From: Roseimaritima multifibrata
Lineage (GTDB): Bacteria; Planctomycetota; Planctomycetia; Pirellulales; Pirellulaceae
Direction: 5' to 3'
Assembly: GCF_007741495.1 (NCBI RefSeq)
Contig: NZ_CP036262.1
Span: 3,224,001 to 3,288,000 of the forward strand
Length of the DNA: 64,000 nucleotides
In this document: positions 1 to 64,000 of the stretch, piece after piece
How the letters are laid out: each line of letters begins with the position of its first letter
How positions within the stretch are numbered: the first letter of the stretch is position 1
The notes under the pieces: generated by a model
What the model was told of the DNA's origin: nothing
Database searches by the model: none
Seen by the model: the letters and a program-made list of their open reading frames with translations, nothing else
Translations under genes and position numbers: made by a program

Positions 1-1161
1 GTCGTCCGTCGCAAGGATATTGAAGGTAATCTGCATCTTTCGGTTGCGGACGTCTATCACGAGGATTTAACCCATTCGATCCCCTTCGATCTACAGGTTG
101 AAAATCTGAAGGATGTTGCCCTCGACGGACGAGGGCTTATGGTCGCGCAGCATCTAGGCAATGCGATTCAGATTCATCGACGAGGAGTCTGGGAGTTTCC
201 CAACCTGGCGCGAACGCGTTACATCGTTGCCACTGCGTTCCGAACTCAAAATTTTGATCGGATCGATCAGTTGGCAAAATTTGCGTTGGCTGGAGAAGGC
301 TATCGTTGGGGGCTTGATGCCCAGGAGATGTTTGGCATTGTCCAGGATACTTGTGCAGAGGTCTGGCTGCAGGTTAGGCAGCGATGGGGTGAGACCGAGG
401 ATGAAGCGGAAAAGCAAAAGTATGCTGAATTCCTGTCAAAGGCTGAGAAGTGGGCGGAAACCAGTGTGGTAGGGATGTCCAGTCAACTGGATATGAAAAT
501 TCAGTTTGGTTGGAAGGCCCGCGGTGATGGTTTGGGGTACACGGTGTCGCAGCAAGGCTGGAAAGTGCTTGAACGCGAATTGGCGGAGGCAGCCGAGATG
601 CTGGACGATTGGTTGAAAGAGGATCCCTATGCACCGGCGATCATGTATGCTCATCGAATGACCATCGCCATGGGGCGAGGCGAATCGCATTCCAGTGTCG
701 AAGAGCATTTGCGTGTGGCAACGGCCCTGTATCCAACCCATGTTAGTTTGCATTCGGCCGTTGCCGAATGGCTAGCGCCAAAATGGTCAGGGAGCGAAGG
801 CGACAGTGCAGGGTACCTTGCCGCTGTGATGAAACATGGAGACCCCGAAGTCGCCGCACGCCAGTACGCGCGGATCGTATGCAATAAATTGGGGCATTAC
901 ACCGAACCCGTCGGGTTGGTTCTGCATGGTCATTATGATGTTCGAAGCGCCGTATTGGCAGCGGAGAGCATGGTGTCGCTGGAGCCCGCTTACGACTGGC
1001 ATCTCGTTCGTTTGTTAGCGCTTGCAAACTCATTTGAAATGCGTACGCAGGAGCTGATTCTCGCAAAATACATGCAAGCACATTTTCTGTATGATCCAAG
1101 TCGATATGGCGAGCGGTACCAGCAATTCATGCCTGCTCTGTATGAAAACCTTCCTGAATAG
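1..1161 (+). CDS. TPR-like hypothetical protein, 5' end missing
   Basis: The reading frame is open from base 1, so the gene starts upstream of the window; an internal ATG at 139 is not needed as a start. 386 residues are visible. The C-terminal two thirds are alpha-helical and alanine-rich, with segments that look like degenerate tetratricopeptide repeats (for example around the EEHLRVATALYPTHVSLHSA region cut short here as EEHLRVATALYP). A LAPKWSGSEGD segment recalls the PRWGGS-type motif seen in DUF4034-like proteins, but I do not regard this as proof. No signal peptide can be judged because the N-terminus is absent. It converges on the cyclase gene that ends 83 bases further on. Function unknown. 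Confidence 0.7.
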   Translation, partial: VVRRKDIEGNLHLSVADVYHEDLTHSIPFDLQVENLKDVALDGRGLMVAQHLGNAIQIHRRGVWEFPNLARTRYIVATAFRTQNFDRIDQLAKFALAGEGYRWGLDAQEMFGIVQDTCAEVWLQVRQRWGETEDEAEKQKYAEFLSKAEKWAETSVVGMSSQLDMKIQFGWKARGDGLGYTVSQQGWKVLERELAEAAEMLDDWLKEDPYAPAIMYAHRMTIAMGRGESHSSVEEHLRVATALYPTHVSLHSAVAEWLAPKWSGSEGDSAGYLAAVMKHGDPEVAARQYARIVCNKLGHYTEPVGLVLHGHYDVRSAVLAAESMVSLEPAYDWHLVRLLALANSFEMRTQELILAKYMQAHFLYDPSRYGERYQQFMPALYENLPE

Positions 1162-1244
1162 CAAGCAGGCAACACCACTGGGGGCCGAGGTCCGCGCACA
1201 AGCTACGATTAAATTCGGAGCACCTAGGCGATGGACGTCACCAT

Positions 1245-2921
1245 TTAATCACAATTTACCGCACCGTAGATTTGCAGGCTGGTCGATTTGCCTTTGACGT
1301 TTTGACGCGGCAATTCGACAAAGTTCTTGGCGGTAGAGAGTGCATCGTAAGTCGTTCCGGTAATGAGCAGGTCATATCCTGTTGATTTCGTTAACGCTTC
1401 GACTCTAGCTGCGACATTCACCGTATCGCCCATCGCCGTATATTCATGGCGTTCGGGGGCTCCGATACTGCCTACCATGGCAATCCCCGTATTGATCCCG
1501 ACACCGATTTTCATTTGAGACCATCCCAGTTTCTCAAAGTCTTCCTTGAGGGCGTCGATACGTGCGAGGAGTTCACAGCCCGCTTCGACGGCCGCATCGG
1601 CATGTTGTCGGTCGCTTGATGGGACTCCACCGCTTCCGAAAATCGCCATGAAACCGTCGCCGAGAAACTTATTGATCATCCCGTCGTGCTTTTCAACGAT
1701 TTTGACCGCCTCGCCGAACATCAAATTCAATCCAGCGATAACGTCATCGACCGGCGCATCGGCGGATTGAGCTGTGAAATTTCGCACATCCGCGAACATC
1801 ACCGAAATCAATTGTTTGGTGCCGCCGAGAGTTCCTGAAGCGGATTTGTAATCGACTCCATCCTGTGCCGCCAAGATTTGCTTCGCCGCCTCACGCCCAA
1901 CGTGCCGACCAAAGGTCGCTTGTAAACGCTCCCGTTCGGCAAGTCCCGTAATCATGGAATTGAATTGATTGATCAGCATGCCGAATTCGTCCGCGCGAAG
2001 GGTTTTGATTTGTGCGGAGAAGTCTCCCTCGGCAACCGCCAACGAGGCGCGTTTCAATTCCAGTACCGGCGTCGCCACCAGACGCCCCAGCAGCAAAGAC
2101 GTTGCCATGCCGAAACTAACTGCGACGGCGGCGACCACAAGTGCAAATGCAGGGGCGGATTCCGTTGCATCGGGTACCAAAATCAAGAGGACCAATGACA
2201 ATACCGGGCTGACCACGGCGGACGCGGACCACATCAGTCCCCGCTGCGAAATCGTCATCGGTGCGGTCCCGGGGACGTTCGCTGGCGTCCCTGTCTGAAA
2301 AAAGACAGGAAACAAAGTTTGTTGAATCACTAATTCAACGGCGAAAAAACTATGGGTGACCGCGATCAACGATGCGATCAGAAAGGACGTCGTTAGGTGA
2401 ACAACGACATTGCTCGATAGCGGTTCATCTAAACTTGCTAGAGCAAGAGGAAATACGGGGATGCAGATCAACCATCCCACCGACGCGACGGCCAAGAACC
2501 ACCATGGCAGGTTCACAACTTTTCGTTGCGACGTCTTCAACACATCTTCGCTCACACTTCGACCATCGATTAGGTCTCGGTGGATCGGACGCAATTGAAT
2601 AATTGGAATCAGGAAAAGGATCACCGCAAGCGGATAAATGACCATGTTGAACCACTGCCAGCAGGATTCGAAACGAGCCATCTGCTGAGCGGATAGCAAC
2701 GGTTCAATCTGCTGGGAATTGTACAATATGTTAAAGACGCTTCCGACGAAATTAGCGACGACCGGGGACAGGACAACAACTATTAGTCCATGACGCTGGG
2801 AGAACGTCCAGTCTGGCGTGGATGGTCGCGGCGGAAAGGTAGCAGAGTTGCCCCGGAAATTTGGATCAATGGCGTCGTTGGGCAAAGTACTTTTCCGTTT
2901 AGCAATAAGCGTTCGGCACAC
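1245..2921 (-). CDS. Six-TM HAMP class III adenylate/guanylate cyclase
   Basis: 558 residues, GTG start. Six hydrophobic segments (about 44-66, 92-110, 139-163, 175-197, 230-250, 256-278) lead into a HAMP linker (279-333) and a C-terminal class III cyclase domain (371-550). Metal-binding aspartates are visible in FADVRNF (D378) and GDGFMAIF (D422), and the substrate lysine in NKFLGDG (K418). EYTAMGDTVNVAARVE carries the adenine- and transition-state-side residues. The architecture resembles the mycobacterial Rv1318c-type cyclases, in which a six-helix input domain and HAMP control catalysis. It should make cAMP at the inner face of the cytoplasmic membrane; ATP preference is inferred. No ATG lies before the first helix, so the GTG or a nearby TTG is used. 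Confidence 0.9.
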   Translation of the reverse strand: MCRTLIAKRKSTLPNDAIDPNFRGNSATFPPRPSTPDWTFSQRHGLIVVVLSPVVANFVGSVFNILYNSQQIEPLLSAQQMARFESCWQWFNMVIYPLAVILFLIPIIQLRPIHRDLIDGRSVSEDVLKTSQRKVVNLPWWFLAVASVGWLICIPVFPLALASLDEPLSSNVVVHLTTSFLIASLIAVTHSFFAVELVIQQTLFPVFFQTGTPANVPGTAPMTISQRGLMWSASAVVSPVLSLVLLILVPDATESAPAFALVVAAVAVSFGMATSLLLGRLVATPVLELKRASLAVAEGDFSAQIKTLRADEFGMLINQFNSMITGLAERERLQATFGRHVGREAAKQILAAQDGVDYKSASGTLGGTKQLISVMFADVRNFTAQSADAPVDDVIAGLNLMFGEAVKIVEKHDGMINKFLGDGFMAIFGSGGVPSSDRQHADAAVEAGCELLARIDALKEDFEKLGWSQMKIGVGINTGIAMVGSIGAPERHEYTAMGDTVNVAARVEALTKSTGYDLLITGTTYDALSTAKNFVELPRQNVKGKSTSLQIYGAVNCD

Positions 2922-3088
2922 GCGCGGCGTCCGTTGGCCTAGATGGTAACCTTAGAACGCAACGATCGTGGGGCTGGCTTCTTCTTTATCCAGTGGATTC
3001 GCCTGAAAGACCGAGGCAGTGCCTGGAAGGATTCTATATCTTTGCAAAAGGTAAACCGTCACGTCAGTACCTGCGGCAAGTCTTTTCG

Positions 3089-3172
3089 GCAAGAAAATGG
3101 GGGCAAGAAAATGGGGGCAAGAAAATGGGAGCAAGAAAATGGGAGCAAGAAAATGGGAGCAGGGAATTGGGG
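3089..3172. repeat. 14-bp tandem repeat, five units plus one degenerate
   Basis: The unit GCAAGAAAATGGGR occurs five times head to tail at 3089-3158; a sixth degenerate copy (GCAGGGAATTGGGG) follows to 3172. The last base of the unit is G in the first three copies and A in the next two. 14 is not a multiple of three, and the overlapping open frames look fortuitous. The array lies in the 602-base gap between the cyclase and the first sulfatase; apart from this array and its inverted partner I see nothing definite in the gap. Confidence 0.9.
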
Positions 3173-3375
3173 GAGTGGATGGAGAGTGCGGAACATAAAC
3201 CGGTCTCTCCAGACAAATCTCCAGTCACCAGGTTCCTGTCTAATTTAACTTTAGGGATTACAGCCCTAGGCAACATCCTTTTCGCGTATTTCGGTTGTTT
3301 CGCGGTTGTCCTCTCTCGTCCCCGGGCATTGCGCGTTTCCGTTTCCAATCGCGAAACAATTCCATCCCTTATTCC

Positions 3376-3404
3376 CTATTTTCTTGCCCCCATTTTCTTG
3401 CCAA
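3376..3404. repeat. Inverted partner of the 14-bp repeat
   Basis: About two units of the 14-bp repeat appear here in reverse complement (TTTTCTTGCCCCC followed by ATTTTCTTGCC). With the array at 3089-3172 they form inverted arms separated by about 200 bases, able to pair in a single strand or transcript just upstream of the sulfatase gene. Confidence 0.8.
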
Positions 3405-3523
3405 TTCTAGCCCCCAGGCACGCAGTTCCACGGTCGCCCGATTTGACATCTGAAATCGTAGCGAGGAGACTGTGAGTTGAAATTTTGCTTCCAATAGCCC
3501 GTCATTTTTTGATTTGGAATGAT

Positions 3524-5017
3524 ATGAGTCGTAGAGCATTCTCGTCGTCCCCATTGCCTGCGAACGATTTGTTACCTGAGGGAAGCATTGTTTTGCGGCG
3601 ACCATCCAAGGTTCTGTTCGCGTTGGCGCTTTGCTTTTCCGGATTCGCACAGACTTTCTTTGGGGCCGAGCTGCTTGCTGATTCCCAGTCCTCACCGAAT
3701 TTCATCGTTATCTTCACGGACGACCAGGGCTACAACGATTTGGGCTGCTTTGGGTCGAAGACGATCAAAACGCCCCATATCGATCGACTTGCCGCCGAGG
3801 GCCGGAAATACACCAGTTTCTATACGGCTTGCTCCGTTTGTTCTCCGTCCCGAGCGGCCCTCTTGACCGGCAGTTATCCCAAACGTGTCGGGATGCACAA
3901 ACACGTACTGTTCCCCAAAAGTGATTATGGGTTGAATCCTTCTGAGTATACGATCGCGGACCATTTGAAATCACAAGGGTATGCGACGGCCTGTGTTGGT
4001 AAATGGCACTTGGGCCATCACCCCGAAATACTCCCGCGAGCCAACGGGTTCGATTCCTATTATGGAATTCCGTACTCCAATGACATGAACCATCCTGATA
4101 ACGCTCGGAAATCGAAAATTGCATCGGACCGTTTGTGGGAGAGCCAAGGAACCAGCATCACTTATTGGAACACTCCACTATTTGAGAATGAAGAGATTGT
4201 CGAACTGCCTGTCGACCAGCGAACGATCACGCGTCGCTACACCGACAAGGCTATCGATTTCGTAACAGAGAATCAGGACAAGCCATTTTTTCTCTACCTG
4301 CCACACTCGATGCCGCACATTCCTTTGTATGTGCCTGAGGACGTTTACGATCCCGATCCGCAGAATGCTTACAAATGTGTGATTGAGCACATCGATGCGG
4401 AGGTCGGCCGGTTAGCGGATACGGTTCGCGAGTTGGGATTAGATAAAAACACCTACATCATCTACACCAGCGACAACGGACCTTGGTTGCAATTCAAAAA
4501 TCATGGTGGCAGCGCCGATCCCCTACGGGCGGGAAAGGGGACCACTTTCGAAGGCGGACAACGCGTCCCCTGTGTCGTATGGGGACCGGGAAGAATTCCT
4601 GCAGGAACGCAGTGTGATGCAATGACCTCTACCATGGATTTGCTGCCAACGATCGCTAGTTTGTCAGGAGCCCCCCTTCCCGATATCCCGACGATTGATG
4701 GATACGACATCACCGGGACCTTTAAGACAAATGAATCGCCTCGAAACGAGCTGTTGTTTTATTCGTCCGTTGGTGCCTTGCAAGGCATTCGACTGGGAGA
4801 CTGGAAGTACCTTGAAGTGGTTTCTAGACCGAATGCCAGGAAGTCAAAAACGGGAAAGCCTTCGGTCGGGATCTATCTGTTTCAACTAAGCGATGACATT
4901 GGCGAGCAAAACAACCTGATCGACCAACATCCAGAAATCGCTGCGAAATTGAAAGCTCGAATGCAAGAAGCCGATGCCGAAATCACCGCGAACGCACGTC
5001 CCGTGTGGCGTAAGTAG
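3524..5017 (+). CDS. Secreted arylsulfatase-type sulfatase (family S1)
   Basis: Hydrolyses sulfate esters, probably on a polysaccharide, outside the cytoplasm. 497 residues from the ATG at 3524. Visible motifs: IFTDDQG (metal-binding aspartates), CSPSRAALLTG with a canonical CxPSR formylglycine site, GKWHLG, and TSDNGPW. A hydrophobic signal segment (VLFALALCFSGFAQ) lies some 30 residues in. An in-frame TTG at 3593 sits 9 bases after GAGGGA (3578-3583) and would give a signal peptide of normal length, so the true start may be 3593. The next gene starts 3 bases after the stop, which suggests an operon with the DUF1853 gene. Substrate cannot be read from sequence. Maturation requires a formylglycine-generating enzyme encoded elsewhere. 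Confidence 0.93.
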   Translation: MSRRAFSSSPLPANDLLPEGSIVLRRPSKVLFALALCFSGFAQTFFGAELLADSQSSPNFIVIFTDDQGYNDLGCFGSKTIKTPHIDRLAAEGRKYTSFYTACSVCSPSRAALLTGSYPKRVGMHKHVLFPKSDYGLNPSEYTIADHLKSQGYATACVGKWHLGHHPEILPRANGFDSYYGIPYSNDMNHPDNARKSKIASDRLWESQGTSITYWNTPLFENEEIVELPVDQRTITRRYTDKAIDFVTENQDKPFFLYLPHSMPHIPLYVPEDVYDPDPQNAYKCVIEHIDAEVGRLADTVRELGLDKNTYIIYTSDNGPWLQFKNHGGSADPLRAGKGTTFEGGQRVPCVVWGPGRIPAGTQCDAMTSTMDLLPTIASLSGAPLPDIPTIDGYDITGTFKTNESPRNELLFYSSVGALQGIRLGDWKYLEVVSRPNARKSKTGKPSVGIYLFQLSDDIGEQNNLIDQHPEIAAKLKARMQEADAEITANARPVWRK

Positions 5018-5020
5018 CGG

Positions 5021-5854
5021 ATGCTTCAATCGCAAGAACTGCGAGATCTAACCTGGGTGGTTGAAAGTCCGTTCCTGTTAAATCCGCACCCTGACTTGCC
5101 GAAGTTTGATTGGCGATCGGTATCCTTATCACAGTTGACAGCGTTCTGTCAGGAGAAACCGTCGCGAAGAGTCGGGCGGTATTTCGAAGGCTTAGTGCTG
5201 TACTGGTTGCAGCATGTTCGCAAAATCCAGGTGGTTGCGGAATCGCTCCAGGTTCGGTCTGGGAAACGGACGCTCGGCGAAATTGATTTTCTCTTTCGCG
5301 ACGAGTCAAGCAAACTGACGCACTGGGAGGTGGCTGTCAAATTCTATTTGTTCCATCCGAACCGGACGTTTGCCGGCAGCCACTACATCGGTCCCAATGC
5401 CGGCGATACGTTTGAACGTAAACGAGAGCGGATGTTTCGGCATCAGCTGCCTCTTAGCGAAACCCATTTTCCTGATGTTCAGCAGCGGAACGCATTCGTA
5501 AAGGGACGCATTTTTTACCATCCAGACGATGGTTCCCAGCCACAGTTGCCGGAAGGCCTCGCTCCCGATCATCTTCGAGGGAACTGGATCCATGCGTTCG
5601 AACTGGTCGGCTGGATCCGCAAACAGGATGGGAGACACGCTATCCTGAATAAACCGTATTGGTTGTCCCCTGCTGAATTCGATCAGGACGGAGATTGCGG
5701 GCTGTCCGATCACGAAACGATCGAACGCTTGACCAGACATTTTCAGGAGGCTGCTCATCCGGTGCTGGTCAGCCATTTATGCGAATCCGATGGATTGTGG
5801 CAAGAAACATCGCGGACCTTTGTTGTGCCTGATCACTGGCCGGGGACAGGGTGA
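5021..5854 (+). CDS. DUF1853 family protein, nuclease-like fold
   Basis: 277 residues matching the DUF1853 pattern: an RDLTWVVESPFLL start, a GRYFEGLVLYWLQ helix, then TLGEIDFLFRD followed by HWEVAVKFYL. The order Asp ... ExK-like (D in GEIDFL, then E and K in WEVAVK) is the arrangement of PD-(D/E)XK nuclease folds, so a nucleic-acid-cleaving or binding role is possible, but no biochemical function is established for the family. No signal peptide, so it is cytoplasmic. It begins 3 bases after the first sulfatase stop and is followed after 69 bases by a second sulfatase; the functional reason for this neighbourhood is not apparent. Confidence 0.85.
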   Translation: MLQSQELRDLTWVVESPFLLNPHPDLPKFDWRSVSLSQLTAFCQEKPSRRVGRYFEGLVLYWLQHVRKIQVVAESLQVRSGKRTLGEIDFLFRDESSKLTHWEVAVKFYLFHPNRTFAGSHYIGPNAGDTFERKRERMFRHQLPLSETHFPDVQQRNAFVKGRIFYHPDDGSQPQLPEGLAPDHLRGNWIHAFELVGWIRKQDGRHAILNKPYWLSPAEFDQDGDCGLSDHETIERLTRHFQEAAHPVLVSHLCESDGLWQETSRTFVVPDHWPGTG

Positions 5855-5923
5855 TTGTCCTGCATAGGGCTCCGCTGACGTTCGACTTTAATTTTGAAAT
5901 GAATCCATTGAATGGGGGAAACG

Positions 5924-7375
5924 ATGTCTAGGATCTTCGCCTTGCTGTTGGGGACGTGCTGGTTGGCCGGATCGGTGCTTGCCGATCAAACCCAACCCGC
6001 CCAGCCGTCCAAGCCGAATGTGTTGTGGATCTATGTCGATGATATGAGCGACTGGATGGGATGTTATGGCGATTCACTCGCTTTGACGCCTAACATTGAT
6101 TCGCTTGCCGAGGGAGGCGTCCTGTTTGAGCGAGCCTACATGCCCGCTCCGGTGTGCTCGACCACAAGATCGGCCTTGATCACCGGAACCATGCAGACAA
6201 GTTACGGCTTGCATCAGCATCGCACGATGATCAAAGAGGAATTGGCCGAAGGACTACTGACAGTTCCCGAGCTCTTTCGCCGTGCCGGTTACTTGACCTT
6301 CAACGAAGCGAAGGATGATTACAATTTCAAACGTGAGCGGTCGCTGATGTATTCCCCAGAATTTGAGCGGCCAAAAATAAATAGCCATCTGGTAGGGCGG
6401 GATCTGTCGTGGCTAAAACAACTTCAAGGCAAATCGTTCTTCGGACAGATCCAACTGAAGGGAGGCAAGTTTGGAGGCGAAACCGGAGCGAAGTTCCCCG
6501 CCGACAGTTTGGTGGCCGACGATGCGGTGTCCGTGCCACCACAGTATCCGGACCATCCCGTTTTCCGAAACGCGATCGCAAGACACTACGCTCAGATCGC
6601 CGAAACAGATGCTCAGGTAGGTGCCATCATTACCGCCCTGAAGGAATACGGGCTCTGGGAGAATACGTACGTCTTCTTCTTTACCGACCATGGAAGTCCG
6701 TTGCCGCGTGCGAAGCAGTTCTTATATGAGGAAGGGACCAAAGTTCCACTTATCGTGCATGGGACCGAATCCGATTCACTGGTGTCCGGGGGGGCATCCC
6801 GCCGGAGTGATTTGGTTAGTGGGATCGATATCACAATGACTTCGCTTGCCCTTGCCGACATTGCCATTCCGGACTTTATGGAGGGGAAGGATCTTTTTGC
6901 GGACGATTATCAGCCGCGTACCTATCTGATTTCTGCGAGAGACCGGATGGGGAACGCGATCGATCGCATTCGCTCCGTCAGCAGTCAGCATTTTCGATAC
7001 ATCCGAAACTACAAAACCGACCGAGCCCTCTTTCAACCGCAATACCGTGATGGATACGCGACCTTCGAAACGTTTCAGAAAATGCGCCGAAGAAATTTGC
7101 TCAGCCCGGTACAGGCATCGTATTTCGATTCTGAAAATCGTCCGGCGGAAGAGTTCTATGACCTTCGCGACGACCCTCACCAAGTCGTCAACTTGGCCGA
7201 AGATCCAAAGTACGAAACGGCGATTGCGGATCATCGCCGTTTCCTCCACGAGTGGGAGGAAGCGACCGATGACAAGGGACGCTATCCGGAAAGCAAAGAG
7301 TCACTGAAAGAGGTTTTTGAACATGCCGCGGGAAAGTGTGTGGCTCCGGAATTTGATTTTTTGCGTACCCAATAG
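5924..7375 (+). CDS. Secreted sulfatase, heparan-N-sulfatase-like
   Basis: 483 residues. The ATG at 5924 is preferred over the one at 5912 because GGGGGAA precedes it at proper distance and it opens a clean signal peptide (MSRIFALLLGTCWLAGSVLA). Metal-site residues are seen in YVDDMSDW and FFTDHGSP. The formylglycine region reads CSTTRSALITG (C78): the proline of CxPxR is threonine. The usual GKWHLG is replaced by NEAKDDYNF, a pattern seen in the SGSH/S1_8-like branch that acts on N- or O-sulfated sugars. Exported, probably periplasmic. It forms a likely unit with the upstream sulfatase and DUF1853 genes. The exact substrate is inference only. Confidence 0.88.
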   Translation: MSRIFALLLGTCWLAGSVLADQTQPAQPSKPNVLWIYVDDMSDWMGCYGDSLALTPNIDSLAEGGVLFERAYMPAPVCSTTRSALITGTMQTSYGLHQHRTMIKEELAEGLLTVPELFRRAGYLTFNEAKDDYNFKRERSLMYSPEFERPKINSHLVGRDLSWLKQLQGKSFFGQIQLKGGKFGGETGAKFPADSLVADDAVSVPPQYPDHPVFRNAIARHYAQIAETDAQVGAIITALKEYGLWENTYVFFFTDHGSPLPRAKQFLYEEGTKVPLIVHGTESDSLVSGGASRRSDLVSGIDITMTSLALADIAIPDFMEGKDLFADDYQPRTYLISARDRMGNAIDRIRSVSSQHFRYIRNYKTDRALFQPQYRDGYATFETFQKMRRRNLLSPVQASYFDSENRPAEEFYDLRDDPHQVVNLAEDPKYETAIADHRRFLHEWEEATDDKGRYPESKESLKEVFEHAAGKCVAPEFDFLRTQ

Positions 7376-7454
7376 CCAGTGCAGTCGCCGTTGGAAAGTT
7401 GAGTGACGCTTGCAACCGGCAAGGCAGGCATCGCCGGCGCTGTTTGGTTTCACG

Positions 7455-8372
7455 TTATTCGGCGGCGGCCAGTGACCGGTTAATCCATGCCCACACTTCA
7501 GATCGCGCCGAACTGGGAGGAAGCAGCCAACGGTCCGTGTGTGCTGATTTGGCTATCGAATTGGGAAACGCCCCCAAAATCTCGTTTGCGTTGATCTGCA
7601 TAAATGACACGTTGTCGGGGGCGCCAATCGTTTGCTTGACAAACGAACGCGTAGCACGGATATCGCCGTTCTGAATGACAAGCAGCGGTCGATTTCCGAT
7701 TCTTTTCAGCCGGGAGGCCGCCCGATGTTGGTATTCGGAAAGCGGTTGGCCCCACTCGGTTCCGCCCCACGACCGGACTCCGTCAAAATGATCATGCGTG
7801 ACCATGATTGTCCAGAGTTTGGCGATTTCAGCATCATGGAGCCCGATGTAACTGACTCCGATAGCGCCTCGGGAAAAGCCACACAGGATCACCGCATTTG
7901 GGTCAGCGTTGTAGGTTTGGATGATCCGTGGCACGTTTAACTTGGCATACTCGACCGTCGCCAATTCGTCGCCCCACCAGGTCACTTCATTCTTCTGGTG
8001 ATCAGCAGAAACGTAGGGAAGGGAAACCCAGATACATTTCCCGGCGGTCAATCCGTATCCCAGGGCTGCGTCCTCCGTTTGCCCTGTCGACCCGGACTGA
8101 GGGAACCGGTTGCCGGTGTATTCAAAGATGATCGGATACTGCTTCCCTGTTGGAGTCCAACCGGGAGGAAGGTAGATCGTATGGAAGACAGACGTCGACG
8201 CGAATTCAGGAGCCTTCACGACGACCCGTTTGCCAGCTGCTGGATCGCCTGAAGAGATGCCTGGGATCTCAAGCACCTGTTGCGAATCGACGTCCAGCGG
8301 TTGGTGGTCGCTTGCTTGTATGCCAAGTGCGGCATAGACGGCGATCGTTAGCACAAGAAGTCTTTTGTGCAT
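7455..8372 (-). CDS. Exported alpha/beta-hydrolase (esterase-like)
   Basis: 305 residues with a signal peptide (MHKRLLVLTIAVYAALGIQA). The nucleophile elbow GFSRG is visible in AVILCGFSRGAIG, preceded by an oxyanion-side segment FEYTGNRFP and followed by a late His in SAHTDRWLLPP. The overall order resembles serine esterases with a PHB-depolymerase or feruloyl-esterase flavour, though no substrate can be assigned. It converges on the sulfatase gene (80-base gap) and is followed on its own strand by nothing obvious. Probably acts in the periplasm on an ester bond in plant or algal polymer breakdown (inference from neighbours). Confidence 0.75.
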   Translation of the reverse strand: MHKRLLVLTIAVYAALGIQASDHQPLDVDSQQVLEIPGISSGDPAAGKRVVVKAPEFASTSVFHTIYLPPGWTPTGKQYPIIFEYTGNRFPQSGSTGQTEDAALGYGLTAGKCIWVSLPYVSADHQKNEVTWWGDELATVEYAKLNVPRIIQTYNADPNAVILCGFSRGAIGVSYIGLHDAEIAKLWTIMVTHDHFDGVRSWGGTEWGQPLSEYQHRAASRLKRIGNRPLLVIQNGDIRATRSFVKQTIGAPDNVSFMQINANEILGAFPNSIAKSAHTDRWLLPPSSARSEVWAWINRSLAAAE

Positions 8373-8488
8373 GGTCAGGTCATCCCAAGATTCAGAGGTT
8401 TCAAGCGTAGACTTGAATTCTAATCTCGCAGAGACCCGACCAGCAAATTTGACGTCGACGCCGCCGGTCGATCACGACCGGCTGGTCG

Positions 8489-10069
8489 CTATTGTTGGCT
8501 AAAGGTCTGTCCGCGGAGGCTGTCGTCGCCACTCTCGTCGACGATGGCATCCAACGCGCCACTAAGCACATAGCCGTCCAGACGCGTGCGTGCTTGTGCC
8601 AGCCGGGTCTGGGACTTCAGGTACTGCAGGTTCGTATCGTAGTAGGTGCGGCGAGCGACCAGGACTTGGACGAAGCTGGTCTCCCCGGCGCGGTAGGCTG
8701 TTTCAGCCAGCTTAAGTCCTTCGGCCGCGTTGGGAAGGATTTCGTTGTTGTACATCGCGACCGCTGCGAGGGCGGAATCGTATTGCTGCGAAACGATTGC
8801 AATCCGTGCCTGAATGGAGTTTTCGATTCGTTGGACTTCGCGGCACGCTCGCATCAATTCGCCTCGAGCCGCTGAAAGATTGCCCTGGTTGCGGTTGAAT
8901 ACAGGGATCGGGGCTCCGACTTGAACATTGATAAATCCGGAATCGGTACCGTTATCGTGACCACCTGCAAGATTGAAATCGAAGTTCGGAATGGCTTGGA
9001 TTTCCTGCCGGTCGATATTCGCTCGAGCTTGGCTGACCTTTGCTTGGGCCGCCTGGTACTCAGGGCTGGAGTAGACCGTTGTGGCGGTCAGTTCCGTCCA
9101 GTCCATGGCAACGTCGGTTTGTGGCAAAGTACCGATCAGGGGTGTGGGGCTAAGGTGAGGGCTACCCGCCAGGGCCGCTAGTTCTCTCCAAGCCGCAGAG
9201 TACGCGATTTCAGCTTGTTGCAGCACCAGATCGATTTCGTTCTTTTGAACCTTGGCCTGCACGATATCCAGTTGCGATCCTTCCAGTGCCTCCTTCCGCA
9301 GTTCCGAAAGTTCCAGACCCTTGTTGGCAACCTTTTGGAAGTCCTGAACCAATCTCATTCTCTCTTGAGCCGCCAATGCGTCGTAAAACTTAACGCGAAC
9401 ATCGGTGGCAACGCGATACTTCTGAGCTTCCAAATGCAAAAGCTGTGTACGCAGGGCCCGGTCGAGGACACGTCGATTCAGTTCAAGTTTGTCGGCGGTG
9501 ATGATGGTCTGGGAAATGAAGACGGAGTGTTGATCGGTTCCCTCATCATCCAGTTGCGAACCGCTATATCCAATGGTTGGGTTAGCACGTAAACCAACCT
9601 GCGTTCGAAAGCCAGCCGCTTTGCGAGTCGTAGCGACCAAGGCACCGATGGTAGGGTTGTTGGTCAAAGCGAGGGATTCAAAGGCCTCAAGCGTCATCCC
9701 ACTTGTTGGCTGAGCAGCCGGTTCGGAGTCGGCAGGGAACGGTGGGTCAGCAATCGTGAAGGGAACAAGCGCGGTCAGGTTGGACGCTTCGAAACCGCTG
9801 GCTTGAGCTACCGCGTTGGCTGTCTCCGAATCACCTGCCGAGGGTTCGCTCGCATCATGCGCGGTTTGCTGGATCGCTGTCGCTGCAAGGTCCTTTTGGG
9901 GAGCCGGTGGTGCGAACTGCGGCGGTATGTCGGCCGTCGTTTCGACCGCGGATTCGGTTCGGTCGAACTGGAATCGCTCGGCGATGGGGCGCATGGTGGA
10001 ACAACCGATAAAGCTGGTTGTCGACGTGCACAGGATGATCTGAAATAGTCTTTGCCGTCCGATGTTCAT
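8489..10069 (-). CDS. TolC/CzcC family outer-membrane efflux factor
   Basis: 526 residues from the ATG at 10069 (a GTG three codons upstream is possible). The N-terminus carries a lipobox-like FIGCSTM, so it may be a lipoprotein. It has the duplicated long-helix pattern of outer membrane efflux proteins: LTNNPTIGALVATTRKAAG early in the first repeat, VGAPIPVFNRNQGNLSAAR in the middle, and LAETAYRAGETSFVQVLVARR near the end. These are typical of CzcC/CusC metal-efflux channels. The Cys-rich exported protein 65 bases upstream on the same strand supports a metal context. No membrane-fusion protein or RND pump follows; the next gene downstream is the esterase. Confidence 0.88.
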   Translation of the reverse strand: MNIGRQRLFQIILCTSTTSFIGCSTMRPIAERFQFDRTESAVETTADIPPQFAPPAPQKDLAATAIQQTAHDASEPSAGDSETANAVAQASGFEASNLTALVPFTIADPPFPADSEPAAQPTSGMTLEAFESLALTNNPTIGALVATTRKAAGFRTQVGLRANPTIGYSGSQLDDEGTDQHSVFISQTIITADKLELNRRVLDRALRTQLLHLEAQKYRVATDVRVKFYDALAAQERMRLVQDFQKVANKGLELSELRKEALEGSQLDIVQAKVQKNEIDLVLQQAEIAYSAAWRELAALAGSPHLSPTPLIGTLPQTDVAMDWTELTATTVYSSPEYQAAQAKVSQARANIDRQEIQAIPNFDFNLAGGHDNGTDSGFINVQVGAPIPVFNRNQGNLSAARGELMRACREVQRIENSIQARIAIVSQQYDSALAAVAMYNNEILPNAAEGLKLAETAYRAGETSFVQVLVARRTYYDTNLQYLKSQTRLAQARTRLDGYVLSGALDAIVDESGDDSLRGQTFSQQ

Positions 10070-10134
10070 ATGGTTCACTTAGAGGTAGAGGATCTGTCCA
10101 AAGCGGAGTTCGAATCTTTTCGCCCTCTGGCTTG

Positions 10135-10566
10135 CTAGATCCTCAAGTGGAAACGGACCTGACGACTTCGAGAGGCAGCGCAATTGGACGGTTCGTGTGG
10201 CGTGTGTAGCGAACGACGAACGATTGGCTCGGGATACGATGCACAATCGCATGCTGCAGGAGGCTGTGTCCTGCGTTTGAGTTCGTCCCGTTCCACCACC
10301 GCGTTCGTGGCTGTCGACCGGCCGTCACAAAGCGGACACTGAGGCTTGTGTGGGGAGCGATCGCGGACGGAACAATGATCCGCGCCGGCCGCACCACCAG
10401 CAGCGTTGCATCCGGACGATCGATGGGCCGCGCAGTCGCATCCAGACATCTTGAACTGGTTGTTCAGGTGCGAGTGCGGACATCCATGACAAGAAATGGG
10501 AACATCGGCTAAGACCGATGCGATGGCCACGGCTAGGAGGGTCAATAAATGGATTGGTTTTCGCAT
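10135..10566 (-). CDS. Cys/His-rich exported small protein, metal-linked
   Basis: 143 residues, ATG start with GGAGG 9 bases upstream. A signal peptide (MRKPIHLLTLLAVAIASVLA) precedes a region rich in Cys and His: SCHGCPHSH, GCDCAAH, CPLCDG and CDCAS. The clustered CxxC/CxC and His residues suggest binding of soft metals (Cu, Ag, Zn). It is the first gene of a probable two-gene unit with the CzcC-like factor, so a periplasmic metal chaperone or sensor role is plausible. I know of similar small proteins beside metal-efflux genes in planctomycetes, but no function is established. Confidence 0.7.
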   Translation of the reverse strand: MRKPIHLLTLLAVAIASVLADVPISCHGCPHSHLNNQFKMSGCDCAAHRSSGCNAAGGAAGADHCSVRDRSPHKPQCPLCDGRSTATNAVVERDELKRRTQPPAACDCASYPEPIVRRSLHTPHEPSNCAASRSRQVRFHLRI

Positions 10567-10820
10567 CTTTGTTCGCCTCCACGTTTATTCGATAGCTGTT
10601 AGACCGTCTGGTAGCGGTTGTCCTAGTTGTTCTTCGGAGAAGGATGGTGTTGATCGATTGTTTTAAATGCATTTTGATTAAAGGGAGGATGCTCGGATGC
10701 CGCAGGACCAACACAATCGTTAAACTTCGCTCTTTGAGAATCAGAACAAGACGCGGGGATTCGTCCGATCTTGATGATCTAATTTCTATATGCTGGCGTT
10801 TTTAGAAAGGTATTCTGCCG

Positions 10821-11975
10821 ATGAGTGAGCGAATTTCGGTTCTTCTGATGATTGGATCGCTGGCTGGTGGAGGCAGTGAGCGTCAGATGATCGGGATTGC
10901 GAAAATGCTTGATCGAACCAAATTTCGCCCTGTCCTGTTTTTGATCTACGCCTCAGGAGAACTGCTGAAAGAAGTGCCTGCGGACGTGCCGGTTTATGCC
11001 TACTGGCAGGACCAAAAGCCGTTTCGGTTCAACTATCCTGGCCGAATCCTGCGCGATCAGAAACGCTATTTAGAAAAGGTGCTTCGCAAGGAATCGATTG
11101 ATGTCCTCTATTCCAGGACCTATCCAATGGCCTTGGTAGCCGGTCCTGTCACAAAGCGTTTGGGAGTTCCGCATTTACCGACGATCGTGGTCGACCCCGC
11201 GTCGATGCTTCGCGATTCGAAAGAACGCTGGATGCGGCTGAAGCTTTTGTTGCTAAAGCGGGCCTACCACGACAGCGAACTAGTCCTTACGGTTTCCGAA
11301 GGAGTTCGCGAAGCGGCGATCGCGTTTTACGATTTGCCCCCTCCGCATGTGCGAAGAATGATCAATTCGCTTGATCTAGAGCGTCTGGACCGATTGGCTG
11401 AACAACCATTTGACCATTTTCGGCCCGGACGATTTCACATCGTTCACGCCGGCCGCTTCGTGTCGCAGAAGGGGCATCGCTATCTGTTCGAAGCGATCGC
11501 CGAACTGGTGCGGCGAGGGCATCGCGAACTGTCGGTTCACTTGTACGGCGAAGGGCCCGACCAGGATTCGCTGCAGCAGTTGGTTGCGAAGCTTGGGCTG
11601 CAGGATCACGTTGAATTGAATCCCTACTTGGTCAACGTCCTGCCCGCGATCAAGAATGCCGACTTGTTCTGTTTGCCTTCACTGTACGAAGGAATGCCCA
11701 ATGCTTTACTGGAAGCGGTTGCCCTCGGGATACCGGTTGTTTCTACCGACTGTCCTAGCGGCCCCAGGGAAATTCTGAATGAGGGAGAACTGGGAAGACT
11801 GGTCCCCGTCGCCGATTCCGTAGCGATGGCCGACGCCATCGCTGAGGTGATTGAGAACAAGCAGGCGGCTTTCGAATGGGCCGCGCGAGCCAAAAAAGAG
11901 ATTCGTGCCCGATTCGATCCCGCGGCAGTGACGCCAGTTTTGGAGCAAATCCTCGAATCGGCAGTCGGGTCCTAG
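10821..11975 (+). CDS. GT4-type glycosyltransferase
   Basis: 384 residues, ATG preceded by AGAAAGG. Two Rossmann-like halves: the N-terminal half has the glycine-rich LAGGGSERQMIG acceptor-side loop, the C-terminal half has HAGRFVSQKGH and the EX7E motif in YEGMPNALLEAVALGIP followed by CPSGPREIL. This is the retaining GT-B glycosyltransferase family 4 pattern, transferring a sugar from a nucleotide donor, typically for exopolysaccharide or lipopolysaccharide. No signal peptide; cytoplasmic or membrane-peripheral. The UDP-glucuronate decarboxylase at 13-14 kb may supply UDP-xylose, but a direct link is not shown. Its stop codon shares the palindrome CTAG with the converging gene. Confidence 0.9.
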   Translation: MSERISVLLMIGSLAGGGSERQMIGIAKMLDRTKFRPVLFLIYASGELLKEVPADVPVYAYWQDQKPFRFNYPGRILRDQKRYLEKVLRKESIDVLYSRTYPMALVAGPVTKRLGVPHLPTIVVDPASMLRDSKERWMRLKLLLLKRAYHDSELVLTVSEGVREAAIAFYDLPPPHVRRMINSLDLERLDRLAEQPFDHFRPGRFHIVHAGRFVSQKGHRYLFEAIAELVRRGHRELSVHLYGEGPDQDSLQQLVAKLGLQDHVELNPYLVNVLPAIKNADLFCLPSLYEGMPNALLEAVALGIPVVSTDCPSGPREILNEGELGRLVPVADSVAMADAIAEVIENKQAAFEWAARAKKEIRARFDPAAVTPVLEQILESAVGS

Positions 11976-12238
11976 CGAGGCGCTGGACGGCTTGTGCAGG
12001 CTTTCATCGCTTCGAAACCTTCGGTGGTGAGCGAGTACCCACCCTTAAAACTTTCCGAAACAAGCAGGTCTCGGTCCGTCAGTGTTTCCAACGATTCGCG
12101 ATGACGATCTAGGTCCGGTCCGTGGAAGCAAAGCATCTGACCGGGACGCATCAAAAATTCGCGGAAGACTCGGAGAACATTTTCTTCGCGGGTGGTCAGT
12201 GGAGCGTTGGGATTCAAGGTCTTTGCTGCGCGAGCCAT
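11972..12238 (-). CDS. Small protein, winged-helix-like
   Basis: 88 residues from the ATG at 12238 (a TTG at 12334 would add 32 residues, but the added part looks non-conserved). The sequence TTREENVLRVFREFLMRPGQM ... LTDRDLLVSESFKGGYSLTTEGFEAMKA (abridged) has the helix-turn-strand cadence of a small winged-helix domain, as in MarR- or PadR-like proteins: a helix pair, then a beta wing GGYSLT. I cannot name a family. It converges on the glycosyltransferase, both stop codons sharing the CTAG at 11972-11975. No strong Shine-Dalgarno is visible. Confidence 0.5.
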   Translation of the reverse strand: MARAAKTLNPNAPLTTREENVLRVFREFLMRPGQMLCFHGPDLDRHRESLETLTDRDLLVSESFKGGYSLTTEGFEAMKACTSRPAPR

Positions 12239-12496
12239 AGAGAATGCCACATCAAGATTTATTGGGAGTTTGTTTGACGTTACCCATTCTACCTCGAACG
12301 CTAGCTTCGGAAAAGGATTAATCCTCGCTCGCAACGGCGATATCCGGTAAACAACTTGCCCGGGGATCCCCTAAGCCGACTGGTTGGTACAATTTGCCAA
12401 ACCGAAGAAATGGCCCCAGCTGGCGGTTCACTGGCCGTCGGTTTTCGGTGATGTTGCGTACCCTTTTTGTCCTAAAGTCCTTTGTTTTGGTTCCCG

Positions 12497-13030
12497 ATGA
12501 CGATTTACCAATTGGGCGAGAAATGTCCCAAAATTGACCCCTCCGCCTATATTGCGGCCGAAGCGACGATCATCGGAGACGTCGAAATTGCCGCGGATGC
12601 GAACGTTTGGCCAGGAGCCGTCGCTAGAGGGGATGTCGAACCGATCCGCATTGGGGCTCGATCAAGTGTCCAGGACAATGTGGTGATGCACACCGACCCA
12701 GGATTTCCATTGCATATCGGCGAAGATGCGACGATCGGACATCAAGCAACGCTGCACGGGTGCACGATCGGACGCGGCGCGTTGGTCGGCATGCAGGCGG
12801 TCGTGTTGAATGGGGCCGAAATCGGCGAAGGATCGCTTGTCGCTGCGGGGGCGCTGGTCACCGAGGGCAAGTCCTTCCCGGCTCACAGTCTGATCCTGGG
12901 ATCGCCCGCCAAGGTCGCCCGTCCTCTGAGAGAAGACGAAATCAAAAACATACAGGCGTTAGCTGCCAGGTATGTTGAACGAGGCAGAGACTACCGCGAG
13001 AACTTGAAACCGGTGACACCTCAGGAATAA
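12497..13030 (+). CDS. Gamma-carbonic-anhydrase-like hexapeptide protein
   Basis: 177 residues from the ATG at 12497. Left-handed beta-helix hexapeptide repeats run through most of the protein. The three metal-binding histidines of the gamma-class fold are seen in order: VVMHTDP, TIGHQAT and TLHGCTIG. This matches the YrdA/PaaY/CaiE group, homotrimeric proteins with Zn or Fe at the subunit interface; many members have weak or no carbonic anhydrase activity. Cytoplasmic. The 3' end overlaps the converging UDP-glucuronate decarboxylase gene by 10 bases. Confidence 0.9.
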
Positions 13031-13992
13031 TTTGGTGTCGGCGGTTGGTAGTCATCGATATCGATTGATCGAAACCAATCGATTGTTTTCTGAAGGCCTT
13101 CGGAAAGGGGAGTGGTTGGTTCCCAGTCCAGTTTTTCTTTTGCCAGTCGAATGTCGGGCCGGCGACGCGTCGGGTCGTCGGTAGGAAGCGGTTTTTGGAC
13201 CAGCTTCGATTCGCCTCCGACCTTCTCCATAACCATTTCGGCAAGCTGCCGAATCGTAAATTCGCCTTGGTTGCCGATATTGACCGGGCCTGCGAACCCT
13301 TCGGAATTGTTCATCATTCGGACGATGGCTTCGACCAAGTCATCACGATAGCAGAACGATCGAGTTTGCTCGCCGTCCCCGAAAATGGTGATCGGTTCGT
13401 TACGCAGAGCCTGCCGGATGAAGTTCGAAACGACACGTCCGTCGTAAGGGTGCATCCGTGGTCCGTACGTATTGAAAATGCGGACGATCCGAGCATCGAC
13501 ATTGTTGCTGCGGCGGTAGTCCATGCAAATCGATTCCGCCGCTCGCTTCCCTTCGTCGTAACAGGCGCGAGGGCCAATCGGGTTGACGCTACCGCGGTAG
13601 GATTCAGGCTGCGGATGGACGTCCGGGTCGCCGTAGACTTCGCTGGTGCTGGCTTGCAGGAAGCGAGCTCCACAGCGTTTGGCGATTCCCAACATGTTGA
13701 TCACTCCCATCACGGACGTTTTCATCGTCTTGATCGGGTTGAACTGGTAATGGCCCGGAGCGGCCGGGCAAGCCAAATTGTAGATCTGGTCGACTTCTAA
13801 AAAGATCGGCAACGTGATGTCGTGACGAATCAGTTCGAAATTTGGGCGATTTAGAAGATGAACGACGTTGCTTTTTTGACTGGTGAAGAAGTTATCCAAA
13901 CAAATGACGTCATGTCCTTCTTCTACCAAGCGTTCGCAAAGGTGAGAACCCAAGAATCCGGCACCGCCGGTCACCAAAATACGATGAATCAT
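13021..13992 (-). CDS. uxs: UDP-glucuronate decarboxylase (UDP-xylose synthase)
   Basis: 323 residues. Extended SDR fold with [10 protein letters not shown] (NAD-binding GxxGxxG, residues 9-15), [29 protein letters not shown] and the catalytic YDEGK (Y145, K149). This combination, especially [12 protein letters not shown] and [12 protein letters not shown], is characteristic of UXS, which oxidises and decarboxylates UDP-glucuronate to UDP-xylose using bound NAD. The product is a donor for envelope or exopolysaccharide glycosylation, which fits the GT4 gene 1 kb away. Cytoplasmic, no signal or transmembrane segment. Confidence 0.93.
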
Positions 13993-14213
13993 GCTAACAA
14001 TTTTGGAATGAGTATTCGTTAGGACCGGCTAACGAGTGCGGTTCAGTACTATTCTGCTTAGATAGCACAAGGCTACTCGGTTCTGGCGGTGACGCAATCG
14101 GGCTAGACCGGACAAGCCGATTTTTGTTATCGGTGGCTTCAATCTGCCTCGGAAATCGTTGCCCCTCGCTGACGGCTTTGGCCGGCAGGATTTCGCTGAA
14201 CACCGCAATTGCC

Positions 14214-14972
14214 ATGAAAAACAGAACGCTCCCGATCCTTGCTGGCCTATTGTTCCTCTCGTCGGCTTGGACAGCACCCGCTTTCGCCCAGTCGGCTTTG
14301 CCGCAGGGCCCGTCCTTTCGCCTGGAAACGGAAATCTATGATGCCGACGGAAATACCCCGTTAGCACGGCATAAAATATTGTTTGATTCGGGCGTGATCT
14401 ACGATTTGGAAGAGATGGGGGGCACCATTCAGACCATTTTCGATCCAACTCGCGAACGGGTCGTCCTGTTAGACACCAAAGCCCAGTTGCAGGCCGAGCT
14501 TTCGACTCAGCAGTTAATCGATGCAACCGTTCAGCTTTCCGCTGCCGCTAGGCAGAACAGCAAGGCCGCGGCGTTTGGTTTGGATGCAGAGGTGGTTCAA
14601 ACCGGGGATCAATACGCCGTCAAATTCGGATCTTGTAAGTACGAAACGACCACACAGGAACTGTCTCGCCCTGAATTCGCCCATGCCTATCACGAATTAA
14701 CGGTCTGGGCGGCCCGCTTGAACGTCCTTCGCCGAGTCGGCGTACCTCCTTTCGGCCGGATGGCACTGGGCGAAAAACTGTCCGCAGCCGGCCTTGTCCC
14801 GCTTGAATTGACGCTAAGCATCGACGAGGGATCGAAGGTTCAACGCTACCGAGCTCACCATTTAGTAATCGAGACCCTTTCGGAACTGGATCGTCGAGCG
14901 ATTCAGAAAGTCGGTGACAACCTAGCCAATTTCCGAAAAGTCAGCTTAGAAGAGTTCCCCTCGGAATCGTAG
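14214..14972 (+). CDS. Exported protein of unknown function
   Basis: 252 residues from the ATG at 14214, which opens a clear signal peptide (MKNRTLPILAGLLFLSSAWT, cleavage near AFAQS). The mature part alternates beta strands (RLETEIYD, HKILFDSGVIYDLEE, TIQTIFDPTRERVVLLD) followed by a helical half. This is reminiscent of small planctomycete exported proteins with an LolA/DUF-like strand pattern, but I recognise no family. It diverges from uxs, with a 221-base gap between the two starts, and is followed by the repeat block. Periplasmic location is inferred. Confidence 0.7.
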   Translation: MKNRTLPILAGLLFLSSAWTAPAFAQSALPQGPSFRLETEIYDADGNTPLARHKILFDSGVIYDLEEMGGTIQTIFDPTRERVVLLDTKAQLQAELSTQQLIDATVQLSAAARQNSKAAAFGLDAEVVQTGDQYAVKFGSCKYETTTQELSRPEFAHAYHELTVWAARLNVLRRVGVPPFGRMALGEKLSAAGLVPLELTLSIDEGSKVQRYRAHHLVIETLSELDRRAIQKVGDNLANFRKVSLEEFPSES

Positions 14973-14989
14973 GATCGGCTGGTTGTCGC

Positions 14990-15780
14990 AAAGAGCATCT
15001 GCCATGGTCGCAGACCTCCACAAACATCTGCCGCCCTCCGGGCTAAAGGCTTGTTTCGGTATCGAACCGGTGGTTCGCACCACCGGCAAGTATCTGTCGC
15101 CCTCCGGGCTAATAGGGCGAACCGAGTTCCAGCCGGCAGTTTATATCGGCGCCCGGCCAGCTTTGTCGTGCCACAGAGCGGTTTCCATCGGTGGAGATCA
15201 GACTGATCTCCACAAGCCCATTCCTTGGCCAGAACAAAACTTGGCTAGCCCGGAGGGCGACAGATACTTGCCGGCGGCGTCAGCCGCCGGATACCCTGCT
15301 TGAGCATTCTCAGCCCGGAGGGCGGCAGAACATCTGCCACCGGCGCCAAGCTCTACAGATTCTGCCGCCCTCCGGGCTAATGGGGCGAACCGAGTTCCAG
15401 CCGGCAGTTTATATCGGCGCCCGGCCAGCTTTGTCGTGCCACAGAGCGGTTGCCATCGGTGGAGACCAGACTGATCTCCACAAGCCCATTCCTTGGCCAG
15501 GACAAAACTTGGCCAGCCCGGAGGGCGACAGATACTTGCCGGCGGCGTCAGCCGCCGGATACCCTGCTTGAGCATTCTCAGCCCGGAGGGCGACAGAACA
15601 TCTGCCATCGGCGCCAAGCTCTACAGATTCTGCCGCCCTCCGGGCTAAAGGCTTGCTTCGGCATCGAACCGGTGGTTTGCACCACCGGCAACCATCTGCC
15701 GCCCTCCGGGCTAATGGCTTGCTTCGGCATTGAACCGGTGGTTTGCACCACCGGCAAATATCTGCCGCCCGGGCTAATGG
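14990..15780. repeat. Composite block of hairpin repeats
   Basis: The 836-base gap between 14973 and 15808 is filled with short palindromic modules. CCGGTGGT/ACCACCGG hairpins with a four-base loop occur at 15067-15086, 15669-15688 and 15735-15754. The GC-rich module TGCCGCCCTCCGGGCTAA (or its complement AGCCCGGAGGGCGRCAG) occurs about ten times. GGAGATCAG...CTGATCTCC and CCGGCGGC...GCCGCCGG stems lie between. The layout is that of REP/BIME-like dispersed elements. Overlapping open frames on both strands are by-products. Confidence 0.85.
15099..15634. repeat. 268-bp tandem duplication within the hairpin block
   Basis: The segment beginning near 15099 recurs 268 bases later (the landmark ACCGAGTTCC is at 15121 and again at 15389). 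The two copies differ at only a handful of positions, pointing to a recent duplication. Both copies begin and end in the CCCTCCGGGCTAA module, which suggests the module served as the recombination site (inference). Confidence 0.85.
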
Positions 15781-15808
15781 GGCAGTTATGCTGCCCCACG
15801 GGGTAGCA

Positions 15809-16195
15809 TTATTTTGCTTTGGGGAGCTCGCACAGTTCTACCCAGTGACCGTCAGGGTCGATCAGGAAGGATTGCTGCGCGCCATCGGGACGCGTCTTGC
15901 GCGGCACTCGGCTGGCACCATGCTTTTCTAATTCTTTGCTCAGGTGAGCATCCCAAGCGTCTAGGTCTTCGACTTGGATTGCGATATGCGTTCCTCGGTG
16001 CCCCGAGTGAACATCCAGCTCGCGGTCTCCGATTAGATGGAGTTCCTGGTCGGTTCCGACCCGGAACCAAGCCCCTGGGAAATCAAATGCGGGTCGAGGC
16101 AGAACCTCCAACCCCAGTGCATCGCGGTAGAAAGCGATGCTACGTTCGACATCGGTAACGTGCAGGGCGACATGGTTCAGGTTGATCGTGCGCAT
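15809..16195 (-). CDS. VOC (glyoxalase/dioxygenase) superfamily protein
   Basis: 128 residues with the paired beta-alpha-beta-beta-beta modules of the vicinal oxygen chelate fold. HVALHVTDVERSIAFYRDALG starts the first module (cut here to HVALHVTDVERSIAFYRD), GTHIAIQVEDLDAWD the second, and SFLIDPDGHWVELCE supplies the final metal-side Glu. Metal-ligand positions H8 and E near the C-terminus are present, with a further His in THIAIQV. It could be a glyoxalase I-like lyase or fosfomycin/bleomycin-type binding protein; substrate unknown. Cytoplasmic. It lies 99 bases beyond the end of the Gfo/Idh gene on the same strand and could be its distal partner. Confidence 0.88.
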   Translation of the reverse strand: MRTINLNHVALHVTDVERSIAFYRDALGLEVLPRPAFDFPGAWFRVGTDQELHLIGDRELDVHSGHRGTHIAIQVEDLDAWDAHLSKELEKHGASRVPRKTRPDGAQQSFLIDPDGHWVELCELPKAK

Positions 16196-16294
16196 CGTTG
16201 TGCCTGGACGAGAGTGGCGGTTGGCTCCGCCCGTGAGATTTTCAATCGTCAGCCCGGCGCACCTAGACGCCGAGCTGCGATTCGAACAGGTTGC

Positions 16295-17425
16295 CTAAAC
16301 GTCTTTCCAGACTCGTTGTTTCGCACTTGCCAGGACGGCATCGCAAACTTTTTGCGTTTCCAGAGCATCGCGGAAATTGGGGCTGAACGGAGCGTCCGAT
16401 TCCAGCGATTTTAGAAAATCGGCTACCTGATGAATAAAGGAGTGCTCGTAGCCAATCTGTAGTCCCGGTACCCACCAGTTGCCCATGTAGGGCTGGTCGC
16501 CATCGGAAACGTGAATGCTTCGCCAGCCGCGAACAATGCTGTCGTCGGCGTGATCGAAGTACTCCAGGCGGTGAAGGTCGTGCAAGTCCCAGCGAAGCGA
16601 GGCTTTTTCGCCGTTGATTTCAAGGGTATACAACGCCTTGTGGCCGCGAGCGTAACGGGTCGATTCAAACAGTCCCAGTGAGCCGTTGTTGAAGTGGCAG
16701 AGGAAGCTGCAGGCATCGTCGATCGTTACTGGGATTTTTTCGCCAGTGTCGGCATGCGTCCGTTCTTTGACAAAGGTTTCTGTCATCGCGGTGACGTCTT
16801 TGATCCCGCCGTTTAACCAAAGCGCGGTGTCGATGCAGTGAGCCAACAAGTCGCCGGTTACGCCGCTGCCAGCAGCTTCTGCATCCAGTCGCCAGGTGGC
16901 GGCACCACCGACAGGGACATCGGCGTTGATCGTCCAGTCTTGAAGGAAGTTGGCTCGGTAATGAAAGATCTTCCCTAGCCGTCCTTCGTCGATCAGTTGT
17001 TTGGCCAAGGAAACTGCGGGGACACGGCGGTAGTTGTACCAAACCATGTTTGGAACGCCGGCCGCTTCGACCGCTTCGCACATTTCTTCGCCTTCGGCGG
17101 TATTCATGGCGAGCGGTTTTTCGCAGAGAATCATTTTCCCTGCTTTGGCTGCTTCGATTGCGATCTCTTTGTGAAGGTTATTCGGGGTGCAGATATCGAC
17201 TGCGTCGATGTCGTCCCGTTTCAGCAAAGCTCGCCAATCGGTTTCGATCGATTCATATCCCCAGTTCTTGGCGAACCCTTCCGCTTTGTCGCGGTTGCGG
17301 GCACACAAGGCCTTCAGCACGGGCTTGTATTCACAGTCAAAAAAGTTGTTGGCTTGCTTGTAGGCATTCGTGTGGGCTTTGCCCATAAAGCCATAGCCAA
17401 TCATTCCAATGTTCAACGGTTTCAT
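16295..17425 (-). CDS. Gfo/Idh/MocA family oxidoreductase
   Basis: 376 residues from the ATG at 17425; an upstream in-frame extension is rejected because the NAD-binding strand [20 protein letters not shown] starts there. The N-terminal Rossmann domain carries GYGFMG and the family hallmark EKPLAMNT; the C-terminal half has [14 protein letters not shown] and [12 protein letters not shown], with the His of the catalytic region. Such enzymes oxidise or epimerise sugars, inositols or sugar acids with NAD(P). It is the third gene of a same-strand sugar cluster (cupin isomerase-like, TIM-barrel isomerase, this gene), 50 bases after the TIM-barrel gene. Substrate not determinable. Confidence 0.93.
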
Positions 17426-17475
17426 CAATTTTTCCTGTGCAAAAGTAGTCTGTGCAACGTGTGGGGTTGAGGGTT

Positions 17476-18519
17476 CTATTCTTGCCAGCCATGGGCGGCT
17501 TGGACTTCCAGCATCGACGCCAGGATCTTGTTCCAAGTGTCAGGTTTGGTCATCACCTCGTTGGGGAACATGCAACCGTCCCAGCAGATGTGTTTGATGG
17601 TTTTTAGGACGTCACCATGCTCGTCCCGCAGCCAAAAACCGGCATCCTTGGCGATATCCAATTTTCCGTTCGGGTCGTCTGGAAGGCAGTGACGACCGGT
17701 CTTGTCGTGGCTTCCCGTTCCATGCACGCTGGCGTCGTTTTGAGCGACGTGGAAATCGATCGTCCAGGGTCGCAGGGCGTGGGTCAGTTCCTTAAGTGCC
17801 GCCTCTTTGGCAGCCGTATCGCTCCAGTCAAAATCGGACGCGACGATGGCATCTTCTGGGGCGTTGTATCCCATCAGATAAAGCAGCGTGTGAGCCATGT
17901 CGGCTTGGAAGCCAAGGCGTTCGGGGTGTCCGACTCGCTCTAGCAGGTCGACCATTTTTCGCCAGCTTTGCATCCCGCCCCAGCAGATTTCGCCTTCGGC
18001 GGCCAAGCGTTCGTCGTACTCTTCGGCGATATCGCAAGCTGCTTTAAAGGTGTCTGCGATTTTGGACTGATTGCCTTCAGGATCTTTGACCCATTCCGAT
18101 ACGGACGACGCACTGTCCAGGCGAATGACTCCGTGCGGCCGGACGCCGATCTGACGCAGTTTTTGGCCGATTTGGCATGCCTTGCGGACCTGCGTTAAGA
18201 AGGCTTCAACCTCTTCGGGGCCGCCCATCGCAGGCCCACCACCGGTCGGTTCCCAGACCGGGGCAACCACGGTCCCGATGTCAAGGTTTCGTGAACGAAC
18301 GCGCTCCGCTAGGTCTTCTAGTTCCGCATCCGTTGCGTCGATCGAAACGTGCGGATCAAACAGGAATAGGTCGACCCCGTCGAATCGGCGACCGTTGACT
18401 TCGGCACTGGCCGTCATGTCCAGCAACTGATCCAGTTCGATAATCGGATCGTCACCTTCGCCACCTTTGCCGACGACACCGGGCCAAGCTGCGTTGTGAA
18501 GTTTAGGGAAGTTATTCAT
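17476..18519 (-). CDS. Sugar phosphate isomerase/epimerase, TIM barrel
   Basis: 347 residues. The strand-helix periodicity and metal-ligand regions are those of xylose-isomerase-like TIM barrels: [41 protein letters not shown] (D and H ligands), [10 protein letters not shown] (H) and a late Glu/Asp. Proteins of this kind isomerise or epimerise sugars or keto-polyols with a divalent metal, and are often encoded beside Gfo/Idh dehydrogenases, as here. Cytoplasmic. ATG start at 18519, without a strong Shine-Dalgarno. Confidence 0.88.
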
Positions 18520-18699
18520 TGCACACTCACAAGGGGAAAGGGGATTCGACTCATTCAGCCGCCAGATTCGCGAGCACCGTGGCGGAGTTATTCGGCCGCG
18601 GCACTCATGTTTAAGGCATCAACTTATCCTGCAGTCGCTCGGCAAAACTGTGAGTGGAATTTCCAGCCACAGTCTCCAAATTGCAACAAATCAACAGGC

Positions 18700-19950
18700 T
18701 CAGCTACCCGCTTTGGGGATGTTGTTGCCATGGACATCAGGGCCGAAGTAACGCAGGCCTACCAGAGGCTCACTGCCGGTGTTTTCGATTTGAACACCGT
18801 TGGTGGCGGCTTCGTGGGAGATAAAGACTTCGTCTTCGGTGTTTTCGCCGAAGTGGATCATCGCTGGAGTCTGCAAGTTCAAGGCGCCCATTTTGCCTTT
18901 ACCTTGGACGGTGATCCATGAACTGGCGCCTGGATCGTTCAGGACGCACTTCGCACCCGGTTGGATGGTCAGTTCTTTGGCGCTGAACAACTGCTGTTTA
19001 TCAACGGTCCCGTAAACGATCCACAAGTCTTCAAATTTGTCTCCGCTGTTGGCTTCGTCGCGGATCGGTTCCAAGTAATTGGAGTTCTTGAAATGGGTGT
19101 CCACATTGCGTTCCCAGTCCAGTTGTCCGACGATGAAGTCGAGGTCTTGGTGCTTTTCTTCTGGCATGTCCTTCACCAGCAACGACCAAGGGACATAACG
19201 TCCTTCGACGATCGACTGATACATGCCGAAGACATCGCTGCCCCACTGGGGTTCGTAGGTGCAGAGGCTGCCCGGAGCGTGCAGAACGCCTGGAGGGATC
19301 AACCAGCCGGTGCCTCGTTTCAGCCGATAGGCACGCGACAGATCAAGGATTCCGTTGTCGCCGGCATTCCAGTTTTCCAGGCACTTGCGGACATCTTCCT
19401 TGGTCGTTCCTGGTTCTAGGCCCATGAACGTATAGGCAAAGTTATTGTCGACGTTGTTCAGTTGAGGTGGGAAGTAATAGCTTTCGGGCTTCCCTTCTTG
19501 ACCAACCAGTTTCGCATCTTCAAACGATTGATGCATATGGTGAGGAATCGGGCCCATGTTGTCGAAAAATTTCGAATAGACAGGCCAGCGATTGTACTTG
19601 TCGGCGATTGCGGAACCGATCAAGCGGGCACCCGCTTCTTCGACTGCGTCCTTGAGGAGGAACTTTTTGCCTTCAAACAGGCAGAAGCTAAGTCCTTCGT
19701 GCCAGACACGTCCCTCATTGGCCGCTTCGGTGGTACTTCCGAACCAGCGTTCGTCGATGCCACCGCGGTCGGCGCCGAAGCGGTAATAGTCACCTGGGTG
19801 CAGTTTGATCCTGCGTCCCGGGTGAAGAAAAGACCGTGGTACCCACGTTGGAGTCAGGCGGAGCAGGCCACCGCCAGCATCCAGAGCCGAATCAAGCAGA
19901 GATGCGACGCTGTCGCCTTTTACGAGGCCTTCGTCCAAAGCGATATTCAT
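18700..19950 (-). CDS. Mannose-6-phosphate isomerase-like cupin protein
   Basis: 416 residues from the ATG at 19950. Two cupin-like barrels: the first contains PHHMHQSFEDA and GWLIPPGVLHAPGS (metal-ligand His and Glu pattern of type I phosphomannose isomerases), the second contains ELTIQPGAKCVLNDPGASSWITV (abridged) and AMIHFGENTEDEVFISHEAA. It is followed by the TIM-barrel and Gfo/Idh genes, so it probably opens a catabolic unit for a sugar or sugar acid. Real substrate unknown; the family includes proteins that are only distantly related to ManA. Confidence 0.8.
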   Translation of the reverse strand: MNIALDEGLVKGDSVASLLDSALDAGGGLLRLTPTWVPRSFLHPGRRIKLHPGDYYRFGADRGGIDERWFGSTTEAANEGRVWHEGLSFCLFEGKKFLLKDAVEEAGARLIGSAIADKYNRWPVYSKFFDNMGPIPHHMHQSFEDAKLVGQEGKPESYYFPPQLNNVDNNFAYTFMGLEPGTTKEDVRKCLENWNAGDNGILDLSRAYRLKRGTGWLIPPGVLHAPGSLCTYEPQWGSDVFGMYQSIVEGRYVPWSLLVKDMPEEKHQDLDFIVGQLDWERNVDTHFKNSNYLEPIRDEANSGDKFEDLWIVYGTVDKQQLFSAKELTIQPGAKCVLNDPGASSWITVQGKGKMGALNLQTPAMIHFGENTEDEVFISHEAATNGVQIENTGSEPLVGLRYFGPDVHGNNIPKAGS

Positions 19951-20067
19951 AGAGCCATATTCCAGTGAATCATTGAGTATGTGGGAGCACGATCGTTCGC
20001 TCCCTGTCAAAATTGTCTTTTGGTTTTTGGGGGTGCAAAACCAACCGTAGCTTGGCTGGGACGGAAG

Positions 20068-20111
20068 GCTTACACCCGCCGCGGTTTACCGCGGATGGGA
20101 GTGTTGTAAGC
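20068..20111. repeat. Imperfect hairpin in the leader region
   Basis: GCTTACACCCGCCGCGG, loop TTTA, then CCGCGGATGGGAGTGTTGTAAGC form a long imperfect stem whose core CCGCGG/CCGCGG is perfect (20079-20084 with 20089-20094). It lies in the 407-base gap between the two diverging genes at 19950 and 20358. It looks like another dispersed hairpin; no T-run follows. Otherwise I see nothing in this gap. Confidence 0.6.
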
Positions 20112-20357
20112 GGCCGGGGCGGACTTTTCAAGTCTGGGAACCGTTAGGGGGCCCTAGTGTTGCTATGTGATTCCGTATCAATTTCGTAACCATCGAGCGA
20201 ATTGTAGTGGTTTTACAGGTTACAATATGGTTTAGGTTTCCCCTTCAATCTCCCGGGCCGTGCGAGGGCTACTTCGTGGCCTAGGATTAGATTGGTGGTC
20301 GGCTGAATACCGCCAACAGCACGTTCAGATTTATCCTCCCCTACGGATGCACTACCG

Positions 20358-23312
20358 ATGATGCACTGTTTGATTCCGACATCGCTATTTGCTGCGACAG
20401 GTCGGGCAATTCTTACGCTTGCGACTCTGGCGGTTCCAGTGGTCGCTGTTGCCGCAGATTCCCTTCCCGAATTCAGTAAGGTTTCTGAGGGGTACGAAGA
20501 AATCGCCCCCAGTGATCAGCAGGATGTTAAAGGGCTGTTCAAGGTTTGGAAGCGAGAAAAAGACGGCCAGGTCATCGGGGAACTTCCTAAGAATTTTGCA
20601 ACCAAAAAATATTTCCTCGCGCTGACCGTCAGTAGCGGAGACAAATACGCGGGGCTCCAGTCGGGCGATTGGGTGGTTCAGTGGCGTAAATATAACGATC
20701 GATTAGCGCTGATCGCACCCAATTTGACGATTCGTGCAACGGGGGATGATGAGGCCAAGGCGTCGGTAAAACGTCTGTTCACCGATCAGGTTCTGCTTGA
20801 TGTGCCAATCCTTGCGACCGGCCCATCCGGTGGCCCCGTGGTCGATCTTGATTCATTGCTTGTCGGCAATGCAACAAAGTTCTTTGGCAACAGTGTTCGT
20901 GTAACCAACCCAAGGTTGGTCGCGCTTAAACAGGCAAAAGTCTTTAAGAAGAATATCGAATTGGCTTTTGAAATTGTTGGTGCATCCAGCAAGCTGCAGA
21001 CCATTCACTATTCCATTAGCGAAGTTCCAGCGACCAACAACGGTTACACACCACGGGCCGCGGATGAACGAATCGGGTACTTCACAACCAGTTTCACCGA
21101 CCTTGGTAAATACGATGATGATGAAACTCGAATTCGTTACATCAACCGCTGGCACCTTGAGAAACGTGATCCAAAGCTGAAGTTGAGCCCTCCCAAGGAG
21201 CCGATTCGGTTCTACATCGAACACACTACCCCCGTTCGCTACCGACGTTGGATCAAAGAAGGGATCGAATTCTGGAACAAGGCGTTTGAAGAAGTCGGCT
21301 TCGTCGATGCAATCGTGGTCGAGTACCAGGATGCTGCGACCGGTATCCATATGGAGAAAGATCCCGAAGACGTTAGCTACAACTTTGTCCGCTGGTTGAA
21401 CAACGATGTGGGAACCGCGATCGGTCCCAGTCGCGTGCATCCCGAAACCGGGCAGATTTTAGACGCTGATATCATCCTGACCGATGGCTGGATTCGCCAT
21501 TTCCGGTTCAATTACCACGACCTGATGCCCCAGTTGGCGATGGAGGGTATGGGCCCCGATACGTTGGCGTGGTTGGCCGAACATCCTAGCTGGGATCCTC
21601 GAGTCCGTTTCGCGTCTCCTTCGAAAGCGTTGCATCTTCGGCAGCAAGCGGCCATGGCAGGCAGTTTGCCGGCATCGGGTCACCCGTTTGCCGCTGCGGA
21701 TCCGATGTTGCTTGGCGATGACGAGTACGACGGCCTTTACGGTCGCGTCAGTCAGAAGAATGGCCTTTGCATGGCCGCCAGCAGTCGAGGCATGGAAATG
21801 GCCCTGGCACGCATGAACTGGGCGTTGACCTTGCTTGATGATAAAGCGAACGACGACAAGAAGAAGGATGATGGCGAGGAGAAGAAAGAAAAGACTGACG
21901 AAGAGAAGAAAGAGGAAGTGACAAAGTCCGACAAAGATAAGGATGAAGCCAAAGAGGACGAATCGCTGCTGGACGGGATGCCCGAATGGTTCGTTGGCCC
22001 CTTGCTGGCTGACTTGGTGGCACACGAAGTCGGACATACGCTCGGTCTGCGGCATAATTTCAAGGCGTCGGCAATGTTGACGCTGGACGAAATCAATAGC
22101 CGCGATGTTAAAGGTAAGAAGACCATCACCGCTTCGGTGATGGACTACACCCCGATCAACTACCGGTATGAATCGGGAGAGATTCAGGGCGATTACGGCA
22201 TGATCGATCTGGGCCCGTACGATTTCTGGGCAATCGAATATGGGTATGTCCTGGATGCGAAGAAGTTGCCAGGCATCTTGGAACGATGTACCGAACCAGC
22301 CCTCCAGTTTGCTACGGATGAGGACACCTCCGGGCCCGACCCGTTGGCAAGGCGATACGATTTCGGACGCGACCCGCTGGCGTTTGCCAACGAGCAAACC
22401 AAATTGGTGCAGTTGTACCGCGAACGAATCCTTGACGAATTTGTAGAGGATGGAGACGGGTGGGGAAAAGCTCGTCGCGCTTACGAACTGACCCTTGGTC
22501 TGCAGGTTCGCATGATCAACATGATGGCCAATTGGGTAGGTGGTACTTCCATCCATCGAGATCGCAAAGGCGATCCTGGTGATCGTGATCCTGTTGAAGT
22601 TATCCCTGCGGAGCAGCAGCGTGAAGCTTTGAAGTTTGTCATCGATCAGGCCTTCAATGACCAAGCTTTTGGGCTGAACCCCGAATTGTTGGCTCGAATG
22701 TCTGTCGATAAATGGTTGGATTCAAGTTCCCGTTCGCAAATCGCTACCGAAGGGGCTTGGCCGATCCATGATCGAGTCTTGGGTGTGCAATCAAGTGCAT
22801 TGACTTTGTTGATGAATCCGACCACCCTGCGTGGTGTTTACGACAACGAGCTGCGTGTTGCAGCCGATGTCGATGTGCTGACTTTGCCGGAATTGCTTAA
22901 CACGATCTCCGAAGCGACTTGGGCGGAACTATCCGCTGAATGTCCTGAGGATCGTGATGACCGTCGTCCGATGATCAGCAGCTTGCGTCGCAATTTGCAG
23001 CGTGAGCACGTTGAACGCTTGCTCGATTTGGTCCTGGCAACAAAGAGTCAGGGTGCAGCATCCAAGCCGATCAGCAACCTGGCTCGCCTGCACTTGAAAG
23101 AACTGCAAGGCAACATTCAGAAATCGCTGGAATCATGCGGTGACAAAATGGATGTCTATAGCAAGGCTCATCTTTCCGAACTGGACGAGCGAATCGGAAG
23201 CGCTTTGAAAGCGGGCTATACCTATGGTTCGGCGAATGCCGGTGGCGGAATCATGCAGATCCGGTTTGGGCAACCAACGGATCAGTCTCGCGACCAGGTT
23301 TTTCCCCAGTAG
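20358..23312 (+). CDS. Exported zinc metalloprotease (metzincin type, DUF4953)
   Basis: 984 residues with a signal peptide (hydrophobic RAILTLATLAVPVVAVAA). The extended zinc motif HEVGHTLGLRH lies at 556-566, and ASVMDYTP about 35 residues on supplies a Met-turn. The long N-terminal part (EGLFKVWKREKDGQ, FLALTVSSGDKYAG, TTSFTDLGKYDDDE) matches the DUF5117/DUF5118 region of the DUF4953 family, common in planctomycetes and Bacteroidetes. A 45-residue Lys/Glu/Asp-rich insert (about 495-540) precedes the zinc site. It should cleave proteins or peptides outside the cytoplasm. Monocistronic, ending in a strong terminator. Confidence 0.93.
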   Translation: MMHCLIPTSLFAATGRAILTLATLAVPVVAVAADSLPEFSKVSEGYEEIAPSDQQDVKGLFKVWKREKDGQVIGELPKNFATKKYFLALTVSSGDKYAGLQSGDWVVQWRKYNDRLALIAPNLTIRATGDDEAKASVKRLFTDQVLLDVPILATGPSGGPVVDLDSLLVGNATKFFGNSVRVTNPRLVALKQAKVFKKNIELAFEIVGASSKLQTIHYSISEVPATNNGYTPRAADERIGYFTTSFTDLGKYDDDETRIRYINRWHLEKRDPKLKLSPPKEPIRFYIEHTTPVRYRRWIKEGIEFWNKAFEEVGFVDAIVVEYQDAATGIHMEKDPEDVSYNFVRWLNNDVGTAIGPSRVHPETGQILDADIILTDGWIRHFRFNYHDLMPQLAMEGMGPDTLAWLAEHPSWDPRVRFASPSKALHLRQQAAMAGSLPASGHPFAAADPMLLGDDEYDGLYGRVSQKNGLCMAASSRGMEMALARMNWALTLLDDKANDDKKKDDGEEKKEKTDEEKKEEVTKSDKDKDEAKEDESLLDGMPEWFVGPLLADLVAHEVGHTLGLRHNFKASAMLTLDEINSRDVKGKKTITASVMDYTPINYRYESGEIQGDYGMIDLGPYDFWAIEYGYVLDAKKLPGILERCTEPALQFATDEDTSGPDPLARRYDFGRDPLAFANEQTKLVQLYRERILDEFVEDGDGWGKARRAYELTLGLQVRMINMMANWVGGTSIHRDRKGDPGDRDPVEVIPAEQQREALKFVIDQAFNDQAFGLNPELLARMSVDKWLDSSSRSQIATEGAWPIHDRVLGVQSSALTLLMNPTTLRGVYDNELRVAADVDVLTLPELLNTISEATWAELSAECPEDRDDRRPMISSLRRNLQREHVERLLDLVLATKSQGAASKPISNLARLHLKELQGNIQKSLESCGDKMDVYSKAHLSELDERIGSALKAGYTYGSANAGGGIMQIRFGQPTDQSRDQVFPQ

Positions 23313-23383
23313 GAAAAGCTAAAAACCCAGGCGATCTGGTTCGGCATGTGCCGGGCTAGGGCCGCCGAGACGTTTTACGAAAC

Positions 23384-23420
23384 ACCACCCGGTTTCATTT
23401 AAGCCGGGTGGTTTTGTTTT
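23384..23420 (+). terminator. Rho-independent terminator after the metalloprotease
   Basis: A 9-bp GC-rich stem (ACCACCCGG at 23384-23392 with CCGGGTGGT at 23404-23412), an 11-base loop, and a T-rich tail TTTGTTTT. It lies 72 bases after the metalloprotease stop, in correct orientation. Confidence 0.85.
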
Positions 23421-23489
23421 GCCTTAAACGTGTTCTTCCGTCAGGGCCTTGCCCGTATTAATTCAGGTTGGCCTGCGAGGCGGTGGTGT

Positions 23490-23960
23490 TTTTAGAGTCG
23501 CCTTTCGCTCAAATCCCAATCCGCTGCGTACGTTTTGATGTTGCGCTTTTGGGAGTTGGCTACTTTGCTTCCGCCGGGCTTGTCCCGGTCCGGGGCAACA
23601 ACTGGCAGCTACCCCCATGCCTCTTTGCCATTTCATCCTTCTCCGCCAGCCCCAAATCGCCTAGGCGATTTGGGGCTGGCGGAGAACAGCCTTTTGATCG
23701 CCCAATAAGGTAGTTGCCAGTTGCGAGTTCGCCGGGGCAAGCCCGGAAGCGGAACTCTTGATGCTTGGAGCTAAAAAGGTGCTGGAATAGTCGAATGATT
23801 TGAGGCATCAGCGAGAGTGCGGAAGACAGGACGATTGACCACAGCAATCACCTCAAAAGCGCAACCTCAAAATGCGTAAGCGAGGGATAACGGTCTGCTT
23901 ATTCTATCCCTGGCTTACGCAGCGGGTTGGGATTTGAGCGGAAGGCGACGATCACTGAAT
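23490..23960. repeat. Nested inverted repeat, about 470 bp
   Basis: Three concentric palindromic layers. Outer arms: CGCTCAAATCCCAATCCGCTGCG-like sequence at about 23490-23545 (shortened: TCAAATCCCAATCCGCTGCG) pairs with 23835-23957. Middle arms: 23568-23616 with 23703-23755 (shared words CTTCCG, GGGCTTG, CCCCGG, CAACTGGCA). Core: a perfect palindrome at 23639-23686. The right arm holds an extra hairpin (CGTAAGCGAGGGATA with TATCCCTGGCTTACG, 23875-23920). No transposase or credible gene lies inside. It occupies most of the 776-base gap 23313-24088. Confidence 0.85.
23639..23686. repeat. Perfect 48-bp palindrome
   Basis: Every base from 23639 to 23662 pairs with 23663 to 23686 with no loop; the centre is CCTAGG within GCGATTTGGGG arms. 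Bases outside (23638, 23687) stop matching. It would extrude as a cruciform or form a long hairpin in RNA. Confidence 0.95.
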
Positions 23961-24088
23961 CAGCACGTCGCGATCCGCGCGGCAAGTTCATTCGGTTTTC
24001 TATGCGGTTGCCGGACGTCTCGCGCCGTTCCGCTAAGAAAGTCGATGCCGTTGGGCTTCCGCGTTGAGGTGGGCTGGCGTCCCGTTGT

Positions 24089-25522
24089 TTAGCGGGCGTT
24101 GGAGATTTCGAATTCGATGCTCGACTGGCCGTATTTTTTGCCTTTCAGATCTTCCATGGTAAGTTCCATTCGGTACTTGCCATCAGCCAGTTGGCTGGGA
24201 AGGTGTAGACGATAGGCGATGAAGTAGTCACGTCGGTAGTTGTTACAGACCTGTTGGTCCGTTGGCAAAACCTTTTCCGCAATCCGTTTGCCAGAACTAT
24301 CGAAGATCTCGTAAGAGCCTTGCAGTTGTGTTTCGTAGCCGGTGCTAAGCCGCTCCGCTGCGAAGCTATCGACTTCGCTGTAGAGGATGACCTGTTGTCC
24401 GGGATTGAACCGCATCGAATCGAACGTCTTAATTCGGCCGTACGATTCGACGTCGGTGCAGAAGGCAAGGTTGCGTACTTCCAATGTTCCTGTGGCTGCA
24501 GCGAGGTGGCTGACCGCTTCACGCAGTTGAGGAAGTGCGGTGGTCCATCGCCGTTGGGGGACTGGGTGACCTTGTGGGTCGATCGCGGTCCAGAGGGCTA
24601 GGACTTGATTGCGGAAAAATTCCTGTTCGCTGCTATCCAGTCCTTCGATCGGTTCGACCGCTTCGTCGATGCGACCTGCAAGCACCAGTTGCAGGCGATA
24701 CCGCATGGCCTGCCGCATCTTGTTCGTGTCGTTGTCGTCCGTCGGGGCCGCCGACATCTGTTCCAGCAGGCTGGCCATCAAAGCCGCTTCGGAAACGGGG
24801 GCTTTGGGGGCGGCGGGCGTCGGTGTGGCTAGTTCGGCGGTAGGTTCGGTGGGTGCTGGCTCAATCGGAGATTCCGGCTGAGGTTCTGGGACGCCGGCGG
24901 GGGCTGCAGGTGGTTCGGCAAGGTCGGCGACTGTTTCTGTCGTCGCGGACTCGCTGCTGTGCGAAGTCGGCACCACGAATCCTGAAGCCGCGATTTCGTC
25001 GCTGATCGCTGTTCGGAAGGCGTCGGCGTTGGGGGCTGCTTGTTGGCTCTTTGAATCTTCTTTCATTGCGTCTGTAATGTTCGCAATGGTTGTCGTTTCG
25101 TTTGGCAGTTCTAGCGGCCGGTCGAACGGGTCGAGGTCAAGATCGGATTGTGTCGGCAGGTCGGGTAGCGGGTTGACCTTAACGTTCGATTGCTGCGATG
25201 CCAGCATCCTCCGGCGAGCCGCTTCTTGGACTTCGGGACCGGCATTCTGGAACGCTTGAAGCAGTGCTTCTGAATCCGCCAATGTCCCGCCGTCGATCGA
25301 GGCATGGGTATCGCTCAAGCTGGAACTAACCGCTGTCGATTCCGGAACCGCTGGCTTTTGACGTTCGGCCAAAAGGGTTCTTGGCTGTTCCGCAGCCTGT
25401 AGGGCTTCGGGACTGTTTTCGGTGACACGGACCGATCGATCCGCTAGTGGGCTTTGGCAGCCACAAGAGAAAACAATCAAAAGACCGCAGGTCAAATAAG
25501 CAGTAGGACCGCTGGAGTGCAT
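24089..25522 (-). CDS. Putative lipoprotein with Pro/Ala-rich linker
   Basis: 477 residues from the ATG at 25522; the upstream extension is unlikely because a lipoprotein signal (TAYLTCGLLIVFSCGCQS, lipid Cys at about 22) begins here. The middle (roughly residues 175-245) is low-complexity Pro/Ala/Glu (TVADLAEPPAAPAGVPEPQP). The C-terminal 200 residues form a compact domain with DQVLALWTAIDPQGHPV, LEVRNLAFCTDVESYGRI, FNPGQQVILYSEVDSF and a beta-rich end (YRMELTMEDLKGKKYGQSS). I recognise it as a lineage-specific envelope protein, not a named family. Anchored probably in the outer membrane. Confidence 0.7.
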   Translation of the reverse strand: MHSSGPTAYLTCGLLIVFSCGCQSPLADRSVRVTENSPEALQAAEQPRTLLAERQKPAVPESTAVSSSLSDTHASIDGGTLADSEALLQAFQNAGPEVQEAARRRMLASQQSNVKVNPLPDLPTQSDLDLDPFDRPLELPNETTTIANITDAMKEDSKSQQAAPNADAFRTAISDEIAASGFVVPTSHSSESATTETVADLAEPPAAPAGVPEPQPESPIEPAPTEPTAELATPTPAAPKAPVSEAALMASLLEQMSAAPTDDNDTNKMRQAMRYRLQLVLAGRIDEAVEPIEGLDSSEQEFFRNQVLALWTAIDPQGHPVPQRRWTTALPQLREAVSHLAAATGTLEVRNLAFCTDVESYGRIKTFDSMRFNPGQQVILYSEVDSFAAERLSTGYETQLQGSYEIFDSSGKRIAEKVLPTDQQVCNNYRRDYFIAYRLHLPSQLADGKYRMELTMEDLKGKKYGQSSIEFEISNAR

Positions 25523-25884
25523 CCGTGCCTCACGCAGTGGGTGTTTTAAGAAACGCAACGTCGCGGAAACTATCGAAAGCGTGCCGTCAAAGCAATAGCG
25601 ATACCGCTTGTCGTTTGCTAACAATCACCAAGCTGGATCGTATTTTGGCCGCCAAAACGCTAGCAAATTGACCTGCCAAATGTTTTTTATTTTGACCTCC
25701 GTCGATTTCGCGTGGCTGGCAGAAGCGAGATGGCGGTTTCGGCGTCCTGGTTGGCCTTCGTAATCTGCGTAAATCTCCATGGCAACGGATGCCGGTATTT
25801 TGCTAACTACGAACTTCATTCCGTATCAGTATCGCTCAAGCCTGGGGATTCTCTCAGGTCACCAGTTTTTCCAGGAGTTCAAGG

Positions 25885-26832
25885 ATGGCTTTCCGGCAAG
25901 ATCAATGGCGTCGTCAATTTGTGACCGCGTTCATGCTAATTGGTCTTTGTTCCAGCTTGGGATATGCGCAACCTTTGCCAGGGCAGCAGCCTGTTTTCCG
26001 TCAAGCATACGAATCCGCTCCCGAACAAGAACGGAATGCCGCCGATGCTTCGCCGGTCGCTGCCAACCAAATCGCGTTGGCTGCAAACACAAAAATCCCC
26101 GAATCGACCGGAGCCCATCCTCTTGAGCCTGCGTTGAAGATGGCCCGCGAAAGCTTGCAGCATATTCAGGGTAACGTTGACGATTACACCGCGTTATTTG
26201 TCAAGCGATGCCGAGTCGATGGGGTGCTGCCTGAAATGCAGTACTCCAACGTCAAAATTCGAAATCGCAAAGTCGAAGCGGGGAAAATCAAGGTGCCGTT
26301 ATCGGTGTACATCGATTTTCTAAGACCCGCGAAGGTTCGTGGACGCGAAGTGATCTGGGTTGAAAACAAAAACGATGGAAACATGGTCGTTCATGAGTCT
26401 GGGCTAAAGAATTTCATGAATGTCAATTTGGCTCCGGATAGCTACCTCGCAATGCGTGGGCAGAAACACCCGATTTCAGAAATTGGCATCGAGAACCTTG
26501 CCGTCAAACTTATCGAAACCGGTGAACGCGATTTGCAGTATGACGAATGCGAAGTCAAATTTTTTAACGACGCAAAAGTTGGCAAAGAAGTTTGCACGAT
26601 GCTACAGGTGATTCATCCTGTTGAACGCGCTCATTTCGATTTCTATTGTGCACGGGTCTACTTCAGCAATGAACTGAACATGCCGATTCGCTATGAGTCT
26701 TGGTCATGGCCGGAAACTGCCGATGGGAAGCCTGTCTTGGAAGAAGAGTACAACTACGTCAATGTTAAAGTGAATGTCGGTCTGACCGACAACGATTTCG
26801 ACACGGACAATGCTGAATATCGATTCTGGTAA
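25885..26832 (+). CDS. DUF1571 family exported protein
   Basis: 315 residues, ATG with AGGAG/AAGG upstream, and a signal peptide (FVTAFMLIGLCSSLGYAQP). The segment HIQGNVDDYTALFVKRCRVD followed by YSNVKIRNRK, IYVIDFLRPAKVRGREVIWV-like strands and PIRYESWSWPETADGKP matches the DUF1571 pattern of planctomycetes. Its beta-sheet order (antiparallel strands wrapping a helix) recalls LolA/LolB-type lipoprotein-carrier folds, an inference. Diverges from the lipoprotein gene, with a 362-base gap (25523-25884) in which I find no further feature. Periplasmic. Confidence 0.85.
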   Translation: MAFRQDQWRRQFVTAFMLIGLCSSLGYAQPLPGQQPVFRQAYESAPEQERNAADASPVAANQIALAANTKIPESTGAHPLEPALKMARESLQHIQGNVDDYTALFVKRCRVDGVLPEMQYSNVKIRNRKVEAGKIKVPLSVYIDFLRPAKVRGREVIWVENKNDGNMVVHESGLKNFMNVNLAPDSYLAMRGQKHPISEIGIENLAVKLIETGERDLQYDECEVKFFNDAKVGKEVCTMLQVIHPVERAHFDFYCARVYFSNELNMPIRYESWSWPETADGKPVLEEEYNYVNVKVNVGLTDNDFDTDNAEYRFW

Positions 26833-27108
26833 AGACCGTCCATTTATCCTGCGGCGCCCATTCAGGTCGGACCGGCTGAAGCTTTGTTTGGACCGCTTGG
26901 GAAAAAGTCGCATCTTGTTTTGCACAAGGATTGTTTTCGGACGCTACTGTCGCTGTAGCGAAAGCGTCTCTAAGTGATTGACAGGGTTCGTGGGACTGCA
27001 GGTGATTGCTTGACGTGTTCCGCCTGGGAGCCGAGCGTTTGGGGCGATTCGATCCAGTCGAATGGATCCCCCGACGAACTTCCAGTCCCCGGCTGGAATG
27101 CGAAACGC

Positions 27109-27591
27109 CTACACGATTTCGTCATAGACGGATACTTCGTCGATCAGCAGTTGGAATCGGCGAAATTTCAGCCGTGAATCGAAATCGATCTGCAGTCGAG
27201 CTGGGTGCAGCGTGATCATCGAATCCGCTGTCCCGTTAGGGGAGGCTATCGGAGATCCCTGTTCTTGGCAGACGGGGATTTGGAAATCGATAGTTCTCTG
27301 TAAGGTGAGCCAGCTGATCTGCGACCAGAGTCTTTGCCCATTCAGCGAAATGCGTTGAAGGAACCACCAGCCGTTGTAGATCAGGATCCCCGTAAACGGA
27401 CCGGATAGCTCGATCTCGCGGTAGAGGAATCCACCTTTCCGCCTCAGGGCGTTGTCGCCGTAGATCACTCCCTTGTGGATAACCGAAGGCGGACTCTGGT
27501 AGGGATTGGATGACGAGCTGGGGGACATTGCTGCTTCGGGACTTGGGTGGTGGTTTACAAATGGGCTTTGTTGACCAAACTGGTGCATCAT
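27109..27591 (-). CDS. Hypothetical protein, no family recognised
   Basis: 160 residues from the ATG at 27591, chosen because GAGGG (27597-27601 on the complement) sits at the right distance; a further ATG at 27588 and one at 27528 are alternatives. After a Ser/Pro-rich N-terminus (SSSSNPYQSPPSV) comes a beta-rich domain: GGFLYREIELSGPFTGILIYNGWWFLQRISLNGQRLW (abridged), IDFQIPVC, RLQIDFDSRLKFRRFQLLID. This resembles a small immunity-like or carbohydrate-facing beta sandwich, but I cannot assign it. NPYQSP is a frequent N-terminal word in planctomycete cytosolic/membrane proteins. It overlaps nothing and diverges from the threonine aldolase gene. Confidence 0.6.
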   Translation of the reverse strand: MMHQFGQQSPFVNHHPSPEAAMSPSSSSNPYQSPPSVIHKGVIYGDNALRRKGGFLYREIELSGPFTGILIYNGWWFLQRISLNGQRLWSQISWLTLQRTIDFQIPVCQEQGSPIASPNGTADSMITLHPARLQIDFDSRLKFRRFQLLIDEVSVYDEIV

Positions 27592-27624
27592 CCGGTCCCT
27601 CGCCGACAATGTCTAGGAGTTTCT

Positions 27625-28683
27625 ATGATCGATCTTCGTAGTGATACCGTTACCAGACCAACCGCCGAGATGCGGCGAGCCATGGCGGATGCGGTGGTGG
27701 GCGATGATGTGATCGATATCGATCCGACCGTCGCGGCGCTTCAAAGCGAAACCGCGTCGCTACTGGGAAAAGAAGCCGCGTTATTCATGCCCAGCGGTTC
27801 AATGGCCAATCAAATCGCAGTCCGTGTTCACTGTACACGAGGAAGCGAGTTTCTGTGCGAGGCCGATTGCCATATCTATCAGTACGAACAAGCTGCGTTT
27901 GCACAGTTGTCGGGGTTGGTGGCCAAAACCATTCAGGGAGACAGTGGTATTCTTCTCCCCAGCCAGCTGAGTGACCAGATTCGTCCGCACAACGATCATA
28001 TGGTGCGGACGGAAATGATCACTCTGGAAAATACGCATAACCGAGGTGGTGGCACGATTCAGCCATTGCAGACGGTGATCGAAATTTGTGAATGGGCGGA
28101 GAAAAACGGACTTCGGCGCCACCTCGATGGGGCTCGGCTTTGGAATGCGATCGAAGCGACCGGCGTCGATGCGAAACAGTGGGCCGACCCATTCGATTCG
28201 GTGAGTGTCTGTTTTAGCAAAGGGTTGGGAGCCCCGGTCGGGTCGGTTTTGGCCGGTTCAAAGCCGTTTATCGCCGAGGCCCGTCGGACGCGTAAATTGT
28301 TCGGTGGTGGAATGCGTCAAGCCGGTATTATTGCCGCCGGAGCACTGCATGCGCTTCGGCACCATCGCCCGCGACTGGCCGTTGACCATCAGCATGCTCA
28401 GCGTTTGGCAGCGGCAGTGGAAGAATGTCCCGGCCTTTCATTGGGCGCCGCCGGGGTTCAGACCAATATCATCTTCGCTTTTATCGATCCGGCTTGGGGA
28501 ACGGCGAAACAGCTGGTGGACCTGCTTCGTGAAGAACAGGTTGCGTGTATGGCAATGTTGCCCCAAGCGATTCGTCTGGTGACTCATATGGACGTTGATT
28601 CAGACCAGATCGATCGAGCCGCCGAGGCACTGCGAAAAATCATGGCTTCGGGGCCGGGAAGTGACGCTTCCGGATGCAAGTGA
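27625..28683 (+). CDS. Low-specificity L-threonine aldolase
   Basis: 352 residues from the ATG at 27625, with AGGAG upstream. Fold-type I PLP enzyme: the start MIDLRSDTVTRPTAEMRRAM is typical, with FMPSGSMANQIAV, ENTHNRGGG, HLDGARLWNA (Asp for PLP nitrogen) and the Schiff-base lysine in SVCFSKGLGAP. It cleaves L-threonine or L-allo-threonine to glycine and acetaldehyde in the cytoplasm. Its 3' end overlaps the start of the following membrane glycosyltransferase by 10 bases, so the two are likely co-transcribed. Confidence 0.93.
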   Translation: MIDLRSDTVTRPTAEMRRAMADAVVGDDVIDIDPTVAALQSETASLLGKEAALFMPSGSMANQIAVRVHCTRGSEFLCEADCHIYQYEQAAFAQLSGLVAKTIQGDSGILLPSQLSDQIRPHNDHMVRTEMITLENTHNRGGGTIQPLQTVIEICEWAEKNGLRRHLDGARLWNAIEATGVDAKQWADPFDSVSVCFSKGLGAPVGSVLAGSKPFIAEARRTRKLFGGGMRQAGIIAAGALHALRHHRPRLAVDHQHAQRLAAAVEECPGLSLGAAGVQTNIIFAFIDPAWGTAKQLVDLLREEQVACMAMLPQAIRLVTHMDVDSDQIDRAAEALRKIMASGPGSDASGCK

Positions 28684-30326
28684 ACGAAGCTCCGGATTTT
28701 TCGCGAAGGAGACTGACGCTGCTTTCTTTGGGGTTGGCGGTGTTGACGGTTGCCCTGCGCTGGTCTTTTTGCCACGAAAGTTTGTGGGTCGATGAACTTC
28801 ATTCGGCGTGGGCTGTGTGGGATGAATTGGCTTTGGTGTCGGAGCGAAGTTCCGCGGGGAATCAGACCCCTTGGTACTTTTGGGGGCTGTGGGCTTGGAA
28901 GCAAATCTTTGGAGGCTCCGAAGTCGCTTTGCGGGCACCTTCCTTGTTGGCCAGTGCGATTTCTGTATTTGCGATCACCTGGGCGGCCGCGGTTCATTCG
29001 CGCCAATTCGTTGTTGGCTTGCTGGCAGGCGGCTTGCTGGCCGTTGAATTCCGCGCGGTCGAATTCGGCACGGAGGTTCGCGTCTATGCGCTCTTGATCG
29101 TGTTGTCGATCTTAAGTGCACGTGGATGGTTGACCGTTTTAGAAAGTTCGGAAAGTAGTGACGCGGTGGAAACGCCGTGGTCGCTGCCGTGGTTCCGCAA
29201 GGTTGCGATGATTTGGCTGCCTGGATTTGCCGCGGTCCTGCTCCATCCGACCGCTGCGTTGACCGTTGGCATGTTGGCCGCAGTCGGCGGTGTTTTGGGC
29301 ATCACGACGCAAAAAAGAGTACGAACGGCGATCTACGCCGCCGCAGGAAGTATTGGGTTTGTGTTGTTGGCACTGGCTGTAAACGGGGTTGCGGTTCGTA
29401 ACGTATGGTCGATTCGTCATCAGTGGGCTCAATTCGCGATCCCGCGATCAGGGATTGAACTATATCGAATGTGGCCGTGGCAACTTGTCATTGCGGCGGT
29501 TCTCGCTTTGATTGTCGTCGTCGTCGGTTGTCGTGTGTTCTGCGGGAATAGGGCGAAAACCGAAGGGACAAAACAACCGAAATCAAACGCAGCGCTGTTG
29601 TGCCTGGGGACGGTGCTGGCAGCGACGACGCTTTGCTGGGTGGTTGCCTTTTTGGAATGGTTGCCAATGTGGCATGTGAGGTATTTGATCGGGTTGTTAC
29701 CCCTGATGATGTGGGGGACCGCGGATCTATGGGGAATCGTATTCGCGAAGATGAATTGTACGCGGATGCGGTTCTTGACTGCTTCAATGAATGGAGCCAT
29801 CGCAGTCTGTTTGGTGGGATGGTTGGTTCATAGCCAAGGGACATGGTGGCTGTGGATGCCGACCAAACCAAATGTCCCCAACGTTGTCTTGCGAGGCGAA
29901 GATTGGCGAAGTGCGATCGCCTGGTTGCAAGATCACCGTCAAGCGAACGAGCCTGTCTACCTGGGGGCCGAGCTGATTGAATCGAGTCTGTTGACCGATG
30001 GAGTCGAAGATGCCTCCGCCGATCGCTTAAAGGAATACCTGTTGTTCCCGACTTCAGGTCCGTATGCAATCGACGTGAAGGAGCCCCTTGGTTTGGCGTT
30101 CCTCAGCATGCGATCTGATTTAAAACGGATTCTAGCTCCGTCGCCGCAGCAAGGGGTGAAAGTGCGATGGCTGGTCTACCGCATGGACGAAGCCTCTGTG
30201 GAACAGGCCTACAACCAAGCAAACCTGCCCGACATCGCCAGCCCAGCGATCGCCCGAACGAACGGGGCAACCGAAGCATTTGGCGGCGTCACGATCGTCC
30301 GCTTAGAAACGCAAGCGGAAGAGTGA
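28674..30326 (+). CDS. GT39-like membrane glycosyltransferase
   Basis: 550 residues with about ten transmembrane segments. The N-terminal loop ESLWVDELHSAW carries the acidic (DE) motif used by polyprenyl-phosphate-dependent glycosyltransferases of the GT39/GT83 type (PMT, ArnT), after the first helix. RAPSLLASAISVFAI and the VEFRAVEFGTEVRVYALLIV helix are also typical. It would transfer a sugar from a lipid carrier onto a protein or lipid on the outer face of the membrane. The C-terminal 120 residues form a soluble periplasmic domain. ATG overlaps the upstream aldolase. Confidence 0.85.
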   Translation: MQVNEAPDFSRRRLTLLSLGLAVLTVALRWSFCHESLWVDELHSAWAVWDELALVSERSSAGNQTPWYFWGLWAWKQIFGGSEVALRAPSLLASAISVFAITWAAAVHSRQFVVGLLAGGLLAVEFRAVEFGTEVRVYALLIVLSILSARGWLTVLESSESSDAVETPWSLPWFRKVAMIWLPGFAAVLLHPTAALTVGMLAAVGGVLGITTQKRVRTAIYAAAGSIGFVLLALAVNGVAVRNVWSIRHQWAQFAIPRSGIELYRMWPWQLVIAAVLALIVVVVGCRVFCGNRAKTEGTKQPKSNAALLCLGTVLAATTLCWVVAFLEWLPMWHVRYLIGLLPLMMWGTADLWGIVFAKMNCTRMRFLTASMNGAIAVCLVGWLVHSQGTWWLWMPTKPNVPNVVLRGEDWRSAIAWLQDHRQANEPVYLGAELIESSLLTDGVEDASADRLKEYLLFPTSGPYAIDVKEPLGLAFLSMRSDLKRILAPSPQQGVKVRWLVYRMDEASVEQAYNQANLPDIASPAIARTNGATEAFGGVTIVRLETQAEE

Positions 30327-30422
30327 ACGCGGTGACGTATTGCCGGACTGTCCACGCTCTGGCGAGCGTAGCGACTTTTTAGTGTTGCCTTTCGCTTCGC
30401 AAAAGTAGCATTCGGGGAACGT

Positions 30423-30441
30423 TCTTTCACGCAGTGAAAGA
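30423..30441. repeat. Short perfect hairpin
   Basis: TCTTTCAC, loop GCA, GTGAAAGA. Located between the two converging genes. It lacks a T-run, so I do not call it a terminator. The preceding stretch 30343-30415 contains CTCTGGCGAGCGTAGCGAC, a word shared with the dispersed repeat at 40.2 and 58.1 kb. Confidence 0.5.
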
Positions 30442-30504
30442 CGACTATCACCAAATCAACAGCCTCGATGCAGGATGTTGTTAACTGCGTTGGCTGTAAA
30501 AGAG

Positions 30505-30560
30505 CGAAGGCCAAAACTCTCCAGGCAGATCTGTCTGCACCGGAAAGGTTTTGGCCTTCG
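30505..30560 (-). terminator. Probable terminator of the Gly/Ser-rich gene
   Basis: A 13-bp perfect stem: CGAAGGCCAAAAC at 30505-30517 pairs with GTTTTGGCCTTCG at 30548-30560. On the minus strand it is followed by CTCTTTTAC. It lies 24-79 bases beyond the stop of the gene ending at 30584. It may also stop transcripts arriving from the plus strand. Confidence 0.65.
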
Positions 30561-30583
30561 TTGGTTCGAATTGGCGTCGCGGA

Positions 30584-31573
30584 TTATTTATGCGATACGC
30601 AGGATGGACTGGCCGATGGGCCGGCGAACGATGCGGAGACGCTTGCGCTCAGGTCCAGGTCGTATTGAATGCCGTCGCGTGTGTAGCTGAGCGAGTAGTT
30701 GAACGACTCACTCCCTAAGCGACCACCAAGGATTGCTGCGACTGGGTTGGAGTATCGAGTGAAGCTGCTGAAAAGGTTGGCAAACCCGTTCGAAGCACCA
30801 CCGAAGTTACCGCCTCCGTAAGATCCGCCACCGGTGTACGAGCCGCCGAAGCCGCCCGAGTTGGATGAGCCGCCGCCGAAACGTCCGGCTCCGTATCCAG
30901 CGTTTCCGTAAGCACCAGCGAAGGAGCTTCCGAAGAATGAGCTTCCGTAGCTGTGGCTATTGAAGCTACTTCCGGTGTAACCACCGAAACGTCCGCCTTG
31001 ATGGGCGTGCCCAAAACCGCCACTGCGGTAGTGACCACCGATTCCTGAAACGGCAGCAAGTTTGCTGTAGTGATCGCTTTTGCCCCAGCCGCTCTGACCG
31101 TGGCCGGAACCCTGTCCGACGCTCGATCCTTTGCCGCCGCTCCAGCCGTTCGACTGACCAAAACTTCCGCCTTGGCTATACGAAGGAGCGTAGGTGGTGC
31201 CGACGTATTTAGGCTGAAGATAGGTTGGCTGCTTGTAAATCGGGGCGGCGACATAGGTCGAGTAGACCGGCTGCACGACCGTCGAAATGACAGGCTGGAT
31301 GATCTGCTTGATCGGCTGAATCACCGGTTGGGTGATGTGCTGATAAATGGTTTCCGTTTTCGTTGGCAAAACCTTTGTCGGCAACGTCGTCGACGAACCG
31401 GTGCTGGTTGAACCGTGCGATTTGGAATAAGACGACTGGTCTAGAAGTCCTAACTTTGCTTTTGCCAACGTGTTGATGCCAATGGCATTGGTGAGAGACC
31501 CGGTAGCCTCTGCAACCGTTGGAGCGGCAACCATGGCTGCCGTCGCAAGCAGGAAGGTGATTCTGGATTTCAT
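30584..31573 (-). CDS. Gly/Ser-rich exported protein
   Basis: 329 residues, ATG with AAGG upstream, signal peptide (ITFLLATAAMVAAPTVAEAT). A threonine/proline/glutamine-rich segment (QHITQPVIQPIKQIIQPVIS) follows, then a long glycine/serine/phenylalanine low-complexity core with GGSYGGGNFGG, SYGSSFFGSSFAG and GRFGGGSSNSG runs (about 120-270). The C-terminal 50 residues are compact (ESFNYSLSYTRDGIQYDLDL). It probably forms part of the cell surface or extracellular matrix; this is inferred from composition. No named family. A hairpin lies in its leader (31654-31670). Confidence 0.75.
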   Translation of the reverse strand: MKSRITFLLATAAMVAAPTVAEATGSLTNAIGINTLAKAKLGLLDQSSYSKSHGSTSTGSSTTLPTKVLPTKTETIYQHITQPVIQPIKQIIQPVISTVVQPVYSTYVAAPIYKQPTYLQPKYVGTTYAPSYSQGGSFGQSNGWSGGKGSSVGQGSGHGQSGWGKSDHYSKLAAVSGIGGHYRSGGFGHAHQGGRFGGYTGSSFNSHSYGSSFFGSSFAGAYGNAGYGAGRFGGGSSNSGGFGGSYTGGGSYGGGNFGGASNGFANLFSSFTRYSNPVAAILGGRLGSESFNYSLSYTRDGIQYDLDLSASVSASFAGPSASPSCVSHK

Positions 31574-31653
31574 TCTTGTGACCTTAGTCGTTTAACCGGA
31601 TCGAGCACTTAATCAGTGCGTGGTCCGGTGCAAAAGCTGTGGTTTCATGATGG

Positions 31654-31670
31654 CTCCACAAAATGTGGAG
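31654..31670. promoter_or_regulatory. Leader hairpin upstream of the Gly/Ser-rich gene
   Basis: CTCCACA, loop AAA, TGTGGAG: a perfect 7-bp dyad 81-97 bases upstream of the ATG at 31573. It could be an operator-like dyad or a transcript hairpin. I see no clear -10/-35 pair. The rest of the 307-base gap 31574-31880 shows nothing else I can support. Confidence 0.35.
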
Positions 31671-31880
31671 AGGTTAAACCTTGCAGATAATGTAAACCAG
31701 TTAAAACAGGAGTCAATCGTAGAATAGGTAGAATCGCGACAATCGGATGATTGGGGGCAGGCGATTTGTTGTGAAGGATGCAAGATTTCTTCAACGATCT
31801 CCGCTTTGGCCGCTAGAATTGTCCCTCGACCGAAACGCTCACGGGACGCGTTTTTCACGCCTAAATGCTAAGTTTTAACC

Positions 31881-33377
31881 ATGCGAAGGGAATCGGCCGC
31901 GACGCCTCATTCGTTCAAAAAGCGGATTCTCTTCCGTTTTTTGGCTGTCTGTGTGGCGCTAGCCCCTTTTGTGGCGGTGGAGTTGGTCCTGCGAATCTGG
32001 ATGCCACTTCCTACTCGGCAATCCTTTGGTGGGGTGGATGATGACCCCCTTGTCGATTTGCATCAGCTTCGGCCCCTTTTCGAACCGTCGCCTGATCGGA
32101 CGGAGATGCAAATCGGTCCGCAGCGGAGCAACTTTTTCCAGCCCGCCAGTTTTCAGCAAACCAAGCCCGAAAACGGTCGACGGATTTTTGTACTTGGGGG
32201 ATCGACCGTGCAGGGACGTCCCTACGCGACCGAAACAGCATTTCCGAAACTGCTCGAAATTGAACTGTCGACTGCCTTTCCCGATATCGACTGGGAAGTA
32301 GTGAATTGTGGCGGAGTCTCCTATGCGAGCTACCGCTTGGACGTCATTGCCGCAGAGGTGCTGCGTTACGCGCCCGATGGACTGGTCGTCTACACAGGGC
32401 ACAATGAATTCTTAGAGGATCGCACGTATGCGGGTTTTCATGCGATCCCTCGTCCCCTCGCCCGTGGATACGCGTTCGCTGCAAGGTCGGAATTGGTGCG
32501 ACGCCTGGCCTGGATCGTTCGCCCCTCAGACGATCAGGAAAGGGCGGGGACCGCTGCGCTAATTCCTGAGGAAGTCGACGCACGCTTGGATCACGCTGGC
32601 GGATTGCAGGATTATCAGCGAAATCTAGACCATCATCGATCGGTTGTCCGACATTTCGAATTGACGCTGCGGCGGATTGCCGACCGCTGCCACAGGGCAA
32701 ACGTCCCCCTTCTCTTGTGTGTACCCGCTTCCGACATCGTGGAGACCCCTCCGTTCAAGTCAACGCTTCCTGCCGACACGACGCCTGCGATGCAATCGCT
32801 TTGGCAACGGATGCATGATCCGGATCAATCGCCGGAAGTTCGCCTAAGGATGGCCGAACAGATCTTGGTGACCGATCCCGAAAACGCTGCGGCGAATTAC
32901 TTGCTGGGGCGAGCAGCTTGGGAGCAAGAAGATTACGAAAACGCGGCTGCCTATCTGCTAAAAGCTAGAGACTTTGACGTTTGCCCGCTGCGGGCAACTT
33001 CTACGATGGAACAGATCGTTCGGAATGTGGTCCGCGAAGCCCCGAAGGATCAGGTTATTCGCCTGCTTGATGTGCCGCAGCTGTTTGCCAGCGAGGCATC
33101 CAACGATGTTTGTCAGCCCGCATTGTTTGTCGATCACGTGCACCCTCAAATTCATGGCGGCCACACACGAATCGCGGCGGAACTGTTCACACAGCTGAGC
33201 AGTATCGGTCCGCTTGGGCTGACCTCCTCAAAGGCTTCTTCCGAAGATCGTACGGCTGCGGTCAACGCCTACCTTGGCGGGATCAACGAAGCCTACTATC
33301 ACCGCGGGAAGCAGCGGATCGAAGGGCTAAGGATGTGGGCAAAGGGGAGGGCGGGCGGCGACGGGAGCGACCGGTAA
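31881..33377 (+). CDS. SGNH/GDSL-type hydrolase with TPR-like insert
   Basis: 498 residues. An N-terminal signal-anchor (FLAVCVALAPFVAVELVLRIW) places the rest outside the membrane. SGNH blocks: VLGGSTVQG (Ser108 as nucleophile; GDS is replaced by GST), VNCGGVSYAS (Gly), YTGHNEF (Asn), and DHVHPQIHGG (Asp/His pair near the end). Between the Asn and Asp/His blocks lies a tetratricopeptide-like helical pair (NAAANYLLGRAAWEQEDYEN). Proteins like this are abundant in planctomycetes and may deacylate cell-surface polymers. It converges on miaA with a 31-base gap. Confidence 0.85.
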   Translation: MRRESAATPHSFKKRILFRFLAVCVALAPFVAVELVLRIWMPLPTRQSFGGVDDDPLVDLHQLRPLFEPSPDRTEMQIGPQRSNFFQPASFQQTKPENGRRIFVLGGSTVQGRPYATETAFPKLLEIELSTAFPDIDWEVVNCGGVSYASYRLDVIAAEVLRYAPDGLVVYTGHNEFLEDRTYAGFHAIPRPLARGYAFAARSELVRRLAWIVRPSDDQERAGTAALIPEEVDARLDHAGGLQDYQRNLDHHRSVVRHFELTLRRIADRCHRANVPLLLCVPASDIVETPPFKSTLPADTTPAMQSLWQRMHDPDQSPEVRLRMAEQILVTDPENAAANYLLGRAAWEQEDYENAAAYLLKARDFDVCPLRATSTMEQIVRNVVREAPKDQVIRLLDVPQLFASEASNDVCQPALFVDHVHPQIHGGHTRIAAELFTQLSSIGPLGLTSSKASSEDRTAAVNAYLGGINEAYYHRGKQRIEGLRMWAKGRAGGDGSDR

Positions 33378-33408
33378 GGTAAAGCGGATGTTCGGTCGCG
33401 GACGTTCG

Positions 33409-34365
33409 CTACGACCGTTGCAGGCTTGAGAGGATTTCATCGCGAATCGCTTCGACAGAGGCTTGGTTCTCGATCGCGACGGTCGTCGTTTCCCCTAAAC
33501 TGCGGAGGAAGGTTTCCTGCCTTCTGGCAAGCTGCCGCGTGTGGGCTTGAACCCGTTCGATCGTCTCATCCAGATCGACGCCATCGTTCAGATGATCGAT
33601 CACTTCGGCGTACCCAACGGCCTGCGTGGCGGTATGGCTGAGCGGTTTCGGCGATTGAAGCAGACGTACGGTTTCCTCAACCAAGCCCGCTTCAAACATC
33701 GCGACGACGCGTTGGTCGATTCGCAGATGGAGCTGTTCTCGCTGACGCTGGCAGGCGAACACGCGGCACTCGGTCGGCAAACAGCGCTGCTCATGTTGCA
33801 GTTGGCGGTGGCTGAGCGGTTCGCCGGTCAGGAATGCGACTTCTAGGGCGCGCGTCATGCGGCGGACATCGTTGGGATGCAGGCGATGTGCGGAGAGGGG
33901 ATCCACTTGGATCAGGCGGTTGCGAAGCGCCTCCAGGCCGTAGGTTTTTACATCGGCTTCGATCTGTTGTCGAAATTCCCAGTTCGCTGGCGGCCCCGGA
34001 TCAAAGCCTCGCAAGATCCCCTTTAGATACATCGGTGTCCCCCCCACAAAGATCGGAGTCCGTCCGCGTTCTAGGATGTCCGCGACCGCTTTGTGGGCGG
34101 CTCGCAGATAACACGCCACGCTGAAAGGCTCGGTCGGATCGACAATGTCGACCAAGTGGTGGGGAACGGCGGCTTGCTGGGCGGCAGTCGGTTTCGCCGT
34201 TCCAATGTCCATACCGCGATAGACCGCCATCGAATCGAGCGACAGGATTTCTCCGTTTAACGATTCTGCCAACAACATCGCAAGTTCGGATTTGCCACTT
34301 GCGGTTGCACCTGTAATGACCCAGCACTTGTCAATTAGCGGAGGAAAGACGTTTGGGGCGGTCAT
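33409..34365 (-). CDS. miaA: tRNA dimethylallyltransferase
   Basis: 318 residues from the ATG at 34365 (a TTG six codons upstream is possible). The P-loop GATASGKS (19-26), DSMAVYRGMDIGTAKPT and HHLVDIVDP, then GGTPMYLKGILRG and RRMTRALEV, are the standard MiaA signatures. The enzyme adds a dimethylallyl group to N6 of adenine 37 in tRNAs reading codons that begin with U, the first step of ms2i6A formation. Cytoplasmic. Single copy as expected; no operon partner is visible on the same strand. Confidence 0.95.
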   Translation of the reverse strand: MTAPNVFPPLIDKCWVITGATASGKSELAMLLAESLNGEILSLDSMAVYRGMDIGTAKPTAAQQAAVPHHLVDIVDPTEPFSVACYLRAAHKAVADILERGRTPIFVGGTPMYLKGILRGFDPGPPANWEFRQQIEADVKTYGLEALRNRLIQVDPLSAHRLHPNDVRRMTRALEVAFLTGEPLSHRQLQHEQRCLPTECRVFACQRQREQLHLRIDQRVVAMFEAGLVEETVRLLQSPKPLSHTATQAVGYAEVIDHLNDGVDLDETIERVQAHTRQLARRQETFLRSLGETTTVAIENQASVEAIRDEILSSLQRS

Positions 34366-34551
34366 GAGCTTGCAGTTCGTCAAGATTCGTATTGTCTGCC
34401 GAGTCTGTGAAACGCCAATCTTGGACGGGGCGCTTCAATTGTTCAAGTCTGGTTGACGGCGTTCACCCTGACAGTCTGTATCTACGGTACACTGGATGCT
34501 AGGTCGCGGGACGGTTCATCCGGGAGGCGTGCTAAGTGAATTGGAGAGCGA

Positions 34552-37098
34552 ATGCATAGGCGAACTTGTTCCATTCTAGTGGTCTGGCTAGCCCTTTCTT
34601 TGGGGGGGATTGGTGCCGCCGTTGTCACGGCCGCCGATTTTGGCGCGGCACAGTCTCACTTTGATGCCGGTGAGTACGAAGCTTGCAACGAAATTGCCGC
34701 CGATGCGGTGGAGGCAGGGATTTGGAACGTCCGCTGGCCGATGCTGCTGATCCGTTGCCAGCTGACAACGGGCCAATACGCCGAAGCGTTGGAGACGTTC
34801 GAAGCGGCCAACAAACGGTTCACCTTCAATGCCTTACCCCTGCAAATCATGGGGATCGAAGTTTACCGGATGAATAACCTGCAAGAGCAGGCGGAACAGG
34901 AACGGGCGCGGATCGAAGGAAAAATCCGCCAGTCCCTGGGACGTTTCATGAACAAAGACAGTCTGTTGGCGATCGGACGGTACCTCGCAGATCAGGGGGA
35001 AGATGCACGGAAAATCTTAGAACTCTTCTATGACCGCGTGATTGAAAGCGATCCGAAATTTGCCGACGCGTACGTTGCGGCAACCGAGTTGGCGTTGTTG
35101 AAAAATGATTTCAAACTGGCGGCCGAAAATATCGAAACGGCGATCAAACTAAGTCCCGATGATCCTCAGCTTTACTTCTTAAAGGCGAAGGCCTGGGAAC
35201 CGACCGATTCCCAGCAGGTAGAAGCAGCCCTGCAAATCGCGCTGGACAAAAACCCCAAACATATCCCCAGCTTGTTGTTGCTTGCCGAAAGAGCCATCGA
35301 TGGTGAGCAATATCCTAAGGCGGAAAAGCGATTGGCCGAAATTCTGACAATCAACCCTCGCTTCCCCCAAGCGTTTGCGTTCCGAGCGGTGATCGCCCAT
35401 CTACAAGGGAATGAAAATCTGGAAAAAGAAGAACGTGCGGCGGCGTTGGAAATCTGGGAACAGAATCCCGAAGTCGATCATTTGATCGGCCGTGAATTGT
35501 CTCAGAAGTACCGGTTCGCCGAAGGGGCTGAGTATCAGCGGCAGGCGCTTGTGCTGCAGCCAAGCTCTTCGCGGATCGCGTTTCAATTGGCTCAGGACCT
35601 TCTTCATTTGGGCGATGACGAAGCGGGCTGGGCGCTGGTCGAACAGACTCAGGAACAAGACCCCTATAACGTCGTTGCCTTCAACTTGATCAAGCTGCAT
35701 GACGCGCTGGCTGACTACGAAGTGCTGGAAGAGGATGGCATTTTGCTGCGAATGGATAAACGCGAAGCCGCCATCTACGGCGATCAAGCGATGCAGTTGT
35801 TGCAAGCTGCGAAAAGCACCCTTTGTGCGAAATACGAAGTGCAGCCGGAGAAGCGTGTCATCGTCGAAATCTTTCCAAGTCAAAAGGACTTCGCGATTCG
35901 GACATTCGGTCTGCCTGGTGGCGAAGGGTACCTGGGAGTCTGTTTCGGGCGTTTGATCACGGCCAATAGTCCTGCATCGCAGGGGGCGGCCCCGGCGAAT
36001 TGGCAATCGGTGCTATGGCATGAATTCTGTCACGTCGCAACGCTGGAAAAAACTCGCAACCGAATGCCGCGATGGCTTAGTGAAGGTATCTCCGTTTACG
36101 AGGAACGGCAGCAGAACCCTCGCTGGGGCGAACAGATGAACCCGGTCTATCGAGAGTGGATCCTGGGTGAAGAATTGACGCCTGTTAGTGAACTGAGCAA
36201 CGCGTTTTTGACGCCCAAAAGCGCACTGCACGTTCAGTTTGCCTATTACCAGTCATCGCTGGTGGTCGATTTCTTTGTCGAACGCTATGGGCTGCCCGCA
36301 TTGCTGAAAGTTCTGACCGACCTGGGCGCGGGGATGCCGATCAACGAAGCCCTGCAACGTCACTCGGGGTCGCTTGATGCATTGAACGCGGAATTCGCCG
36401 CTTACGCAGCGGAGATCGCAAACGCATACGGTCCCGAAGTGGATTGGGAGCGACCCGAACAACAACCGCTCGATTCGGAGCTGGCAAAGGCGTTGCTAAA
36501 GGAATCTCCGGACAACTACTGGGCGCTTCGCTTTCTTGCCAAACAAGCGGTGTCGGAACAAGACGCTGTCGCCGCTGCTCCGTACCTGGATCGATTGGAT
36601 GAACTGCTTCCAGAAGATGTTTCCGACGGTTGTGCAACAGCGCTGCGAGCGGAACTGGCCCAACAAGTCGGGGATGGACCGAAGGAGCGTTCGTATCGTC
36701 AGCATTTGGTTGATCACCGTCCGGCGGACCTTGTTTCGCTGCGTCGTTTAGCAGAATTGGCTGCGGAGGAAGAGGACTGGCAGGCGGTGCGGAATGCTGC
36801 GGAAGCGATCCTTGCGGTCCAGCCTTTGTTACCCGATGGGCATCAGTGGTTGGCTGATTCTGGACAAGCGAACGAGCAGCCCGCCGATGTGGTTCGCGGC
36901 CTGCAAGCGCTTTCGAATCTGGATCCGGTCGATCCGGCGGGACTCTTTTTCCGCTGGGGAGAGGCTTTGCTGCAAATCGACCAACCGGCTGCGGCCAAAC
37001 GAAAACTACTGATCGCTTTAGAGTATGCGCCTCGCTATCGCGACGCCTATCGGTTGCTGGATACTATTCCCTCGGAAGTGGAAAAGGAATCGCCATGA
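34552..37098 (+). CDS. TPR protein with gluzincin-like peptidase MA domain
   Basis: 848 residues, ATG with GGAGAG upstream, signal peptide (ILVVWLALSLGGIGAAVVTA). The N-terminal half is built of TPR units (for example PDDPQLYFLKAKAWE and NPRFPQAFAFRAVIAHLQGN). A gluzincin-type site follows: WHEFCHVATL at 489-498 (HEFCH, H490 and H494) and PRWLSEGISVYEE, whose Glu is the third zinc ligand. More TPR-like helices end the protein. Peptidase MA domain proteins of this kind are exported. It overlaps the DUF4159 gene by ATGA, so they should be co-translated. Confidence 0.88.
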   Translation: MHRRTCSILVVWLALSLGGIGAAVVTAADFGAAQSHFDAGEYEACNEIAADAVEAGIWNVRWPMLLIRCQLTTGQYAEALETFEAANKRFTFNALPLQIMGIEVYRMNNLQEQAEQERARIEGKIRQSLGRFMNKDSLLAIGRYLADQGEDARKILELFYDRVIESDPKFADAYVAATELALLKNDFKLAAENIETAIKLSPDDPQLYFLKAKAWEPTDSQQVEAALQIALDKNPKHIPSLLLLAERAIDGEQYPKAEKRLAEILTINPRFPQAFAFRAVIAHLQGNENLEKEERAAALEIWEQNPEVDHLIGRELSQKYRFAEGAEYQRQALVLQPSSSRIAFQLAQDLLHLGDDEAGWALVEQTQEQDPYNVVAFNLIKLHDALADYEVLEEDGILLRMDKREAAIYGDQAMQLLQAAKSTLCAKYEVQPEKRVIVEIFPSQKDFAIRTFGLPGGEGYLGVCFGRLITANSPASQGAAPANWQSVLWHEFCHVATLEKTRNRMPRWLSEGISVYEERQQNPRWGEQMNPVYREWILGEELTPVSELSNAFLTPKSALHVQFAYYQSSLVVDFFVERYGLPALLKVLTDLGAGMPINEALQRHSGSLDALNAEFAAYAAEIANAYGPEVDWERPEQQPLDSELAKALLKESPDNYWALRFLAKQAVSEQDAVAAAPYLDRLDELLPEDVSDGCATALRAELAQQVGDGPKERSYRQHLVDHRPADLVSLRRLAELAAEEEDWQAVRNAAEAILAVQPLLPDGHQWLADSGQANEQPADVVRGLQALSNLDPVDPAGLFFRWGEALLQIDQPAAAKRKLLIALEYAPRYRDAYRLLDTIPSEVEKESP

Positions 37099-37937
37099 AT
37101 CTATCTCTTCCTCTTATTTCCAAGCGATTGCTTGTGGTCGCCTGTTTAGGGATCGGGCTTACCGCCGCGACCGTGGTTGCCGTTGCCCAACGCGGCCGAT
37201 TTCGCTCCGATTACCGAAACGTTGGTCGCAATGGCGTTCCTGATTGGGACGTTGATCGTCAGATGGAAATGGACACGTTCACGTTTGCACGCGTCCGGTA
37301 CAATTCTTTCGGTCGAAGGGGGGGCTGGGACGTTGACTACCCCGACAGTGATCTCAATTTTTCACTCCGTTTGCAGCAGTTGACGTCGCTTAAAGTGAAT
37401 CCAAATCCAAAGGTCTTGGATTTGACCGATCCAAAACTGTTCGATTACCCGTTCCTATATCTGATAGAACCGGGCGCAATGTTTCTTTCGCCGCCCGAGG
37501 TCGCTGCGCTCCGAAGGTACCTGCTAAATGGCGGTTTCTTGATGGTCGATGATTTTTGGGGGGACCAAGAATATGCCGTCCTCGCTGAAAATTTGAGCCG
37601 TGTGTTCCCGGATCGTGTACCCGAAGAAGTCCCGCTGGAACATGACATATTTCATTGTGTGTATGACCTGAAGGAACGTCCTCAAGTCCCTTCGCTGAAC
37701 GCGGCCCGCCCTGGCAATTTTCATGGTGAATTTCGCCCTGGTTCCGATACCAGTCGAGCTATTTATCGGTCGATCACCGATGACGAGGGGCGGATCATGG
37801 TCTTCATCTGCCACAACACGGATCTCGGCGATGGCTGGGAAAGGGAAGGGGAGGACGCTTGGTACTTCGAAGAGTATTCGGTAAAAAAGGCCTACCCGAT
37901 GGGAATTAATATCGTTACTTACGCCATGACTCACTGA
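37095..37937 (+). CDS. DUF4159 domain exported protein
   Basis: 280 residues, start overlapping the previous stop (ATGA). A signal peptide (LLVVACLGIGLTAATVVAVA) precedes a DUF4159 domain: FTFARVRYNSFGRRGGWDVDYP, LDLTDPKLFDYPFLYLIEPG, LLNGGFLMVDDFWG (the glutamine-amidotransferase-like, DxxG signature), and YPMGINIVTYAMTH. The fold resembles class I glutamine amidotransferase-like flavodoxin folds, without the catalytic Cys-His pair I would expect. Common in planctomycetes near gluzincin or MoxR genes. Function unknown; exported. Confidence 0.9.
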   Translation: MNLSLPLISKRLLVVACLGIGLTAATVVAVAQRGRFRSDYRNVGRNGVPDWDVDRQMEMDTFTFARVRYNSFGRRGGWDVDYPDSDLNFSLRLQQLTSLKVNPNPKVLDLTDPKLFDYPFLYLIEPGAMFLSPPEVAALRRYLLNGGFLMVDDFWGDQEYAVLAENLSRVFPDRVPEEVPLEHDIFHCVYDLKERPQVPSLNAARPGNFHGEFRPGSDTSRAIYRSITDDEGRIMVFICHNTDLGDGWEREGEDAWYFEEYSVKKAYPMGINIVTYAMTH

Positions 37938-37948
37938 GCCACCCGCCG

Positions 37949-38611
37949 ATGCTTTCCGCGAAAAATATCTTCAAATCCTATCCCACCCCTGCGGAACCGC
38001 TGGAAGTCCTGCGGGATGTTTCGCTGGAATTGGACGCGGGCGAACGTTTGGCGATCGTGGGGCCAAGCGGTGCAGGCAAAAGTACGCTGCTGCAGATTCT
38101 GGGGACGTTGGATGCACCGACGTCGGGGACGGTGCAGATCAACCAAACCGATCCTTTTCAATTGTCCGAAACCGAGCTGGCTCATTTTCGTAATCGCCAA
38201 ATCGGATTCATTTTCCAGGACCACCATCTGCTGCCACAGTTGACCGTTTTGGAAAATGTATTGATCCCGGCGCTGGCCATTGGCCGTCCGTCAGAAGAGA
38301 CCATTCAGCATGCAACGGATTTGCTGGAAAGGGTTGGATTGGCTTCGCGATCGACTCACCTGCCCGGCGAACTTTCGGGTGGAGAAAAAGAACGTGTGGC
38401 GGTGGCTCGGGCGCTGCTGAACCGTCCCACCCTGATCCTTGCCGATGAACCTACCGGCAACTTGGACAGCCATACCGCTCAAGCGATAACCGATCTGTTG
38501 CTGAAACTGCAAGCGGAAGAAAACGCGATTCTGGTTACGGTCACTCATAGCAAGGATTTAGCCGCCGCGATGGGCCAGCAGAAAACACTGCTGGACGGAC
38601 GGTTGTCATGA
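37949..38611 (+). CDS. LolD-type ABC transporter ATP-binding protein
   Basis: 220 residues. Walker A GPSGAGKSTLL, the LolD/MacB-type Q-loop IGFIFQDHHLLPQLTVLENV, signature LSGGEKERVAVARAL and Walker B LILADEPTGNLD are complete. In LolCDE it powers release of lipoproteins from the inner membrane for outer-membrane targeting; MacB-like proteins export other substrates. It starts 11 bases after the DUF4159 stop, suggesting one transcript with the peptidase and DUF4159 genes. No permease gene (LolC/E or MacB) lies nearby, so it must work with one encoded elsewhere. Confidence 0.93.
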   Translation: MLSAKNIFKSYPTPAEPLEVLRDVSLELDAGERLAIVGPSGAGKSTLLQILGTLDAPTSGTVQINQTDPFQLSETELAHFRNRQIGFIFQDHHLLPQLTVLENVLIPALAIGRPSEETIQHATDLLERVGLASRSTHLPGELSGGEKERVAVARALLNRPTLILADEPTGNLDSHTAQAITDLLLKLQAEENAILVTVTHSKDLAAAMGQQKTLLDGRLS

Positions 38612-38756
38612 CCGACAGTGGAACGCTGTAAAAAATCTAGTTTCAGATTCAAAACGCATTTTAGGCCCGTTTTCAGCTCCCGTATTGTGTAATATGGGAA
38701 CTTGAAAACCCGAAGTTTTGTTTCTGAACAAGAGAATAGACGGCGAAAAAATCAGC

Positions 38757-40091
38757 ATGAGTGCAATGAACAAAATCGTTTTGATGGGGGCGTTCCTCTC
38801 CCTGTCCGTAGGAAGCATGATGACTTCGGCCGCCCAGGCCGACTCTCCGCCCAACGTGGTGATGTTGATCAGCGATGATCAGGCTTATGACGATTATTCG
38901 TTTATGGGCCACCCCAACATCGAAACACCTCGGCTGGATCAACTGGCAAAGGAAAGCCTTACTTTCCGTAGAGGGTACGTCCCCAATAGTCTCTGCCGGC
39001 CATCCTTGGCGACGATCATCAGTGGCCTTTACCCGCATCAGCACGGGATTGTCGGTAATGATCCGCCTTATGCGGCTGGCCCCGATTCACCTAAAAACAA
39101 ATTTGCCGACCCCAAATATTTGCCGATTCGAAACGCTTATCTTCAGCACATCGATCGGATGAATACCTTGCCCGATCGCTTGGCACCATTGGGATACGAG
39201 AGCCTCCAAACCGGTAAATGGTGGGAAGGTAATTTCAGCCGTGGCGGTTTCACACATGGGATGACCCACGGCGATCGCACCAAAGGTGGACGTCATGGCG
39301 ATTTGGGTCTGGATATCAGCCGCAAAGGTATCGATGCGATTGATACGTTTTTGGACGAAGCGGTCGAAAACAAGAAACCGTTCTTCCTGTGGTATGCGCC
39401 GTTCCTGCCTCACACGCCCCATAACCCACCTGCTCGCTTACTAAATAAGTACAAGCAAAAGACCGATTCGGTTCCATTGGCGAAGTACTGGGCAATGTGC
39501 GAATGGTTTGACGAATCTTGCGGAGAGGTGTTGGATGCGCTTAGTGAACGTCATTTGGATGAAAACACCATCGTTTTGTATGTCACCGATAACGGTTGGA
39601 TCAATCAGCTGGATTCCAGTCGCTATGCACCCCGTAGCAAACGAAGTCCCAATGAACGGGGCGTTCGGACGCCGATCATGATTCGCTGGCCAGGGCACGT
39701 CAAACCGATGATGGACGACAGTTCGCTTGCTTCGTCGATCGATTTGGTGCCAACCGTACTGAATGCTGTCGGGTTGCCTGCTGCCCCAGAATTGTCGGGT
39801 ATCGATTTGCTGGATCCCAAAGCGGTCGAGAATCGCAAGACGGTTTACGGTGATATCTTTGAGCACGATATCGTCGATATGACCGACCCCGATCCGAGTC
39901 TTCGATACCGATGGGTGATTCACAACAACTGGAAGTTAATCGACCCCGCGGCACAGATGAATGAAAAGCCTCAGCTATACAACCTCGCCAGCGATCCCAA
40001 TGAGGATAAAGATGTCTCGGCATCGCATCCCGAAGTCATGGCGGATCTCCAGAAGCGTCTAGATGCTTGGTGGACTCCGAAGGGTCACTAG
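38757..40091 (+). CDS. Secreted sulfatase with altered maturation motif
   Basis: 444 residues from the ATG at 38757 (ATG at 38766 also possible). Signal peptide (VLMGAFLSLSVGSMMTSAAQA). Metal site ISDDQAYDDY and TDNGWINQL are present. The formylglycine region reads NSLCRPSLATIISG (C80): the cysteine and proline are kept, but the arginine of CxPxR is leucine. GKWWEGNFSRGGFTHGM stands in for GKWHLG. Histidines for the substrate pocket are visible in LPHTPHNPP. This CRPSL variant recurs in planctomycete sulfatases I know of, so it is probably functional. Exported. Starts 145 bases after the LolD-like gene. Confidence 0.88.
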   Translation: MSAMNKIVLMGAFLSLSVGSMMTSAAQADSPPNVVMLISDDQAYDDYSFMGHPNIETPRLDQLAKESLTFRRGYVPNSLCRPSLATIISGLYPHQHGIVGNDPPYAAGPDSPKNKFADPKYLPIRNAYLQHIDRMNTLPDRLAPLGYESLQTGKWWEGNFSRGGFTHGMTHGDRTKGGRHGDLGLDISRKGIDAIDTFLDEAVENKKPFFLWYAPFLPHTPHNPPARLLNKYKQKTDSVPLAKYWAMCEWFDESCGEVLDALSERHLDENTIVLYVTDNGWINQLDSSRYAPRSKRSPNERGVRTPIMIRWPGHVKPMMDDSSLASSIDLVPTVLNAVGLPAAPELSGIDLLDPKAVENRKTVYGDIFEHDIVDMTDPDPSLRYRWVIHNNWKLIDPAAQMNEKPQLYNLASDPNEDKDVSASHPEVMADLQKRLDAWWTPKGH

Positions 40092-40153
40092 GAACATTCA
40101 GGGCACGCTTTTGCTGTGTAGGCCGATGCTGTCGATTCGGAGGACCTGCACTT

Positions 40154-40325
40154 AATCGGTGACGGTTTCCGAATGGGGCGTGAAAGTCCGCGGCGCGACG
40201 GGTGCCGTCGTGACAATCAGGCAGCAGGCACCACCGTCTGGCGACGGTGGCTACGGCAGTCACGTAGCTACGCTCGCCAGATCGTGGACCGACCGGCGAT
40301 ACGTCACGGATGGATTTCACGTTCC
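40154..40325. repeat. Dispersed element, interrupted copy
   Basis: 40154-40180 matches the left end of the element at 58033-58166 (GACGGTTTCCGAATGGGG versus TACGGTTTCCGAGTAGGG), and 40226-40320 matches the rest (CACCGTCTGGCGACGGTGGCT..., GGATTTCACGTTCCC). About 45 bases between the two parts are not found in the 58-kb copy. It sits in the 726-base gap 40092-40817, in which I see no gene. Confidence 0.7.
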
Positions 40326-40817
40326 CAGGAATCTCGCGACAGTGTTGGCTGGCTGGGGAGGCCTTGTTCGGCGAAGGAGACTCGCTGGACGTCTGAGGAC
40401 GTTGACTTTATTTTGGCGTTATCGGATGCTCTTCTATCGAATTTTCGCCGCGGTGGGGGGATCTCGGTCGTAGAAACAATGGGCAGCTACCGATACCTAG
40501 ACGCCCAACGCTATTGTCCTCCGCTAGCTTCGATGCTTCAGCGTTGCCGGCGAATCATGTCTCAGGCCGAACGCAGGCGGCCGTGCAAACGGGGCACCGT
40601 AGATCTTCGCCGCTTCTTGAATCTTTAAAGTTGCGTAACTGCAAAACCTCAAAAGAACCGTGAATTCCGATCATCGCCGGCTCTGGGATTATTATCTGCC
40701 GACGGGGACATTCACGTCACCTGAATCGATTAGTTTAGGGCGTAGGCGTGGCAAATTTTTGCTGGGCCAATACCATTGGTAGTTTGCCGGTTTCACCTAA
40801 TCACTGCGACGCTGAAA

Positions 40818-41423
40818 ATGTTTTACGTAGTTCTGTTGGTGTTTCTATTTATCGTGCTCTTTACGCTGGAATTTTTTATTCCCAGTGGAGGCGTTCTAGG
40901 GATTTTTGCTGCTGCGGCTTTGGTTGCGGCGATCATTATCGCTTTTACACACAGCGTAAACTTGGGCGTCGGCACGCTGGCTATTGGCGGTTTGTTGGTG
41001 CCGTCACTCTTTAGTGTGTTGATTCGCGTTTGGCCTCGTACTCCCGTTGGCAAACGGATGCTGAATTCGCCTATCGTTCAGGACCGATCTTCCGAATCGA
41101 ATCCATTGCTCCATCAGGTGGGGATCGCCAAAACCGATTTGCTCCCGAACGGCAGCATCATTGTAAATGGGCGTCGATTGGATGCCGTCAGTCCCGGCTT
41201 TGCGGTCGATCGGGGGGCGGTCGTCGAAATCTACAGCGTGGACGGAGGGCGTATCCATGTTCGGCCAACGGATCGCCCCCTAACGAAACAACAGGGGCCC
41301 GATGTTGAAGGGGGAAGTGAGACCGCGTCGATGCACGATAATGGCAGCGAATCACCGCATCCCAGTCTGGAAACCCCTCTGGACGATTTTGGGTTAGAGG
41401 ATTTCTTGGAACCGCCTACCTAA
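40818..41423 (+). CDS. NfeD-like membrane protein
   Basis: 201 residues from the ATG at 40818. Two or three transmembrane helices (VVLLVFLFIVLFTLEFFI, GIFAAAALVAAIIIAFT, LAIGGLLVPSLFSVLI) are followed by a soluble OB-fold-like domain (AKTDLLPNGSIIVNGRRLDAVSPGF abridged, DRGAVVEIYSVDGGRIHVRP) that matches the C-terminal domain of NfeD. NfeD proteins pair with stomatin/SPFH proteins (nfeD1b-slipin pairs) and affect membrane organisation. No SPFH gene follows, so a partner must lie elsewhere. A tail of about 40 acidic residues ends the protein. Confidence 0.85.
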   Translation: MFYVVLLVFLFIVLFTLEFFIPSGGVLGIFAAAALVAAIIIAFTHSVNLGVGTLAIGGLLVPSLFSVLIRVWPRTPVGKRMLNSPIVQDRSSESNPLLHQVGIAKTDLLPNGSIIVNGRRLDAVSPGFAVDRGAVVEIYSVDGGRIHVRPTDRPLTKQQGPDVEGGSETASMHDNGSESPHPSLETPLDDFGLEDFLEPPT

Positions 41424-41529
41424 AGGCTGCAAGGGGGGCCCATTGGGGACGATGCGACGCTTTGCATTTGGTGATTGTCGTCAATCGCTCAGGACGTAAA
41501 AAACAATCCTTGGCGGTTCCCCAGTGGGA

Positions 41530-41563
<34 letters not shown>

Positions 41564-41579
41564 GCGAAGAGGCATCAAA

Positions 41580-41649
41580 AAATCCCAACACGCTGCGTCA
41601 GCGAGGGATTGCGTTCCCGGTCCCTCGCTGACGCGGCGGGTTGGGATTT
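41580..41649. repeat. Long hairpin repeat with 29-bp arms
   Basis: Arm 41580-41608 (AAATCCCAACACGCTGCGTC then AGCGAGGGA) pairs with 41621-41649, 2 mismatches, 12-base loop. Its sequence AATCCCAAC...GCGTCAGCGAGGGA is shared with the nested repeat at 23.9 kb. A further fragment, CGACGGTAGCTACGGCAG at 41774-41791, belongs to the repeat family at 58.1 kb. Confidence 0.9.
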
Positions 41650-41852
41650 CGAAAGCCTGCGAGCTCGGAGAGACAGCTGCTTTAAATGCAATGCCAACAG
41701 CTTCCGAGACCACCAACGCGTCACTGATAGATTTGACGTCCCCCTGTGAAAGCTGCAGGGACTATCGTCTGACGACGGTAGCTACGGCAGAGAGGTCGCT
41801 ACGTCCGCTGTGAGTGAACGCTCCCGCAAAGCTGCTTTCGCGGGCCGGAAGG

Positions 41853-42503
41853 CTACATTTTTAGGACCTTCTGGATGGCATCGCGACGGTCTGTGGCCTG
41901 CTTGGTCAATCGCGGCATTTTGGAAAGATAATTGAATTCTTCGTTCAGCAGGGCCAACCATCGAGGATCGCGTCGCTTGAGCAAGTGAGGGCCGAAGAGG
42001 ACTTGAATTTCGGGGTTCTGATTGGGGTAGGCCGGGTCGCTGGTTTCGCTCGAACGTTGTAGGACCAGGATGTTGTAGGGCCAGTGTCCAATCGCCAGTT
42101 GTTCATCAATCAAGTGGAAATTGCTCTCCAGAGCCCATTGACGCACGTCCTCGGGACACCGATTGGGTTGGATGATCAGGCGGTCCGGGAGCCGAGCGGG
42201 AGCGGTTTGCAGGATGCGGACGATCGTGGCAGCTCCCATTCCGCAAATGCTTAAACTGTCCGCTTCGCCCGGCCGCAAACCGAGGACTCCTTCTGCAAAC
42301 CGGACGTCCGCGTTCAGCCCAGCGAGCGTCGCTTGCGAATTTCGCCAGGGCTGGACTTTGTTTTCAATTGCGATCCCTTGTTCGATTCGCCCGGCCGTCA
42401 ATAATGCTTTTAACAGATATGCGTGATCCGAACCGATGTCCGCATGAACACGGCAGCGAATTTGCTTGGCAACCGTTTTTAGGCGTTCGTCTAAGCGAGG
42501 CAT
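41853..42503 (-). CDS. trmK: tRNA (adenine-22-N1)-methyltransferase TrmK
   Basis: 216 residues. The Rossmann-type SAM motif ADIGSDHAYLL, the AIENKVQPWRNS acidic loop, and ICGMGAATIVRIL followed by IIQPNRCPEDVRQW are the TrmK (COG2384) pattern. The enzyme methylates N1 of A22 in tRNA-Ser and tRNA-Tyr among others, using SAM. Cytoplasmic. It runs divergently from yacG, their starts separated by 39 bases. Well supported, about the normal length for the family. Confidence 0.92.
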   Translation of the reverse strand: MPRLDERLKTVAKQIRCRVHADIGSDHAYLLKALLTAGRIEQGIAIENKVQPWRNSQATLAGLNADVRFAEGVLGLRPGEADSLSICGMGAATIVRILQTAPARLPDRLIIQPNRCPEDVRQWALESNFHLIDEQLAIGHWPYNILVLQRSSETSDPAYPNQNPEIQVLFGPHLLKRRDPRWLALLNEEFNYLSKMPRLTKQATDRRDAIQKVLKM

Positions 42504-42542
42504 CTGCGAATTAATTCAATGTATTGGAGGAAACGATCAGCG

Positions 42543-42740
42543 ATGGAATGGTCCAAACTACCTGCCACACGAATGGTATGCCCCACCTGTCAACGTAAGT
42601 TTTTGCTCGATGAAACGAAAACGCCACCGTTCTGCAGCGAACGATGCCAGATGATCGATTTGGGCCGCTGGCTAAAGGAAGAAAACGGACTTCCTTTTGA
42701 AGGGGACCCTGGCGACACACCGGTGGAGTATCGCGAATAA
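42543..42740 (+). CDS. yacG: YacG-type zinc protein, DNA gyrase inhibitor family
   Basis: 65 residues from the ATG at 42543 (12 bases after GGAGG; an upstream ATG at 42519 would add 8 residues). The zinc knuckle CPTC plus CSERC has the CxxC...CxxxC spacing of YacG, and MIDLGRWLKEE follows immediately as in the family. In E. coli YacG binds gyrase and inhibits it. Cytoplasmic. A short gene that annotation programs can miss. Confidence 0.9.
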   Translation: MEWSKLPATRMVCPTCQRKFLLDETKTPPFCSERCQMIDLGRWLKEENGLPFEGDPGDTPVEYRE

Positions 42741-42767
42741 GTGCTTCAGTGTTAGAGTGCTTCAGTA

Positions 42768-44360
42768 TTATTGAGAGGTCGCACGGAGCCGAGTCACTAT
42801 CGCGGAAGGACCTTTCCGATGGACCAGGTCTTTGTCCAGCGGATTTAGGTCTTTGTAGTACTGATGGAGCGATTCACGCTGTTCACTTGCGTCGGCCGAT
42901 TCCTGTTGTGCATCAAGTGCCAGCACTAGGTAAGACAATGCCAAGGTTTGGAATACAGGCTGTAGCTGACCATCCTTGAGGATGTCCCGCATCAGTTTTT
43001 CCGATGCCTTCCATTCGCCTCTTTGCTGATAAAGCCTAGCAAGTTGAAGTTTGGCTTTGAGCGCGTATTCGCGGTTCGATTCACTTTCGCTGGGCGGATG
43101 TAATTCCCAAACCGCTTTCCATGCGGATGGTTGATCAACACTGGCCGCTTCCAAAAACTGGGCGGTTGCAGAATCCTTTACGGTCACCTGAAAAGAATCG
43201 GCTGCCAGCAGTTGGCGGATGGATGGCGGAGACCAACTGGCAGCAAATGCGGCTCCACTTAGCAGTCCGATCAGTGGCAATAGCCACAGTATCAGATTCC
43301 GCCAAACCGTGGTCCGCTGGTAGTTGGCGTGACTGTCGACCGCATACTGAAGCGCCATAGAAGCGGAGAGCTGGATCGTTGATTGGGAAAGCGATGACGC
43401 TTGATTGGTAACCCCCATTCGGATCGCTTCGGAAAGCTGTTGAGGCGTTTGGAAGCGACCTTCTGGATCTTTGCAAAGAAGCTTTTCAACGATGGTTACA
43501 AGCCAATTTGGCAAATCGTCACTGGCTCGACCGGCAATCAGACTTGGCGGGGCTTCGTGCAAGTGTTTTACTGCCATCGCAAGTGCATCATCCGCTTCAA
43601 ATGGAGGCCGACCGGTCAGCAGGTGAAACATTGTGACTCCTAGGGAGTACATGTCACTGCGGATATCAACCGCTTTCCCTTGAACCTGTTCGGGGCTCAT
43701 GTAACGAGGGGTCCCCATCGTCAACCCGACTTGGGTTAGTTCGGTCACCCCATCGCCCCCTTGCATCCGTGCCAGCCCGAAATCGGCGACTTTGATTTCG
43801 CCGCGATTGCTGACCATCACGTTTTCTGGCTTGATGTCGCGGTGAGTGATGTTGGCATCGGCGGCTGCCGACAGGGCCTCGGTGACGCCGATCAAAATCT
43901 TGATCCCATCGACAACCGAAAACGCCCCTTCCCGTTCCAGCTGTTCGCGAAGGTTGCGCCCGTCGACAAACTCTTGCACGATGTAGTGATGGGAATTCTG
44001 TTCCCCGACTTCAAATACCTGCACGATATTCGCGTGAGACAACCTTGCCACCGCACGAGCTTCGCGGCGGAAGCGTTCGACGTATTTGGCGTCTCTCGAA
44101 AGATCGCGGCGCAGTACCTTGATCGCAACTTGCCTACCCAGCGAAATCTGTTGGGCGACGTAGACGTCGGCCATCCCACCACGGCCAAGCCGGCGGAGGA
44201 TTTGATAATCACCGAGTAGTTGCCCGGTAAGTTCCACACTTCCGTTTTCGTCCTGCGGACTTTTCGGAGGCTCTGCCCTCAATGGCGCATGTTCCGGGGT
44301 GACTCCCTTTTCCGGCTGATTGGGGGAGGACCCTTTAGGGTGATCTTGAGAATCGGTCAT
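42768..44360 (-). CDS. PknB-type Ser/Thr protein kinase with one TM segment
   Basis: 530 residues from the ATG at 44360; the longer upstream frame overlaps larE and is rejected. Kinase domain (50-315): GRGGMADVY P-loop, catalytic K81, HRDIKPEN (D175), DFG 193-195, GTPRYMSPEQ activation segment. A transmembrane helix (about 354-376, LILWLLPLIGLLSGAAFAAS) is followed by an outside helical domain of 150 residues with TPR-like cadence (AKLQLARLYQQRGEWKASEK). The start overlaps the larE stop by ATGA. Likely a membrane receptor-type kinase; target unknown. Confidence 0.93.
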   Translation of the reverse strand: MTDSQDHPKGSSPNQPEKGVTPEHAPLRAEPPKSPQDENGSVELTGQLLGDYQILRRLGRGGMADVYVAQQISLGRQVAIKVLRRDLSRDAKYVERFRREARAVARLSHANIVQVFEVGEQNSHHYIVQEFVDGRNLREQLEREGAFSVVDGIKILIGVTEALSAAADANITHRDIKPENVMVSNRGEIKVADFGLARMQGGDGVTELTQVGLTMGTPRYMSPEQVQGKAVDIRSDMYSLGVTMFHLLTGRPPFEADDALAMAVKHLHEAPPSLIAGRASDDLPNWLVTIVEKLLCKDPEGRFQTPQQLSEAIRMGVTNQASSLSQSTIQLSASMALQYAVDSHANYQRTTVWRNLILWLLPLIGLLSGAAFAASWSPPSIRQLLAADSFQVTVKDSATAQFLEAASVDQPSAWKAVWELHPPSESESNREYALKAKLQLARLYQQRGEWKASEKLMRDILKDGQLQPVFQTLALSYLVLALDAQQESADASEQRESLHQYYKDLNPLDKDLVHRKGPSAIVTRLRATSQ

Positions 44361-45265
44361 TCGGCCGCCGATTGGTGAGAGTCCAGGGACGATGGGGGCT
44401 TCGCAGCGGGAGGCGTGATTGCGACAACCTGATTTAGATTTCCGCTCCGGAAGCCTTCCATATCGACTGTTACGAATGAAAAGCCGATTTGTTTCAGGGC
44501 TTGAACCGTCTTCTGCCATCCTTCCGATTCTAGCAGTTGTGGCAACTGGCGATGGGCAATTTCGATCCGTGCCAAATTGTCCGCGTGGATTCGGACTCGC
44601 AGTGGAGAAAACCCTTTCGCCGCGAGAAACGTTTCGGCTTGTTCCACCATTTTTAGACGCTCGGGGGTCACTTCCACTCCGTAGGCAATTCGGCTGGAAA
44701 GGCAGGGGGACGCTGGAGCATCCCAAACCGATAGTCCCCAGTAAATCGCCAGCTGCCGGACGCCTCGTTTGTTGATCCCCAGATCGGCTAACGGTGTCCG
44801 TACGGCGACTTCACGCCCCGCTTCGATACCGGGACGGTGGTCCCCAAGGTCATCGGAGTTCGTTCCCGAAATGATGATTTCTGTTTGATTTTCTTTCGCG
44901 ATATCACGAAGTCGCCGATACAACGTTTCTTTACAAAAGTAGCACCGTTGTTTGTCATTGCGGATGTATTCCGGACGGTCGGTTTCACTGGTAGCGACCG
45001 TCAGGTGCTGGATCCCGATTTGTCGTGCAACGTCGCGAGCGATTCGCAACTGCTTTGCGGACAGGCTTGGGCTGACCGCGGTGACCGCGATCGCCGATTC
45101 AGGCAAGACACGTGCCGCGGCCGCGGCAACGACCGCGCTGTCGACTCCACCGGAAAACGCAATGATGCATTTCCGATAGGTCGAAATATGTCTACACAAT
45201 TTCTTCGCGATCACCGCGACGGATTCGGCAGAGTGAGAAGCGGACTGCGAAGGAGAAATCGTCAC
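44357..45265 (-). CDS. larE: LarE-type ATP-dependent sulfur transferase
   Basis: 302 residues, GTG start. PP-loop SGGVDSA (38-44), AVSPSLSAKQ, NDKQRCYFCKETLY and ASPCLSSRIAYG are LarE signatures. Three cysteines (C108, C111 and C188) match those used either as a sacrificial sulfur donor or, in [4Fe-4S]-type LarE, to hold a cluster. LarE builds the pincer-type nickel cofactor of lactate racemase-like enzymes with LarB and LarC. No larA, larB or larC is in the window. Its last codons overlap the kinase start (ATGA), so the two genes are translationally coupled. Confidence 0.92.
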   Translation of the reverse strand: MTISPSQSASHSAESVAVIAKKLCRHISTYRKCIIAFSGGVDSAVVAAAAARVLPESAIAVTAVSPSLSAKQLRIARDVARQIGIQHLTVATSETDRPEYIRNDKQRCYFCKETLYRRLRDIAKENQTEIIISGTNSDDLGDHRPGIEAGREVAVRTPLADLGINKRGVRQLAIYWGLSVWDAPASPCLSSRIAYGVEVTPERLKMVEQAETFLAAKGFSPLRVRIHADNLARIEIAHRQLPQLLESEGWQKTVQALKQIGFSFVTVDMEGFRSGNLNQVVAITPPAAKPPSSLDSHQSAAE

Positions 45266-45564
45266 GAATACCTACAGGTCGGAAGACGGATCTGGAGTGG
45301 ATCAGGAACCGAATCCCTTTCCTATGCGCCGGGCGAAACCGAGTCTTTATGTTAGCACGAATCGCTTTGGTAGGGAGGGTTCGCTAAGCTTCACAAATCG
45401 GTTCGGTAGGAAATAGACCGTCTACCTGTAGTGAAGGTCGGGCATCGCGCAATAGTGCAAGGTAGGACCAGACCACCCGACACAACCGTTGGACCCTACC
45501 GAGCCGTTTCAAGTTCGCGCCCGCTGCGTTCAACGAACTAGAAATCGAGGGATTGGAGGAAAGA

Positions 45565-45681
45565 ATGGCGGCATTCCAAACCCTCCGAAAACCGCCGCTG
45601 ACCACAAAGGTAGGGCCGGTTCGCCGTATCGAACGAGGACCTCGGCAACCCTTTCTAAGCAGCGGCGATGGGCTCCTTTGA
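45565..45681 (+). CDS. Candidate 38-residue small ORF
   Basis: An ATG with GGAGG 5 bases upstream opens MAAFQTLRKPPLTTKVGP and ends at TGA 45681. It is basic and has no signal or TM segment. It stands in the 490-base gap 45266-45755, where I see nothing else apart from several GGTAGGRCC-like words. Could be chance. Confidence 0.15.
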   Translation: MAAFQTLRKPPLTTKVGPVRRIERGPRQPFLSSGDGLL

Positions 45682-45755
45682 GGGGCGATTGTGCAATGCC
45701 GCCCGCAGGTGCCAAGTCGATGGCATTGGGCGACCGTTGCCTGGAAAGACTGTGA

Positions 45756-46592
45756 TTACCTGTCGGAGCGGCCGAATTCGGCTCTTACCCAGAAACCGCA
45801 ATCCAATTGGCGGTGGTGCGGATCGATCAGTTCGGCGCGACGTGTGGATACCGACAGCCCTTCGCCGAACCTGTCTCGCAGCCAGCGAACAATGTCCCTG
45901 CCTTCAATCTGTTCGCTATGGCCTGTGATCAACATCGCCGTCCGAGGCCCGCTAAGCAATTGAATGCAGTCGGACAGCAATGGCCACAGGTCACGCTCCA
46001 GACGCCAGGCACTCCCTTTGGGGCCGTGTCCGTAGGCGGGGGGATCCAGGATGATCAATTGATAATTTCGTTCTCTCCGTAGTTCCCTTGCGACGAACTT
46101 CCGTGCGTCGTCGGTCATGAAGCGAACGGAGTCGCCAAAACCGGCCAAACCCGCCGCCACTTTTGCGGCATTCACATTCGGTTTTGCGGCGTCGACATGC
46201 GTTACCTTGGCTCCTCCAGCCGCGGCTGCAAGCGAACTCGCTCCCGTGTACGCAAACAGGTTCAGGGCGGAATCACAGCCAAGTTTCTGGGACGTTTCCG
46301 CTATCCACTGCCAGTTGTCGTATTGTTCGGGGAAGAGCCCCAGATGACCGTATGGCGTTGGTTGGACCGGCATGGAGAATCGACCGCAATCGATCTGCAA
46401 GTCCTCGGGCCAGGGGCGGTTGAACGTCCAACGGCGTTCGCTTTCGTGGTACCGCGCATCGACGCCGTCCCAAGTCGCTGCGTACTTGGGATGTCCGGCG
46501 GCCGCGGGCGACGGTCGGTCGATCACATAACCGGCTAAAGATTCTAGCTTTCGACCACGACCAAAATCGAGTAGTTGATAGGAGGACGCCAC
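45756..46592 (-). CDS. RlmI-like class I SAM methyltransferase
   Basis: 278 residues, GTG start. ALNLFAYTGASSLAAAAGGAKVTHVDAAKPN (abridged) is the SAM-binding Rossmann part; IILDPPAYGHGPKG is the catalytic DPPxxG-type motif of the RlmI/RlmK and related RNA or DNA methyltransferases. A PUA-like N-terminus is absent or reduced, unlike the 390-residue RlmI of E. coli, so it is a short member of the group. The start lies only 5 bases after the stop of the giant surface protein gene, suggesting read-through co-transcription. Substrate likely rRNA, by family. Confidence 0.85.
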   Translation of the reverse strand: MASSYQLLDFGRGRKLESLAGYVIDRPSPAAAGHPKYAATWDGVDARYHESERRWTFNRPWPEDLQIDCGRFSMPVQPTPYGHLGLFPEQYDNWQWIAETSQKLGCDSALNLFAYTGASSLAAAAGGAKVTHVDAAKPNVNAAKVAAGLAGFGDSVRFMTDDARKFVARELRRERNYQLIILDPPAYGHGPKGSAWRLERDLWPLLSDCIQLLSGPRTAMLITGHSEQIEGRDIVRWLRDRFGEGLSVSTRRAELIDPHHRQLDCGFWVRAEFGRSDR

Positions 46593-46597
46593 CGCTC

Positions 46598-49500
46598 TTA
46601 TTCGTCACCCAAAAGGGCCAACGTATCGTCCACGGCACTTGGATCGATTTCCGATGTCCCTTCTTCTGTCAGATAGGTCTCCGCGGTCGCAGGCTGTGTG
46701 CCCGGTTCTGCGACATCGGCCATCGCAGAGTCGATTGCGTCGGTTCGCTGCTGAGCAATGGATGCCAAACTGCTAGACGTTTCAGGATTGTTGACGGAAA
46801 TCGATTGGTTTTGACCCAAATTGACCGTCGGAACGACTCCGTCCCCAAGGCTGGCGGAGCTTTCTCCTTGTGGCTGAGATTCGCCGCTTGCCAATTGGGT
46901 ACTGTCGGAGGTGGCGGCAGCGGTCGTTGCAAAGGCTTGTTGCAGATTGACTCGCAGCAGACGAACGTCATCGGAAAGGCCACGCACTTCATGATCGCTG
47001 GTGTCGCTGTCGATGTCGACCACTTGATGAACGCGTGTCCCGGAATCGTCGGTGACCGCGATATCGATTTCGGTCCCATCATCATTCATCGTAATGACCG
47101 GGTTGGTCAAATCTGAATTCTGTCCTGTAGGGAGCACAAACAGGCTTGTCTCTCCGGGAGAAACCGCCGCGAAGGTTCCTCTTGCCGGCGCCAAAGCCGC
47201 GGTGTCACGAAGCGACAGGAACGAAGGATGAATCTCTCCGATGAAGATCGCTTCCGCTTCACGGTCGCCGTCGGCTTCCGCACTTTCGAATGCAATCTGC
47301 TGAGCATCTTCGTTGCCAATCAAAAATGGAATCGCTGGGACTTCGACTTGGTAGCTGCCCGGCGCTTGGTCGGCAAAAGTGATCAAACCTGTGTTTGGGT
47401 CCGCGACTGCCGATACGCTAACGGAGTCGCCGAATTGAGTCGTGCCGGTCAACTGAGCCGTTAGAATCAGCCCACTATTCGGTAATGGCGCGGAGAAGAC
47501 GAAATCCCTGGGGATGTAGTCCAAGACCGAGACGGTGATCACGCCCGTTGCGGTCAGGCCGCCCGCATCGGTAACGGTGTAGGAAATCGTTTCGGTTCCG
47601 ACAAAACTTGCTGAGGACGGAGTGTATTGAACGGATTTGCCGTCCGCAGCGATCGATGCGGTCCCGCCGCCAGATGGAGTCCCAACGCTGGTGATCGTCA
47701 CTACCTCGCTGGCACCATCGACGTTCGTCCCCGCATCGGAGGGGACGAAAACGGTCACTCCGCTTCCGCCTTTGACGATGCTTGTCGTTACATTGCCCCC
47801 CGGAGGCGCGTCGTTGGAACCGGTCACGGTAAAGGTGATGGTCCCTACTGCGGTCGCCCCGTTGGAATCGGTGATGGTGTACGAAATATGTTCCGATCCG
47901 AAGAAGTTGGCTGCGGGAGCATAAACAACTCGCGTACCGTCGCTCGACAACGAAACCGAACTTCCGTTGGAAGAAGATCCGACCGACGTGAGCGAAAAGG
48001 TTTCGTCGGGGTCGTCGTTAGAATCGTTTGCCAGGACGTCAAATTCCGCCGCTGCGGCATCTTCTTGAACGGTGAAGGCATCATCGACAGCCGTCGGAGG
48101 CGGGTTGGCGGTCGACACGCTGACCACGATGGAAGCCTGGCTGGTAAGCGTTCCGTCTGAAATCGTGTAGGTGAAAGTATCGCCACCGCTGAAGTCCGCG
48201 GGCGGAGTGTAAAGAATCGCTCCGCCACCCGCTTCAATCGTGATCGTCCCGCCGGCGGTAGAAGTACCGACGGCCGTGATCGTCAAGGTTTCACCCGTAT
48301 CGGGCAGGCCCGAATCGTTGCTAAGCGGGGTCAGGCGATTGGCGGTTGAATTGCGGTCGACAGTAAACGTGTCGGGGACCGCGGACGGTGGGTCGTTAAC
48401 CGCCGTTACCGAAATGGTTGCCGTCGCGGTTTGCTCGACTCCATTGGAATCTTGCACGACATACGTCAAGGTTTCCGTTCCCGAAAAATCGGATGCAGGC
48501 GTGTACTGAACATTGCCGTTCACCACGCTTGCGGAACCGCCTGAATCGGGAGTGCCGACACTTTTCAGACTTAGCGTTTCGCTTCCTGAATGGATGACAT
48601 CATTTGCAACGACATCTAAGCTGTTGTTGGTGCTGTCTTCGGTGACCGTGAAGGAATCGTTTATGGCACTGAATGACGCGCTGATGGCCAAACTTACGCT
48701 GCCGAAGGCGACCTCATCAAATTCGATATCGTCTTCTTGGTTTAGCAACAAAAAGTCGGTTCCGTTGGTGTCCGGTTGGTTGGACGCAAACGTAATCTGC
48801 CCACTCTGTTTTGCGGTAAAGCGGATCGTGGCAATTTCTAATAGCGGCGGGTTAACGACGTTCAAGCGGAAACCACCAAGCTCGTCGATGATTCCATCAC
48901 CGATCGTGCCCTGTACCAATGTAGGGACCAATTCCGTGTTGAATGTGATCGGGTTATCGGCGATCGGTTCCGCTAAAGCACTGTCGAAGGTGATGTCGGT
49001 GTAGGCACCAAACACGCCGTCGGCGAACGCATTGGAACGATTGTCGTTCGCGCTAAAATGAAGTAGGAAGTCCTGCCCCGGTGCCACCGAACTGATCGCG
49101 TTTCCGTCAAGGTCGGTCACCGTCAGGACAATCGACCCGATGGCCGCCGATTGGACTTCCACTTGGAAAGCTTGCGTTCGTGTATTCCCCGCACTGTCGG
49201 TCAGCGTAACCGCAAAAGACTGGCTTCCAAGTTGAGATTCTGTTGGAGTCCATTCGATTAAACCGGTCGCGGAATCGATGATCGCTCCGGTGGGGGCGGA
49301 TGCTAAACCGTAAATCAATCCGGTTCCCTCTTCGGGATGCACAAGGTTGGCGGTGTAGAGCGATCCAACGTTGGCGGATTGAGGGATCGCGGCCGTGATC
49401 GTCGCCGGTGAGACGTTGTCGAACACCAGATTCAGGGCCGGGCTTTCGGCACTGTTGACGTTGTCACTGCCCCGTTGCCGAGCGGTGACGCTGTAGTTGC

Positions 49501-51412
49501 CGTTCCCAAGAGTTTCGAAGTTCTGCGTCGTGATCGAGACGGTGTCGCTGGTTGCCGATCCAATGCCGACGACCGTGCCGTTAACCAACAATTCAACAGT
49601 CGATCCAGGGCTGACGCCCGTGACGTTAAACGTCAGCGACGATGCGCCGGTGACGTTGTCGGTTGAACTGGTTCCGGTATCGCTGGCAGACGCAAGGTCG
49701 ACCGACGTTGGTGCTCCGGTTGAAAACGAAACCGAAAGAAATTGGATGTCGATCGGAGTCGAATTGACGGTTGGCTGGGTCGCGTTGGCGTCCGGACGGA
49801 CGGCGACACCAAGGTTGACAGTTCCTGAAAAACCGGCGGGTGGAGTGACGGTTACCAACCCGGTGGCGCTTACCGAGACGGTCGATCCGGAGGTGTCGGT
49901 TGCATCAATTTCCGCGATGTATTCGACCGCGTCCGCTTCAAGGTCGGTTGAGGAAAGCTGGAACTGCGCGGGGGTTCCTTGCGGGGCGACAACTTCAGGG
50001 ATGTCGGCGAGGTAAGGTTGCGCATTGTACGTGTCCGCACCGACCGTCACGTTCACAACTTGACTGTACGAATTGCCGTCGGAATCGGTCACTGTAAAAG
50101 TAACCGTGGTGCTACCGGTTGAATTCCCGGTCGGGCGAAGCATGACGACCGAGTTTTCGGTATCGGTGAAAATGGTCGCTGATTCGAAAACGACCGGAGT
50201 GTCCGGCAATTTGTCGGCATTGACCGATACCCGGCTGATCCCTTCACGAACCTTTTCGCCTTCAACCAGCTGACCGAAAACGGAGTGGTTGAAGTCCAGT
50301 TGTTGGGCGTTCCCCTCCAGGATAAAGAACTGGCTGTCGTTGGTGTCGTCGGTCGATTTCGCGTAGGACAAAACCCCTCGCGTTGTGTGCTGCAATTCAG
50401 GATGGTACTGGTCGTCGAAATCGCCGAGGGTGGAACCGCCGGTTCCGTTGCCATTGGGGTCGCCACCTTGAAGGACGAAGGTGTTGTCGACGCGATGGAA
50501 TGTCAGGCCATCATAAAATCCTGACTGAGCAAGTTCGATGACTCGCGAAGCGGGGCGTTCGGCTCGCTGTTCGAACAGCTCGAAGACCATTTCGCCATAG
50601 CCTTCCACGTTCAGTCGAAGACTGCGGTTCCCTTGCAGGACGATCGCTTCCAGCATGTCCGGATCGGCTACCGTTGCTGTCACGGTCAGCGGTCCGCCGT
50701 TGGGGTCGTAAGCATCGATGGGAACGTGAATCGGTGATCCGATGGCGACCGTTTGGTCTTCAACGTTGGCAAACGTTGGGTCTTCCGATTGAGGGATCGT
50801 GATTCCCGCATGGTCTGCGATCTGTTGCAACGTTAACAGGCCGGTTACCCGAGTCTGAGCATCAAAATCCCAGGTTGGATACACGGTGATCCCGTTTGCA
50901 GTGGCAACGGCATTGGGTTGTTGGCTGCCGTCGGTGACTTCAACAAACGGCAATTCGTTCTTGCCATCTTCGAACAGTTCTTTCTGAGCCGTACAAACTT
51001 CACACCAGTCGGCACCGTAGAAAACGACCCCTTGGTCTTTCAACAGTTTCGCAAAAGCGACCAAATCAACTGCTGGTTCGCCCTGAGCCGTTGAGTTGAC
51101 GATGGACAATTGATCACCAGAGGAGCCGTCGTTCTGGTCGGTTTCTCCAATTCCGTTGGTCGAGAATAGTTCCACATCCCCTGCCAGCATCTGGCGCCCT
51201 TCAAGGGACTCAAGACGCAGGCCACGGCGTTTCGTTTCACCACTCGTACTGGTCGAATTACCCATCAGCAGGCGGCGCAAAAACGAGCGGCCACGGCTTC
51301 CAGCGGAATTGGAGCTAGCGAAATTGGACTTGGCGACCTGGGAGTTTCGTGGCGTCTGTGTCACGCTGAAAACCTGCAGAAAAAGGACTCGGTTTGGGCT
51401 GAATACCATCAT
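46598..51412 (-). CDS. Giant surface protein: thioredoxin-cyclophilin-cadherin
   Basis: 1604 residues. LESLEGRQMLAGD (67-79) is the N-terminal targeting motif of planctomycete surface proteins. Then: thioredoxin-like domain (114-205, CEVC at 137-140, GITVYPTWDF); cyclophilin-type peptidyl-prolyl isomerase (270-415, FHRVDN with catalytic-type R307, GGDPNGNGTGG, SQFFIL); Ig-like beta domains (420-755); a cohesin-like domain (758-910); about four cadherin-like/VCBS repeats (from 915, with VTEDSTNN, TYTISDGTL, ISYTVTDAGG); an acidic end. Probably exported and surface-bound, acting on folding of extracellular partners. A fusion of this type is unusual. Gene overlaps nothing; an RlmI-like gene follows. 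Confidence 0.9.
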   Translation of the reverse strand: MMVFSPNRVLFLQVFSVTQTPRNSQVAKSNFASSNSAGSRGRSFLRRLLMGNSTSTSGETKRRGLRLESLEGRQMLAGDVELFSTNGIGETDQNDGSSGDQLSIVNSTAQGEPAVDLVAFAKLLKDQGVVFYGADWCEVCTAQKELFEDGKNELPFVEVTDGSQQPNAVATANGITVYPTWDFDAQTRVTGLLTLQQIADHAGITIPQSEDPTFANVEDQTVAIGSPIHVPIDAYDPNGGPLTVTATVADPDMLEAIVLQGNRSLRLNVEGYGEMVFELFEQRAERPASRVIELAQSGFYDGLTFHRVDNTFVLQGGDPNGNGTGGSTLGDFDDQYHPELQHTTRGVLSYAKSTDDTNDSQFFILEGNAQQLDFNHSVFGQLVEGEKVREGISRVSVNADKLPDTPVVFESATIFTDTENSVVMLRPTGNSTGSTTVTFTVTDSDGNSYSQVVNVTVGADTYNAQPYLADIPEVVAPQGTPAQFQLSSTDLEADAVEYIAEIDATDTSGSTVSVSATGLVTVTPPAGFSGTVNLGVAVRPDANATQPTVNSTPIDIQFLSVSFSTGAPTSVDLASASDTGTSSTDNVTGASSLTFNVTGVSPGSTVELLVNGTVVGIGSATSDTVSITTQNFETLGNGNYSVTARQRGSDNVNSAESPALNLVFDNVSPATITAAIPQSANVGSLYTANLVHPEEGTGLIYGLASAPTGAIIDSATGLIEWTPTESQLGSQSFAVTLTDSAGNTRTQAFQVEVQSAAIGSIVLTVTDLDGNAISSVAPGQDFLLHFSANDNRSNAFADGVFGAYTDITFDSALAEPIADNPITFNTELVPTLVQGTIGDGIIDELGGFRLNVVNPPLLEIATIRFTAKQSGQITFASNQPDTNGTDFLLLNQEDDIEFDEVAFGSVSLAISASFSAINDSFTVTEDSTNNSLDVVANDVIHSGSETLSLKSVGTPDSGGSASVVNGNVQYTPASDFSGTETLTYVVQDSNGVEQTATATISVTAVNDPPSAVPDTFTVDRNSTANRLTPLSNDSGLPDTGETLTITAVGTSTAGGTITIEAGGGAILYTPPADFSGGDTFTYTISDGTLTSQASIVVSVSTANPPPTAVDDAFTVQEDAAAAEFDVLANDSNDDPDETFSLTSVGSSSNGSSVSLSSDGTRVVYAPAANFFGSEHISYTITDSNGATAVGTITFTVTGSNDAPPGGNVTTSIVKGGSGVTVFVPSDAGTNVDGASEVVTITSVGTPSGGGTASIAADGKSVQYTPSSASFVGTETISYTVTDAGGLTATGVITVSVLDYIPRDFVFSAPLPNSGLILTAQLTGTTQFGDSVSVSAVADPNTGLITFADQAPGSYQVEVPAIPFLIGNEDAQQIAFESAEADGDREAEAIFIGEIHPSFLSLRDTAALAPARGTFAAVSPGETSLFVLPTGQNSDLTNPVITMNDDGTEIDIAVTDDSGTRVHQVVDIDSDTSDHEVRGLSDDVRLLRVNLQQAFATTAAATSDSTQLASGESQPQGESSASLGDGVVPTVNLGQNQSISVNNPETSSSLASIAQQRTDAIDSAMADVAEPGTQPATAETYLTEEGTSEIDPSAVDDTLALLGDE

Positions 51413-51949
51413 GCCAGCCTACTTCCGGGAACCAGAAAAAAGGGTCCCGTACAGTTGGTTATATAGCTCTCGACAAAGAACACGCAGCATATTCAGTTAA
51501 ATCATTGCAAACGTTACGGCTTAACATCGGGCTGCAACGTTAGACGCCAGCAATTGCGTATGGTTCCCGGATTTCAACGGGCGGTCCCGAAGAGGGGGAG
51601 GCTGGTTGCTTGCGGCGGGGGTGGCGCCGGCCCGAAGAAAGGGCTTTTTCAGTTCGTGTTGCGGGACTCGTTGCCTCGTCCACTACGTCAGGGAATGATG
51701 CAGCGTTCCAATGCTGGGTGAAGCGGTCCTATCTTGGTAGGAGACGTTTCAGCAAGTTAGATGAGTCCGCCAAGCCGTCCTGGTCCCATTTGGCTTTGCT
51801 ACTGAAATCCCGCAAAACGGACGCAAATAGAATCGCACATCCAGCGGGAAAGGGGACGCTTTATCGTACCGGCACGCCCGGTACGGCACGCTTGCTGTCA
51901 GCAAGGTCGCGCTCCGTACCGTGGCCAGGATTTCAGTCACCGATCGAGA

Positions 51950-53356
51950 CTAGACCTTGGTCAGCAGGTCTTTGATACCTGTCGACAGGATCGGGTCGAT
52001 TGCAGGGGCACACCAGGCAACGCTTGCGGCATACCCGCCCTGCGGGAAGGCGTCCGCCGTTGGAATGTACCACGGGCCTCCGTCTCCATAGGCGGCGCAG
52101 GCAACGAATCGGTCTGGGGCTTCGGCTTGAGCCCGCAGTTGGTATTCGATGAAGCTTTCCGATGGTAGGTGGATCAACGAGACGTTGTTGAGGTGCAACC
52201 CACTAAGAGTAACCGGGATCTTCTTTTTGATTCGGCGTGACCACGCCACAGCGTAGGAAGGACGATTTCGATTGACGACGCGTTCTCCGTGATCGGAAAT
52301 CTGTTGCATCAGTTTGTCTTCGTCTACCGAAGGATTGACCGGTGGCAAAATGTCTTTTGTCACCCAGCTGACCGAAGTGATCTCTTTCGGTTCTAACGCC
52401 TCTGAGGATTTCTGCATCCCGGTAAGGATCCGGTTCATCAGGATGGGACGCATTTCCTTCGAACCATCGTTGTACTTTCCTGCACCGATATTGCCGCCGC
52501 AGCCATTGAAGTACATGTGGGTGCAATCGGGTTCGGCGATTTGCATTTGTTTTCTAGCCAAACCGCAGAAATCCGAACTGACTCGACCGTCGCCGTAGTA
52601 GCTCATCGGATGGCAAGCGTAGTAGTAACAGGCTGCCACCTTTTTGTCTCCGTTGTAGAACGCTACCTGTTTCAGCATTGGGTCGATCAGACCTTCAGGA
52701 TAAATCTGGTGCGCTGGCGATTTGGAACTGCTGCCTCGCTGCGAACGTACTTTTCCATCCAGCCCAATCAGCCTGCGGTTTCCGGCAACCTTTTCGACTT
52801 CCGCTTGTCCGGTAGCAACGTGGGTGACTGGAACCGTCGATTCCAATGCCTGTTGGGCTGCGGACTTTGCCGATTTCAGGCAGTTATCGAAGAAAGCTGG
52901 CTCGACCGTTAATGGCAGGTCCCCTTGGGCGGTGAGGATTTCATTGGCGTCCAAGCAGGCAAACGGTGCGTTGTGTTGGTGCACGCAGTGAACGGTGACT
53001 CGATCGATCGTGGTTCCCGCTCCATCTGCTAATGCTTGACGCCATTTGATATGGGCGGAGTTAAGCAATCCGGTCCAGTCGACGACACAGACCACGATTG
53101 GTTTTCCGCAGCCCTGCAGGACGTAGCCAATCGCTTCCAACGGATCGTCAACGGCTTCCACTGGTTTGATCCAACCTCCGCAAAGTGGATGTCCTGTTGG
53201 AGGAGTGACGTCGAATCGAAACAGACCGATGCTCAGTTTTCCCTCTTTTTCCGGGGCGGGGGCCGCGGCGGATGCCACGCTTGCGGCAATGCTTCCCGCA
53301 GCCGTTCCTGCGATCATGGTTCGGCGGTTGAATGAGCCATTAGAAGAATTGGGCAT
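51950..53356 (-). CDS. Neutral-ceramidase-like exported protein
   Basis: 468 residues. An RR-containing Tat-like signal (NRRTMIAGTAAGSIAASVASA) precedes the ceramidase N-terminal-domain pattern: IGLFRFDVTPPTGHPLCGGW, VHCVHQHNAPF (zinc His-x-His), CHPMSYYGDGRVSSDFCG (His and Ser/Asp). Where neutral ceramidases have the serine nucleophile in NxGDxSPN, this protein reads FNGCGGNIGAGKYND, without that serine. It is therefore a member of the fold with unclear, perhaps different, chemistry. Exported. Diverges from the C45-type hydrolase gene. Confidence 0.82.
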   Translation of the reverse strand: MPNSSNGSFNRRTMIAGTAAGSIAASVASAAAPAPEKEGKLSIGLFRFDVTPPTGHPLCGGWIKPVEAVDDPLEAIGYVLQGCGKPIVVCVVDWTGLLNSAHIKWRQALADGAGTTIDRVTVHCVHQHNAPFACLDANEILTAQGDLPLTVEPAFFDNCLKSAKSAAQQALESTVPVTHVATGQAEVEKVAGNRRLIGLDGKVRSQRGSSSKSPAHQIYPEGLIDPMLKQVAFYNGDKKVAACYYYACHPMSYYGDGRVSSDFCGLARKQMQIAEPDCTHMYFNGCGGNIGAGKYNDGSKEMRPILMNRILTGMQKSSEALEPKEITSVSWVTKDILPPVNPSVDEDKLMQQISDHGERVVNRNRPSYAVAWSRRIKKKIPVTLSGLHLNNVSLIHLPSESFIEYQLRAQAEAPDRFVACAAYGDGGPWYIPTADAFPQGGYAASVAWCAPAIDPILSTGIKDLLTKV

Positions 53357-53656
53357 CGATGTTGCTCCAGTGAGGTACGCAAGGAAGGAAAATTGAGAGG
53401 AAGGGAAAACGCGGGGAAAGGTAGGATACAGCAGCCGCGAGGAGGCCGTGGTCCATGCTGGTCGAATCGTGCGGCCAGCTTGGATGGGGAAGTGGAGGGG
53501 AGGGCGGAGGTGGGAGAGCGGTGGCGGTGTTGATATGGATTGCGGTTGATGCGTTTACGGCGGACCAATTGTGTTACAGATCGTTACCAACTGGTCCCTT
53601 GGGGTTTGCTAATATAGGGGGGCTTCGTTTCAAAAATCCTCGCTGGGGCTCTGCCG

Positions 53657-55522
53657 ATGAACCGCGCTTCGTTGTTTCGATTTATGTCAGTCTTCGTTGT
53701 CGTTTTGTCGGCGGCAATTATTGCCCCAGGAACGGCTGCACAAGCCCAGGGCAGTGGAAAGGCTTCCAATCCTGAAAACTTGAGCGAATCGATCGGCCCA
53801 CTGTTGTCGATTCTCTCGGGCAATTCCGAAACGTTTGCAATCACCGCCGGAATCGATGTTCAAATCGATGACCGAATTCAACACGTAGACGCTCGATTGG
53901 TCCGCTTTGACAGCGAATCTTTCGACCTTCAACTTACGCACTCCGACTACAGTTTGCAAATTCGTCGACGTGCGAATGAGACCGCCTTTGCACTTCCTCA
54001 CCATAAAGTTGTGTTTACGGGGGCTGGAAAGCTCGTCGGCGACGACCAGCTGGCACCGGGGGGGATGGCGGCAAGACTAATTGGATCGGGATCGGTCGTG
54101 GCCTTGTACGCGCCGGTGATCCTTGGGGGAGACCCCGCGGTCGTGTCGCAGGTGTTGACCAATTTAATCGACACCGAATTCGATTCGAGCCAGAACCGAT
54201 GGCAATTCGATGACGATTTCTCGATGCAATTTAGCAATCAAAATCGAAATGTCGCGATTCAAGTGGATGGCGAACACTCGGCGGTTGTCAAAATTGAAAC
54301 CAATCTGCCGGCAATGTCCGACGTCAATGACTGGCCCGGATATCAAATGGTTTCGTTGGAACGAAAAGAGATCGAGCGAACGCTTGCCCGAGGCGTCCGT
54401 CGAGCGATGGAGATTCTGCTTCCCTCACGCCAATTGACCAACCCGCCAGAACAGAACAAGACGGTTGAACATGGAGAATTGCGTTGGCAGGACGGGCAGC
54501 GTGTGGTGCTACTGCATGGGACGCCGGAGGAAGTTGGGTTTGCCCACGGGCAGTTGTTGAACAAAGAAGCACAACGGTGTATCGATTCCGTTCTCTATAC
54601 CTTTGGGACGGTCAATACGATCCGCAACGGCACCTGGTTTCGCAATGATTTAGATCAGGCCTATCAGAGGCTCGCTCCTTTCATTCCAGAGGACCACCAA
54701 GCCGAAACGTTTGCGTTTGCTAAGGCGATGGAACTGGAACCCGAAACGGCTCAGGCGATCAACGTCTTTCCTGAATTGTTTCATTGCAGTGGATTTGCTC
54801 TGTTCGGTAAGGCAACGGTCGACGGAAAACTACTGCATGGGCGTGTTCTGGACTATATGACAACGATTGGACTGCAAGATTCGGCGACCACATTTATCGT
54901 TTCGATCGATGGGAAGCACGGGTTCGCGAATGTTGGTTATGCCGGATTCATTGGTAGCGTCAGCGGGATGAATGACCAGTCGATTTCGTTGGGTGAAATG
55001 GGAGGTCATGGAGAGGGCCAATGGGATGGTGTTCCGATGGCGACCTTGATGCGGCGTGCCCTGGAAGAATGCAGTACGCTGCAGGAAGTCCAACAGCTTT
55101 GGGAAACCAATCCACGGACCTGTGAATATTATTATGTTTTCGCCGACGGTAAGACCAACGAGGCGGTGGGCGTGATGGCGACTCCTGATTTGTTAAAATT
55201 CGTCCAGCCTGGTGAGGCGCACGAACTGCTGGGAGAAGGGATCGAAGACGCGGTCGTTTTGTCAGCGGGAGGAAGGCTTAAAACGTTGCGTCAACGCGTG
55301 CAGGAAAAGTACGGTAAGGTCGATGTCGACGTTGCCAAGTGGTTGATGAGCCGACCGGTGGCGATGTCTTCGAACTTGCATAACGTTTTGTTTGTTCCTC
55401 AAGACCTGATCTTTTATGTCGCGAACGCCAGCCATTCCGAACCGGCTGCGAACCGCCCCTATGTAAAAATGGATTTGGAGGCGTTGCTGAAATCGATGCC
55501 ATCCCCGACGCTTTCTCCGTAA
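53657..55522 (+). CDS. C45-type autoproteolytic hydrolase with extra N-domain
   Basis: 621 residues with a signal sequence (FMSVFVVVLSAAIIAPGTAA). Residues about 40-275 form a beta-rich domain of no family I recognise. The rest matches the peptidase C45/penicillin-acyltransferase-like Ntn hydrolases: VVLLHGTPEEVGFAHGQLL, LFHCSGFALFG (C377 would become the N-terminal nucleophile after self-cleavage), DGKLLHGRVLDYMTT, GFANVGYAGFIGSVSGMND. It should cleave an amide or acyl bond outside the cytoplasm. The alpha/beta hydrolase gene 75 bases on may be co-transcribed. Confidence 0.88.
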   Translation: MNRASLFRFMSVFVVVLSAAIIAPGTAAQAQGSGKASNPENLSESIGPLLSILSGNSETFAITAGIDVQIDDRIQHVDARLVRFDSESFDLQLTHSDYSLQIRRRANETAFALPHHKVVFTGAGKLVGDDQLAPGGMAARLIGSGSVVALYAPVILGGDPAVVSQVLTNLIDTEFDSSQNRWQFDDDFSMQFSNQNRNVAIQVDGEHSAVVKIETNLPAMSDVNDWPGYQMVSLERKEIERTLARGVRRAMEILLPSRQLTNPPEQNKTVEHGELRWQDGQRVVLLHGTPEEVGFAHGQLLNKEAQRCIDSVLYTFGTVNTIRNGTWFRNDLDQAYQRLAPFIPEDHQAETFAFAKAMELEPETAQAINVFPELFHCSGFALFGKATVDGKLLHGRVLDYMTTIGLQDSATTFIVSIDGKHGFANVGYAGFIGSVSGMNDQSISLGEMGGHGEGQWDGVPMATLMRRALEECSTLQEVQQLWETNPRTCEYYYVFADGKTNEAVGVMATPDLLKFVQPGEAHELLGEGIEDAVVLSAGGRLKTLRQRVQEKYGKVDVDVAKWLMSRPVAMSSNLHNVLFVPQDLIFYVANASHSEPAANRPYVKMDLEALLKSMPSPTLSP

Positions 55523-55597
55523 TTCTTGTTTGGGAAGGAACCGAGGCACGGTTGCCTGCGGTTTGCAGTGAAAACGACTCTTGCTGTGTGGAATGCG

Positions 55598-56653
55598 ATG
55601 CGTACTTTGCTTTTCCTGGTTTGCCTACTTTCGCCACTTTCGGTCTCTAGATCGGAGGCGGCGGAAAGTCTGGTATTGGATTCCTCCGAATTTTCTGCTG
55701 AAGATTCGCTGAAGGTTATTTCGGATCCGTCGGGGGACGCGACTGCCTGCTTGTCCGGACTGGCGTGGCCTCCAGGAAAGTTTATGGTTCAAACTGCGCC
55801 TCCCGTTTCACGGATGGCAGATGCATTGATTTCGTTTCCCTCACCGGTTCCCAGCGGAGATGCGAGGAATGACCGGGTTACCATGGAGTGGCATGCCGCT
55901 CGTGACAAAGAAGGGAAAATCGCGACCCGCCCTGCAGTCGTTGTTGTCCATGAATCCGGTTCCAAAATGGCGGTGGGACGTCTGTTTGCCATGGGGTTCC
56001 AAGCCAGTGGTGTGCATGCGTTTTTGATTCATCTGCCCTACTACGGCGAACGCTTAGGCTCTAATCAAAAACATGATCGCGTTCACTCTTTGGATTCGAT
56101 GATTCAAGCGGTCACCGATGTGCGCAGAGCACGCGATGCGGTCGCTGCTCTACCCTTTGTCGAAAAACAACACGTCTCCGTCCAAGGGACCAGCTTGGGC
56201 GGGTTTGTGGCCGCGACGAGCGCCAGTTTAGATAGTGGTCCGGCCGGATCCGGATACGAGAACGTCTTTGTTCTATTGGCGGGTGGGAATCTGATAGACG
56301 TGATTCAGTCCGGTAAACGAGATGCCGCAAAATTCAAAGAGCGTTTGCTTCAGGCCGGTTTTGAAATGGAGCAGATTCGGGATATCGTTTACAACGTGGA
56401 ACCGCTGCGGATTGCTCATCGCCTGAATCCGAAACGGACCTGGATGTTCACGGCGAATCAAGATCAGGTTGTCCCGCTAAAAAATGCACTCGCTTTGGCC
56501 GAACGTATCGGCTTGGAAGAGACGCACCATTTTCGCTTTGATGCGGACCACTACTCGGGAATCTATTTCGTCCCGATCGTGCTGAAAGATATGGTCGGTG
56601 CGATTGAAGCCTCGGCGGAGCCTGCCCCGCAATCGAGCTCGCTAGATTCTTAG
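55598..56653 (+). CDS. Exported alpha/beta hydrolase
   Basis: 351 residues from the ATG at 55598 with a signal peptide (LLFLVCLLSPLSVSRSEAAE). Nucleophile elbow GTSLGG in SVQGTSLGGFVAATS, an acid in TANQDQVVPLK and His in FDADHYSGIYF give a plausible catalytic triad. HESGSKMAVGRLFAMGFQASG resembles the oxyanion-hole region of dienelactone-hydrolase or prolyl-oligopeptidase-like enzymes. Third hydrolase in a row (ceramidase-like, C45-like, this). Substrate unknown. Confidence 0.8.
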   Translation: MRTLLFLVCLLSPLSVSRSEAAESLVLDSSEFSAEDSLKVISDPSGDATACLSGLAWPPGKFMVQTAPPVSRMADALISFPSPVPSGDARNDRVTMEWHAARDKEGKIATRPAVVVVHESGSKMAVGRLFAMGFQASGVHAFLIHLPYYGERLGSNQKHDRVHSLDSMIQAVTDVRRARDAVAALPFVEKQHVSVQGTSLGGFVAATSASLDSGPAGSGYENVFVLLAGGNLIDVIQSGKRDAAKFKERLLQAGFEMEQIRDIVYNVEPLRIAHRLNPKRTWMFTANQDQVVPLKNALALAERIGLEETHHFRFDADHYSGIYFVPIVLKDMVGAIEASAEPAPQSSSLDS

Positions 56654-56857
56654 CTCGGATTGTTTCGGGGGGAACGCGAACCTCGGTATTTTTTGTCTGC
56701 GACAAGTCCAGTCACTGACGAAAATACGGTACGATGTCGCCGAAACAAAAACGCCGCGACACGAATCGCGCTCTGTCTAGATTGAATTCCGGCCAGGTTG
56801 GTCGTTCGAATCCAATTCACGGCAGCCTTTGGTAAAACGTCAGGAAAAGGCGAATGG

Positions 56858-57901
56858 ATGGTTCCAATGTTTAAGACAAATGCACCTCAAGATCTTGAGG
56901 AATTGGAAGAGCGGCTAAGTTGTCCGTCCGCTGCACTGGTCAATGAAATGGCTCAAATCGAGGGAGACATCTTGTTCCTCGGTGCTGGTGGAAAATTGGG
57001 GCCTTCGATCACGCGGATGGCGAAACGGGCGACTGACGAAGCGGGGGTCTCACGTCGAATTATTGCGGTATCAAGATTTTCGAACCAAGCGGCTCGTGAG
57101 CAATTGAACGCGTGCGGAGTGGAAACGGTTGCTGCCGATCTGATGTCCTCCGAACAACTCTCTGCACTTCCCGATGCAGCCAATGTCATCTTTATGGCCG
57201 GCCATAAATTTGGGATCGCTAACAATCCATCCAGTACTTGGGCGATGAATTCGTACCTTCCCGGTCGAGTCATGGAGCGATACAGCGACAGCCGTATCGC
57301 GGCGTTTTCAACCGGCTGCGTGTACGGGCTGAGTCCACTCACTCAGGGTGGCGCTATCGAATCCGATCCGCTGTTGCCGACCGATGAGTACAGCATGAGC
57401 TGCATTGGACGGGAACGAATGGTCGAGCACTTCAGCAAAGTAAACCAGACTCCCGCGACCATCCTGCGACTGAATTATGCGGTTGAAATGCGGTATGGGG
57501 TGTTGGTCGATATCGCCAGTGCGGTCTTCACCGATCAGCCGATCGATTTGACGATGGGATACTGCAATGTGATTTGGCAAGGCGATGCAAATGCGATGGC
57601 GTTGCGTTCCTTGGCCCTTGCCGATACCCCTGCATTCGCCATTAATCTTGTTGGACCTGAACTGCTTAGCGTCCGCAGAATAGCCGATAGTTTCGCACAA
57701 ATTTTTGGCAAAGAAGTCCGGTTCACAGGGACGGAATCCCCCGAGTGCTTGCTCACCAATGGGAACCTTTGCCAGCAGGTCTTTGGGTACCCTCAAGTAC
57801 CGGTGCAGGCGGTGATCGAGTGGACGGCCGAATGGATTCGCAGCGGTGGTCAAACCTTAAATAAGCCGACCGGTTTTCAAGTCCGCGATGGTAAGTACTA
57901 A
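56858..57901 (+). CDS. SDR-type NAD-dependent epimerase/dehydratase-like
   Basis: 347 residues from the ATG at 56858. The glycine motif is LGAGGKLGPS (residues 42-48), and AFSTGCVYG is the SDR Ser/Thr site. The active-site tyrosine lies in DEYSMSCIGRERMVE (Y178), but the lysine of YxxxK is a cysteine (C182). Similar proteins with YxxSCxGRE are known in related bacteria. Such proteins may use a different residue or be non-canonical. The next gene (DapA family) is 488 bases away and separated by a repeat element. Cytoplasmic. Confidence 0.82.
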   Translation: MVPMFKTNAPQDLEELEERLSCPSAALVNEMAQIEGDILFLGAGGKLGPSITRMAKRATDEAGVSRRIIAVSRFSNQAAREQLNACGVETVAADLMSSEQLSALPDAANVIFMAGHKFGIANNPSSTWAMNSYLPGRVMERYSDSRIAAFSTGCVYGLSPLTQGGAIESDPLLPTDEYSMSCIGRERMVEHFSKVNQTPATILRLNYAVEMRYGVLVDIASAVFTDQPIDLTMGYCNVIWQGDANAMALRSLALADTPAFAINLVGPELLSVRRIADSFAQIFGKEVRFTGTESPECLLTNGNLCQQVFGYPQVPVQAVIEWTAEWIRSGGQTLNKPTGFQVRDGKY

Positions 57902-58032
57902 AGCCCCAAAACAAATAATCGCCGCTTGATTTAGCAACCCGCTGTGTTGCGGATTGCTGTTTTAGTCGGAAGGGGAGAAAGATTGCAACCTTTCTCGCCG
58001 CCAAGGTAGTTTTAAGGTGCGTTCTTTCGCGG

Positions 58033-58166
58033 GGGACGTGAAATCAATTGGTTACGGTTTCCGAGTAGGGACCACCGTCTGGCAACGGTAGCTACGGCAG
58101 TCACGTAGCGACGCTCGCCAGCGCATAGACAAAACGGCAATAAGTCACCTATAAATTTCACGTCCC
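58033..58166. mobile_element. MITE-like element, 134 bp with 12-bp TIRs
   Basis: GGGACGTGAAAT at 58033-58044 is the exact reverse complement of ATTTCACGTCCC at 58155-58166. The inside contains an imperfect hairpin (CTGGCAACGGTAGCTAC with GTAGCGACGCTCGCCAG). A second copy lies at 40154-40325 and fragments at 41774 and 30359. No transposase is present, so any mobility would need one elsewhere. It lies in the 488-base gap 57902-58389; I see nothing else there. Confidence 0.65.
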
Positions 58167-58389
58167 GAGCGAAATTCGACAAACCGTAAATCAACAAGAT
58201 GTTCGGCAAGACCAACGATCCACTGGTTGGAAATCACCGAGCAAAGATCGGCTTCCAACCCTCGATAGTAGGATTGGAACGCAGATTTTCCCAAAGCAAA
58301 ATGGGACGCTACCCCGTTCGCCAGCTTGTACGATTTGGGTCGTGTCGTTTCGCTTAGTTTTCATTCTGTAACACGAATAACGGATTCCG

Positions 58390-59442
58390 ATGGACCATTC
58401 GACCCGCAGCCAACTTCTTGAAGGAATGGTGATTCCCGCTTCTCCATTGGCGCTTACCGCCGAGCGGAAAATCGATGTGCAGCGTCAACGTGCACTGATT
58501 CGGTATTACGCCGACGCAGGAGTTGGCGGGGTTGCCGTTGGCGTGCATACAACACAGTTTGCGATCCGCGATCCCAAGCATTCGCTCTTTCAGCCGGTGC
58601 TGGAAATCGCCGCCGAAGAGCTTCGAAATCAGGAACAACGGCTCGGTCGTCCTCTGCTGCGAATCGGTGGGATCGTGGGAAACACGAAACAAGCCGTTGC
58701 CGAAGCAACCTTGCTTCGCGATCTGGGATTCCAAGCTGGGTTGCTAAGTCTAGCGGGTCACTCAGCAAATTCGGTGGATGATTTGATCAACCACTGTAAA
58801 GAGGTCGCTGCCGTGATCCCCGTGATCGGTTTCTATTTGCAGCCAGCGGTCGGCGGAACACTGCTTTCGTATGAATTTTGGCGACGGTTTGCGGAAATTG
58901 AAAATGTCGTCGCGATCAAGATGGCACCCTTCAATCGCTACCAGACATTGGATGTGGTTCGTGCGGTAGCCGATTCGGGACGTGAAGACATCGCGATGTA
59001 TACCGGCAACGATGACAATATTGTGATCGATCTTTTGACCGAGTATCGTTTTCCTACGCGGGAAGGGACGAAACGCATTTCAATCGTCGGCGGTCTGTTA
59101 GGCCATTGGGCTTGCTGGACCAAAAAAGCTGTGGAGTTATTTGACCGCTGTAAAACGATGCGAAAGGAATCGATGATCCCCAGGGAGATGCTGTCGCTTG
59201 CTAACGAGGTAACCGACTGCAATGCCGCATTGTTTGATTCGGCCAATGCATTTGAAGGCTGCATCCCTGGGATTCACGAAGTCCTCCGCCGCCAAGGTTT
59301 GTTGGCGGGAACTTGGTGCCTAGACCCCAACGAAAGGATGGGGCCCGGCCAAGCGGACGAGTTGACTCGCATCCAGGAATCTTATCCGCACCTCACCGAT
59401 GACGAATTTGTCAAAGAGAATCTTGATCGATGGATGTCTTAG
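58390..59442 (+). CDS. DapA/NAL-family aldolase
   Basis: 350 residues. TIM barrel of the dihydrodipicolinate synthase / N-acetylneuraminate lyase family: substrate loop GVHTTQF (replacing GTTGE), the Tyr region IGFYLQPAVGG (Y149, no YNxP), and the Schiff-base lysine in NVVAIKMAPFN (K177). The non-canonical loops argue against true lysine biosynthesis, and for a keto-acid aldolase or dehydratase of sugar acids. Cytoplasmic. Plausibly linked to the SDR-type gene upstream. Confidence 0.88.
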   Translation: MDHSTRSQLLEGMVIPASPLALTAERKIDVQRQRALIRYYADAGVGGVAVGVHTTQFAIRDPKHSLFQPVLEIAAEELRNQEQRLGRPLLRIGGIVGNTKQAVAEATLLRDLGFQAGLLSLAGHSANSVDDLINHCKEVAAVIPVIGFYLQPAVGGTLLSYEFWRRFAEIENVVAIKMAPFNRYQTLDVVRAVADSGREDIAMYTGNDDNIVIDLLTEYRFPTREGTKRISIVGGLLGHWACWTKKAVELFDRCKTMRKESMIPREMLSLANEVTDCNAALFDSANAFEGCIPGIHEVLRRQGLLAGTWCLDPNERMGPGQADELTRIQESYPHLTDDEFVKENLDRWMS

Positions 59443-59483
59443 CGTTCGGTTGAAGATCGACGTTTTGGTCGTTCCGGTAAGAG

Positions 59484-60203
59484 GGGGGCAGGGCAACACT
59501 ACTGGCGGAGCGGCGTGAGCCGCCCGGCAAGTACGCGCGGTTTCCAGCGCGGTGGCCGGACGGCTTGCGCTGTACCGCTAGGAAGGGATTCGGGCAACAA
59601 ATATTAGCGGAGCGGCGCGAGCCGCCCGGCACGTGCGCGCGGTTTCCAACGCAGTGGCCGGACGGCTTGCGCCGTACCGCTAAGAAGGGATTCGGGCAAC
59701 AAATATTAGCGGAGCGGCGCGAGCCGCCCGGCACGTGCGCGCGGTTTCCAACGCAGTGGCCGGACGGCTTGCGCCGTACCGCTAAGAAGGGATTCGGGCA
59801 ACAAATATTAGCGGAGCGGCGCGAGCCGCCCGGCACGTGCGCGCGGTTTCCAACGCAGTGGCCGGACGGCTTGCGCCGTACCGCTAAGAAGGGATTCGGG
59901 CAACAAATATTAGCGGAGCGGCGCGAGCCGCCCGGCACGTGCGCGCGTTTTTCAGCGCGGTGGCCGGACGGCTTGCGCCGTACCGCTAAGAGGGGATTCG
60001 GGCAACAAATATTAGCGGAGCGGCGGGAGCCGCCCGGCACGTGCACGCGGTTTCCAGCACGGTGGCCGGACGGCTTGCGCCGTACCGCTAAGAGGGGATT
60101 CGGGCAACAAATATTAGCGGAGCGGCGCGAGCCGCCCGGCACGTGCGCGCGGTTTCCAGCGCGGTGGCCGGACGGCTTGCGCCGTTCCGCTAGGAAGGGG
60201 GCT
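59484..60203. repeat. Array of seven 102-bp tandem repeats
   Basis: A 102-base unit starting with GCGGAGCGGCG and ending with GTACCGCTAAGAAGGGATTC recurs at 59502, 59604, 59706, 59808, 59910, 60012 and 60114. Copies 2-4 are nearly identical; copies 1 and 7 are the most diverged. The unit contains the inverted words GCGGAGCGGC and GCCGTACCGC. Because 102 is a multiple of three, both strands show long open frames (239 and 243 residues), which I regard as artefacts. The rest of the 795-base gap 59443-60237 is empty. Confidence 0.95.
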
Positions 60204-60237
60204 TGGGCTCATGCCCCGTTTTGTTTAATTGTTGCCG

Positions 60238-61686
60238 CTAGACGATCAAATCGTGCACGACTTGTGCGGGGCGATTTGCGGTGATGATCTGTTCTTGGTT
60301 TCCGTGTGGATAGACCACTTCTTCATGGTTCAAACCAAACAGATGCATTACAGTCGCTTGGAAGTCATTTGGGGTGACCTTGTTCTCGATAACGTGGTGT
60401 CCAAAGTCATCCGTCTTGCCATACGTCAAACCGCCGCGAACTCCGCCTCCGGCCAGCCAAATGCTGAATCCCTGGCCATTGTGATCGCGCCCTGCTTTCT
60501 CTGGGGTTCCATGTTCCTGAGTGACCGGCAACCGCCCGATTTCTCCGCCCCAGTGAACCAAGGTTGAATCCAACATCCCTCGCTGACGAAGATCGGCGAC
60601 CAATGCCGCTGCCGGCTGGTCGGTCTTTTTACAGATCGATGTCAATCCGGTTTTGATGCTGCTGTGATTGTCCCAAGGCTGACCGCTGTGGAACAATTGC
60701 ACAAACCGAACGCCCCGTTCAACCAAACGTCGCGCCAACAAACAACGTGTGCCGTATTCGCGAGTCTCTGGGCGATCCAATCCGTACATGGTATGCGTCG
60801 CGGCGGTTTCTTGCGAAATATCCAAGGCATCTGTCGCCGCGGTTTGCATTCGGGCCGCAAGTTCATAGCTGGCAATGCGAGCTTCAAGATCCGATTCGCC
60901 TGGATGGGATTCCAGATGCTTCTGGTTCAGTTCTTGTAAAAAATCAAGATTCTGACGTTGGAATTCGCCCGCTAAATGTGGAGGCGGTTGCAGGTTGAAA
61001 ATTCTAGGTTCCTTGGGCCGCAGGACGGTCCCCTGGAACATCGAAGGCATGAACCCATTGCTCCAGTTGGTCGCACCATCGACGGGATGCCCACCAGGAT
61101 CTGCCAAGACCATAAAAGCTGGCAAGTCTTGAGACTCGCTGCCCAATGCGTAGGTCAGCCATGAACCAAAGGTTGGCCGTCCCAGCACCGCTGGAATTCC
61201 GCCATGGAAGTAGCGGATCGAAACTTCGTGACCGTTCGCTCCGGTGTGCATGCTGCGGATCATGCAAAGGTCGTCGACGACCCCCGCGGTATGTGGCAAT
61301 AGTTCAGACAACTCCATGCCGCACTGGCCGTGCTTTTGGAATTGAAAGGGGCTGCCAAGTAGTTTTTTGCTCGCTTCATTGACAAACGAAAACTGGATGT
61401 CGCCGGTGTAATCCGTCCCATCGTACTTCGTGAGTTCCGGTTTGGGATCGGTCAGGTCCATGTGCGATGGACCACCGTGTTGGAACAACGAAATCATCGC
61501 CTTGGCACGTGGCTCAAAGTGCGGCTTTCGAGGTAGCAGATCGCTTGGCGGCGTCGCTTTTAGGACAGGGGGCTTCGCCATTGCGGATTCTTGAGCCAGC
61601 ATCCATTGCAACGCCAAAGCACCCACACCCATTCCGGTTTGTTGCAGGAATTGGCGGCGGGTACCGGGGACCTTAGGGGAATCCAT
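60238..61686 (-). CDS. DUF1501 family exported protein
   Basis: 482 residues from the ATG at 61686. A Tat signal (GTRRQFLQQTGMGVGALALQ) precedes the DUF1501 domain: ISLFQHGGPSHMDLTDPKPE, RSMHTGANGHEVSIRYFHGG, DNHSSIKTGL, HWGGEIGRLPVTQE. The fold is related to alkaline phosphatase/sulfatase folds (Asp and His ligands as in DHNGQGFS). It pairs with the DUF1549/DUF1553 gene that precedes it by 17 bases, an arrangement repeated many times in planctomycete genomes. Function unproven. Confidence 0.92.
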   Translation of the reverse strand: MDSPKVPGTRRQFLQQTGMGVGALALQWMLAQESAMAKPPVLKATPPSDLLPRKPHFEPRAKAMISLFQHGGPSHMDLTDPKPELTKYDGTDYTGDIQFSFVNEASKKLLGSPFQFQKHGQCGMELSELLPHTAGVVDDLCMIRSMHTGANGHEVSIRYFHGGIPAVLGRPTFGSWLTYALGSESQDLPAFMVLADPGGHPVDGATNWSNGFMPSMFQGTVLRPKEPRIFNLQPPPHLAGEFQRQNLDFLQELNQKHLESHPGESDLEARIASYELAARMQTAATDALDISQETAATHTMYGLDRPETREYGTRCLLARRLVERGVRFVQLFHSGQPWDNHSSIKTGLTSICKKTDQPAAALVADLRQRGMLDSTLVHWGGEIGRLPVTQEHGTPEKAGRDHNGQGFSIWLAGGGVRGGLTYGKTDDFGHHVIENKVTPNDFQATVMHLFGLNHEEVVYPHGNQEQIITANRPAQVVHDLIV

Positions 61687-61703
61687 CGTCAGTCGCTCCG
61701 GAG

Positions 61704-64000
61704 TCATTCGATGTAGAGAAATTCGTTGGAATTGAGCAGCATTTGGCAGATGTTGACAAGGACTTGCTCTCCCCGCGAGCGGCCTGGCGATGTGCCTTGG
61801 CGATCACGAGACATCAGTACTAATTGATCGGCAGCAAAACGAAGCGCCATTTTTAACTCCGCTTCGCTGGCGGCGCGGGACAGAACAACTTCCCATGCCG
61901 CATTGATTTGGGCAGGTAGCAATTCAAGGTCCGATTCAGGGCCATGAAAATCGGCCACCGAGTCATAGGGGATCGGTTTTGCATCGGTTGGCGTGAAAGT
62001 CAATTTGAGCGGCCAACTGAAGGAGTCGGAAGTTTCATTGGCGATGCAATCGGTGACAAAGTCGATCGTTTCGCCAGCCTTCACTGCAAACGCTGGCACC
62101 GGGGTCTGCACCGGTCTGTTTTTGCTTTGCCAATCACCTTTCATTCCGCTTGACGAAAAAATACGCGAGCGGACGCCGTCTCCATTTGCACTGCCATGCT
62201 GCAGTGTTCCTGCAATGCTAAGTTGTCCGTCGGTCGGTGCGGTCCATCGACGGATCGCGGGGTGGGCGGGATTTCCAGGATGCCCGCCGCTGGCGTTAAG
62301 GATGGTCCAGCCGAATTTAGCGTCCGGAGCCGTTGGGCCCCCTTGCCATGAAGAGCCTGTGTAATGAGGCAGGTCGACAAAGTCGTTGATCACGCCAGCC
62401 TTCTCGTCTACTTTGCCGGATCCGTAACGCCAAGCGAGCGGCGGCATTTCTGGTAACCAGGATGCTATTGCCTGATCACCGGTAGGTGCTGTTTCGGCAG
62501 CTCGCTTGATCGCTTGGTCCGCGACCATGCCAGCTTGCTCGAGAACGAAAGCACCATTCAGCATCATCAATGACTGAGGCGCTACGGTCGTGACGGTCCG
62601 CACATCACAGTTGACACCCATCACCGGTGCATCAAACGTTTGCAACATGCCAACCGGTTGGCTTCGGCGGACGCGCGCGTATATGCTCCGCCGCGGTTGG
62701 CTAGCGTCGACGCGAACTTGCCCGGTTTCATCTTCCGCAACCGCTACCGGAGGCCCATAAAATTTCAGGTCAAGACTCCCGGAAACTGCCAGCATCGAAT
62801 CACGCAGGATTTCGGCGTCAACGCGTTGTAGTGATTTGCGCCAATAGAATTGATTCTCCGCATCGATCGCTTCCCCTTCCGGCCGACGCAAAGAGCTCTG
62901 CCGCCAGGTTGTTGACGTTAAAATCTGCCGGTGTAGCCGTTTTAAACTCCAGCCATGCTTGACGAAATCGCTCGCCAACCAATCGAGCAATTCCGGGTGT
63001 GACGGCTTTTCGCCTAAACGCCCGAATTCGCCCGGTGTCGCTACGATGCCGTGCCCGAAGTGGTGCATCCAAATCCGATTGACGATGGCTCTAGCGGTCA
63101 ACGGATTGCTTTCGGCTGTCAACCATTTCGCGAATGCCAGACGCCGGCCCGTCGTCGGTAGCTGAGGATCATTTACCGGGAACGTTACACGAGATCCTTC
63201 GGCGGAAGCGACCGTTAAGCCTGCAGGTTCAATAACTTGTTTCGGTTGATTGAAATCGCCACGGTGAAACAGATGGCTGACGGGAACATGGTTTGCGGGC
63301 TCGACGAACGCTTGGACGAATTGTTCGACAGGTTTGGAAGCTCGCAACTCGGCAATCTTTGCGTCGAATTTTTTCAATTCGGCAGCGGCGTCGGGGCGGT
63401 ATTGATACAGAACACCGGGGGTGATGTTGATACTTGGATTATTGGCCAACAATTTGCTTTGTTCCGCATCCCGTTTGTCCTTTGGCGTTTCATAAGCCGT
63501 CCGCAATTGGGAACGGAGTGGTTCCTCGAACTTCAGCAGTTCTTGCTCGAACACCTCTTGGATGAACACCGTTTGTTGGGCGGCACGCTCGGCAGCCACA
63601 CTGCTGACTTCGCTCTCAATCTTTGCTGCCGCAGCGCGATCTTGCTCGGTCGCGAGGGAAACCAACCTTGCAGCGGGCGGTTTCCAGGCCTGCCAATCCA
63701 ACGCCGGTTCGAAAACGGCTCGCAGGGAAAAGTAGTCCGCGTGTGAGATCGGGTCGTAGCGGTGGTCGTGGCACTGGGCGCAGTGAACGCTCGAACCAAG
63801 CAACGTTGAACAAACAATTTGCAGCGTGTCGGCGATGACTTTGTTGCGAGCTTCGGGACTGTTGTCGCCGCTGCCCGTGCCGTCGGCTGCCATTCGCAGG
63901 AACCCGGTGGCGGTCAGCAGTTCAATCTGGCGCGGCGTCCAATCGCCTTGCTTGGGGCCAGCGATTTCATCGCCCGCAAGCTGTTCGTGGATGAATTCGT
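61704..64000 (-). CDS. DUF1549/DUF1553 (PSCyt2/PSD1) protein, 5' end missing
   Basis: The frame is open to the right edge (residues EFIHEQLAGDEIAGPKQGDW before the internal ATG at 63893), so the start lies outside. A CAQCHDHRYDP motif in the DUF1549 part, FNQPKQVIEPAG, RRLAFAKWLTAESNPLTAR, MNRIWMHHFGHG-like (IVNRIWMHHFGHGIVATPGE abridged) and LNSNEFLYIE of DUF1553 are all present. CxxCH could bind heme. It is the first gene of the pair with DUF1501. An insert of about 150 residues (SWQGGPTAPDAKFGWTILNA) sits within DUF1553. Exported by inference. Confidence 0.9.
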   Translation of the reverse strand, partial: EFIHEQLAGDEIAGPKQGDWTPRQIELLTATGFLRMAADGTGSGDNSPEARNKVIADTLQIVCSTLLGSSVHCAQCHDHRYDPISHADYFSLRAVFEPALDWQAWKPPAARLVSLATEQDRAAAAKIESEVSSVAAERAAQQTVFIQEVFEQELLKFEEPLRSQLRTAYETPKDKRDAEQSKLLANNPSINITPGVLYQYRPDAAAELKKFDAKIAELRASKPVEQFVQAFVEPANHVPVSHLFHRGDFNQPKQVIEPAGLTVASAEGSRVTFPVNDPQLPTTGRRLAFAKWLTAESNPLTARAIVNRIWMHHFGHGIVATPGEFGRLGEKPSHPELLDWLASDFVKHGWSLKRLHRQILTSTTWRQSSLRRPEGEAIDAENQFYWRKSLQRVDAEILRDSMLAVSGSLDLKFYGPPVAVAEDETGQVRVDASQPRRSIYARVRRSQPVGMLQTFDAPVMGVNCDVRTVTTVAPQSLMMLNGAFVLEQAGMVADQAIKRAAETAPTGDQAIASWLPEMPPLAWRYGSGKVDEKAGVINDFVDLPHYTGSSWQGGPTAPDAKFGWTILNASGGHPGNPAHPAIRRWTAPTDGQLSIAGTLQHGSANGDGVRSRIFSSSGMKGDWQSKNRPVQTPVPAFAVKAGETIDFVTDCIANETSDSFSWPLKLTFTPTDAKPIPYDSVADFHGPESDLELLPAQINAAWEVVLSRAASEAELKMALRFAADQLVLMSRDRQGTSPGRSRGEQVLVNICQMLLNSNEFLYIE

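Follow-up and report, generated by a model that had tools for sequence, protein, structure and literature searches.

What is a protein that carries two folding-related catalytic domains, a thioredoxin and a cyclophilin, doing on a chain otherwise built for adhesion? The question is raised by an open reading frame in a 64,000-nucleotide stretch of Roseimaritima multifibrata DNA, referred to here as the window. We found that the architecture is real, widespread and built of known domains. Our best single guess for its role, held at slightly less than even confidence, is that of a foldase acting outside the cytoplasm on proteins of the surface or wall. Below we describe the layout of the protein and the state of its active-site residues, and weigh this reading against three others.

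Layout of the window protein

The earlier note described one 1604-residue protein that fuses thioredoxin-like, cyclophilin, cohesin-like and cadherin-like modules behind a planctomycete surface motif, and all of these parts were found in the frame (Table 1). A chance reading frame is excluded because relatives align over most of its length: 38 of 60 align with it in a single stretch longer than 1000 residues, by a hand count over loci chosen for spread among the matches listed, not at random. The N-terminal motif, Planc_extracel, scores 22.0 bits (E 1.2e-4), just below the Pfam cut-off of 25.5. A strict pattern recovers it in 28 of 61 frames, the window's among them, and looser variants were seen by eye in many of the remaining frames. 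PMC8567305 describes its consensus as a presumed export signal of a new type. A conserved stretch, AEGE..PD, lies directly before the thioredoxin domain in the window protein and in the consensus of alignment A1.

Table 1. Features of the window protein, with positions in the window
Feature	Positions	Strand	Basis or remark
Whole ORF	46598..51412	-	1604 aa, ATG start
Planctomycete extracellular motif Planc_extracel (PF07595), residues 61-79	51176..51232	-	Pfam
VKOR-type thioredoxin fold, residues 105-210	50783..51100	-	PDB sequence match, profile, model
CEVC, Cys137 and Cys140	50993..51004	-	YPTW proline is residue 179
First half of Ig domain (Big_9), 4 strands, residues ~211-257	50642..50782	-	model, joined-flank Pfam
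Cyclophilin nested in Ig domain, residues ~258-418	50159..50641	-	Pfam, PDB match, model
Second half of split Ig domain, 3 strands, residues ~419-461	50030..50158	-	model, joined-flank Pfam
More Ig-like domains (Big_13, He_PIG), residues 462-751	49160..50029	-	Pfam
Cohesin-fold domain, residues 752-920	48653..49159	-	model, fold comparison, Pfam in relatives
Tandem-95/cadherin-like repeats, residues ~921-1295	47528..48652	-	Pfam; NF012211
Conserved C-terminal region, residues 1296-1490	46943..47527	-	weak likeness to SdrD and NOMO2 domains
Tail, residues 1491-1604	46601..46942	-	aligned by some relatives only

The rest of the chain consists of adhesive beta-sandwiches, as the same note had it. 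Big_9, Cadherin_5, Cadherin_4, He_PIG and Big_13 all score above their Pfam cut-offs, Big_9 and Cadherin_5 in seven stretches each, and the tandem-95 repeat profile NF012211 reaches 182.6 bits against a cut-off of 90. The cohesin-like module is recognised by fold, although Pfam finds no cohesin in the window's own segment. A model of the domain from 44 rows (pLDDT 93.2) superimposes on cohesin 2vo8 with Z 14.6 and 2.5 Å over 131 residues. PF00963 matches 8 of the 44 rows of the segment alignment at E ≤1 (best 4.5e-8), and a sequence search of the PDB with alignment A2 returned no cohesin at E ≤1. The window genome contains 20 Dockerin_1 matches, which are possible partners only.

Active sites of the cyclophilin and thioredoxin domains

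The cyclophilin, previously placed at residues 270–415, is matched by Pro_isomerase (PF00160) at residues 265–411 with E 3.7e-35 and 121.9 bits, against a cut-off of 21.7. An AlphaFold2 model of the head (residues 105–467, 49 rows; pLDDT 93.4, pTM 0.91) contains the cyclophilin fold, with Z 27.0 to 2fu0, and its best 50 PDB fold matches are cyclophilins only, at Z of about 24–27. In an alignment to human CypA, R307, F312, Q315, F363, L372 and H376 correspond to R55, F60, Q63, F113, L122 and H126, which places the active-site Arg, Phe and Gln (R307, F312 and Q315). All five of R55, F60, Q63, F113 and H126 are intact in the window protein. The five are likewise intact in 49 of the 53 family copies that have a thioredoxin domain and in 42 of 45 CxxC copies. 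The exceptions have Tyr for H126 (L066, L067 and L085, the last also with Tyr for F113) or a cyclophilin split by an insertion (L065). Lys occupies the position of CypA N102 in 61 of 62 rows of the alignment, and the W121 position is variable. The insertions that split this domain in L065 (372–483) and L071 (243–347) are about 100–110 residues long. Two other copies, L063 and L068, contain a further cyclophilin, degenerate and located downstream; an N-terminal segment of theirs, DVN.D..V...DAL, resembles dockerin.

The cyclophilin occupies about residues 154–314 of the head model, with four strands before it and three after. When the window flanks were joined without the cyclophilin (108 residues), the Big_9 profile aligned over positions 3–89 of 89 with 33.8 bits (cut-off 23.6). 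Taken separately, the first half gave no match and the second 22.1 bits. Since the joined flanks make one complete Big_9 and the halves fall below the cut-off, the cyclophilin is an insertion inside an Ig-like domain and not a separate bead on the chain. With their flanks joined in the same way, L028, L040 and L081 score 36.1, 34.7 and 23.9 bits on this profile.

For the thioredoxin domain, Pfam gave no match to the window sequence itself. In a phmmer search of the PDB with a query starting at residue 101, residues 118–206 match 3kp8, the thioredoxin domain of a bacterial VKOR, at E 4.1e-12, and a 44-row profile of the domain matches it at E 8.7e-19. Pfam Thioredoxin_2 matches 23 of these 44 rows at E ≤0.01, the window's own row being without a match, and Pfam Thioredoxin matches 19. 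Because the best 50 fold matches of the head are all cyclophilins, the thioredoxin fold rests on sequence and on the model, in which the segment is predicted with high confidence. The thioredoxin-like domain assigned earlier to residues 114–205 therefore stands, and so does its intact CxxC, the CEVC of Cys137 and Cys140. Both checks named in the earlier note as able to refute it, on the thioredoxin fold and on the isomerase Arg, Phe and Gln, came out in its favour. The catalytic head as a whole is very likely folded.

The two cysteines are kept or lost together. Among 70 distinct thioredoxin domains (71 minus one duplicate, L020 being identical to L038), 53 have both, 17 have neither and none has a single one; six further CxxC loci (L146–L148, L246, L248 and L250) were kept out of the pooled counts. 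On the thioredoxin tree the state of the pair changes at least six times, at least four of these forced by starred branches. Loss as a pair argues that both cysteines work together. Both are absent from 8 of 53 family copies, and the CxxC is present in Roseiconus nitratireducens (L146), a Rubripirellula MAG (L147) and a Pirellula MAG (L148). The window protein has no cysteines besides those of CEVC, which means that its disulfide clients, if any, can only be other proteins. Similarly, 44 of 46 CxxC proteins have no further Cys from the thioredoxin domain to the frame end; across all 46, the 68,294 residues of these stretches include 6 additional Cys, four in L051 and two in L073. The copy at L031 has CPAC together with the five cyclophilin residues. 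Besides a long copy, genomes G098 and G059 each carry a short second one (L083 and L084, frames of 773 and 759 aa) in which both Cys are gone and the cyclophilin residues are intact.

Genus g73, of another family, provides the counterexample. In the nine g73 copies examined, both domains are still recognisable from the sequence, and all nine lack both thioredoxin Cys, with no Cys in the stretch read. The five cyclophilin residues are intact in one (L122) and broken in eight: F60 is Ala in the near-identical L124 and L125, and the other six are broken at several sites. Together with the eight Cys-less copies in the window's own family, this means that the fold can persist without catalysis, which cautions against reading enzyme activity from domain order and lends more weight to the nearly complete retention of the cyclophilin site within the window's family. 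The suggestion that activity is plausible hence holds for the window protein and for most of its family relatives, whose residues are intact, but not for every protein with the same domain order. From these residues, the head of the window protein is probably active.

These same copies speak for the alternative that survives best, in which the head has a structural or binding role, its thioredoxin and cyclophilin folds serving as the ligand-binding surfaces of an adhesin with catalysis residual. The adhesive repeats in the remainder of the chain would suit such a role. A scaffold, however, would need neither the full set of cyclophilin residues that nearly all family copies keep nor the strict pairing of the cysteines, and we consider this alternative rather unlikely.

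Distribution, redox partners and candidate clients

The N-terminal 418 residues, used as a query, match something in all 149 family genomes, ordinary cyclophilins counted. Both domains are covered in at least 89 of the 149, a lower bound counted by hand among the matches listed, which hold 97 such matches. Among 392 phylum genomes, a match to both domains occurs in 8 of 9 family members and 9 of 9 genomes of g73; the next best, G494, has the Ig-cyclophilin part only. Four more g73 genomes and two g421 genomes are listed and lie outside the active-site counts. The thioredoxin profile matches 52 of 297 class genomes, including four strong f102 ones from the same order. Matches better than E 1e-15 lie in frames of at least 759 aa, except for three short pieces at contig ends (one in G044, two in G082), which ties this thioredoxin type to long proteins in the 297-genome sample. 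In open-licence literature, no thioredoxin-cyclophilin fusion is described among the matches listed.

None of the six window neighbour genes tested recurs beside relatives, bar one 30% kinase match in L072, in a comparison that ignored frames opposite the coding strand (these filled the largest cluster). A clade of six loci (L056, L057, L059, L066, L067 and L085) encodes proteins of about 1150–1200 aa. In most of these proteins the motif is preceded by a hydrophobic segment close to the N terminus. The clade has its own flanking genes in 5–6 of the 6 loci, one of them encoding another motif-bearing protein. Elsewhere in the window, positions 44357–45265 (-) encode a LarE sulfur transferase (TIGR00268, 301 bits; cut-off 150). 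This frame overlaps a Ser/Thr kinase ORF when the latter is read at its longest, 42768–44726 (-); the kinase probably starts further in. A C45-family autoproteolytic acyltransferase (NF040521, above cut-off) lies at 53657–55522 (+).

VKOR was considered as an obligate redox partner and rejected. It occurs in 57 of the 149 family genomes, namely in 39 of the 89 carriers of both domains (among the matches listed) versus 18 of the 60 others (p 0.12), and a search of 30 VKOR frames, the window genome's included, with the thioredoxin query gave no match at E ≤10. The window genome has a single VKOR match (L005), an ORF of 212 aa that keeps CFLC and in which inspection by eye showed no loop cysteines. 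Similar CFLC frames of 220–263 aa occur at L095, L099, L102, L109, L112, L113 and L114, and longer VKOR frames with a second CxxC also occur.

A second alternative takes the CxxC as a surface reductase or redox sensor instead of a disulfide maker, with the cyclophilin acting separately. It is consistent with the two DsbD transmembrane matches in the window genome, where a search for Thioredoxin_4 (PF13462) found no match. It also fits the separability of the modules, as L075 has the thioredoxin with no cyclophilin match and L069–L072, L074, L081 and L082 have the cyclophilin with no thioredoxin match. The VKOR system, however, is an oxidising one, and the nearest solved relative of the thioredoxin domain belongs to it. 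We regard this alternative as improbable. Least probable, and in our judgement very doubtful, is that the cyclophilin serves its own protein and others like it, helping the proline-bearing Ig/cadherin repeats to fold after export, with the thioredoxin incidental: PP or PPP does occur in the repeat region at 1008, 1070, 1104 and 1203, and six of the seven copies with no thioredoxin match retain the cyclophilin residues (the seventh is split by an insertion), but the paired conservation of the Cys in a protein with no others is left unexplained.

For the favoured foldase, disulfide clients have to be sought outside the protein itself, which offers no Cys beyond its CxxC. Cysteine-rich YTV proteins are candidates. 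YTV proteins are described as cysteine-rich and present in wall preparations (PMC8567305) and a role in wall rigidity is suggested for them (PMC10632474); the wall is described as including a "protein sacculus with disulfide bonds" (PMC2754498), and peptidoglycan is reported in planctomycetes, against a purely protein wall (PMC4432640). The window genome has three YTV frames, with 59 Cys in 640 aa, 33 in 779 aa and 3 in 581 aa. Co-occurrence was uninformative as a test of a client role, YTV being found in 148 of the 149 family genomes. Set against the at least 89 with both domains, this figure indicates that YTV proteins probably manage without the thioredoxin-cyclophilin protein.

A putative surface foldase and its known relatives

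A foldase of this kind would be exported by its N-terminal planctomycete motif and retained in the envelope or matrix by the Ig/cadherin stalk and the cohesin-fold domain. Its VKOR-type thioredoxin domain may make, break or reshuffle disulfides, and the adjoining cyclophilin would speed proline isomerisation. The Ig domain that holds the inserted cyclophilin would tie the head together, and the likeliest disulfide clients would be the YTV-type wall proteins of the same cell. A more specific version, which we put forward as possible rather than probable, is a dedicated planctomycete surface foldase in which an exported disulfide catalyst and proline isomerase matures cysteine-rich wall proteins beyond the cytoplasmic membrane, with its cohesin anchoring it to dockerin-bearing envelope proteins, while the sister lineage has a non-catalytic, pseudo-enzyme head. 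Its relevance lies in the question of how the cysteine-rich proteins reported from planctomycete walls are made and cross-linked. A conserved surface-motif protein with both folding chemistries, alongside a lineage with dead sites and a kept fold, opens this question to direct genetic and biochemical testing. Whatever the role, the cyclophilin-in-Ig module and the keep-or-lose pairing of the Cys hold.

Several known systems share parts of this architecture. Planctomycete giant surface proteins with PF07595 have the N-terminal motif, length and Ig-like repeats in common with the window protein, and the part of the source that describes them mentions no thioredoxin or cyclophilin domain (PMC8567305). 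Cohesins (2vo8, 2jh2 and cellulosomal ones) head the best 50 fold matches of the cohesin-fold domain, at Z 14.6 to 10.5 and identities of about 9–16%, and the adhesin beta-sandwiches of SspB, PrgB and AspA, with TTHA1873, reach Z 10.7–11.1 to the same domain. The VKOR thioredoxin domain (3kp8, 3kp9 and 4nv2) is the best solved match to that of the window protein, and both have the CxxC and the YPTW proline. The two further Cys of 3kp8 (VEC.. and EC..) are absent from the window protein in the alignment, and its thioredoxin sits in a giant repeat protein with no fusion to the VKOR membrane domain. The PPIL1-group cyclophilins 9l5r_S and 2x7k and M. tuberculosis PpiA (1w74) superimpose on the window cyclophilin at Z 26–27 with an rmsd of 1.5–1.9 over 154–155 residues; 9l5r_S also matches by sequence at E 6.6e-30, with the catalytic residues common to both. 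Those three are single-domain cyclophilins, whereas the window cyclophilin is nested in an Ig domain of a surface-motif protein. Pneumococcal SlrA is a surface-exposed cyclophilin, a lipoprotein with one catalytic domain and without a thioredoxin. It shares with the predicted arrangement of the window protein an isomerase placed outside the cytoplasm.
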